Shown here in pieces: positions 1-35,707 of a stretch of 35,707 nucleotides of DNA. The translations under genes and the position numbers were made by a program. The notes under the pieces were generated by a model that made no database searches, was not told the DNA's origin, and worked only from the letters and a program-made list of their open reading frames with translations. Every line of letters begins with the position of its first letter. Within the stretch, counting starts at the first letter, position 1. This stretch comes from Erysipelotrichaceae bacterium RD49. GTDB lineage: Bacteria; Bacillota_I; Bacilli_A; Erysipelotrichales; Erysipelotrichaceae. Location: positions 1-35,707 of the forward strand of contig JADGIS010000006.1 in the NCBI GenBank assembly GCA_015233825.1. Reading direction: 5' to 3'.

Positions 1-106
1 TAGTATGTGCAAGTTTGACAATTTCGTCCTCTGGATCTAAAACCTCCATAACTGAGGCTTCCTGGGTAAAAAGGTTGAGCTGTGGGAACAAATTCTTACG
101 GTACAT
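1..106 (-). mobile_element. Transposase N-terminus (IS5/IS1182-like), truncated by the window edge
   Basis: Seen: reading leftwards from an ATG at 106, 35 codons stay open to the window edge, preceded by an AGGAGA ribosome binding site 7 bases upstream. The protein starts MYRKNLFPQLNLF and contains LDPEDEIVKLAHT. Known: many IS5/IS1182-group transposases begin MYRK...F and carry an N-terminal DUF772-type segment of the form LDP(D/E)...(V/I)(K/R)LA...IDW. I infer the first residues of such a transposase, whose DDE core lies outside the window. A contig edge inside a multicopy IS is typical of short-read assemblies. No terminal inverted repeat can be assigned. A different helix-rich protein with a similar start is possible. 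Confidence 0.6.
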
Positions 107-125
107 GAGCGGCTTCTCCTGAAAA

Positions 126-168
126 AAGTGCAGGGAAATTAGAAGAAATCCCAATTTTCCTTGCACTT
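126..168. repeat. Imperfect inverted repeat upstream of the transposase
   Basis: AAGTGCAGGGAAATT (126-140) is matched by the near-complement AATTTTCCTTGCACTT (153-168), with one offset base and a 12-base loop. It lies 20 bases upstream of the transposase start. It may be a hairpin limiting read-through into the transposase, or part of the element's end. Neither is shown by sequence alone. Confidence 0.45.
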
Positions 169-197
169 AATCACAGCACAAAAATAAGAAATTTACT

Positions 198-215
198 TTA
201 AAAAACGTTTTTTAA
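198..215. repeat. Perfect 18-bp A/T palindrome
   Basis: TTAAAAAACGTTTTTTAA is its own reverse complement. It lies between the SDR stop codon and the transposase promoter region. It could be a binding site for a dimeric protein, a weak bidirectional terminator element or part of an IS end. No function can be assigned from sequence. Confidence 0.5.
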
Positions 216-268
216 TTAATCAGCAAATACTATTTAAAAGTTAGTCTTCGAAAAAATGAATGCGGATT

Positions 269-1069
269 TTATGGACGCAGGCCCATGCCGCCTTCTAAAG
301 TAATGGTTTCTCCTGTCATATATTTAAAGTCCGGACCAGCGATCTGTACGCATACCCGGCCGATATCGGCAATGACATCCCCATAGTGGCCAATCGGAGG
401 CATTTTGACGTTTTGCTTGAAGGCATCTGGATAAGCCGTTTCGAAGTTTTCTAACTGCGAAGTCCAGGCCAATGGACAGATGATGTTCACGTTGATATTG
501 TCTTTGGCCCATTCCGTTGCGGCCACGCGGCTTAAGCCCCGGATGCCTTCTTTGGCTGCTGCATAGGCACACTGCCCGAAGTTGCCAAACAAGCCGGCGC
601 CGGAAGCAAAGTTAATGACGGAGCCCTGGCTTTCCTTTAAAGCGGGATAGCAGGTCTGCATATAATAAAAAGCTGCATACAAGCCGGAATATACGGCTAA
701 GTTAAACTGGTCGGTTGTATGGTCAACAAGGGTCACGCCTGATGCGGAAGCCTGGGCGTTGTTGATCAGTACATCAATCCGGCCAAATTTGGCCAGCGTT
801 TTATCGACAACCATTTTCGCGGTGGCTGCATTGTCAGCGCCAGCGTTGATATCCGCTTGAACAGGCAGAACCTGGATGCCGTACAGTTCTTCGAGTTCTG
901 CTTTGGCCTCTTCTAATTTTTTAACGTTGCGGCCTGTGATCACCAGATTTGCCCCTTCTTTGGCAAAGCAATGCGCAATGCCATACCCGATGGCTCCTGG
1001 TGCCCCGTTTTTTAACGTCGCTTTTCCGCCGCCAGTAATGATGGCCACTTTATTGTCGTACATTCCCAT
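269..1069 (-). CDS. Short-chain dehydrogenase, candidate NADP-dependent 12-alpha-hydroxysteroid dehydrogenase
   Basis: A 266-residue SDR oxidoreductase. The start at 1069 (MGMYDNKVAI) is chosen because an AAGGAG box lies 10 bases upstream; a longer reading frame to 1108 only adds an Arg/Lys-rich stretch across that box. Seen: Gly-rich cofactor loop (residues 12-30), TGR at 45-47 after the second strand, where an Arg usually favours NADP, NNAQASASG at 103-111, catalytic Ser156, Tyr169 and Lys173, and the C-terminal LEGGMGLRP. From memory, the NNAQASASG, YSGLYA.FYYM, NFASGAGLFGN and QLENF blocks closely match the clostridial NADP-dependent 12-alpha-HSDH that oxidises the 12-hydroxyl of cholate or deoxycholate. 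Odd: about nine extra residues (TLKNGAPGA area) sit inside the cofactor loop. The SDR fold is near certain; the bile-acid substrate is inferred. Confidence 0.8.
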   Translation of the reverse strand: MGMYDNKVAIITGGGKATLKNGAPGAIGYGIAHCFAKEGANLVITGRNVKKLEEAKAELEELYGIQVLPVQADINAGADNAATAKMVVDKTLAKFGRIDVLINNAQASASGVTLVDHTTDQFNLAVYSGLYAAFYYMQTCYPALKESQGSVINFASGAGLFGNFGQCAYAAAKEGIRGLSRVAATEWAKDNINVNIICPLAWTSQLENFETAYPDAFKQNVKMPPIGHYGDVIADIGRVCVQIAGPDFKYMTGETITLEGGMGLRP

Positions 1070-1617
1070 AAGTTGATTTCTCCTTCTTCTTTTCCGTTTG
1101 TTCCACATTCAATGAATTCGCTTTCATATTCAAATAAAAATATAGAACTGGTCTTATTTAGTGTAAGAGATCCGGCACCAAAAAGAAATAAAGTCAAAAA
1201 TTACACAAATTAAACGGCCGCGAATTATCTGATTTTGATACTTTTTTCGAAATATTGTGGGATTTTTTCTTCTCAAGTTAAAAAAATTGTATCTGCTTGG
1301 GACTTTGGACTTTTGGCAAGGAAAGAAAAAGATCTTCCAAACCTGAAGCAAAACGTGAAAAGTCTCTGAAAACCGCCGTTTTCCATGAGAAGAACTGGGC
1401 TTCAGGCAAGAGGTTACAGATTCAAAAACGCTTTCCAGTCAATGAAAAAACAAAGAAAAACGTTTCATCTTCCATTTTCTGAAATCGGAGTAACTTTTTC
1501 GATATTTTTGCCGCTTTTTGGGCTTTGATGATTTATTATAGGTCAAATCTGTTACTCTTGAACATACGGGTCCAGAAATGAAAGATCTTCATTCCAGAAA
1601 GGAGGATGACTTTTTGT
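1070..1617. other. Intergenic region between divergent SDR and ABC exporter genes
   Basis: About 550 A/T-rich bases with no credible gene. It should hold the divergent promoters, but I see no unambiguous -35/-10 pair on either strand. A near-palindrome AATGAAAGATCTTCATT (1577-1593) sits just before the AAAGGAGG ribosome binding site (1598-1605) of the exporter and could be an operator or a short leader hairpin. Unlike many exporter pairs of this type, no MarR- or TetR-type regulator lies directly upstream. Confidence 0.5.
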
Positions 1618-3351
1618 ATGAAGCTGATCTTTCACTACCTCAAGAAGCATAAGCTTCTGTTTTCGTTGGATCTGATCTGTGCTGCAAGCTTTGCGCTAAC
1701 TGAGCTTGGTATTCCGACCTTGTTTGGCCGGATGACCAACAACTATATCGATCATGGTCCACAATCGTTTTACTACCAATGTTTTGGACTGATTTTACTG
1801 GCCGCTGTCATTACGACCATCGGAATGAGCCTTCTGGCCTATACTTCCAGCAAGCTTTCCACGATGATCGTCTATGAAATCCGCAAAGATCTCTTTGCAC
1901 ATGTCATGACGTTCTCGATTGAGGAAGTAGACCATTTTACGGTTTCTTCTTTAATCACCCGCACGAGTTCTGATTCATTCCAGATTATGCAGTTCTGCCA
2001 CCAGATTTTTCGCAGTGCCCTGCTCGCTCCCATCATGCTGGTGGTCTGCTCCATTCTAGTCGTGACGACTTCCCCCAGATTATCTTGGTTTGTTTTGGGC
2101 ACCATTCCCATTATCTTAGTCGGTGCGGCTGCCTTCTTTAAGGCAGCCGGCCCGCTCTCCAAGCGCCAGCAGAAGTCCGTTGACCGCATCAACCAGATTC
2201 TGCGCGAAAACCTCAACGGCATCCGCGTGATTCGGTCGTTCAACCGCCAGAAAACCGAAGAAGCACGGTTTGAAAAGGAAAACAAGGAGTACCAGACCGT
2301 TACCTCCAAGCTGTTTAAGCTGATGAGCATGTCCGAACCGCTGTTCTTCTTTTTGATGAACCTGTCCGTGATGTGCATTTATTATTTCGCTGCGCTTTTG
2401 ATCCAAAACAATCAGATCCAGCTCGGCGAACTACTGATGTTTGTCGAGTACCTGTTTCATTGCATGATGAGCGTTCTGGTCGTCTGCATGATCTGCATGA
2501 TGTATCCCCGGGCTGCGGTCTCCGCCAAGCGAATTGAAGAAGTTTTAGAAACCAAGCCGTCCATTCAATCTTCGGGTACACACCAGCTTGACCATGTCGA
2601 CAGCCTGGAATTTAAAAATGTTTCCTTTGCCTACCCCGATTCCAAAAGCCATTCGCTTTCCAACATCAGCTTTCAAGCCAAGGCCGGGCAGAAGATTGCC
2701 CTGATCGGGGCAACCGGTTCGGGCAAATCGACTGTGACCAAGCTGATCAGCCGCTTCTACGATCCCAATGAAGGATGGATTGAAATCAACGGCCAGGATA
2801 TCCGAACCTACACCGTAGAATCTTTACGCCGCCAAACGGCACTGGTTTCCCAAAAAGCCCACTTGTTCTCAGGGACGATCAAAGACAATATTACCTTTGG
2901 AAACCGACAGGCCTCAGACGATGAAATTTTAAAAGCTGTTAAGCTGGCCCAAGCTGAAGCTTTTGTCAACGAGCGTGAAAATGGGTGGAACGACCTGGTC
3001 AGCGAGGAAGGAACCAATTTATCCGGCGGCCAAAAACAAAGGCTCTCAATTGCCCGAGCCATTGTAGCCAACACGGGTCTCTATATTCTCGATGACTCCT
3101 TTTCCGCTTTAGATTTAGCCACTGATGCAAAACTGCGCAAAGCTTTGGAACCCATCCAGAAAAAGGCCTTGTTTTTGATTGTGGCCCAGCGCGTCTCTTC
3201 GATTTTGGACTGTGATCAGATTCTTGTCCTCGATCAAGGCCGGTTAGCCGCCTGCGGCACCCACCAGGAGCTCTATCAAAGCAGTGAGCTGTACCGGCAG
3301 ATTGTTTTGTCACAAATGAGTGAAGAGGAGGCTGCGCGTTATGCCAAATAA
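1618..3351 (+). CDS. ABC exporter half-transporter, subunit with degenerate ATPase motifs
   Basis: A 577-residue half-transporter: an N-terminal six-helix membrane domain (about residues 1-310) and a C-terminal nucleotide-binding domain. Seen: Walker A GATGSGKST near residue 364, signature LSGGQKQR near 468, Walker B LYILDDSFSALD with Asp where the catalytic Glu is normal (D493), and Gln in place of the switch His (VAQRVSS, near 524). Known: in heterodimeric exporters such as BmrCD, LmrCD and TM287/288 one subunit carries exactly these losses. Start chosen at 1618; an ATG at 1606 touches the AAAGGAGG box itself, although the 12-base spacing to 1618 is a little long. The next gene overlaps by 11 bases. 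The substrate (drug, peptide or lipid) cannot be read from the sequence. Confidence 0.9.
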   Translation: MKLIFHYLKKHKLLFSLDLICAASFALTELGIPTLFGRMTNNYIDHGPQSFYYQCFGLILLAAVITTIGMSLLAYTSSKLSTMIVYEIRKDLFAHVMTFSIEEVDHFTVSSLITRTSSDSFQIMQFCHQIFRSALLAPIMLVVCSILVVTTSPRLSWFVLGTIPIILVGAAAFFKAAGPLSKRQQKSVDRINQILRENLNGIRVIRSFNRQKTEEARFEKENKEYQTVTSKLFKLMSMSEPLFFFLMNLSVMCIYYFAALLIQNNQIQLGELLMFVEYLFHCMMSVLVVCMICMMYPRAAVSAKRIEEVLETKPSIQSSGTHQLDHVDSLEFKNVSFAYPDSKSHSLSNISFQAKAGQKIALIGATGSGKSTVTKLISRFYDPNEGWIEINGQDIRTYTVESLRRQTALVSQKAHLFSGTIKDNITFGNRQASDDEILKAVKLAQAEAFVNERENGWNDLVSEEGTNLSGGQKQRLSIARAIVANTGLYILDDSFSALDLATDAKLRKALEPIQKKALFLIVAQRVSSILDCDQILVLDQGRLAACGTHQELYQSSELYRQIVLSQMSEEEAARYAK

Positions 3352-5155
3352 ACAAGCAGCCCAGACAGATCTGATGCCTAAAAACCTCACCTTCAGCCAA
3401 TGCCTCAAACATCTCTATCGGTTTATCCGTCCCAATCAAAAGAAGCTTTGGGCCGGCTTATTGATGGTTGTTGTGGCCAACCTGACGTATATTGCCATGC
3501 CCGTAGCAGAAGGGCGGATTACCTCCCAGCTCCAGCTCGATGTCAGCGCGGCGAATGGAGGCCCCATCCATATTCAGATGCCCGTGATCGGCCAGCTGAT
3601 TCTGGCATTGTTTATGATCTACCTGATTAAAATCAGCTCCCAGTTTCTCAGCACAATCTGGATGACAGATGCAATCCAGAAAACGATGTTCGATCTGCGA
3701 AATGCGATTGAGGTCAAGATCAACCACCTGCCTGTCTCTTATTTTGACACCCACAAAACGGGAGATCTGCTTTCGCGGATCACCAATGATGTGGAAACAG
3801 TCTCCAATGCCCTGCAGCAGACGCTTGCCCGCATTATCGGCACCATTTTGAGTACAACACTGATTTTGATCATGATGTTTACCATCAGCCGGCCGATGTT
3901 CTGGATGGTCGTTGCTGGAATGCCGTTGATCGTATTGATCTCGGTTGGAATTGTCCGCAAAACGCAGCCGATCTTCGATGCCCAACAGGAAGCCCTTGCC
4001 AAGCTCAATGGAACCGTCAATGAGATGTATGGCGGCCTTGGCGAGATTATGATCTACAATCAGCAGGACTATGCCAAAAACGCCTTTAACGAAGCCAATG
4101 AGCGATTGTTCAAGACCAGCTTTAAAGCCCAGGCTTTCTCGGGTCAGATCGGTCCTTGGACAACCGTGATCATCTATGTGGAAATCGCCTGCTGTTGTTT
4201 GTATGGCCTTTTGCAAGTGGTCAGCGGCGCGATGCTTTTAGGCTCGGTACAGGCTTTTATCCGCTATATTTGGAATCTCAATGATCCCATCTCACAGCTT
4301 TCCCAATTGTCTTCGGCTGTACAGTCTGCTTTTTCGGGAATGAACCGCTTGTTCTCATTTCTGGACCTGGATGAAGAAGAACAGACCATCACCCAAAAGC
4401 CGATTGAAACCATTGAAGACATCGATTTTCGCCATATCCGCTTTTCCTATACCGATAAGCCTTTAATGGAAGATGTTTCTTTCCATGTTGACCAGAACCA
4501 GACGGTAGCCATCGTCGGTCATACCGGCGCGGGCAAGACGACCTTGACCAACTTGCTCGAACGCTACTATCCGGTAGACGGCGGCCAGATTGCGATCAAC
4601 GGCCAGAATATCAACGATCTTTCCTTTGAAGATCTGCGGGATTTGATCGGGCTGGTTTTGCAGGATCCATGGTTATTTGAAGGAACGATCGAAGCCAATC
4701 TGCGCTATGCCAAGGACGGCTTAAGCAAAGAGCAGATTCAGAAGGCCATTGAAACAGCAAGGCTTACGGAAACGCTGGCCCATCTGCCGGATGGTCTGCA
4801 GACGCAGCTGAGCGAAGATGCACAGAATCTTTCGCAAGGCGAAAAGCAGCTGCTGACGATTGCCCGCGCTCTTTTGAAAGATCCAAAGATCCTCATCCTG
4901 GATGAAGCAACCAGCTCAGTGGATACAAGGCTGGAAAAAAGACTGCAGGCGGCGATGACCGAGGTCATGAAAAACCGGACCTGCTTTGTGATTGCGCACC
5001 GGTTATCAACGATTCTGAATGCTGATTTGATTCTGGTGATGGATCATGGCGATCTGGTCGAAAGCGGTACCCACCAGGAACTGCTGGCCAAGGGTGGTAT
5101 TTATGCCAACCTTTATAATTCGCAATTCCAGGACGCAAACGACCAGGAGAACTAG
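3341..5155 (+). CDS. ABC exporter half-transporter, partner subunit with intact catalytic Glu
   Basis: A 604-residue partner of the preceding gene, overlapping it by 11 bases with a GAGGAGG box inside its 3' end, which suggests translational coupling. Start at 3341 (MPNKQAAQ) preferred over an upstream ATG at 3320 that precedes the ribosome binding site. Membrane domain about residues 30-340, then Walker A GHTGAGKTT (near 393), a non-canonical signature LSQGEKQ (near 497), Walker B ILILDEATSSVD with the catalytic Glu at 522, and the switch His (IAHRLST) at 553. Its weakened signature faces the degenerate Walker B of the partner, giving one degenerate and one working ATP site, as known for heterodimeric exporters. 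Exports an unknown substrate. Confidence 0.92.
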   Translation: MPNKQAAQTDLMPKNLTFSQCLKHLYRFIRPNQKKLWAGLLMVVVANLTYIAMPVAEGRITSQLQLDVSAANGGPIHIQMPVIGQLILALFMIYLIKISSQFLSTIWMTDAIQKTMFDLRNAIEVKINHLPVSYFDTHKTGDLLSRITNDVETVSNALQQTLARIIGTILSTTLILIMMFTISRPMFWMVVAGMPLIVLISVGIVRKTQPIFDAQQEALAKLNGTVNEMYGGLGEIMIYNQQDYAKNAFNEANERLFKTSFKAQAFSGQIGPWTTVIIYVEIACCCLYGLLQVVSGAMLLGSVQAFIRYIWNLNDPISQLSQLSSAVQSAFSGMNRLFSFLDLDEEEQTITQKPIETIEDIDFRHIRFSYTDKPLMEDVSFHVDQNQTVAIVGHTGAGKTTLTNLLERYYPVDGGQIAINGQNINDLSFEDLRDLIGLVLQDPWLFEGTIEANLRYAKDGLSKEQIQKAIETARLTETLAHLPDGLQTQLSEDAQNLSQGEKQLLTIARALLKDPKILILDEATSSVDTRLEKRLQAAMTEVMKNRTCFVIAHRLSTILNADLILVMDHGDLVESGTHQELLAKGGIYANLYNSQFQDANDQEN

Positions 5156-5305
5156 TTCTTTTTTCCTTTTTTGGCTTCTGTCCTTTGCATTCAAATCGAA
5201 AGAATCCAAGGTGAATCTGCACCTGAGACGGCGAAAATTTGCAATGTCTGGCCCAATGCTCTTCCGGGTGGACCAAGCCGCCCCACCCAAGCCAGCCAAT
5301 CTTCT

Positions 5306-5337
5306 AGACCGATTTTCTTATAAGATCGGTCTTTTTT
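5306..5337 (+). terminator. Rho-independent terminator of the ABC exporter operon
   Basis: AGACCGAT (5306-5313) pairs perfectly with ATCGGTCT (5325-5332) across an 11-base loop and is followed by a run of Ts. It lies 150 bases past the exporter stop codon. Confidence 0.85.
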
Positions 5338-5610
5338 CATGCTTTTTCACAAACTGAAAGCCATCAGAGCAGCTGCGTAGAATTGAACGCCCGAAATGTC
5401 AAGAGGCAGCCGGCAGCCATTTCGCTTCATGCTGGCGGGATTCGTTCTGGATCTTTTGCAAGTCAAGGTGATCTTACACTTCTCTTTCATTCCTCTTTCG
5501 TCTTCGTCACCTTTATTTAAGGGATGAAGCAGGTTGAAGAATCAGTCGTTTTTCTTACGGTAATCTTATCTGGAAGTTCATAAATTATTCACAATCACCG
5601 CTTTTAGCAC

Positions 5611-5619
5611 TGTTAAAAT
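5611..5619 (+). promoter_or_regulatory. Extended -10 promoter placed for a leaderless response-regulator mRNA
   Basis: TGTTAAAAT has the TGn extension and a TAAAAT -10 hexamer (5614-5619) ending 6 bases before the ATG at 5626. The usual start distance puts +1 at or next to the A of the ATG. No good -35 is visible, as is tolerated by extended -10 promoters, and no Shine-Dalgarno precedes the gene. Confidence 0.5.
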
Positions 5620-5625
5620 AAGTGC

Positions 5626-6294
5626 ATGTACAAAATCATGATCGTAGAAGATGACCCCTCCGTATCAGGAGCACTGGCTTCCGTTTTGGAAAGCTGGGGC
5701 TTTGATGCCAGACGGGCTGAAACATTTGATGATATTCTCGAACAATTTGAAACGGTAAAACCAGATCTGGTCCTCATGGATTTAAACCTCCCCGAACGCA
5801 ACGGCTTTTTCTGGACAGGTGAAATTCGGAAGTTCTCTTCAGTTCCCATTATTTTTATTTCCAGTGCCGATGAAAACATGAACGTGATCACCGCCCTTAA
5901 TCAAGGGGCAGATGATTACATCACCAAGCCATTTGATATCTCGGTGCTGGTTTCCAAAATCCGGGCTTTATTGCGACGGACGTTTGACTATACCTCCCGC
6001 ACCGATTTTCTCGAACACAAAGGCGTCAGGCTGGATACCGGAAGCAATGAGGTCAGCTACAACGGCAAAACAATCGATCTGTCGAAAAATGAGGCAAAGA
6101 TATTGAAGATTTTGATGGAAAACAAAGATCGGATTGTCAAGCGTGAACAGCTGATGGATGCTCTATGGAAAACGGACTGCTACATTGACGAAAACACCCT
6201 TTCAGTCAACGTCAACAGGCTGCGCCGGAAACTGGAAGGCATTGATTTGTTTGAGTTTGTAATCACCAGAAAAGGAATCGGCTATATGGTCTAG
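5626..6294 (+). CDS. OmpR/PhoB-family response regulator without adjacent kinase
   Basis: A 222-residue DNA-binding response regulator. Seen: receiver domain (residues 1-115) with acidic pocket E8/D9/D10, phospho-acceptor D52 in VLMDLNLP, and conserved Lys in ITKPF; then an OmpR-type winged helix (about 125-222) with LSKNEAKILKILM and the C-terminal TRKGIGYMV. The family binds DNA as a phosphorylated dimer; the sequence resembles regulators of antimicrobial-peptide response (BceR/GraR type), but targets are unknown. Odd: no histidine kinase follows; a terminator lies directly after the stop codon and ribosomal genes come next. The exporter pair upstream is a possible target but is separated by a terminator. 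The start has no ribosome binding site, unlike nearly every other gene here. Confidence 0.93.
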   Translation: MYKIMIVEDDPSVSGALASVLESWGFDARRAETFDDILEQFETVKPDLVLMDLNLPERNGFFWTGEIRKFSSVPIIFISSADENMNVITALNQGADDYITKPFDISVLVSKIRALLRRTFDYTSRTDFLEHKGVRLDTGSNEVSYNGKTIDLSKNEAKILKILMENKDRIVKREQLMDALWKTDCYIDENTLSVNVNRLRRKLEGIDLFEFVITRKGIGYMV

Positions 6295-6303
6295 TCTTCC
6301 TTG

Positions 6304-6326
6304 CCGCTCTTTTGAGCGGTTTTTTT
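6304..6326 (+). terminator. Terminator of the response-regulator gene
   Basis: CCGCTC, loop TTTT, GAGCGG (6304-6319) followed by seven Ts. It starts 10 bases after the stop codon and confirms that the gene is transcribed alone. Confidence 0.9.
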
Positions 6327-6396
6327 ATTGGACAGAGCCCCCCCAGCAAAGAAAAACCGGTATCGGGTGCATGAAGACTGAACCTGTCATCGAGCA

Positions 6397-6426
6397 TTAA
6401 AAAACCCTGCGAAATGCTTCGCAGGG
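6397..6426 (-). terminator. Terminator of the rplM-rpsI operon
   Basis: On the minus strand CCCTGCGAA pairs with TTCGCAGGG (6405-6413 and 6418-6426), a perfect 9-bp stem with a four-base loop, followed by a T run (6399-6404). It lies just after the rpsI stop codon and faces the response-regulator terminator. Confidence 0.92.
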
Positions 6427-6443
6427 GAATCAGACAATGAGAA

Positions 6444-6851
6444 TTAACGTTTGCTGAACTGTGGTGCACGGCGTGCTTTTTTCAGACCGTATTTCTTACG
6501 TTCTTTCGCACGTGGGTCACGGGTTACATAGCCGGCTGCTTTCAGTGCTGGGCGGTAATCTTCAGAAGCGTTCATCAAAGCACGGGTGATACCATGACGA
6601 ATGGCACCAGCCTGGCCAGTGTAGCCGCCGCCATGTACATTTACGAGTACGTCGAACTGATCAAGCGTATTCGTAAGTTCCAGTGGGCTGCGTACTTCCA
6701 TCTGAAGAACTTCAGATGGCATGTATTCTTTCAGTTCCTTACCGTTGACTACGATTTTCCCTGTTCCATTTGGACGAAGGAAGACACGGGCAACGGCTTC
6801 TTTACGACGTCCGGTACCGAGGTACTGAACAAAGTTTTCTTTTTTTGCCAT
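6444..6851 (-). CDS. rpsI: 30S ribosomal protein S9
   Basis: 135 residues. Recognised by the start [16 protein letters not shown], the [15 protein letters not shown] block and the basic C-terminal tail ending SKR, whose last residues reach the P-site tRNA in the 30S head. Start ATG at 6851 has AGGAGAATAGGAA directly upstream. It follows rplM by 11 bases in the conserved rplM-rpsI pair and is closed by the terminator at 6397-6426. Confidence 0.98.
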
Positions 6852-6862
6852 TTCCTATTCTC

Positions 6863-7300
6863 CTATCCTTTAACCTTAAGTTCTACAGGCTGCTGGGCCA
6901 TATGTGGGTGTTCTGGTCCTGCATAAACAAGAACATGTTTACGCTGAACGTCACCAAGGCGAGTATGTGGGAGCATACCCTGAACAGCTCTGCGAACCCA
7001 TTCAACAGGGTATTTTTCCTTCATTTCTTTGGCGGAACGTACACGTAATCCACCATAGTATCCGGAATGGTTGTAGTACTTTTCAGTGTTGAGTTTGTTG
7101 CCGGTCATTTCGACCTTGTCCGCATTGATAATAATTACATAATCTCCACAATCCACGTTTGGAGTGTAGGAAGGTTTATGTTTACCGCGCAGAACGTGAG
7201 CTGCAGTTGTAGCAAGACGACCAAGAGTCTGGCCTTCGCCATCAATTACATACCAAGTGCGTTCTACTTCAGCAGGTTTTGCCATTGTTGTCTGACGCAT
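6863..7300 (-). CDS. rplM: 50S ribosomal protein L13
   Basis: 145 residues, an early-assembling 50S protein that binds 23S rRNA. Recognised by AKPAEVERTWYVID, LGRLAT, GDYVIIINADKV and MLPHTRLGD. Start at 7300 (MRQTTMAKP) is chosen because GGAGG lies 9 bases upstream and Bacillus L13 begins in the same way; an ATG 7 codons earlier precedes that box. It has its own consensus promoter (7365-7393) and a leader of about 58 bases, so the rplM-rpsI pair is transcribed separately from truA. Confidence 0.97.
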   Translation of the reverse strand: MRQTTMAKPAEVERTWYVIDGEGQTLGRLATTAAHVLRGKHKPSYTPNVDCGDYVIIINADKVEMTGNKLNTEKYYNHSGYYGGLRVRSAKEMKEKYPVEWVRRAVQGMLPHTRLGDVQRKHVLVYAGPEHPHMAQQPVELKVKG

Positions 7301-7358
7301 GATTCGCTTCCTCCGTTTCAATGAGCGTTACCGGGGCTCAAAGGCTTGGATACAGCCA
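7301..7358 (-). promoter_or_regulatory. rplM 5' leader, candidate L13-leader regulatory RNA
   Basis: The predicted transcript from about 7358 to the rplM start contains two short stems, GGCT/AGCC and GAGC/GCTC, before the GGAGG. Known: Firmicutes often carry a conserved L13 leader in this position, thought to mediate feedback by the ribosomal protein. Assignment rests on position and size. A covariance-model match would settle it. Confidence 0.45.
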
Positions 7359-7364
7359 CGGAAT

Positions 7365-7393
7365 ATCTTAGACAAACACAAGCGGGTTGTCAA
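7365..7393 (-). promoter_or_regulatory. Sigma-A promoter of rplM-rpsI
   Basis: On the minus strand TTGACA (7388-7393), 17-base spacer, TAAGAT (7365-7370). A perfect -35 and five of six matches at -10. Predicted start near 7358. Confidence 0.85.
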
Positions 7394-7720
7394 TCAAAGA
7401 TCTTTGATCTTTCCAGAAATCTGCTTTTGGCGCTCTGTTTTCCGAATGTCTTCCAAATCCTTTATCCATCGGTTATTTTTTCGTTGTATTCATCCATTGC
7501 AGGACCATGGCGGTCCAAAATCTCTTTTGGGGCATCAGGAAAGATCACCACGTTTTCAGGCGTGTCATCCTTTAGAAGAGATCTTTCTGATTGTATGCTA
7601 TTCGATGCAAAATTCAAAACGATTTCGCTTCTTTTTTTAAGTTTTTTTCATGGGATTTGGTCGGATGGCCCGAGGCGCAGTTTTCAGCAGGATTTCCTTT
7701 TCTTACAGTTGCTTTCAAAG

Positions 7721-7770
7721 AAAAAGAGCCAGAATCCTTACGACTCTGACTCCATTTCCGGCTCTTTTTT
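7721..7770 (-). terminator. truA terminator with the stop codon in its loop
   Basis: On the minus strand AAAAAAGAGCCGGAA (7756-7770) pairs with the complement at 7721-7734, and the latter ends in a T run. The truA stop codon (7738-7740) lies inside the loop, so the gene's last codons form the upstream arm. The mirrored A/T runs would also allow termination on the plus strand. Confidence 0.75.
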
Positions 7771-8547
7771 GCCCATCGCTTTATCCCGATCCAGATGCAG
7801 GTCGGGAAGCTCGTCAGGATAGCCGACAGCAACCAGATACAGCCCTTTAGCCGGGGCGTTAAAGCGGCAGGCATGCTTATCTTTGGCTTCCAGAATGCGT
7901 CTGAGTTCATCGGCATCAATCTGCCCGGTGGATACCGCAATCAAAGCCGCACTCATCATCCGCACCTGGTAGCGCAAAAAGCCATTGCCTTTAAAGACCA
8001 GGCGGATATCCTTGCCCTCTTCAAGAACATCAATCGAATGGATCGTTTTAACGCGCGGTTTTCGTGGATCAATCTGCGCGTTGCAAAACGAAGTAAAATC
8101 ATGGGTTCCCTCTAGTATTTTTGCCGCTTGGCGCATCTTTTCCAAATCCATCGGTCGATACACATACGTTTTATAGGCATCGGTAAACGGATTATCCCGT
8201 TCGGTGGTGATGACATATTCATAGTGCTTTGAGATGGCGGAAAAGCGGGCGTGGAAGTGGTCGGGGACTTTTTGGACGCTTTGAATTCGGATGTCTTTAG
8301 GCAGCAGCGTATTTAAGGCCATGTAATAACCGTATTCAGAAATATTATCCGGTCCATCAAAATGAAAAACCTGTCCCAGCGCGTGCACACCGGCATCTGT
8401 TCGGCCGGCAGCCGTGATGGCAGCAGGTTGATGGATCACTTTTTTTAAAGCTTCTTCAATCACCGTTTGAATGCCTTGGGAGTTGATCTGTTTCTGAAAT
8501 CCGGCATAGCGATGGCCGTCATAGGCAACAATCACTTTATACCGCAT
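7738..8547 (-). CDS. truA: tRNA pseudouridine(38-40) synthase
   Basis: 269 residues. Converts U38-U40 of the anticodon arm to pseudouridine in many tRNAs. Seen: YDGHRYAGFQKQ at the N-terminus, the catalytic-Asp motif AGRTDAGVHALGQV near residues 47-60, and the C-terminal FLRYQVRMM segment. Length is slightly above the usual 245-260 because of an acidic C-terminal tail (KKEPEMESES). Start ATG at 8547 has TGGAGAAGAATA upstream. It is 47 bases after ecfT, the conserved Firmicute order. The terminator overlaps its 3' end. Confidence 0.97.
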   Translation of the reverse strand: MRYKVIVAYDGHRYAGFQKQINSQGIQTVIEEALKKVIHQPAAITAAGRTDAGVHALGQVFHFDGPDNISEYGYYMALNTLLPKDIRIQSVQKVPDHFHARFSAISKHYEYVITTERDNPFTDAYKTYVYRPMDLEKMRQAAKILEGTHDFTSFCNAQIDPRKPRVKTIHSIDVLEEGKDIRLVFKGNGFLRYQVRMMSAALIAVSTGQIDADELRRILEAKDKHACRFNAPAKGLYLVAVGYPDELPDLHLDRDKAMGKKEPEMESES

Positions 8548-8594
8548 TATTCTTCTCCATTTGAGTTTAATTTAAGTTTTCAGTTGAGTCGATC

Positions 8595-9392
8595 TTACAG
8601 CCAGGCAATCGCAATATCGATGGCCAGGACCAGGAAAGCCAAAGCCAGACCGATATAGTCAATTGAGGTCATCTTCAGGGTTTTGTAGCGGGTGCGAGGA
8701 CGTGATGGATCATACCCGCGGGCTTCCATGGCATTCGCTAACTGGTCTGCCCGATCAAACGCGGAAACAAACAACGGAACAATCAGCGAAAGAACGGCAC
8801 TGATTTTCTCCTTGAAGGTTCCATTCTGCATATCCACCCCGCGTGAAGCCTGGGCGTTCATGATGCGGTTGGTTTCATCAATTAACGTTGGAATAAACCG
8901 CAGCGCAATCGAAATCATCATGGCAATGACATGGGCAGGCAGTCCGATTTTTTCAAAAGGCTTGAGCAGCTTCTCAATCCCCAGTGTCAGATCCAGCGGT
9001 TTGGTCGTTGCCGTCAGAATCGTGCACAGAATAATCATCAGCGTCAGGCGGATGACAATATAAGCCGTCTGCACCAAGGCATCGGAGTAGACTTTAAACC
9101 AGCCCCATGAAATCAACAGGGTTCCGGTATGCATGACCAGGACATTGATGACAAGCAGAAAGACCATCATCAGCATCATAGGCTTGAGCGAGCGCATCGC
9201 AAAGGATAAGGACAGCTTGGAAAGATAAAGAGCCAGCAGGATGAAGGCGACAATGGGAACATATCCCCAGAACCCAGCTGGAATAAAGATGGCAATCATC
9301 AAGATGAATAAAATCGAAATCTTGGCGCGTGGATCCATTTGATTGACCAGCGAGTTCATCGGCAAATAGCGGCCTAAAGCAATATTATTCAT
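8595..9392 (-). CDS. ecfT: ECF transporter transmembrane scaffold EcfT
   Basis: 265 residues with several hydrophobic helices (roughly 30-70, 75-100, 110-135, 240-262). EcfT joins the two ATPases to interchangeable substrate-binding S proteins for vitamins and metals. Seen: start MNNIALGRYLPMNSLVNQMDPRAK, and the coupling-helix Ala-Arg-Gly type motifs AQASRG and AMEARGYDPSRPRT that dock on the ATPases. Its ATG lies inside the 3' end of ecfA2 (8-base overlap), implying coupled translation. No S component is in the window, as expected for a shared (group II) ECF module. Confidence 0.95.
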   Translation of the reverse strand: MNNIALGRYLPMNSLVNQMDPRAKISILFILMIAIFIPAGFWGYVPIVAFILLALYLSKLSLSFAMRSLKPMMLMMVFLLVINVLVMHTGTLLISWGWFKVYSDALVQTAYIVIRLTLMIILCTILTATTKPLDLTLGIEKLLKPFEKIGLPAHVIAMMISIALRFIPTLIDETNRIMNAQASRGVDMQNGTFKEKISAVLSLIVPLFVSAFDRADQLANAMEARGYDPSRPRTRYKTLKMTSIDYIGLALAFLVLAIDIAIAWL

Positions 9393-10245
9393 GTCCGGCC
9401 ACCTGGCTTTCTACTTCTTTGGCCAGTTCATCGAGCGAGTAGGTATCAGGATTGATCTGGAAGCCTTTGTTTTGAAGGGTTTCCTTGAGGTTGACGATGC
9501 CTGGCGGATTGATATGGATCTCCCGCAGGATTTCAGGATGTTTAAAAAACTCATGAACCGGCAGCTGGGTCTTGACCTGGCCGTCGGCTAAGACAATCAC
9601 CTCATCACAATACTCCAGCACATGCTCCATGTCGTGGCTGACCAGCAAAATCGTCTTGCCAGCCTGTTGATTGAGGCGCATGAACAGATTCATCATCTCT
9701 TTGGCTGACTGCGGATCCAGGCCGGCTGCCGGCTCATCGAGCACCAGCACTTCCGGGTCCTGCACCAGAATACCGGCAATTGCCACGCGTCGTTTCTGCC
9801 CGCCGGAAAGTTCAAAGGGCGAACGTTCCAGATAGCTTTCATCCAGACCAACTAAGGGCAGGACTTCTTTGATGCGCTGATTGGTTTCTTCTTCGGAGAT
9901 GCCGAAATTTTTCGGCCCGAACGCAATATCCTTGGCGATCGTCTCTTCAAAAAGCTGGTATTCCGGAAACTGGAAGACCAGGCCGACCTTTTTGCGCAGC
10001 ATCTTGGCATCTTTAAGCTTGGTGTCGGGGGTGATCTGAAAGCCGGCAATCTCCACGCTGCCTTTTGTCGGCTTTAACAAAGCGTTGAGATGCTGGACCA
10101 GTGTTGATTTGCCCGAACCTGTCTGGCCGATAATGGCCGTTACTTTCCCTTCCGGAATTTCTAAATTTACGCCTTTAAGGGCTTGGTGTTCGAATGGAGT
10201 GCCAGGTGAGTAGGTATATTCTAAATCGTTTATTTTGATGGACAT
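9385..10245 (-). CDS. ecfA2: ECF transporter ATPase EcfA2
   Basis: 286 residues. One of two ATPases of the shared ECF vitamin/metal transporter module. Seen: Walker A GQTGSGKST (near 40-48), Q-loop in VFQFPEYQLFEETI, signature LSGGQKRRVAIAGIL (near 144), Walker B VLVLDEPAAGLDPQS and switch His in LVSHDMEHVL. The C-terminal extension after residue 230 is typical of EcfA proteins. It overlaps ecfA1 by 16 bases and ecfT by 8 bases, so the three genes are one translationally coupled operon. Confidence 0.95.
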   Translation of the reverse strand: MSIKINDLEYTYSPGTPFEHQALKGVNLEIPEGKVTAIIGQTGSGKSTLVQHLNALLKPTKGSVEIAGFQITPDTKLKDAKMLRKKVGLVFQFPEYQLFEETIAKDIAFGPKNFGISEEETNQRIKEVLPLVGLDESYLERSPFELSGGQKRRVAIAGILVQDPEVLVLDEPAAGLDPQSAKEMMNLFMRLNQQAGKTILLVSHDMEHVLEYCDEVIVLADGQVKTQLPVHEFFKHPEILREIHINPPGIVNLKETLQNKGFQINPDTYSLDELAKEVESQVAGHE

Positions 10246-11048
10246 AATTCCTCCACAAGCGCTTCTGTTGATAAGACTGGCGAAACATTCAGACCCGCTT
10301 TTTGAAAGGCTTTAGCCGCTTTTAAGGCAAACGGCAGTTCAAGACGGAGCCTGCTCATGAGTTCTTCATTCATGAACACATCTTCTGGTCTGCCGACGGC
10401 CGCAACTTCACCTTGGTCGAGAACGACAACCTGCTCAGCTTGGGAGGCTTCTTCCATATCATGCGTAATCGAAAGAATCGTAATGTTCTTTTCCTGGTTC
10501 AGTTTGCGGATCTGGGCATTGACGCTGGCTTTGCCCTGCGGATCCAGCATGCTCGTGGATTCATCAAAAATGATGATATCAGGGGCCATCGCTAAGATGC
10601 CGGCAATGGCAACGCGCTGCTTCTGCCCACCGGATAAGTTCGTCGGCTCGGCATCCAGATACGCACTCATGCCGACCTTTGCGGCACTCTCTTCGATCAT
10701 CGCCTGCATATCTTCTGTTGGAACGCAATGGTTTTCCAGACCGAAGGCGATATCATCCGCGACGGTCGATCCAATGAACTGGTTGTCTGGATTCTGGAAT
10801 ACAATCCCCACGTGATCACGGACCTGCGACAGGTTTTCGTCACTGAGGGTCTGGCCTAATACTTTGATCTGTCCTGCTCCAGGCTCTAACAGGCCGATAA
10901 TGAGCTTGGCCAGAGTGGATTTCCCTGACCCGTTATGACCAACGATCGCTGTGTAACTTCCTTTAGGGATCGTAAGAGATAGATTTTTTAAAACCGGGTT
11001 CTCGCCGTCATACGAAAACGAGAGATGATCTAACGCAATGGCTTCCAT
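10230..11048 (-). CDS. ecfA1: ECF transporter ATPase EcfA1
   Basis: 272 residues, partner ATPase of EcfA2. Seen: Walker A GHNGSGKSTLAK (near 37-48), Q-loop VFQNPDNQFIGSTV, signature LSGGQKQRVAIAGILA (near 140), Walker B IIIFDESTSMLDPQG with catalytic Glu, and ILSITHDMEEA with the switch His. The FDESTSMLDP form is the usual distinction of EcfA1 from EcfA2. Start at 11048 with AAAGGCGGAG 5-6 bases upstream. First gene of ecfA1-ecfA2-ecfT-truA, which is separated from rplQ here by five other kilobase-scale features, unlike the direct junction in many Firmicutes. Confidence 0.95.
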   Translation of the reverse strand: MEAIALDHLSFSYDGENPVLKNLSLTIPKGSYTAIVGHNGSGKSTLAKLIIGLLEPGAGQIKVLGQTLSDENLSQVRDHVGIVFQNPDNQFIGSTVADDIAFGLENHCVPTEDMQAMIEESAAKVGMSAYLDAEPTNLSGGQKQRVAIAGILAMAPDIIIFDESTSMLDPQGKASVNAQIRKLNQEKNITILSITHDMEEASQAEQVVVLDQGEVAAVGRPEDVFMNEELMSRLRLELPFALKAAKAFQKAGLNVSPVLSTEALVEELCPSK

Positions 11049-11076
11049 AGTCTCCGCCTTTCCAAATGTCCAATGT

Positions 11077-11082
11077 ATTATA
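11077..11082 (-). promoter_or_regulatory. Candidate -10 box of the ecfA1 operon
   Basis: Perfect TATAAT on the minus strand 28 bases before the ecfA1 start. The matching -35 at a 17-18 base distance is poor (GCAAGA or GGCAAG). Confidence 0.5.
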
Positions 11083-11263
11083 CAAAAGGAATGCTGTTTT
11101 CTTGCCTATTGCTACTTTCATATCTTGTTTCCCTCTGTTTTTAAAGGGGTTTCAAAATATTCAGTGCTTTTTTGAATGTTCAAAGAAAAAGAACACCGCA
11201 AATGAGATAAAGACCTGGATGGTCTGCGTATCCATTTTCGATGTTCCGGATTCAGGCTGAGAG

Positions 11264-11758
11264 TTAGCGGATCCATTCAATTCGTTTGGGATCAAAACGG
11301 TCCTGCACTTTGGCCGGACCAGCTGGATGGCCGAGTGGAATTAAGGCATAGGGTTCAATGTCCTCTTTCAGCTTCAAAAGCTTGGCCATCGCCTCCATCC
11401 GCTCTTTTAAAGGCGCCACCCCAAGGCAGACGCCGCCAAGATTCTGGGCCGTGATCTCCAACAGCATATTTTCGATGCAGATGCCCATATCAATCGCATT
11501 ATAAGGCGGGCAGGCATTGTCCTTATGGCAGAGCACCGCCAGCAAAACAGGCGCATCGGCCGCAAAATGGGAATAGGGTGAAATCTCGGAGAGCTGTTTT
11601 TTAAGCTCGGGATTGGTCACCACCACAAAAGACCAGGGCCGCGCGTTCATAGCGGAAGGAGCCTGCATACCGGCCTTTAAAATATTGAGGATCTGTTCGT
11701 CACTGACAGGCTCATCTGTCCACTGGCGAACCGATGTACGCGCAAAAATTGGATTCAT
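11264..11758 (-). CDS. Nitroreductase-family FMN oxidoreductase
   Basis: 164 residues. Family enzymes are FMN-bound homodimers that reduce nitro groups, quinones or flavin with NAD(P)H. Seen: FARTSVRQWTDEPVSDEQI at the N-terminus, where the conserved Arg-x-Ser-x-Arg contacts the FMN phosphate, APSAMNARPWSFVVV, and LGGVCLGVAPLKERM near the C-terminus. At 164 residues it is a short, single-domain member. Start at 11758 with AAGGAAG upstream. It sits alone between the ecf operon and the acidic-protein operon. Substrate not predictable. Confidence 0.9.
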   Translation of the reverse strand: MNPIFARTSVRQWTDEPVSDEQILNILKAGMQAPSAMNARPWSFVVVTNPELKKQLSEISPYSHFAADAPVLLAVLCHKDNACPPYNAIDMGICIENMLLEITAQNLGGVCLGVAPLKERMEAMAKLLKLKEDIEPYALIPLGHPAGPAKVQDRFDPKRIEWIR

Positions 11759-11953
11759 CGTGCTTCCTTTCTCTAGATCTCTGGCAAAGTCAATGGGGGG
11801 GGCAAATCTGTTTGAAATAATCTGGCTTTGCAGATCTAGCTGTATACAGCTTCATTATAAAATCCAACTCTCCAAGTGGTCTCTGTTTTGCCATAGGTTC
11901 TTTCAAGTCTTATCCATTCCTTCAACTTCAAAAAAACGAAGATCAAAAATTAA

Positions 11954-11990
11954 AAAAGCCAGGTTCTAGAAAAGCAAAGCCTGGCTTTTT
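11954..11990 (-). terminator. Terminator of the trmR-like operon
   Basis: On the minus strand AAAGCCAGG pairs with CCTGGCTTT (arms 11954-11963 and 11980-11990) and is followed by a T run (11952-11957). It lies 10 bases past the stop codon at 12000. A run of Ts on the other strand also makes it potentially bidirectional. Confidence 0.85.
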
Positions 11991-11999
11991 GGGAAAAGG

Positions 12000-12461
12000 C
12001 TATTCAAACGCAAATCCAAGATAAGTTGCATTGGTGCTGACCAGCAGTTTTTTGAGAAGCTGGTCGAATTCTTCGATTTCCTGGCGGTCTTTCGGACCAT
12101 GGATCACTGCATCTAAAACTTTGGTCTCCTTTTCGTAGGTGCTGGAATAGCCAGCCTCGGCCAGTTCCTTCTGGAACTCTTCCGCATTGGCTGGATCAAC
12201 CAAGAAAGACAGAGTAACTGCTGCGTCATCGCTTAATTCGTTCCATTCTCCAAGATCCTGATCGAGATATTCTTCATCTCCAACCGCATAAGCGGTTGGA
12301 ACTTCGTCCACACCCTCATCCGCTTCATTGTCCATTAAATAAGCATCCAGTTCATCCATTCTGGCATTTCGTCTTTCGATCAGCCGTAAAATGACCATGA
12401 CAGCGCCGGCAATCGCTGCCAGAGCGGCCAGGACTTTTAAAACTTTTTCTAATGTTTTCAT
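12000..12461 (-). CDS. Small membrane-anchored acidic protein of unknown function
   Basis: 153 residues. Start at 12461 (MKTLEKVLKV) chosen because GAGGTTGTC lies directly upstream; a longer open frame to 12599 overlaps the previous gene with no start signal. Seen: one hydrophobic helix (about residues 5-26), a basic stretch LIERRNAR, an acidic linker (residues 35-70 with many Asp/Glu), and a compact C-terminal domain (about 80-153) containing AVTLSFLVDPANAEEF and YLGFAFE, which looks like an alternating beta/alpha fold. I do not recognise the family. It is last in the trmR-like operon, 49 bases after the previous gene. Membrane topology is ambiguous, since both flanks of the helix are basic. 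Confidence 0.75.
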   Translation of the reverse strand: MKTLEKVLKVLAALAAIAGAVMVILRLIERRNARMDELDAYLMDNEADEGVDEVPTAYAVGDEEYLDQDLGEWNELSDDAAVTLSFLVDPANAEEFQKELAEAGYSSTYEKETKVLDAVIHGPKDRQEIEEFDQLLKKLLVSTNATYLGFAFE

Positions 12462-12510
12462 GACAACCTCATTTACTTCTTTTCTATTCAGAGTCGAAGA
12501 ATCCAGTTCT

Positions 12511-12861
12511 TTATTCAGCTGTATTTTCAGCTGGACTTTCTTGCGTTTCAGGCTTTGGAAGTTCCGCTTCAACAGGGGCAATAGCTGGAACTGATTCAAC
12601 TTCTTTTGGCTTTTCAGCTTCCGCGAGTGGTTTTACCACGCCTTCAGGAGCAATGGCAGGTAAAGCTTCTTCTTCATTCTTTTCAGAAACGGAAGCGGGC
12701 GCCGGCACTTCGCTTTCTTCAGGTTCATCTTCGTAGTGATCATCATCCAGCATCAGATCGTCATCCGCTTTTTGATTGTCTTCGGTCAGCTTTTTAACGC
12801 CTTCAAGAATCAGACCGGCTGCGCCTACTAACAAGGCACCTTTCAACAGAAATTTAAGCAT
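12511..12861 (-). CDS. Acidic, Pro/Ala/Glu-rich protein with N-terminal membrane anchor
   Basis: 116 residues, not recognised. Seen: a hydrophobic segment (residues 5-21, LLKGALLVGAAGLILEG), an Asp/Glu block (about 34-56) and then a low-complexity Pro/Ala/Glu/Val region with an approximate internal repeat (PAIAPEGVVKPLAEAEKP then PAIAPVEAELPKPETQ). Such composition predicts disorder. Ribosome binding site GGAGGAAACAGC upstream. It overlaps the end of the trmR-like gene by 8 bases, which implies co-translation, and precedes a second small anchored acidic protein. Function unknown. Confidence 0.75.
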   Translation of the reverse strand: MLKFLLKGALLVGAAGLILEGVKKLTEDNQKADDDLMLDDDHYEDEPEESEVPAPASVSEKNEEEALPAIAPEGVVKPLAEAEKPKEVESVPAIAPVEAELPKPETQESPAENTAE

Positions 12862-13447
12862 GCTGTTTCCTCCTTCTTGTCAATGCAATCCCATCCCCGG
12901 TATCTAAAATCTCGGTTTCAAAATCTTCAAGTGATTCAAGAAATTCCCGATAGCGCTGCAGTCGTTTGATCAGACCTTTGGTATGGCGGTTTTTTGTCCG
13001 CTCGGGGTGCAGCACCAGGCCATGAAAAAACATGTTATCCGAGACAATGACGCCATCCTCACTTAAATAAGGGGCATACCGCTCGAAAAACCGCCGGTAC
13101 TGGCCTTTGGCAGCATCAATAAAGATCAGATCGTAGGTTTCATGAGGAATATCAGTCTCCAGCGCATCGCCTTCAATGAGCATCACTCGCTCTTCCAGGC
13201 CCGCTTTTTGGATATTTTCACGGGCAAGAGCAGCCATTTCGGGATCTTTTTCAATCGTCACAACATGCAGTCCATCCACTGTCATCGCCGCATCGATGGC
13301 CGTGCGGCCAATGGCAGTTCCAATTTCGAGAAACCATTTAGGCTGAAGGCTCTTGAGCAGAGATTCCATATATTCCATTGAATCCGCCTGCAAAATGGGA
13401 ACGAGATGTACAATTCCATATCGTGTCAGCTCGTCAAACGTATTCAT
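12854..13447 (-). CDS. trmR: SAM-dependent O-methyltransferase, probable tRNA 5-hydroxyuridine methyltransferase TrmR
   Basis: 197 residues of the class I, O-methyltransferase family 3. Seen: SAM-binding FLEIGTAIGRTAI (near residues 39-51), acidic end of strand two VVTIEKDPEMA, GDALETDIP, and the IFIDAAKGQYRRFF and VIVSDNMFF motifs. Known: Bacillus TrmR (YrrM) methylates 5-hydroxyuridine at tRNA position 34. The match is to the family; the tRNA role is inferred. Odd: no Shine-Dalgarno precedes the ATG at 13447, and a weak -10-like sequence lies about 8 bases upstream, so a leaderless or alternative start is possible. The partners trhP/udk often found nearby are absent; instead two acidic membrane-anchored genes follow. 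Confidence 0.85.
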   Translation of the reverse strand: MNTFDELTRYGIVHLVPILQADSMEYMESLLKSLQPKWFLEIGTAIGRTAIDAAMTVDGLHVVTIEKDPEMAALARENIQKAGLEERVMLIEGDALETDIPHETYDLIFIDAAKGQYRRFFERYAPYLSEDGVIVSDNMFFHGLVLHPERTKNRHTKGLIKRLQRYREFLESLEDFETEILDTGDGIALTRRRKQHA

Positions 13448-13562
13448 AAAATGATGGTATCACAAAATGAGTTTGCAAGGTTTTCAGACTCTTAAAGACT
13501 GGTCAGAGTGCGTGAAAGAGCTGAATTCTTGCCCAGGCCAAATCGATTTTCGCACACGTTTG

Positions 13563-13598
13563 TGGGCATGAAAAGAACAGAGCATCTTTTCATGCCCA
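13563..13598. repeat. Perfect 14-bp stem-loop without a U-tract
   Basis: TGGGCATGAAAAGA (13563-13576) pairs fully with TCTTTTCATGCCCA (13585-13598) across an 8-base loop. Neither strand has a following T run, so it is not an ordinary intrinsic terminator. It may be an RNA structural element or a protein-binding site. Confidence 0.7.
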
Positions 13599-13730
13599 TC
13601 TGCAACCTGTCTCAACAGGCTGTGTCTTTTCTTTCTTCGATCCGCGCGACAGCCCAGAACCCTGATTCCTGCCTGTTGGCTGCCTGCTCTGATCAGAAGT
13701 GTTTTTGGATCCGGTCCAATCAAAACACCA

Positions 13731-13765
13731 TAAAAAAAAGCAGAAGACACTTCATCTCCTGCTTT
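13731..13765 (-). terminator. Terminator of the rpmJ-rplQ (alpha) operon
   Basis: On the minus strand AAAGCAG pairs with CTGCTTT (13759-13765 and 13737-13743), with further partial pairing (AGA/TCT), and runs into eight Ts (13732-13739). It lies 18 bases past the rplQ stop codon. Confidence 0.88.
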
Positions 13766-13782
13766 ACTTGTATAGATTTGAA

Positions 13783-14145
13783 TTACTTCACAAATTCAAC
13801 GATAGCCATTGGGGCAGCATCACCGCGGCGGATCCGTGTTTTTACAACACGAGTATATCCACCATTACGGTCTTTGTAAGCTGGACCAATTTCGTTGAAG
13901 AGCTTCTGCAGTGCAGTGGTTCCATCTTCATCCACTTCAACGTTGCGAACAAATGCAGCAGCCTGGCGGCGTGCGTGCAGATCACCACGTTTAGCGAGAG
14001 TGACAAGACGATCCATAACTGAACTGAGCTCTTTGGCTTTCATTTCAGTGGTTTCCATGCTGCCGTTTTCGATCAGGGAAGTAGCCATGTTGCGAAGCAG
14101 GGCTTTTCGATGATCGGAAGTGCGGCCAAGTTTACGGTTTTTCAT
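13783..14145 (-). CDS. rplQ: 50S ribosomal protein L17
   Basis: 120 residues, the usual length for Gram-positive bacteria. Recognised by [25 protein letters not shown] and the C-terminal [24 protein letters not shown]. Lines the 50S exit-tunnel surface. Nine bases after rpoA, the conserved end of the alpha operon, and followed by a terminator. Confidence 0.98.
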
Positions 14146-14154
14146 CTTCGACTC

Positions 14155-15114
14155 CTATGCGTTGTCTCCACCGGATCTGAAATGCAGACCCAGAGAGTAG
14201 ATTTTGTCTTTAATTTCCTGCAGCGATTTCTTACCGAGGTTGCGAACATGCTGCATTTCATATTCAGTCTTCTGGCACAGTTCGTCGACCGTGGAAATTC
14301 CCGCACGTTTCAAACAGTTGTAAGAACGTACCGAGAGTTCAAGATCTTCGATCATCTTGGATTTGAGAGAAGCATCCCGTTCTTTCGTGGTTTCTTCTTC
14401 CGCTTCCTGCGCGTTCTTCAAAGCGAAGTCTGCTTCAGTGATGATCGAGAGATGGTCCCGAAGAATTTTCGATGCGATCGAAAGTGTTTCAGATGGTTTG
14501 AGTGTTCCATCCGTATCGATTTCCATGGTCAGTACATCGTATGGTTTTCCGTCCTCATTAAATTTCTGAACGGAATGATAGGCAACGCGTTTTACTGGGG
14601 AGAACAGAGAGTCGGTGTAGATAATGCCAAGTGGTGCACTATCGCCGGACTGTCTGTGCTTGTTGATATCCGCTCCGACATAGCCGCGGCCAAGTTTGGC
14701 CTGCATTTCCATAGAAAATTCTTTGCCGGCGGAAAGCGTACAGATCGGCAGATCCGGATTGAGCACTTCAACTCCTTCCGGACACTTAATATCCTTCGCA
14801 GTAACAACGCAAGGTCCTGTTTCATGAATGCGCAATGTGTAAATGTTGTTGTCACTGATATTGATTTTTAAAATGAGCTGTTTGAGATTGAGGATAATCT
14901 TGCTGACATCTTCAGCAACGCCCTCAATACCTGTAAACTCGTGATATACCTCATCAATACGAATGCTGAAAACAGCACCGCCTGGAATTGCCGAAAGCAA
15001 AACACGTCTTAGTGCATTACCCAGCGTGATTCCGAACTGATCGGGAAGGGGCGCCATCTCAAATTTTCCGGAAGTCTGATTTTCTTCCAGGGTGGTGATT
15101 TCGTATTGTGTCAT
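14155..15114 (-). CDS. rpoA: RNA polymerase alpha subunit
   Basis: 319 residues. The N-terminal domain (1-230) dimerises and nucleates core polymerase; LGNALRRVLLSAIPG (near 32-46) is the conserved assembly motif. The C-terminal domain (about 245-319) contacts UP elements and activators and includes LELSVRSYNCLKRAGISTVDEL and LGKKSLQEI. Start at 15114 has AAGGAGG 8 bases upstream. Standard alpha-operon position between rpsK (88 bases upstream) and rplQ (9 bases downstream). Confidence 0.98.
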   Translation of the reverse strand: MTQYEITTLEENQTSGKFEMAPLPDQFGITLGNALRRVLLSAIPGGAVFSIRIDEVYHEFTGIEGVAEDVSKIILNLKQLILKINISDNNIYTLRIHETGPCVVTAKDIKCPEGVEVLNPDLPICTLSAGKEFSMEMQAKLGRGYVGADINKHRQSGDSAPLGIIYTDSLFSPVKRVAYHSVQKFNEDGKPYDVLTMEIDTDGTLKPSETLSIASKILRDHLSIITEADFALKNAQEAEEETTKERDASLKSKMIEDLELSVRSYNCLKRAGISTVDELCQKTEYEMQHVRNLGKKSLQEIKDKIYSLGLHFRSGGDNA

Positions 15115-15202
15115 CTGCCGTACCTCCTTAATGTCCCAAAAAACTGAAGAACTGGTTTCCTGTCAATTGTTTTCCTTTACAGTTTAACAAGTAATCAGGA
15201 AA

Positions 15203-15595
15203 TTAGCCGCGTGGCCGCTTAGGCGGACGGCATCCGTTATGTGGGATTGGTGTTACGTCATTGATCATAGTGATATCCAGACCTGCTACCTGCAGAGCGC
15301 GGACAGCAGCTTCACGTCCAGGACCTGGACCTTTAACTTCTACTGCCACGGATTTCATTCCATGATCCATTGCAGCTTTGCCAGCTGCTTCTGCTGCCAT
15401 CTGAGCAGCATAAGGAGTGCTCTTACGGCTTCCTTTGAATCCTAAAGCTCCAGCAGAGCTCCAGGAAATAGCGTTTCCGCCTTCGTCAGTAATTGTTACG
15501 ATCGTGTTGTTAAAAGTAGAATGGATGTGAGCCATACCTCTGGCAACATTCTTTTTAACGCGACGTTTTCTGACCTGCTGTTGTTTCTTTGCCAT
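15203..15595 (-). CDS. rpsK: 30S ribosomal protein S11
   Basis: 130 residues. Recognised by [41 protein letters not shown] and the C-terminal [17 protein letters not shown]. Forms the platform of the 30S next to S7 and the Shine-Dalgarno cleft. The 88-base gap to rpoA is the largest inside this operon and carries no convincing terminator. Confidence 0.98.
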
Positions 15596-15617
15596 ATTAG
15601 TATTTCACCTGTCCTTT

Positions 15618-15983
15618 CTACTTCTTCTTATTCGCTACAGTTTTAGCTTTTCCCTTACGGGTTCTAGCGTTGGTTTTGGTTCTCTGTCCACGAACAGGGA
15701 GACCTTTACGATGACGGATGCCTCTGTAGCATCCGATTTCCATCAGACGTTTGATGTTGAGCTGAACTTCACGACGAAGATCACCTTCAACTTTGATCTG
15801 GTCTACTGCCTTACGCAGAGCGTTTAACTGGTCATCGGTTAAATCTTTAACACGGATGTTTCCATCAACGCCTGTGTCTTTCAGAATTTTTTCGGCAGTA
15901 GAATTGCCGATTCCATAAATATAGGTTAAGGCAATGACAGTCCGTTTGTTATTTGGAATGTCAACTCCTGCGATACGGGCCAT
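15618..15983 (-). CDS. rpsM: 30S ribosomal protein S13
   Basis: 121 residues. Recognised by [22 protein letters not shown], the [23 protein letters not shown] block and the basic tail that contacts P-site tRNA. Located in the 30S head. Start has CAGGAGG upstream. It is 22 bases from both neighbours. Confidence 0.98.
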
Positions 15984-16005
15984 TTGTTCCTCCTGTTAAT
16001 CCTTA

Positions 16006-16119
16006 TTAACCCTGTCTCTGTTTATGTTTTGGGTTTTCACAAATTACCATGACTCTGCCTTTGCGGCGGATAACACGGCATTTATCACAGATGGGTTTCA
16101 CGGATGGTCTTACTTTCAT
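16006..16119 (-). CDS. rpmJ: 50S ribosomal protein L36 (zinc-binding form)
   Basis: 37 residues: starts [14 protein letters not shown] and ends [10 protein letters not shown]. The C..C...C....H ligands ([13 protein letters not shown]) form the zinc knuckle of the C+ type of L36. The ribosome binding site AAAGGGG lies 9 bases upstream. It is the first gene of the alpha operon here because infA and map, which normally precede it, are missing; instead a promoter and a leader of about 216 bases lie upstream. Confidence 0.97.
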
Positions 16120-16335
16120 GTGTGTATACCCCTTTCGATATTCACGTATTCAACCTGCTAAAATCCCCTCAGAACTGAACGTATTTTAGCAGAAACGTGA
16201 CAGTCTGCTTGGCACGATCTACCACGAAGTGGCAGAATTCCCAATTGGGCACTGACCGCGGGCCAGACGGCTGAGGGAAGAATTCCCTTTTGCTATTAAA
16301 GCAAATTCAGAACCTTGAATACAAGCAAATTGCGC
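16120..16335 (-). promoter_or_regulatory. Long structured 5' leader of the rpmJ-rplQ operon
   Basis: About 216 bases from the predicted start to rpmJ. Hairpins visible: a 10-bp stem CTGCTAAAAT/ATTTTAGCAG (16155-16164 with 16183-16192), CCAC/GTGG around 16230-16240, and TTTGCT/AGCAAA near 16290-16306. Such length and structure suit a ribosomal-protein-binding autoregulatory leader. No known motif is recognised with certainty. Confidence 0.5.
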
Positions 16336-16357
16336 CTAGATAGTATAGACGCAATTT
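16327..16357. repeat. 8-bp inverted repeat bracketing the rpmJ-operon -10 box
   Basis: AAATTGCG (16327-16334) and its exact complement CGCAATTT (16350-16357) flank the -10 hexamer at 16342-16347. The spacing and symmetry are those of an operator, although the repeat could also be coincidental or act as a 5'-end hairpin. Confidence 0.55.
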
Positions 16358-16370
16358 ACTTCGTATGCAA
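16342..16370 (-). promoter_or_regulatory. Sigma-A promoter of the rpmJ-rpsM-rpsK-rpoA-rplQ operon
   Basis: On the minus strand TTGCAT (16365-16370), 17-base spacer, TATACT (16342-16347). Four and five matches to consensus at optimal spacing. Predicted start near 16335. Confidence 0.8.
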
Positions 16371-16407
16371 GCTGAACTTAAAACCTGATTTGGCACTTGA
16401 TTTGATG

Positions 16408-17055
16408 CTATTTGGCAAGGGCTTTCTGGATCTGATCCCAGATGGTTTCAAAATCGTTGTCGGCATCAATGGTTGTCACTTTATCCTGCGCAGCGTAGAA
16501 ATCAATGACGGGCTGTGTCATGCTGTCATACTCATGCAGACGGGTCTTCAAGCTTTCTTCGTTATCATCAGCCCGATAGCTCAATTCGTTTCCACAGCTG
16601 TCGCAGATGTTTTCTTCTTTGGTCGGCTTGAAATAAATATTGTAGATCTCGCCGCATTTCGGGCAGGTGCGGCGGCCGAGAATCCGCTTATTTAATACCT
16701 CATGCGGAACATCCATATAAAGGACAGTCTCAACTTCATTGGCAGTGCCTTTTGTTGCCTCATCAAATGCTTTGGCTTGCTCCAGGGTTCTTGGATAACC
16801 ATCCAGCAAGTAGCCGGCAGCACCATCCGGCAGATTTTGCAGAGTATCCAAAACCAGGCGGTTCACCAGGTCATCAGGAACAAGAAGGCCTTTATCCATA
16901 TAGGATTTGGCTTCCTGACCAAGAGCAGTGTTTTCTTTGATATTCTTGCGGAAAATATCCCCTGTTGAAATGTGGGCCAGTTTGTAATTGTCTTTCAGAC
17001 GACTGCTGAATGTGCCCTTTCCAGATCCGGGAGCACCCATAATTAAAAGATTCAT
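16408..17055 (-). CDS. adk: Adenylate kinase, zinc-LID type
   Basis: 215 residues. Interconverts ATP plus AMP and two ADP. Seen: P-loop GAPGSGKGT at residues 7-15, AMP-binding STGDIFR, LDGYPRTLEQA, and a long LID domain with four Cys (CPKCGEIYN...CDSCG, about 130-153) that bind zinc, as in most Firmicutes. Start at 17055 (MNLLIMGAPG) chosen for GGAGG just upstream; a longer frame to 17106 has no start signal. Normally secY-adk-map-infA-rpmJ are contiguous; here adk stands alone, 1.2 kb from secY and with no map or infA after it. Confidence 0.98.
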   Translation of the reverse strand: MNLLIMGAPGSGKGTFSSRLKDNYKLAHISTGDIFRKNIKENTALGQEAKSYMDKGLLVPDDLVNRLVLDTLQNLPDGAAGYLLDGYPRTLEQAKAFDEATKGTANEVETVLYMDVPHEVLNKRILGRRTCPKCGEIYNIYFKPTKEENICDSCGNELSYRADDNEESLKTRLHEYDSMTQPVIDFYAAQDKVTTIDADNDFETIWDQIQKALAK

Positions 17056-18299
17056 ATTTCCTCCATTTACACGCCTTGACTGAGATCGTCGCAGAATTTC
17101 AGTCAAAATCTATTCTCGAAATCACGCTTACAATACGAAAATGACGGGATTTTCATTCAAGCACTTTCCAGTCTATACCCATTTGTAAATTCTTGAATGA
17201 CTCAAAACCGCACCCAAGCAGCCATTCTCTGCCAGATTGAAAGCAATCTCCAACTCAAATCCTGATTTACAATCTGGCAGGAGAAGGATTCAGGATCCTG
17301 CTTTTGGCTAAGCAGTTAAAAAGGACAGCCCATCCCTGCCAGCCTGGCGCTGTAGACAATCATCCTGTATGCGTGAATCTTGATGCAGACCTGTTTATTC
17401 AACGCCTTCCATTCAATGAGATCAATCCATTTTCTTCCTCATCGTCCGTACCGCTTTCACAATCCATAACAGATACCATATCAATTGCCCAAGCTTATCC
17501 CCGACCGATCGGGCGGTGCTTGCAGCAGGCTTGTCTGGAATGATCACCCAGCCAGGGGGTTTCAAGGCAAGCCTTCAGACCAGCCTGATCCTAGCAACCG
17601 GCGGGCAGAGAGCCGCTATTGATGAACGAAAGAACAGCTTTTTCAATGTAGTTTGCCAGCTCCGTCTATAAACCATTCAGATCCTTCAAATCACATTCAA
17701 ACGCTATTTGATCGCACGTATCGCTCTTCTTGCGCTACGGCCTTATTTGGCCTGAATTCAGCCAATGGACAAAGCGAAAACCACCTATACCAATCTTGTC
17801 TTCTTTTCTTCATACGCTCTGGAAAGCAACCGCTAAAGACGAAGCCAGTCTATTGATCTGCTCACAACCTGGCCAAATCATCCCAGGCAGTCCGGGCAAC
17901 CGTTAAAAGGTGCTTGCTCACCAGGGAGACTGTCTGCAGGTGCAGAGGATAGCCATTCCTAACGACCACAATGGTTCTTCTATAAATATGGAAAAGGCAA
18001 TCGAAGCAGTCTCGCCCCTGCTGTACAATCGGCAGCTGAAATTCATACCAGATGGTCTGCAGCCAACCCACCATCCTTCTGCTTGACTGATCCCTGGCAG
18101 CTAGTCAGGGACATTCATTGTAAAGAATGAAAAAGCAATGGATTGTCAATCCTGTCTGAGTGGGGGAAGAAAAATAGACAGGTTCTACCTGCTGCCATTT
18201 TCCGCCAAAACAGGCCATTATTACAAGTATTACAAGCCCTATTTACTACAATAAAAAAATCCATACCAGGAAAACCAGTATGGATTCAATATCGATCAA
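17056..18299. other. 1.2-kb region without an intact gene between secY and adk
   Basis: No complete gene with a start signal is visible on either strand. Short minus-strand stretches look coding-like but are broken by stops and frame changes: 17862-18074 (70 codons), a stretch near 17590-17650 reading ANYIEKAVLSFINSGSLPAG, and one near 17330-17440 reading IHAYRMIVYSARLAGMG. I could not match any to map, infA or another known family. Inverted repeats occur: CTGCCAGATTG at 17229-17239 with its exact complement at 17270-17280, CTGCTT/AAGCAG at 17300-17317, and TCCCTG/CAGGGA at 18091-18111. The adk promoter must lie here, but no consensus pair is clear. It may be a decayed gene block or hold an unrecognised RNA. 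Confidence 0.5.
18251..18286 (-). terminator. Terminator of the S10-spc operon after secY
   Basis: On the minus strand AATCCATAC pairs with GTATGGATT (18278-18286 and 18258-18266), a 9-bp stem with a loop that pairs further, followed by seven Ts (18253-18259). It lies 14 bases past the secY stop codon and separates secY from adk. Confidence 0.9.
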
Positions 18300-19592
18300 T
18301 TAGTCAAAGTCATAATACTTCTTGTAAGCTTTCTGGGTAATCAGACCCTGTACCTGGCGCACCGTTTCGATGGCAACACCGACAACGATGATCATACCTG
18401 TACCACCAAGCGCCATGCTTGTCGGCATTTCAGGCCATAACAATGGCATCAAATGCGGCAGAACCGCAATCAAAGCCAAAGCGCCAGCTCCCAGAACCGT
18501 AATTCTGGATAAGGCTTTGTCAAGATACATTTCTGTCTGTTTACCTGGTCGAACACTTGGGATATAAGCGCCGGATTTACCGAGATTTTCGGCTGCCTGT
18601 TCTGGATTGATCTGCATCTTCGCATAGAAGAAGGTAAACAGAATAATCAGAATGACATAAATCGCAACGGAATACCAAGTCTTCAGACCCAGCCACTGCT
18701 GCATTGTGACGTACCAAGATTCATTGCTTGCAAAGAAGCTGGCTACCTGGATTGGAGCCATCATCAGCGAGGACGCAAAGATGACTGGAATAACAGATGC
18801 AGAGTTGATCTTTAAAGGCAGATAGTTCATCTTCGAATTTTTAGCCAGCGACATCGAAGAAGATGTGTACTGGATTGGGATTCGAAGTTCTGCGGTATTG
18901 ATCAAAGTAACAAATACGATGATCAATAAATAGATCAAGAGATAAGCAACGAAGATCCAAATTCCATTTGGCTGATCGCCGCCGACAAGACTTGTCCATG
19001 CCGCACTAAACTGCTGGGGCATGCGTCCAACGATACCGGCCATGATGACCATGGATACACCATTACCAATTCCCTTTGCAGAAATCTGGTCACCAATCCA
19101 AACCAGGAACATCGAACCAGCAGTAAAGATCATCGAGATGTACAACAGTTTGGCCGTATTTAGACCGCCAACGAATAAGCCGCTGTACATATGGCTGAAG
19201 CTGTAACTGATGGAGAAAGACTGAACAAATCCAAATACGACGGCCAGATATCTCGTATATTGGTCGAGCTTCTTACGGCCGTTTGCACCGGACTTTGACA
19301 GTTCGGTCAGAGATGGAATAACATCCATGCTCAAAAGCTGAATGATGATGGAAGCCGTGATATAGGGAGTTACACCGATCGCAAATACGGAGAACTGCTC
19401 CAAACCGCCGCCTCCAAGCAGGCTCATCATCGCAAATAAGCTGTTATTTTCCAGACTGCCTACCAGTCCCTCTGTGTTTACGCCTGGAACTGTAATTGCA
19501 CAACCCAGACGATAAACAAGAAAGGCAAAGAGAGTGAACAGGATTCTCTTGCGAATATCCTTGTTCGTCCACATTGCCTTTATTGCATTCAT
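18300..19592 (-). CDS. secY: Protein translocase subunit SecY
   Basis: 430 residues, ten transmembrane helices, the pore of the Sec channel. Recognised by RKRILFTLFAFLVYRLGCAITVPGV at the N-terminus, GGLEQFSVFAIGVTPYITASIIIQLL (plug and TM2), KGIGNGVSMVIMAGI, TAELRIPIQY, and PGKQTEMYLDKALSRITVLGA. One base separates it from rplO, the standard spc-operon order. A terminator follows, so it ends the transcript that begins at rpsJ. Confidence 0.98.
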   Translation of the reverse strand: MNAIKAMWTNKDIRKRILFTLFAFLVYRLGCAITVPGVNTEGLVGSLENNSLFAMMSLLGGGGLEQFSVFAIGVTPYITASIIIQLLSMDVIPSLTELSKSGANGRKKLDQYTRYLAVVFGFVQSFSISYSFSHMYSGLFVGGLNTAKLLYISMIFTAGSMFLVWIGDQISAKGIGNGVSMVIMAGIVGRMPQQFSAAWTSLVGGDQPNGIWIFVAYLLIYLLIIVFVTLINTAELRIPIQYTSSSMSLAKNSKMNYLPLKINSASVIPVIFASSLMMAPIQVASFFASNESWYVTMQQWLGLKTWYSVAIYVILIILFTFFYAKMQINPEQAAENLGKSGAYIPSVRPGKQTEMYLDKALSRITVLGAGALALIAVLPHLMPLLWPEMPTSMALGGTGMIIVVGVAIETVRQVQGLITQKAYKKYYDFD

Positions 19593-19593
19593 C

Positions 19594-20031
19594 CTAACGG
19601 ACCTCTACGGTTCCGCCTGCTTTGACGATAGCTTCTTCAGCTGATTTAGAGAATTTGGCTGCAGTTACATGCAGTTTTTTCTCAAGTGTGCCTTCTCCCA
19701 GAATCTTAACACCGGCAAGCTGTTTTTTCAGGATGCCTTCGGATTTAAGAAGTTCTGGTGTAACATGGGTTCCATCTTCAAAACGGTTCAGATCTTTTAC
19801 GTTGATTACAGCGTATTCTTTACGGTTGAAGTTAGTGAATCCACGTTTAGGCAGACGTCTTGCAAGAGTAGTCTGACCACCCTCGAAACCAAGACGGACA
19901 CCGCCTCCGGAGCGGGACTTCTGACCTTTCTGTCCACGGCCGGCAGTTTTGCCAAGACCGGATCCAGGTCCACGACCTACTCTTTTTCTGGATTTACGGG
20001 TCTGATTTGTGGAAAGTTCATGCAGTTTCAT
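19594..20031 (-). CDS. rplO: 50S ribosomal protein L15
   Basis: 145 residues. Recognised by [40 protein letters not shown], with the Gly/Arg-rich extension that threads 23S rRNA, and the C-terminal [18 protein letters not shown]. Only 15 bases separate it from rpsE, so rpmD (L30), usually between the two, is absent. Confidence 0.98.
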
Positions 20032-20046
20032 TTCGTTTCCTCCTTC

Positions 20047-20556
20047 TTACCCGCGGATTTCTTCTGGCTTTTTGCCACGAAGTTCTGCTACCTGGTCGAG
20101 AGTTCTGAGGGATTTCAGACCTTCAACAGTAGCGCGCACGGTATTGATTTTTCTACGGCTTCCCAGGTTTTTGGTCAGAACGTCAGTGATACCTGCCAGT
20201 TCAAGAACTGCGCGGGTGGTACCGCCGGCGATAACACCAGTACCTTCGGAAGCTGGTTTCATGAACACTTTACCAGCGCCGAATGTGCCGACAACATCAT
20301 GTGGAATTGTGGTTCCAACGATTGGTACGGTGAACATGTTCTTTTTGGCTGCTTCGGATGCTTTGCGGATCGCTTCAGGTACTTCCTTCGCTTTTCCAGT
20401 TCCAACACCGACGCGGCCTTTGCGGTCTCCAACGACTACCAGCGCAGCAAAACGCATCTTACGACCACCTTTTACTGTTTTGGAGATACGGTTGATGTAG
20501 ACTACCTGTTCGTCGAACTCTTTCGGTTCTCTTCTCTGTCTTCTATCGTTTGCCAT
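20047..20556 (-). CDS. rpsE: 30S ribosomal protein S5
   Basis: 169 residues. Recognised by the N-terminal double-stranded RNA-binding fold ([28 protein letters not shown]), [20 protein letters not shown] and the ribosomal S5 C-terminal domain with [16 protein letters not shown]. Helps decoding accuracy at the 30S mRNA entry side. Nine bases after rplR. Confidence 0.98.
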
Positions 20557-20565
20557 GGCGACCTC

Positions 20566-20922
20566 CTAGAATTCCAGGCCGCCTTCACGAGCGGCATCAG
20601 CTAATGCCTGAACGCGGCCAGTGTAAAGATAACCACCACGGTCAAACACAACTTTTTTGATATCTTTTTCGAGCGCACGTTTAGCGAGCTCAGCGCCTAC
20701 CTTCTTCGCAGCTTCAACATTGCCACCATTTTTGATGTCCATGTTGACGGAGGAAGCGGAAGCGAGTGTCTTACCATTCACATCATCGATGATCTGAGCA
20801 GTAATGTTGGCGTTGCTTCTGAATACATTCAGACGTGGGCATTCAGGAGTTCCGCTTACTTTCTGGCGCAGACGTAAATGGCGTTTCTGTCTAGCCTGAT
20901 TTCTTGACTGTTTTTTAATCAT
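20566..20922 (-). CDS. rplR: 50S ribosomal protein L18
   Basis: 118 residues. Recognised by [24 protein letters not shown] and the C-terminal [28 protein letters not shown]. Binds 5S rRNA with L5. Eighteen bases after rplF. Confidence 0.98.
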
Positions 20923-20940
20923 AGTCTTGCTCCTTTCCCA

Positions 20941-21486
20941 CTATTTCTTACCAGCAGTCTTACCTTCCTTACGACGGATGTGTTCATCTTTATAACGAAT
21001 ACCTTTTCCTTTGTAAGGTTCTGGTTTGCGGACTGCTCTTACGTTGGCAGCGAATTCGCCAACGAGCTGTTTGTCAATTCCTTTTACATTGATGGTTGTT
21101 GCGCTTGGGCAGGTAACTTCCAGTCCATCAACGATTTCGATTTCTACTGGGTGAGAGTAACCAACGTTCATTGTCAGTGTTTTTCCCTTCACGGCAGTAC
21201 GGAAACCAATTCCGACCAGTTCAAGGTCTTTCTGGAATCCTTCAGATACCCCAACAACCATGTTGTGTAACAGAGCCCGAGTTGTACCGTGCAGCTGTTT
21301 GGTTGCTTTTGCATCATTGGGGCGTTTTACAGTGACTGTGTTTCCTTCGTTCTCGATTGTGAGAATGTCAGAAAATTTTCTGGAAAGAGTCCCTTTTGGC
21401 CCCTTTACAGTCACCTCATTCCCTGGAGCTACTTCAACAGTAACGCCAGCAGGAATGGTAATCAGTTTATTCCCGATACGTGACAT
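20941..21486 (-). CDS. rplF: 50S ribosomal protein L6
   Basis: 181 residues. Recognised by [31 protein letters not shown] and the C-terminal [27 protein letters not shown]. Sits at the base of the L7/L12 stalk near the sarcin-ricin loop. Start at 21486 follows CAGGAGG at 9-10 bases; upstream in-frame codons precede that box. The 97-base gap to rpsH holds a hairpin. Confidence 0.98.
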
Positions 21487-21548
21487 TTCTAATTTTCCTC
21501 CTGCTAGATCCGCCTTGATGGGCAGATGGGGCAAGATCAGTCAAAGAG

Positions 21549-21574
21549 AAAGCCAGAAGTCTCTGGCTTTTTCT
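21549..21574 (-). terminator. Hairpin between rpsH and rplF, possible attenuator or processing site
   Basis: On the minus strand AAAGCCAGA pairs with TCTGGCTTT around a short loop, followed by the imperfect T tract TTTCTCTTT. It lies within the ribosomal operon about 10 bases after rpsH, so it is probably a partial terminator or an mRNA-processing or stability element. On the plus strand the T tract is stronger. Confidence 0.55.
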
Positions 21575-21583
21575 TTCTGATTC

Positions 21584-21982
21584 TTACCAAATGTAGGCAA
21601 TAACTTCGCCGCCTACGTTGGCTTTTTTAGCGTCTCTGTCAGTCATTACACCATTAGAGGTGGAAATGATTGCAGTTCCCAGACCGTTGAGAACACGTGG
21701 CAGATTTTCTGCTTTCGCATAAACACGGAAACCTGGTTTGGAAATACGGCGCAGACCAGAGATTACTTTTTCGCCGTTCTTACCATATTTCAGGTCGATA
21801 GTCAGGGTTTTCTTCACACCATCAGCTTCAGTGGAAAAGCCGTTTACGTAGCCTTCTTCAACCAGAATTTTTGCAATACGTTCTTTCTCTTTGCTGGAAG
21901 GCATGGAGACAGTTTCATGCTTCTGAGCAAGAGCGTTGCGGATACGGGTGAGCATATCTGCGATCGGATCGGTCATAGTCAT
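21584..21982 (-). CDS. rpsH: 30S ribosomal protein S8
   Basis: 132 residues. Recognised by [15 protein letters not shown], the [30 protein letters not shown] region and the terminal [10 protein letters not shown] primary 16S-binding protein and the spc-operon autorepressor in enteric bacteria. The start MTMTD is chosen because AGGAGG is 9 bases upstream. Followed by the 97-base gap and hairpin. Confidence 0.98.
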
Positions 21983-22000
21983 GTTGTTTTACCTCCTTGC

Positions 22001-22186
22001 TTACCAGCTTGCTTTTTTGACACCAGGGATCTGGCCGTTGTAAGCCAGTTCTCTGAAGCAGATACGGCAGATGCCGTATTTTTTCAGTACAGAGTGCGGA
22101 CGGCCGCATCTCTGACAGCGAGTGTACTCGCGAACTTTGAACTTCTGAGGACGCTGCTGTTTTAACTTCATCGCTTTCTTTGCCAT
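22001..22186 (-). CDS. rpsN: 30S ribosomal protein S14 type Z (zinc-binding)
   Basis: 61 residues, the short zinc form. Two CxxC pairs (RCQRCGRPH and GICRICFRE) bind zinc; the protein ends [11 protein letters not shown]. The zinc type is usual in the Firmicute spc operon. It lies 9 bases after rplE. Confidence 0.97.
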
Positions 22187-22195
22187 GAGTTCCTC

Positions 22196-22738
22196 CTACT
22201 TCTTCACGAAAGGCATGCCAAGATCAGTTAACAGGGCTTTTGCCTCATCGTTGGATTCTGCGGTTGTAACGATAACGATATCCATACCACGAGTTCTGTT
22301 GACTTTATCAAAGTCAATTTCTGGGAAGATGATCTGTTCTTTTACACCGAGAGTATAGTTTCCGCGTCCATCAAACGCTGTATCCGAAACACCACGGAAG
22401 TCACGGACACGTGGCAGGGAAACGTTGAATAACTTATCCAGGAATTCATACATTTTTTCACCGCGCAGAGTGACTTTGCATCCGATTGGCATTCCTTCAC
22501 GAACTTTAAAGTTCGCGATGGATTTTCTGGCTTTTGTGATCACTGGAGCCTGTCCAGTGATGGCAGCAAGTTCTTCTACTGCTTCGTCCATGAACTTAGA
22601 GTTCTGAATTGCGTCACCAACACCGATGTTGACAACTACTTTTTCCAGCTTTGGAACCTGCATGATGGAAGAATAGTTGAACTGCTTCATCAAAGATGGA
22701 ACAATTTCGGTCTGGTATTTTTCTTTTAACCGGTTCAT
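22196..22738 (-). CDS. rplE: 50S ribosomal protein L5
   Basis: 180 residues. Recognised by [20 protein letters not shown], the [10 protein letters not shown] segment, [10 protein letters not shown] and the C-terminal [20 protein letters not shown]. Binds 5S rRNA and contacts P-site tRNA. Eleven bases after rplX. Confidence 0.98.
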
Positions 22739-22749
22739 CTTCTATCCTC

Positions 22750-23082
22750 CTACTTCTTATCCTTAATTTCGTTACCACTCTTTTTGAAGTAACGAACTTT
22801 AACTTCTTTACCGTCTTTGTCAGTAGTCATCTTGTAACCAACACGGCCGGCTTCCTTGGCTTTTTCATCGTAAAGAGCCACGTTGGAAACGTGAATTTTA
22901 GCTTCTTTTTCGATGATGCCGCCATCAGGATTAGCCTGGGTCGGTTTCTGATGCTTCTTGACGATGTTGACACCTTCAACGATGACCTTGTTTTCCTTCG
23001 GGAATACAGTCAGGACTTCGCCAACGGTACCTTTATAAGCCCCGGTCATTACCTGGACTTTGTCACCTTTTTTAATCTTCAC
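22750..23082 (-). CDS. rplX: 50S ribosomal protein L24
   Basis: 110 residues, slightly longer than the usual 101-105. The N-terminal KOW motif ([22 protein letters not shown]) is clear, followed by [18 protein letters not shown]. It is a primary 50S assembly protein. The extra length lies in a Lys-rich C-terminus. Twelve bases after rplN. Confidence 0.97.
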
Positions 23083-23094
23083 GAAAGATCCTCC

Positions 23095-23463
23095 TTACAG
23101 TACTTCCGGAGCCAGAGACACGATCTTCATGAAGTCATGATCACGAAGTTCACGGGCTACTGGGCCAAAAATACGAGTTCCCCGAGGGGTGTTGTCATCT
23201 TTAATCAGAACAACTGCATTGTCGTCGAATTTGATGTAGGTTCCGTTTTCACGGCGAACACCATATTTAGTGCGCACGATAACGCCTTTTACAACGTCAC
23301 CTTTTTTTACGGTTCCACCAGGAGCTGCCTGTTTTACAGTACAAACAACGATGTCACCGATGTTGGCAAATTTACGCTTACTGCCGCCAAGTGGACGGAT
23401 GACCAATACTTCTTTGGCACCCGTGTTGTCGGCAACGCGCAAACGGCTTTCATTTTGAATCAT
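23095..23463 (-). CDS. rplN: 50S ribosomal protein L14
   Basis: 122 residues, canonical length. Recognised by [28 protein letters not shown] and the C-terminal [29 protein letters not shown]. Forms an intersubunit bridge next to L19. Eighteen bases after rpsQ. Confidence 0.98.
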
Positions 23464-23481
23464 TTGCTTTGTCCTCCCAGC

Positions 23482-23742
23482 TTATCCACGGGCTTTTTCA
23501 ACGATCTCTACCAGACGGAAACGTTTGGTTTTAGAAAGAGGTCTTGTTTCCATGATCTCTACCAAATCTCCCATTCTGGCTGCGTTTTTCTCATCGTGGG
23601 CTTTAAATTTCTTTGTATATTTAACGCGTTTGCCATAGAGCGGATGTTTTTTCATCGTTTCTACAGCAACCGTAACAGTCTTGTCCATTTTGTCAGAAAC
23701 GACTCTGCCACGGTAAACTTTTCTATTGTTTCTTTCTTCCAT
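23482..23742 (-). CDS. rpsQ: 30S ribosomal protein S17
   Basis: 86 residues. Recognised by [23 protein letters not shown] and [29 protein letters not shown] (OB fold). Primary 16S-binding protein. Seventeen bases after rpmC. Confidence 0.98.
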
Positions 23743-23759
23743 GTTTGCGTCCTCCCTGA

Positions 23760-23948
23760 CTATTTATTCATTTCGCCAAGAACAGTTTTGATTCTGGCGA
23801 TATCTTTCTTCACGGTTTTCAGGCGAGCAGTGTTTTCCAGCTGGCCTGTAGCCTGTTTGAAGCGGAGATTGAACAGCTCATCTTTCAGGAGATTCATTTC
23901 CTGGAGCAGCTGAGCTTCAGATTTAGTGCGAAGTTCACTTGCCTTCAT
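23760..23948 (-). CDS. rpmC: 50S ribosomal protein L29
   Basis: 62 residues, two-helix protein near the tunnel exit. Recognised by [38 protein letters not shown]. Two bases after rplP; its GGAGAA ribosome binding site lies inside the end of rplP. Confidence 0.97.
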
Positions 23949-23950
23949 GA

Positions 23951-24367
23951 CTATTCAGTTTCTCCTTTCCGTACAAAACGAGTCTTAACAGGAAGCTTGT
24001 GTCCTGCCAAGCGCAGGGCTTCTTTTGCGACTTCTTCAGGTACGCCGCCAACCTCGAACATAACACGTCCAGGTTTAACAACAGCTACCCATCCTTCTGG
24101 TGCACCTTTACCAGAACCCATGCGGACTTCAAGTGGTTTTTTGGTTCTTGCTAAGTGCGGGAAGATACGAATCCATACTTTACCACCACGCTTCATGTAA
24201 CGAGTCATGGCGATACGAGCTGCTTCGATCTGACGGTTGGAAACGTAGTTTCCGCTTTCAGCTACCAAGCCGTATTCACCGAATTCTACATTGCGGCCCG
24301 CTTTGGAACGGCCTTCGTAGCTTAAACGGTGAGGACGACGATATTTAGTACGCTTTGGCATTAACAT
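23951..24367 (-). CDS. rplP: 50S ribosomal protein L16
   Basis: 138 residues. Recognised by [24 protein letters not shown] and the [18 protein letters not shown] segment, which reaches towards the peptidyl-transferase centre. Start MLMPKR is the conserved one, with GGAGG at the end of rpsC 12 bases upstream. Two bases from both rpsC and rpmC. Confidence 0.98.
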
Positions 24368-24369
24368 AA

Positions 24370-25239
24370 TTAATCGTTGCCTCCTTCTGGAGCAGCGGCT
24401 GGCTTGTTCGCCTGTGCACGACGTTCGCCGCCGTTTGCACGTCCGCCTTCTCTGCGTGGTCCACGGTTATTGCGGCCGCCCTGACGGCGATCGTTTCCAC
24501 CGCGTCCGTTTCTGCCTCTTGCAGGACGCTGACGTCTCTGTTTTGGAGCTTCTGGTTCTTTTACCATTTCACCTGGCAGAACTTCTCCGCGGCAGATCCA
24601 TACTTTAACACCCAGTTTTCCATACGTAGTCATGGCTTCTTCAAGGGCATAATCGATATCTGAACGGAGGGTATGAAGAGGTACAACCCCTTCAGAGTAA
24701 CCTTCTGTACGAGCAATATCAGCACCACCCAGACGGCCGGATACGGAAGTTTTGATTCCTTTCGCACCAGCTCTCATGGAGTTCTGGATTGCTTTTTTCT
24801 GAGTTGCACGGAAAGACTTACGGTTTTCAAGTTCGTTGGCGATCCAGCGGGCAACCAGTTTTGCATCAAGGTTAGGGTTGGCAATTTCAACGACGTTGAT
24901 CTGCACGTTTTTCACGTTCGTGAGTTTCTGCAGTTCTTTTTTCAGGCCGGAAATGGATTTTCCATCCTGGCCGATAACAACACCTGGGTGAGCAGTCCGG
25001 ATGATTACGGTCAAGCGGTTCTGCGTTCTTTCAATTTCGATTCGGGAAATCTGAGGATCGGCTTTTCTCTTATCTGCTGCTGCTTTGGAGAGATTGTCAT
25101 AATACTTTTCAACGGCATTACGGATCTTCACGTCTTCCATCAGAAATTTCGAGAATTCTTTATCGTCTGCATACCATCTGGACTGCCAGTCACGGATGAT
25201 ACCGGTACGCATTCCAATCGGGTTTACTTTCTGACCCAT
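24370..25239 (-). CDS. rpsC: 30S ribosomal protein S3 with an Arg/Gly-rich C-terminal extension
   Basis: 289 residues against about 218 in Bacillus. Residues 1-226 are a standard S3: [18 protein letters not shown], the KH domain with VRIIRT-type and [18 protein letters not shown] segments, and the C-terminal domain ending [16 protein letters not shown]. Residues 227-289 form an extra tail rich in Arg, Gly, Asn and Gln (for example [14 protein letters not shown]), predicted to be disordered and strongly basic. S3 lines the mRNA entry channel with helicase activity, so the tail could contact mRNA or other factors; this is inference. The frame is open to the stop codon with no sign of frameshift, and the next gene starts 2 bases later. 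Confidence 0.97.
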
Positions 25240-25250
25240 GGGGATCCTCC

Positions 25251-25586
25251 TTATTCCTTCTCAGCCACAACGACTGTGATATGGCTGGTGCGCTTATTAA
25301 TCGGGCTTGCGCTTCCCTTTGCACGAGGCATGAAACGTTTGATGGTTACGCCTTCGTTGGCATAGCATTCTTTAACGTACAGTTTTTCTTCATCCATATC
25401 ATGATTGTTTACGGCGTTTGCAACTGCACTTTTTAATACAGCACCAACCATTTCGCCACCTTTGTTTGGTGTGAATTTGCAGATGGCTGCTGCTTCTTCG
25501 ACATTCTTGCCACGGATCAGATTCAGAACAAGTCTGGCTTTGCGAGGCTGAATACGAAGTGTTTTTGCTGTAGCTCTAGCTTCCAT
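25251..25586 (-). CDS. rplV: 50S ribosomal protein L22
   Basis: 111 residues. Recognised by [32 protein letters not shown] and the beta-hairpin loop [23 protein letters not shown], which lines the exit tunnel (macrolide-resistance site). Eleven bases before rpsC. Confidence 0.98.
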
Positions 25587-25595
25587 ATTGACCTC

Positions 25596-25874
25596 CTATT
25601 TTCTGCCTTTCTTATCATCAGATGCATGGCCTGTATATTTGCGGGTTGGAACGAACTCACCGAGCTTGTGACCAACCATATCTTCAGTTACGTATACAGG
25701 TACGTGTTCTTTACCGTTGTAAACGGCAAATGTATGTTCAACAAATTCAGGGAAGATTGTTGAACGGCGGCTCCAGGTCTTGACCACTTCTTTTTTGTTG
25801 GAAGCGTTCAAAGCCTGTACTTTTTTCATCAGGTGCTCATCAACGAATGGCCCTTTTTTCAAACTACGACTCAT
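25596..25874 (-). CDS. rpsS: 30S ribosomal protein S19
   Basis: 92 residues. Recognised by [48 protein letters not shown] and [12 protein letters not shown]. Binds the 30S head with S13. Nine bases before rplV. Confidence 0.98.
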
Positions 25875-25892
25875 TTCAACGTTCTCCTTGTT

Positions 25893-26726
25893 CTATTTGC
25901 CGTTTCTTCTACGAACGATCAGCTTGTTAGAAGCTTTCTTCTTAGCACGAGTCTTGACACCAAGAGCTTTCTTGCCCCATGGAGTCATAGGTGCCTTGCG
26001 TCCGATTGGGGTACGGCCTTCACCACCACCATGTGGGTGATCATTCGGGTTCATTACAGAACCACGAACTGTTGGGCGTACGCCTTTCCAGCGTGTACGT
26101 CCTGCTTTACCAAGGTTAACCAGGTTATGGTCTTCATTACCAACGGAACCAACTGTGGCGCGGCAAGTACCCAGTACTTTGCGAACTTCGCCAGAAGTCA
26201 GACGCAGGGTTACGTATTTATCTTCAATACCGAGGATCTGAGCGGAAGCACCGGCAGCACGTGCCATCTGACCGCCTTTACCCGGTTTCAGTTCAACGTT
26301 GTGAACAATCGTACCTTCAGGCATATTTTTCAGTTCACTCGCGTTGCCCACTTTGATATCAGTTTCTGGACCAGAAACGACTTTCATGCCAACTTCCAGG
26401 CCTTTTGGAGCGAGGATGTAGCGTTTTTCACCATCTGCATAAGTCAGCAGAGCAATGTTGCAAGTACGGTTTGGATCGTATTCAATTGCTGTAACTTTTG
26501 CTGGGATGTTGTCTTTATTTCGTTTAAAATCGATGATTCGATAGGTTCTCTTATGTCCACCACCCTGATGACGAGTAGTGATGCGGCCGGTGTTGTTGCG
26601 TCCGCCTTTGCTCTTCAATGGAGCAGTCAGGCTTCTTTCTGGCGTTTTCTTTGTGATTTCTTCAAAGGTAAGACCAGACATTCCACGACGGCCAGGTGTA
26701 GTCGGTTTATACTTTTTAATCGGCAT
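25893..26726 (-). CDS. rplB: 50S ribosomal protein L2
   Basis: 277 residues. Recognised by [29 protein letters not shown]-type ([13 protein letters not shown]), and the C-terminal [26 protein letters not shown], where the conserved His (PHGGG) lies near the peptidyl-transferase centre. A 66-base gap to rplW includes a short GGGAGAAG/CTTCCC hairpin. Confidence 0.98.
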
Positions 26727-26792
26727 AAACTTTTTCTCCTCTCATTCGCGATATTTATTCAGGAAATAGCGTCTTCTCCCTGATGGGAAGAA

Positions 26793-27086
26793 CTATTCTT
26801 CTTCCCCGTAAATGTCAATCTGATAACCAGGTTTTAAAGTAACGATGGCTTTCTTGAATCCGTGGATTGTGGATGTGTGACGGCCATAACGTTTTGGTTT
26901 ATCTTTTGTATTGACGATGTTGACTTTGTCGACTTTAACGCCGAACAGGTTCTCAACAGCCTGGCGTACTTCTACTTTATTGGTCTGTTTTGGAACCTCG
27001 AAGGTATATTTGCGAAGGTCATCCATCGCTGCAACAGACTGTTCAGTTACAACTGGACGGATGATAACATCTCTGAAGTCTTTCAT
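26793..27086 (-). CDS. rplW: 50S ribosomal protein L23
   Basis: 97 residues. Recognised by DVIIRPVVTEQS, YTFEVPKQTNKVEVRQAVENLFGVKVDKVN. Located at the tunnel exit, where trigger factor and SRP dock. One base after rplD. Confidence 0.98.
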   Translation of the reverse strand: MKDFRDVIIRPVVTEQSVAAMDDLRKYTFEVPKQTNKVEVRQAVENLFGVKVDKVNIVNTKDKPKRYGRHTSTIHGFKKAIVTLKPGYQIDIYGEEE

Positions 27087-27087
27087 G

Positions 27088-27720
27088 TTAAGCGAGGGCC
27101 TCCTCTACTTCTTTAACTGCCTGTTCAGTCATGTAAACTGCGTTGGCATTGAGCAGATCGTAAACGTTGATGGCTTTAGAGTTCATCATCATTACATCCG
27201 GGATGTTGCGGGCAGACAGGTAAACGTTGTCTAATCCTTCTTCTTCCATACCAACAACGAACAGAGTTTTGGATGGAGCGTTGATTGCATCTACGATTGC
27301 TGCAAATTCTTTGGTTTTTGGTGCTTCGATGACAATCTGGTCTAACAGGCCGAATTCTTTATCCAGAACTTTGCTGGAAAGAGCGGATTTCAGAGCCAGT
27401 CTGCGGACTTTCTTGTTGATTCTGTAAGAGTAATCTCTTGGTTTTGGACCAAAGACGATTCCACCGCCACGGAACTGTGGAGCACGGATGGAACCCTGGC
27501 GGGCCCGGCCGGTACCTTTCTGACGGTATGGCTTGCGTCCGCCGCCGGATACTTCAGAACGTCCTTTAGTGGAGTGTGTTCCCTGACGTTTGCCGGCCTG
27601 CTGCATTTTTACAGCTTCATACAGAGCTTCTGTATGAGGTTCAATAGCGAAGATTTCATCATTCAGATCGTACTGTCTGATTACTTCACCTTTCTGGTTC
27701 ATTACGTCGATGAGTGCCAT
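27088..27720 (-). CDS. rplD: 50S ribosomal protein L4
   Basis: 210 residues. Recognised by the tunnel-lining loop GGGRKPYRQKGTGRARQGSIRAPQFRGGGIVFGPKPRDY and the globular C-terminal domain. In enteric bacteria L4 represses its own S10 operon by binding the leader; whether that holds here is unknown, but the leader is structured. It shares one base (TAATG) with rplC. Confidence 0.98.
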   Translation of the reverse strand: MALIDVMNQKGEVIRQYDLNDEIFAIEPHTEALYEAVKMQQAGKRQGTHSTKGRSEVSGGGRKPYRQKGTGRARQGSIRAPQFRGGGIVFGPKPRDYSYRINKKVRRLALKSALSSKVLDKEFGLLDQIVIEAPKTKEFAAIVDAINAPSKTLFVVGMEEEGLDNVYLSARNIPDVMMMNSKAINVYDLLNANAVYMTEQAVKEVEEALA

Positions 27721-28412
27721 TATTCAGTGACCTCCTTTTCAGTACGGTCGATCAGAACAACTGGAGCTTTGTCGCCCTTGCTTGTTTTGGCAGTGCGGAT
27801 CATAACCATGCCTTTTTTAGGACCTGGAACGTTTCCTTTTACCAGAACGTAGTTGTTGTCTGTGTCAACTTTGATAACAGTCAGGTTTGGAGCAGTGGTT
27901 CTTTTATGACCTTCATGACCAGGCATTGCTGTACCTTTCATGATGCGTCCCTGACGAGAGGTAATACCGTTGGTAGCAAGAGAACCGATGTGACGGATAT
28001 TCTTGGAACCACCGTGAGTTTTTGGACCCTGATGGGCATTGTTACGATAAATCGTACCCATGTATCCTTTACCCTTAGAAGTACCGATTACATCAACCTG
28101 TTCTCCTGGGGCAAAAATATTGACGCTGACTGTGTCGCCTGCTTTGACGTCGAGGTCGCAGTCACGTACTTCTCTAACAAAACGCTTTGGACCGGTGCCT
28201 GCTTTCTGTGCATGACCGATTTCAGGTTTTGTCGAATTTTTTTCTTTTACATCTTCGAAACCGAGCTGAACTGCGTTGTACCCATCTGTATCAACAGTTT
28301 TAACCTGCAGAACTACGTTTGGTTCGGCTTCGATTACAGTTACAGGAATCAGCAAGCCATCTTCTGTGAAGACCTGAGTCATCCCTAACTTTCTTCCTAA
28401 CAAACCTTTCAC
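27720..28412 (-). CDS. rplC: 50S ribosomal protein L3, GTG start
   Basis: 230 residues. Recognised by KGLLGRKLGMTQVFTEDG, the loop GMTQ-type start, and RQGRIMKGTAMPGHEGHKRTT reaching the peptidyl-transferase region. Start chosen as GTG at 28412 (M-KGLLGRK) because GGAGG lies 8 bases upstream; the earlier ATG at 28427 coincides with the rpsJ stop and lies before that GGAGG. The chosen start matches the Bacillus N-terminus. Confidence 0.95.
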   Translation of the reverse strand: MKGLLGRKLGMTQVFTEDGLLIPVTVIEAEPNVVLQVKTVDTDGYNAVQLGFEDVKEKNSTKPEIGHAQKAGTGPKRFVREVRDCDLDVKAGDTVSVNIFAPGEQVDVIGTSKGKGYMGTIYRNNAHQGPKTHGGSKNIRHIGSLATNGITSRQGRIMKGTAMPGHEGHKRTTAPNLTVIKVDTDNNYVLVKGNVPGPKKGMVMIRTAKTSKGDKAPVVLIDRTEKEVTE

Positions 28413-28426
28413 GATGACTTCCTCCA

Positions 28427-28738
28427 TTAAAGTTTGATTTCGATGTCAACGCCGCTGGGCAGTTCCAGTCTCTGCAGTGCATCGATGGTTTCTTTGTTCG
28501 GTGCAACAATATCGATCAGACGCTTATGCGTGCGGATTTCGAACTGTTCCCGGGAATCTTTGTACTTATGTACAGCGCGAAGGATTGTAACGACCTGCTT
28601 TTCAGTAGGCAGTGGTACAGGTCCTACAACCTTTTTGGCACCATGAGCCTGCGCAGCTTCTACGATTTTTTTAGCGCTGTCGTCCAGGATCCGATGCTCA
28701 TACGCTTTTAAGCGGATTCTCATTGTATTTTTTGCCAT
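28427..28738 (-). CDS. rpsJ: 30S ribosomal protein S10
   Basis: 103 residues. Recognised by [62 protein letters not shown]. Located in the 30S head; also the partner of NusB in antitermination. First gene of the S10 operon. Ribosome binding site AAAGGAG 5 bases upstream and an own promoter at 28854-28882. Confidence 0.98.
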
Positions 28739-28847
28739 GGTTGCTCCTTTCGTTTATTCGAGATAAACATGCTCCATGCGAATTCCCTGACCCATTCCAT
28801 GACAACGTCTTTCAGTGGGTCAGCAACCTCGCACTTCCTTGCAGTGC
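28739..28847 (-). promoter_or_regulatory. Structured 5' leader of the S10 operon
   Basis: About 108 bases with three consecutive hairpins in the RNA: GCACT/AGTGC (28831-28847), an 8-bp stem CTGACCCA/TGGGTCAG (28787-28794 with 28816-28823) and GTTTAT/ATAAAC (28752-28768) directly before the ribosome binding site. The layout suits feedback control by a ribosomal protein (L4 in enteric bacteria), but I cannot match it to a named family. Confidence 0.55.
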
Positions 28848-28853
28848 TTTGGT

Positions 28854-28882
28854 ATTCTAGCATTCCACCGGCCGCCGTGCAA
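28854..28882 (-). promoter_or_regulatory. Sigma-A promoter of the S10-spc operon
   Basis: On the minus strand TTGCAC (28877-28882), 17-base spacer ending in TGC, then TAGAAT (28854-28859). Near-consensus with an extended -10 (TGn). Predicted start near 28847. Confidence 0.82.
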
Positions 28883-29345
28883 GCAAATCCTTCTGCTTTT
28901 CTTCATTTTTTTATCCGCCAAAAAACCGAAACCTAAAGGCAAACCCCGATTTTGCATTTTGAAAAGCTTTCAATTCAATGTAAGCGGGGTTTCAGAACCT
29001 TTTCACCCTGTCCTTGCAAAATGGGCTTCTTTTCCCAAAAAGACATCGCAAAAGACGTCGCGAACGTCTTCCAAGCAAAAAAAGCTGTCCAGATTGGCGT
29101 CTTGGCCTTAGGTGATCTTCCTGCCGGCTTTTTAAGCCAAAGCCAAAGCCGGCTGCCCCAAGCGAAAATTGCAGGCTGCAAATTGAGTTCCTTGATCTTG
29201 ATCTCTTTCCGGCCTAATCCTAATCAGATACTTTAAATCCCTGGCTTCATTTTACAGACAAAGTCCGCCATTCCAGCAGCCAGCTCTTCCTTTTGCACAA
29301 ATTCACAAAATACCGTTCTTTCCCATCCATGCCTTACCGAGCCAA
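28883..29345. other. Intergenic region upstream of the S10 promoter
   Basis: About 460 bases between the S10 promoter and the terminator of the apeB-linked operon. No gene with a start signal. Inverted repeats are visible: GCCGGCTTT/AAAGCCGGC (29123-29131 with 29145-29153) and AAGACGT/ACGTCTT near 29050-29068, neither followed by a T run. Confidence 0.5.
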
Positions 29346-29377
29346 TAAAAAACCCGGACTCTTTCCAAGTCCAGGTT
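29346..29377 (-). terminator. Terminator of the aminopeptidase operon
   Basis: On the minus strand AACCTGGACT pairs with AGTCCGGGTT (29368-29377 and 29351-29360), with one G-U pair, followed by a T run (29346-29352). It lies about 95 bases past the stop codon at 29472. Confidence 0.87.
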
Positions 29378-29471
29378 CAAGATACGGGATCCGTTCAATT
29401 CCTGCCCTCAATCAGGTCCATCTTCGATCTGCCTGCAGCAAGAACCAAAAAATACAGTTTCACCCCCTACG

Positions 29472-30098
29472 CTAGAGATCAATTGCAATCTGGTTGTCCG
29501 CTAAAAATTTCTTCTGCATCTCGCTAAATCGCTTTTTCTCGAAATAGTACGCAATCAAAAACAAAATCAGCGAGGTATCAAAAGCTGGAAACAAATACGT
29601 CAATAAAAACCAAAGGACCAATGCCAGAACATCCAAAACAACAAAATCGCGAATCGGTCCGTAAAATCCAACTGTTCTGAGCTGGGAGGTCAAATCCAGC
29701 AGCAGCAAAACCAGTGCCGCCGTTGCAATCAAGGCATCCACGGAAAAATTAACCAAATAGTTTGTGCTGAGCATCGCTTTAATAAACATGCAGACCAAGG
29801 ATGCACAGATCATGCTGATCATGCCGCTCATGCGAAAGATCGTCATATCTTCTTTGCAAAGTTTCGAAACACTCTCTAAAAAAGAAGCTGATTTCTTTTT
29901 GGCAAGCAGTTTTTCCGGAATCTTCTTGCCTTCCAGACGAAGATCCGTAACCCAGTTGATCAGCAGATGCTTCATGCCAACCGTCGTATGCATGGTCTCA
30001 ATCGCATGGAAGGCGCGATCGTATTGGCTGTCATCCGTCAGACTGGCCGCTTTTTTGCTTAACGCTTTTGTATTCCAGTTAGGCGACAGAAAACTCAT
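29472..30098 (-). CDS. Four-helix integral membrane protein of unknown function
   Basis: 208 residues, not recognised. Seen: a polar N-terminal third (residues 1-88, Lys-rich, with FHAIETMHTTVGMKHLLINWVTDLRL), then four hydrophobic segments (about 92-112, 117-137, 148-168 and 170-186) and a polar C-terminus. It starts inside the stop codon of the aminopeptidase (ATGA overlap), so translation is coupled. A link to peptide use is inferred from context only. Composition is like its neighbours, with no sign of recent transfer. Confidence 0.8.
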   Translation of the reverse strand: MSFLSPNWNTKALSKKAASLTDDSQYDRAFHAIETMHTTVGMKHLLINWVTDLRLEGKKIPEKLLAKKKSASFLESVSKLCKEDMTIFRMSGMISMICASLVCMFIKAMLSTNYLVNFSVDALIATAALVLLLLDLTSQLRTVGFYGPIRDFVVLDVLALVLWFLLTYLFPAFDTSLILFLIAYYFEKKRFSEMQKKFLADNQIAIDL

Positions 30099-31414
30099 TC
30101 GAAGGAAACCGAATCAGCCCCATCAATCAGGATATTGGTGCTGAAGTATTTCTTCATGGCCTGGTAGAGATAGTAAGGGTCTTTGGCCCCGCCGGTTTCA
30201 AAAGAAGAGTGCATCGCCAGCTGCGCTAAGCCGATATCGACCGCATGAACGGAGACCTGTGTATTGGAAAGGTTTCCTAATGTAGAACCACCGGCAATAT
30301 CAGAGCGGTTGGCAAAACACTGCACAGGGATGTCTGCCATCTTGCAGATCTGGGAGAAGACTGCTCTTGAGAAGGCGTCAGTTGTATATTTCTGGTTGGC
30401 TGCTTCTTTGATGATCGGGCCTTTGTTCATCCGCACTGCATTTTCAGCGTCTGTCTTTTCTGGATGATTGGGGTGAACGGCATGTCCATTATCCGCCGAA
30501 ACCAAGAAGCTTGCGGCAACTGCCCGATAGTAGTCTTCTTCATTTTTGCCTAAAGCCGTGTTGATCCGGCGCAGTGTGTCCTGTAAAACGGTGGACATGG
30601 CACCTTGTTTGGTGTTGGATCCCACTTCTTCATTGTCAAAGCAGCAGTACACATCGATTTTGCCGCCATGATCCGCATTCAAGAAGCCTTGCAGAGTGGT
30701 ATAGGCACATTCAAGGTCATCTAATTTTGGTGAGGATACAAATTCATCGGCATATCCCCAGACAATGCCGCGCATGCGGTTGACCAGGAACAAATCTTTA
30801 CCGCGAATAGCGGAAACTTCAACACCGAGTTCTTTGGCCACCATCTCATCAAATGAGCCTTTACCCATGACACCAGCCGACATTAATGGGCATAAGTCAA
30901 CCTGGCGGTTAAAGGCGTAACCGTCATTGACCTGGCGGTTAAAGTGGATTGGTACATTTGGAATGGTCAGAATATCCTGATCCATATAGAACAGCTTGCT
31001 TTCAATGCCGTTTTCAGTTTCGACCAACACACGGCCGGCAATGGATAAGGGACGGTCCAGCCAGGTCGAGTCGATCATGCCGCCATAGGCTTCAACATTG
31101 AGCTTGAGATAGTCAGCCGGTCCAGTCAGTTCAGGAACCGCCTTGATTTTATAGGTTGGAGAATCCGAATGAGCAGCGCTCATCTGGAAATGGTAGTCTG
31201 TCAGTTTTTCTGGAATATAAAATCCAAGAATCGTACTGTTATTGCGGATGACATAGTAGCCATGACCTGGTTCAAGATTCCAGGCGTCTTTTTCTTTTAA
31301 ATGGGTATATCCTTTCGCAGCCATTAATTTTTCAATGGATGCAACAGAATGAAACATACTGGGGGACTCAGCAATAAACTGGGTTAATTCCTGAGCAAAT
31401 TCTTTATAAGACAT
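30095..31414 (-). CDS. M18-family aminopeptidase
   Basis: 439 residues. A dinuclear zinc aminopeptidase of the aspartyl-aminopeptidase family (PepI/ApeB type), which removes N-terminal acidic or neutral residues from peptides in the cytoplasm. Seen: metal-ligand motif SAAHSDSPTYK near residue 83, CFDNEEVGSNTKQGA with the catalytic Glu pair near 250, SADNGHAVHPNHPEKTD, and GGSTLGNLS near 390. Start at 31414 (MSYKEFAQ) chosen because AGGAGGTG lies 9 bases upstream; a longer frame to 31564 lacks support. Overlaps the next membrane-protein gene by 4 bases; a TetR-type regulator is divergent. The exact substrate is not predictable. Confidence 0.93.
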   Translation of the reverse strand: MSYKEFAQELTQFIAESPSMFHSVASIEKLMAAKGYTHLKEKDAWNLEPGHGYYVIRNNSTILGFYIPEKLTDYHFQMSAAHSDSPTYKIKAVPELTGPADYLKLNVEAYGGMIDSTWLDRPLSIAGRVLVETENGIESKLFYMDQDILTIPNVPIHFNRQVNDGYAFNRQVDLCPLMSAGVMGKGSFDEMVAKELGVEVSAIRGKDLFLVNRMRGIVWGYADEFVSSPKLDDLECAYTTLQGFLNADHGGKIDVYCCFDNEEVGSNTKQGAMSTVLQDTLRRINTALGKNEEDYYRAVAASFLVSADNGHAVHPNHPEKTDAENAVRMNKGPIIKEAANQKYTTDAFSRAVFSQICKMADIPVQCFANRSDIAGGSTLGNLSNTQVSVHAVDIGLAQLAMHSSFETGGAKDPYYLYQAMKKYFSTNILIDGADSVSFE

Positions 31415-31576
31415 ATTGGGAACACCTCCTGACATCACTCTAACACAAGTGAAATGGGCAATTAAGCCAAAGTCTGCTTTCTGACTTGCTTTTTTCTTGT
31501 CTTCTTTCAGGCGCGAATCCGATCTGAAGAGGCTGTGTTTTTTAGAAATCGGTTTCATCGCCATATCTACATAAGA

Positions 31577-31582
31577 TACAAT
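31577..31582 (+). promoter_or_regulatory. Candidate -10 box for the TetR-type gene
   Basis: TACAAT on the plus strand in the divergent apeB/tetR intergenic region, about 120 bases before the regulator start. The -35 at 17-18 bases is weak (TTCATC or TTTCAT). Confidence 0.4.
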
Positions 31583-31702
31583 AGCTCTAATGCTTTTTGT
31601 TGGACCTCAACACTGTTCAGGCCACCAAAAAAGCATGAAGCCAGATCCATGGTTTTGAATGAATCCATGCCTCTTTTGATTTGGCGCCTACAGGAGAAAG
31701 AC

Positions 31703-32314
31703 ATGTACCATATTCCCAATGACAAGCGGACTATTCGGTCTGCTCACAATATTTATGCCGGCCTGCAGGCCTGTCTGAAAAACAAATCTTTTGATGAGAT
31801 CACCATTACAGATATCCAAAAGGAGTCCGGTGTTTCAAGAAGCACCTTTTACCGGTTGTTCGATAATTTAACCGATGTGATCTACTGGACCTGCGATACC
31901 CACTTTGCGAAAGCCTTTGAAGCCGCCAACGAAATCAAACAAAAAGATGAACTCTCTTTAACCCGCCATTTTATTGGTTTCTGGATGGAGCAGTCTGAGT
32001 TTATCGAATTGATGTTTCATGTCCGGCAGCCTTATATCTTGTATCAATGCCTGCTGCGCAATGCCGAAAAGGCCCGCCAGAAAGAAGCCCTTCCACCCTG
32101 GTCTGTGATGAGCGAAGCGGAAGCGCGCTATGCTTTGAATATTCGAGCCAGCTTCATTTTCAGCATCCTGAAAACCTGGCTGGAAGGCGGGCGCAAAGAA
32201 TCCATTGATGAAGTCATGGATATTCTCTTACACCAGTTGTCTGTCTTCTTTGCAGCCAACCAGGACCAGCTGCAAAACTCTAGTTCATCCAAGCTGCTTC
32301 CAGAAAAGCGATAG
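31703..32314 (+). CDS. TetR/AcrR-family transcriptional regulator
   Basis: 203 residues. Seen: N-terminal DNA-binding domain (about 8-60) with FDEITITDIQKESGVSRSTFYRLFDN, the typical TetR helix-turn-helix, then a helical ligand/dimerisation domain. Start at 31703 (MYHIPNDKRT) chosen because AGGAG lies 6 bases upstream; the frame is open further upstream but without a start signal. Divergent from the M18 aminopeptidase operon and convergent with the amino-acid transporter, so either could be its target. Ends in a strong shared terminator. Confidence 0.93.
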   Translation: MYHIPNDKRTIRSAHNIYAGLQACLKNKSFDEITITDIQKESGVSRSTFYRLFDNLTDVIYWTCDTHFAKAFEAANEIKQKDELSLTRHFIGFWMEQSEFIELMFHVRQPYILYQCLLRNAEKARQKEALPPWSVMSEAEARYALNIRASFIFSILKTWLEGGRKESIDEVMDILLHQLSVFFAANQDQLQNSSSSKLLPEKR

Positions 32315-32344
32315 ATCTTCCTGCCTTTCTTCCAGATCAATCAA

Positions 32345-32384
32345 AACAGGCCGCTCTGACTTGAAAATGTCAGAGCGGCCTGTT
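32345..32384. terminator. Bidirectional terminator with a perfect 16-bp stem
   Basis: AACAGGCCGCTCTGAC (32345-32360) pairs perfectly with GTCAGAGCGGCCTGTT (32369-32384) across an 8-base loop. A T-rich tract (CCATTTTTACTTTT) follows on the plus strand and TTTTGATT on the minus strand. It serves the convergent TetR-type and transporter genes. Confidence 0.85.
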
Positions 32385-32448
32385 CCATTTTTACTTTTGG
32401 ATTTTGCGAATCTAAATCTTATCGTTTCAACTTCAAATTCACCAGCGC

Positions 32449-33912
32449 TTAGTGCAGACCAGCGGCTTCTTTTTCATCCTCACGTTTGCGGATCGCAGGC
32501 ATGATCAAGCCTAAAGCCAGTAAGAAGAATGGCATGACAATATTGAGCGCGGTACGCAATGTATCCCCAGCGACATAAACACCGAGGATGCAGCAGGCTG
32601 CGGTAACAAAGAAGCACCAGCCGCCAAAGAACATACCCAGTTTTGAATTCTTGACGAAAACGTAGTCGCTGTGGAATTTGCTTCCCGCTTTGCGCAGCAT
32701 GATGTAAGCAAAGAATACCCATAAGTAACGCATTGGCATGCAAACAGAATTCAGTCGCGTCAGCCAGGTGATGATATCGGCTGCCGAAGTTCCTAATAAC
32801 TGGATAGCAATAATCGATCCGGACAGAATACCAACGAGGATAATCCCATTGATGTAGGCACCATTTTTATTCTGCTTGAGCAGACCTTTTGGAACGAACT
32901 GTCTTGCCGATTCGTCATCGAGCAGCATACGCAGCGGGGCGTCGATCGACAGAACCAAAGTCGAGAACTGGCCGATCGCGTTGCAGGCGCCGTAAACGAT
33001 AACGAAGAAGTTTCCAAGATGATAGTATTCACCCAGTTTCTGGAAGCATTCATAGGCACCGTTGGCAATAAACATATCGCGAGCGTCACCTGTAATTTCA
33101 GCAGCAGGAATCATCATGCCCATCGCAATGGTACCCAGGATTGCACAGACCATGACCATGATCGCCAAAGCAATCATGCCCTTCGGGAAATCTTTTCCTG
33201 GATCTTTTACCTTATTAACATACGGCGAGATCTTTTCACAGCCGCCGACCGCAAAGACCAGAATCGATAAGCTGGTAAAGTATTGAACATTAAACTGCGG
33301 AATTAAATGTTCCCAGCTCCAGTCCAGTGGGACATAGGTAGCCGATGGATTAATCAATGGCGCTGCAAACATCATGACAATGTAAAGCAGTGACATGACA
33401 AACATCGAGCTTCCGGCAAGAGAAGTCAAAGCCTTCAGCGGATTCAAGCCTTTCGAAGCAACCCACAAGAAGAAGACAAAGACAATCCCCGTTGCCAACT
33501 GTACCTGCCAGGACGGCAGGGAGTCATACCATTCGTTTTTCAAGCACATCCAGGCCAAAGCCTTCAGGCCGCCGCTTCCTTTCGAAGCGATATAAGGGAT
33601 GTGTACAACCCAATAGGTATATCCGGCATAATAAGCCAGTTTCGGGTTCGTAGTTTCGAGAACCCAGCTGGTAACACCACCGCCTGCATGTTTAAATGCA
33701 GAACCCAGTTCACCAACCATTAAAGAATATGGTACGAAATACAGGACAAACATCATGACCCAAGAGAAGATGACCTGTGTACCATTGAAATAACCAAAAC
33801 CATTTACAACGTTGCCAAAGCCCCAAACAGTGGAGAACGCCATAAACGCAAGGGTAATCCAGCTGATCTTTTTGGTATCCGATACAGTGGACGTACCTTT
33901 ATTGGAAGACAT
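32449..33912 (-). CDS. APC-superfamily amino-acid transporter
   Basis: 487 residues with about 12 hydrophobic helices. Seen: KKISWITLAFMAFSTVWGFGNVVNGFGYFNG at the first helix, where APC transporters unwind to bind the amino group, the GELGSAFKHAGGGVTSWV motif after helix 2, and VFAVGGCEKISPYVNKVKDPGKDFPKG. The form resembles the YjeM or glutamate:GABA-antiporter branch; substrate unknown. Start at 33912 (MSSNKGT) chosen for AAAGGAG upstream; a GTG 6 codons earlier overlaps that box. Weak -35, clear -10 (GATAAT at 33937-33942) and an adjacent perfect palindrome suggest regulated transcription. Single-gene unit closed by the shared terminator. Confidence 0.92.
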   Translation of the reverse strand: MSSNKGTSTVSDTKKISWITLAFMAFSTVWGFGNVVNGFGYFNGTQVIFSWVMMFVLYFVPYSLMVGELGSAFKHAGGGVTSWVLETTNPKLAYYAGYTYWVVHIPYIASKGSGGLKALAWMCLKNEWYDSLPSWQVQLATGIVFVFFLWVASKGLNPLKALTSLAGSSMFVMSLLYIVMMFAAPLINPSATYVPLDWSWEHLIPQFNVQYFTSLSILVFAVGGCEKISPYVNKVKDPGKDFPKGMIALAIMVMVCAILGTIAMGMMIPAAEITGDARDMFIANGAYECFQKLGEYYHLGNFFVIVYGACNAIGQFSTLVLSIDAPLRMLLDDESARQFVPKGLLKQNKNGAYINGIILVGILSGSIIAIQLLGTSAADIITWLTRLNSVCMPMRYLWVFFAYIMLRKAGSKFHSDYVFVKNSKLGMFFGGWCFFVTAACCILGVYVAGDTLRTALNIVMPFFLLALGLIMPAIRKREDEKEAAGLH

Positions 33913-33936
33913 AAAAAACACTCCTTTCACTCGGTC

Positions 33937-33960
33937 ATTATCCCATAAATTTCGAAATTT
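33937..33960 (-). promoter_or_regulatory. Transporter -10 box with adjacent 14-bp palindromic operator candidate
   Basis: On the minus strand GATAAT (33937-33942) lies 25 bases from the start codon. Immediately upstream, within the spacer, is the perfect palindrome AAATTTCGAAATTT (33947-33960). Its placement over the promoter core is that of a repressor site. The -35 is poor (ATCGCA or TATCGC). Confidence 0.55.
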
Positions 33961-34048
33961 GCGATAATTATTTCATATTTTGCATGACGGTTTCATTTTC
34001 ACATTGTCTGCTTACAATTAGTTCCAATCTTTTTTAGATGTTCCTTCC

Positions 34049-34083
34049 CATTCTCTTGAAAAATTTTCAAGAGAATGGTTTTT
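34049..34083 (+). terminator. Orphan terminator-like stem-loop
   Basis: CATTCTCTTGAAAA (34049-34062) pairs perfectly with TTTTCAAGAGAATG (34064-34077) and is followed by GTTTTT on the plus strand. No gene lies upstream on that strand, so either a small plus-strand RNA ends here or it acts in the transporter leader on the other strand. Confidence 0.6.
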
Positions 34084-34561
34084 AAAAATACCGGATCCAA
34101 TCAAAATCTTCTGATTTCTGTGGGATTTAAAGAAAATTTGCAATAATTTAAACTTTTTAGTTCATTAATGTTTTCTTAACAGGAGGTTAATTGTATCTTA
34201 TATGTTTCTTCAGATATCGCTTTCATCCTTCTTCCTTTCCCTCTTACCAGCAATTCTCACATTATTTTGTTCATAGTTGCTGAACACCAGACCCTCTCCT
34301 CTTGACGGGTCCCCCCTGCCGTCTGTCCAGTCTAAAAAGAACGCGGACTCGTCTACCTTTTTGGAGTGCCTGTCTGGAATGCAGTAGAATTCTTTCATTT
34401 CTTTGATTTAGCAACATTTGTCTAATGCACTCGCAAATCAATGCCGCAATACGAGTACAATATTCAGTGCTAAAAAGAGATGATATAGCTTAAACAGACA
34501 TCCGTGAAGAAACACCCCCCATTTTTCTTTGGGAATGTCTTCCGATTGGATAAGGAGTTTT

Positions 34562-35563
34562 ATGAAAAATTCAAATTCTAAGGGACATACCCAGCCCATT
34601 CCTGCTCAAAAGCCCGACAGCCTCTACAAGCCTGTTCGAAAAGCGGTTTTTACGTCTCGATCGGCATTTCAATCTGGTTTTGTACTTTTCGAAACAGCGA
34701 TTATGGCTGCCTTTTTATTCAGCGGCTGCCAAAGTTCGAATGGATTAAGGCCAGCAGACCGTCTCGAGTCCGCAGCCGCCTCCTCTCGTTCTTCAGCGGT
34801 CTTGCAGACTGCGCCAGAAGGATCTGACCCCACTAGCGAAGCTTTACAAGCCCAGATTGCTGCCATGGAGCAAGCTGCGGCGGATACGGTTGTAGATGTT
34901 TCCTTGCTCAATCCGGATCAGATTCGCGCTGCTTTCCACAGTCTTGAACTGAGCGAAGAACAGCTGCTGGCTTATGGGGACAGTGTCTATGCGTCTAATC
35001 AAAGCTTCATTGCTCCAGACCAATTGCGATTGGTCCGCCTCCTCTACCACAATTTTGATCATCGAACGTGCGTAGGAGAGATGATTGTCAATGAAAAGAT
35101 CAGTACAGATATTGAGGAGATCTTCTGGGAGCTGTATTCCGATGGCTATCCCATTGATCATATCCGAATTCCAGTTGAATATGGCCAGGATGATAATGCC
35201 ATCATGGAAGCCGATATTACCCGCGCCCAAGCTTTTACAACTGATGAGAATGGCCAATACCAGGAACATGAGCACTCCCTGGGCCTGGCTGTAGATCTTA
35301 ACTCGTTTTACAATCCGCAGGTCATTGTCGAAAACGATCAGATCACGGTTCTGCCACCGACTGCTGCTGACTATGTGGATCGAGAGAATAAGCGGCCGTA
35401 CATGATGGATGAAAATGATCTGGCTGTCCAAGTTTTCAATAAGCATGGCTTTACCTGGGGTGGAGTTTGGCAAGAGCGCAATGACTACCAGCATTTTGAA
35501 AAAGGATTCGATCATGAAACCGGCCATATCGATCCGAATCTTCACTATGGAACTGACGAATAG
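34562..35563 (+). CDS. M15-family peptidase, probable cell-wall D,D-carboxypeptidase lipoprotein
   Basis: 333 residues. Start at 34562 chosen for AAGGAG 5 bases upstream. Seen: a hydrophobic segment (about 38-54) ending FSGC with Cys56, a plausible lipobox after an unusually long N-terminus; an Ala/Ser/Glu-rich linker (57-110); then a catalytic domain with His238-x6-Asp245 in EHSLGLAVDLN and His311 in DYQHFE, the zinc ligands and base region of LAS/M15 metallopeptidases (M15_4 or VanY-like). Also seen: GFTWGGVW. Such enzymes trim D-Ala from muropeptide stems or cut cross-links. The domain normally has a DNTSAF-like strand; here it reads DITRAQAF. Single gene with a strong terminator. Confidence 0.9.
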   Translation: MKNSNSKGHTQPIPAQKPDSLYKPVRKAVFTSRSAFQSGFVLFETAIMAAFLFSGCQSSNGLRPADRLESAAASSRSSAVLQTAPEGSDPTSEALQAQIAAMEQAAADTVVDVSLLNPDQIRAAFHSLELSEEQLLAYGDSVYASNQSFIAPDQLRLVRLLYHNFDHRTCVGEMIVNEKISTDIEEIFWELYSDGYPIDHIRIPVEYGQDDNAIMEADITRAQAFTTDENGQYQEHEHSLGLAVDLNSFYNPQVIVENDQITVLPPTAADYVDRENKRPYMMDENDLAVQVFNKHGFTWGGVWQERNDYQHFEKGFDHETGHIDPNLHYGTDE

Positions 35564-35590
35564 CCGGGAGCTGATGTTTTCGACCAGATC

Positions 35591-35618
35591 AAAATCCCCG
35601 GACGGTCCGGGGATTTTT
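35591..35618 (+). terminator. Terminator of the M15 peptidase gene
   Basis: AATCCCCGGA pairs with TCCGGGGATT around a three-base loop, a GC-rich stem of 9-10 bp followed by five Ts. It begins 28 bases after the stop codon. Confidence 0.93.
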
Positions 35619-35688
35619 CAGATTTTAGGACATGGAGCGGGAATCCTCGGCCATTCAATGACCGAGATGAAAGCGACTGGTGCATAAA

Positions 35689-35707
35689 CTGTCTCTTATA
35701 CACATCT
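35689..35707 (+). other. Tn5 mosaic end / Nextera adapter sequence at the contig end
   Basis: The last 19 bases are CTGTCTCTTATACACATCT, identical to the Tn5 hyperactive mosaic end used in Nextera libraries. It is exactly at the edge, as expected for untrimmed adapter. It is not genomic. Bases just before it (35619-35688) contain no gene. Confidence 0.97.

Follow-up and report, generated by a model that had tools for sequence, protein, structure and literature searches.

The window is the whole stretch of DNA that was analysed, with a length of 35,707 nucleotides, and it corresponds to contig C275 in its entirety; the assembly that includes this contig has a size of 2.97 Mb. The genome belongs to the same genus as Allobaculum mucilyticum. 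The features discussed in this work lie at the start of the contig and are listed below.

1..231, strand not assigned: terminal part of a repeated element, located at the contig edge; a copy lies at C113:1-232, and the last ~110 bp are also present at C82:161-270
2..106, minus strand: 35 initial codons of an ORF that runs off the contig, a candidate transposase with no family match
269..1069, minus strand: predicted NADP(H)-dependent bile-acid 12alpha-hydroxysteroid dehydrogenase (12alpha-HSDH) gene, 266 aa, SDR superfamily (from the ORF, Pfam, alignments, and tree)
551..604, minus strand: catalytic SDR triad Ser156, Tyr169, and Lys173 (codons 156-173; from the sequence and family alignments)
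683..688, minus strand: Ser-Gly (codons 128-129) in place of the canonical SDR tetrad Asn (from the alignment, with an uncertainty of one residue)
992..1024, minus strand: extended nucleotide-binding loop KATLKNGAPGA, between TGGG and IGYG (codons 16-26; from the alignment and codon arithmetic on the ORF)

The gene and its conserved motifs

The minus-strand frame that contains the HSDH gene is open at its longest from 1108 to 269. A good Shine-Dalgarno sequence, AGAAGGAG, precedes the ATG at 1069 at proper spacing, and 1069..269 (266 aa) is therefore the best gene call. This call agrees exactly with the gene at 269-1069 that had been proposed in a sequence-only reading of this DNA. The 266-aa protein matches the Pfam families adh_short_C2 (E 7e-41) and adh_short (E 3e-36). 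No 12alpha-HSDH model of NCBIfam fires on the protein, and the best matches there are generic SDR models far below their cut-off. The protein exhibits the Rossmann fold, the Gly-rich TGxxx loop, the YxxxK motif, and the Ser of classical SDRs, and its Ser156, Tyr169, and Lys173 are invariant in the family alignments. The tetrad Asn is replaced by Ser128/Gly129. This Asn is absent throughout the 12alpha family, including the proteins of C. scindens and C. hylemonae, and also from PDB 7wbc, so its absence does not disqualify the protein.

The window protein carries all four family blocks (NNAQASASG, SGLYxxFYYM, NFASGAGLFG, and QLENF), which are found in 87, 85, 88, and 86 of the 88 family members, respectively. 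In a set of 32 other SDRs, a single sequence (L007, a 63% relative) accounts for all occurrences, with two of the four blocks. The blocks are thus almost never found outside the family, as the sequence-only reading had supposed when it called them family-specific.

The loop from TGGG to IG consists of 11 residues in the window protein versus 2 in generic SDRs, a difference of nine. Of the 98 high-scoring rows, among which a few genomes are represented twice, 95 have a loop of 11 or 12 residues, C. scindens included, and a loop of 4 residues is present in two rows of the C. hylemonae type. The extra residues noticed earlier, about nine in number, are therefore real, but they are the norm in this clade and not a special trait of this protein. 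The nine-residue extension was also considered as the mark of a distinct enzyme class and was rejected, as the C. scindens protein has the same loop; for the same reason the long loop marks no new activity. Structural modelling of the loop had been suggested as a check. In the AlphaFold model of the window protein (pLDDT 86, pTM 0.89), the loop connects strand 1 to helix A, beside the expected position of the cofactor, and is modelled with good confidence (block pLDDT 93).

Relationship to characterised 12alpha-HSDHs

BaiE was used as a species tag to find reference genomes for the 12alpha assignment. The BaiE query was verified against PDB, where it matched 4leh, 4l8p, and 4l8o. BaiE was found in five of the 397 Lachnospiraceae genomes searched. 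In the printed alignments, the translated BaiE of genome G367 is the chain of 4leh and that of genome G130 is the chain of 4l8o, and we take these two structures to be from C. scindens and C. hylemonae, respectively. The C. scindens genome has a single close relative of the window protein (L115), which is 76% identical over all 266 residues. The C. hylemonae genome also has a single close relative (L117), which is 68% identical. The next SDR in either genome is only about 31% identical to the window protein. Since L115 and L117 are the only close SDRs in those genomes, they are very probably the assayed enzymes EDS06338.1 (C. scindens ATCC 35704; PMC8096331) and EEG75500.1.

The C. scindens protein has the same 11-residue loop, motif blocks, and triad as the window protein, but its host is a Lachnospiraceae genome with the bai operon whereas the host of the window protein is a member of Erysipelotrichaceae. 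The C. hylemonae protein has the same blocks and the same C-terminal LEGGMG.RP, but its loop consists of 4 residues instead of 11. The nearest structure, both by sequence and by fold, is PDB 7wbc, which is entitled hydroxysteroid dehydrogenase and is 38% identical (Foldseek); it was solved with NAD+ and has a short standard loop in contrast to the long loop of the window protein. A provisional comparison gives 67% identity between the window protein and the 12alpha-HSDH of Clostridium sp. ATCC 29733 (ERJ00208.1); it is taken as a lead and not as evidence.

The maximum-likelihood tree included SDR paralogues from the same genomes. In this tree, the nearest neighbours of the window protein are its counterparts in Allobaculum mucilyticum and Ileibacterium valens (SH-aLRT 95), and this group nests in a long-loop clade that holds the C. 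scindens protein (SH-aLRT 96). The sister of the long-loop clade is a C. hylemonae/Extibacter-like pair (SH-aLRT 96 for the join). The end branches of the outgroup are long, which leaves the deeper order unsure and does not affect the inner placement of the window protein. A tree of 90 rows, with the long branch L008 as its root, split in an uninformative way, and the tree with paralogues was used instead. The sequence comparison and phylogeny that had been suggested as a further check thus place the window protein inside the clade of C. scindens and C. hylemonae proteins, and the other SDRs of the same genomes outside it. This placement and the identities of 76% and 68% to the relatives in the BaiE-tagged genomes uphold the earlier assignment of the gene as a 12alpha-HSDH.

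In published work, bile-acid 12alpha-HSDHs were characterised from C. scindens, C. hylemonae, and P. hiranonis, and those of C. scindens and C. hylemonae were grouped apart from the 7alpha, 7beta, 3alpha, and 12beta classes (PMC8096331, PMC8204491). A gene for an NADP(H)-dependent 12alpha-HSDH is also retained in Extibacter muris, near kin of C. hylemonae (PMC7781625). A bile-acid HSDH acting at another position or in another orientation (7alpha, 3alpha, or 12beta) would share the superfamily and a similar overall fold. However, the remaining SDRs detected in the genomes of C. scindens and C. hylemonae, among them that of the bai operon, are only ~26-33% identical to the window protein and fall outside the clade, and the 12beta, 7alpha, and 3alpha enzymes form separate groups in published trees (PMC8096331), which makes such an enzyme extremely improbable here.

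Two relatives of BaiE with 56-57% identity were also observed, L113 (genome G040) and L114 (genome G340). G040 is Sporofaciens musculi, the genome of locus L083, and it has a 12alpha-HSDH orthologue; G340 does not.

Predicted function, distribution, and electron balance

The product of the gene is most probably a clostridial-type bile-acid 12alpha-hydroxysteroid dehydrogenase of the SDR superfamily, with a probability of about 0.9. It would be a new, unexceptional addition to a family that is known from C. scindens and is present in hundreds of other gut microbes. Tyr169 would act as the general acid/base, assisted by Lys173 and Ser156, and hydride would be transferred between NADP(H) and the steroid C12, interconverting cholate or deoxycholate with their 12-oxo forms. 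Arginines for NADP(H) are described in the 7alpha-HSDH of C. absonum (PMC4785404). We infer that Lys16 and Arg47 correspond to these arginines. NADP(H) would be the expected cofactor because the two residues appear to occupy those places.

The family is very widespread, where at least 550 genome contigs encode confirmed relatives, including those of Treponema, Coriobacteriia, and rumen/hindgut bacteria. Comparing this number to two published surveys, which listed 12alpha-HSDH in 39 of 693 genomes (PMC6521386) and 386 12alpha-HSDH genes (PMC11748489), the family looks wider than those surveys list. Such a spread, and the difficulty of predicting SDR substrate specificity from sequence (PMC7996314), would also suit a dehydrogenase of the same clade that in this lineage acts on another steroid or a non-bile hydroxy compound. 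However, the window protein sits inside the clade of the C. scindens and C. hylemonae types and retains the family blocks, QLENF and SGLYAAFYYM among them, and its genome has two CBAH (BSH-family) genes, although the BSH label is not specific since the CBAH family also includes penicillin V amidases. Another substrate is therefore considered unlikely.

The likely role of the predicted 12alpha-HSDH would be bile-acid detoxification via 12-oxidation after deconjugation, or the use of 12-oxo bile acids as an electron sink. Within the window, no bile-acid genes adjoin the HSDH gene. In five of 80 relatives, the HSDH homologue is immediately adjacent to, and on the same strand as, an NfnAB-like pair (NADH-dependent ferredoxin:NADP oxidoreductase type), and no common neighbourhood of the family was found beyond these five cases.

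L060:5825-8096: HSDH homologue and NfnAB-like pair, HSDH first
L068:5834-8202: HSDH homologue and NfnAB-like pair, HSDH first
L084:1992-4239: HSDH homologue and NfnAB-like pair, HSDH first
L095:5825-7991: HSDH homologue and NfnAB-like pair, HSDH first
L090:292-2527: HSDH homologue and NfnAB-like pair, HSDH last

These cases fall on three branches of the tree by parsimony and exhibit two gene orders. In the window genome, an NfnB homologue is located away from the HSDH gene. The adjacency in these relatives may point to a coupling of bile-acid redox to NADPH/ferredoxin balance, which would agree with the reductant model of E. lenta (PMC7996314). Tentatively, the 12alpha-HSDH of this clade might be tied to electron bifurcation, with bile acids as electron donor or sink via NADPH, although we regard this as doubtful.

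Allobaculum is a common rodent gut genus, and no report of a 12alpha-HSDH gene in Allobaculum was found in the literature searched. The gene therefore makes Allobaculum a further candidate for C12 chemistry in mouse models. Abundant oxo-bile acids of faeces include the 12-oxo forms, and oxidation at C12 lowers the toxicity of bile acids to gut bacteria (PMC7996314).

The contig end and the chromosomal surroundings

The HSDH gene lies ~13 kb from rpoA. The genes on the side away from the contig end encode a response regulator, a tRNA pseudouridine synthase, an ABC exporter pair, and ECF-type transporter components, and the rpoA-secY-ribosomal protein cluster is on the same side. This side is a chromosomal core region, and the contig is chromosomal, as rpoA, secY, and ribosomal protein genes are located on it. 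The neighbours of the HSDH gene differ in A. mucilyticum, and thus the gene location is not conserved within the genus.

On the other side, bases 1-230 are a repeat. Contig C113 begins with a copy of it (97%), and its last ~110 bp recur in contig C82 (94%). The repeat ends ~38 bp downstream of the HSDH stop codon. Only the first 35-55 residues of the ORF at the contig edge remain (2..106 or 2..166). This ORF has no Pfam match. A search of its own genome, 58 related genomes, and the plasmid collection found only its own two copies. The repeat fits the end of a mobile element, plausibly that of an IS. The IS with a probable transposase that was proposed in the sequence-only reading is thus weakly supported, and the 35-55-residue ORF fragment is at most a candidate transposase.

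The mobility that had been suggested as possible for the HSDH gene is not supported, since the contig is chromosomal and the adjoining repeat is only a fragment at its end. The gene could be read as cargo acquired recently with a composite transposon or with the neighbouring IS, given the short distance from the stop codon to the repeat end, the different neighbours in A. mucilyticum, and the spread of the family over several phyla. Against this, a single repeat end is seen, at the contig edge; the other flank consists of the ABC exporter pair, the ECF transporter genes, and the ribosomal protein/rpoA cluster; and in the tree the protein clusters with its homologues from the same genus and family. 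Recent cargo is accordingly judged very unlikely.

The last part of the repeat, at 122-231, is a 110-bp repeat with a hairpin (AAGTGCAGGGAAATT...AATTTTCCTTGCACTT), and its copy in C82 has unique flanks on both sides. This 110-bp repeat is possibly a MITE or an IS end.
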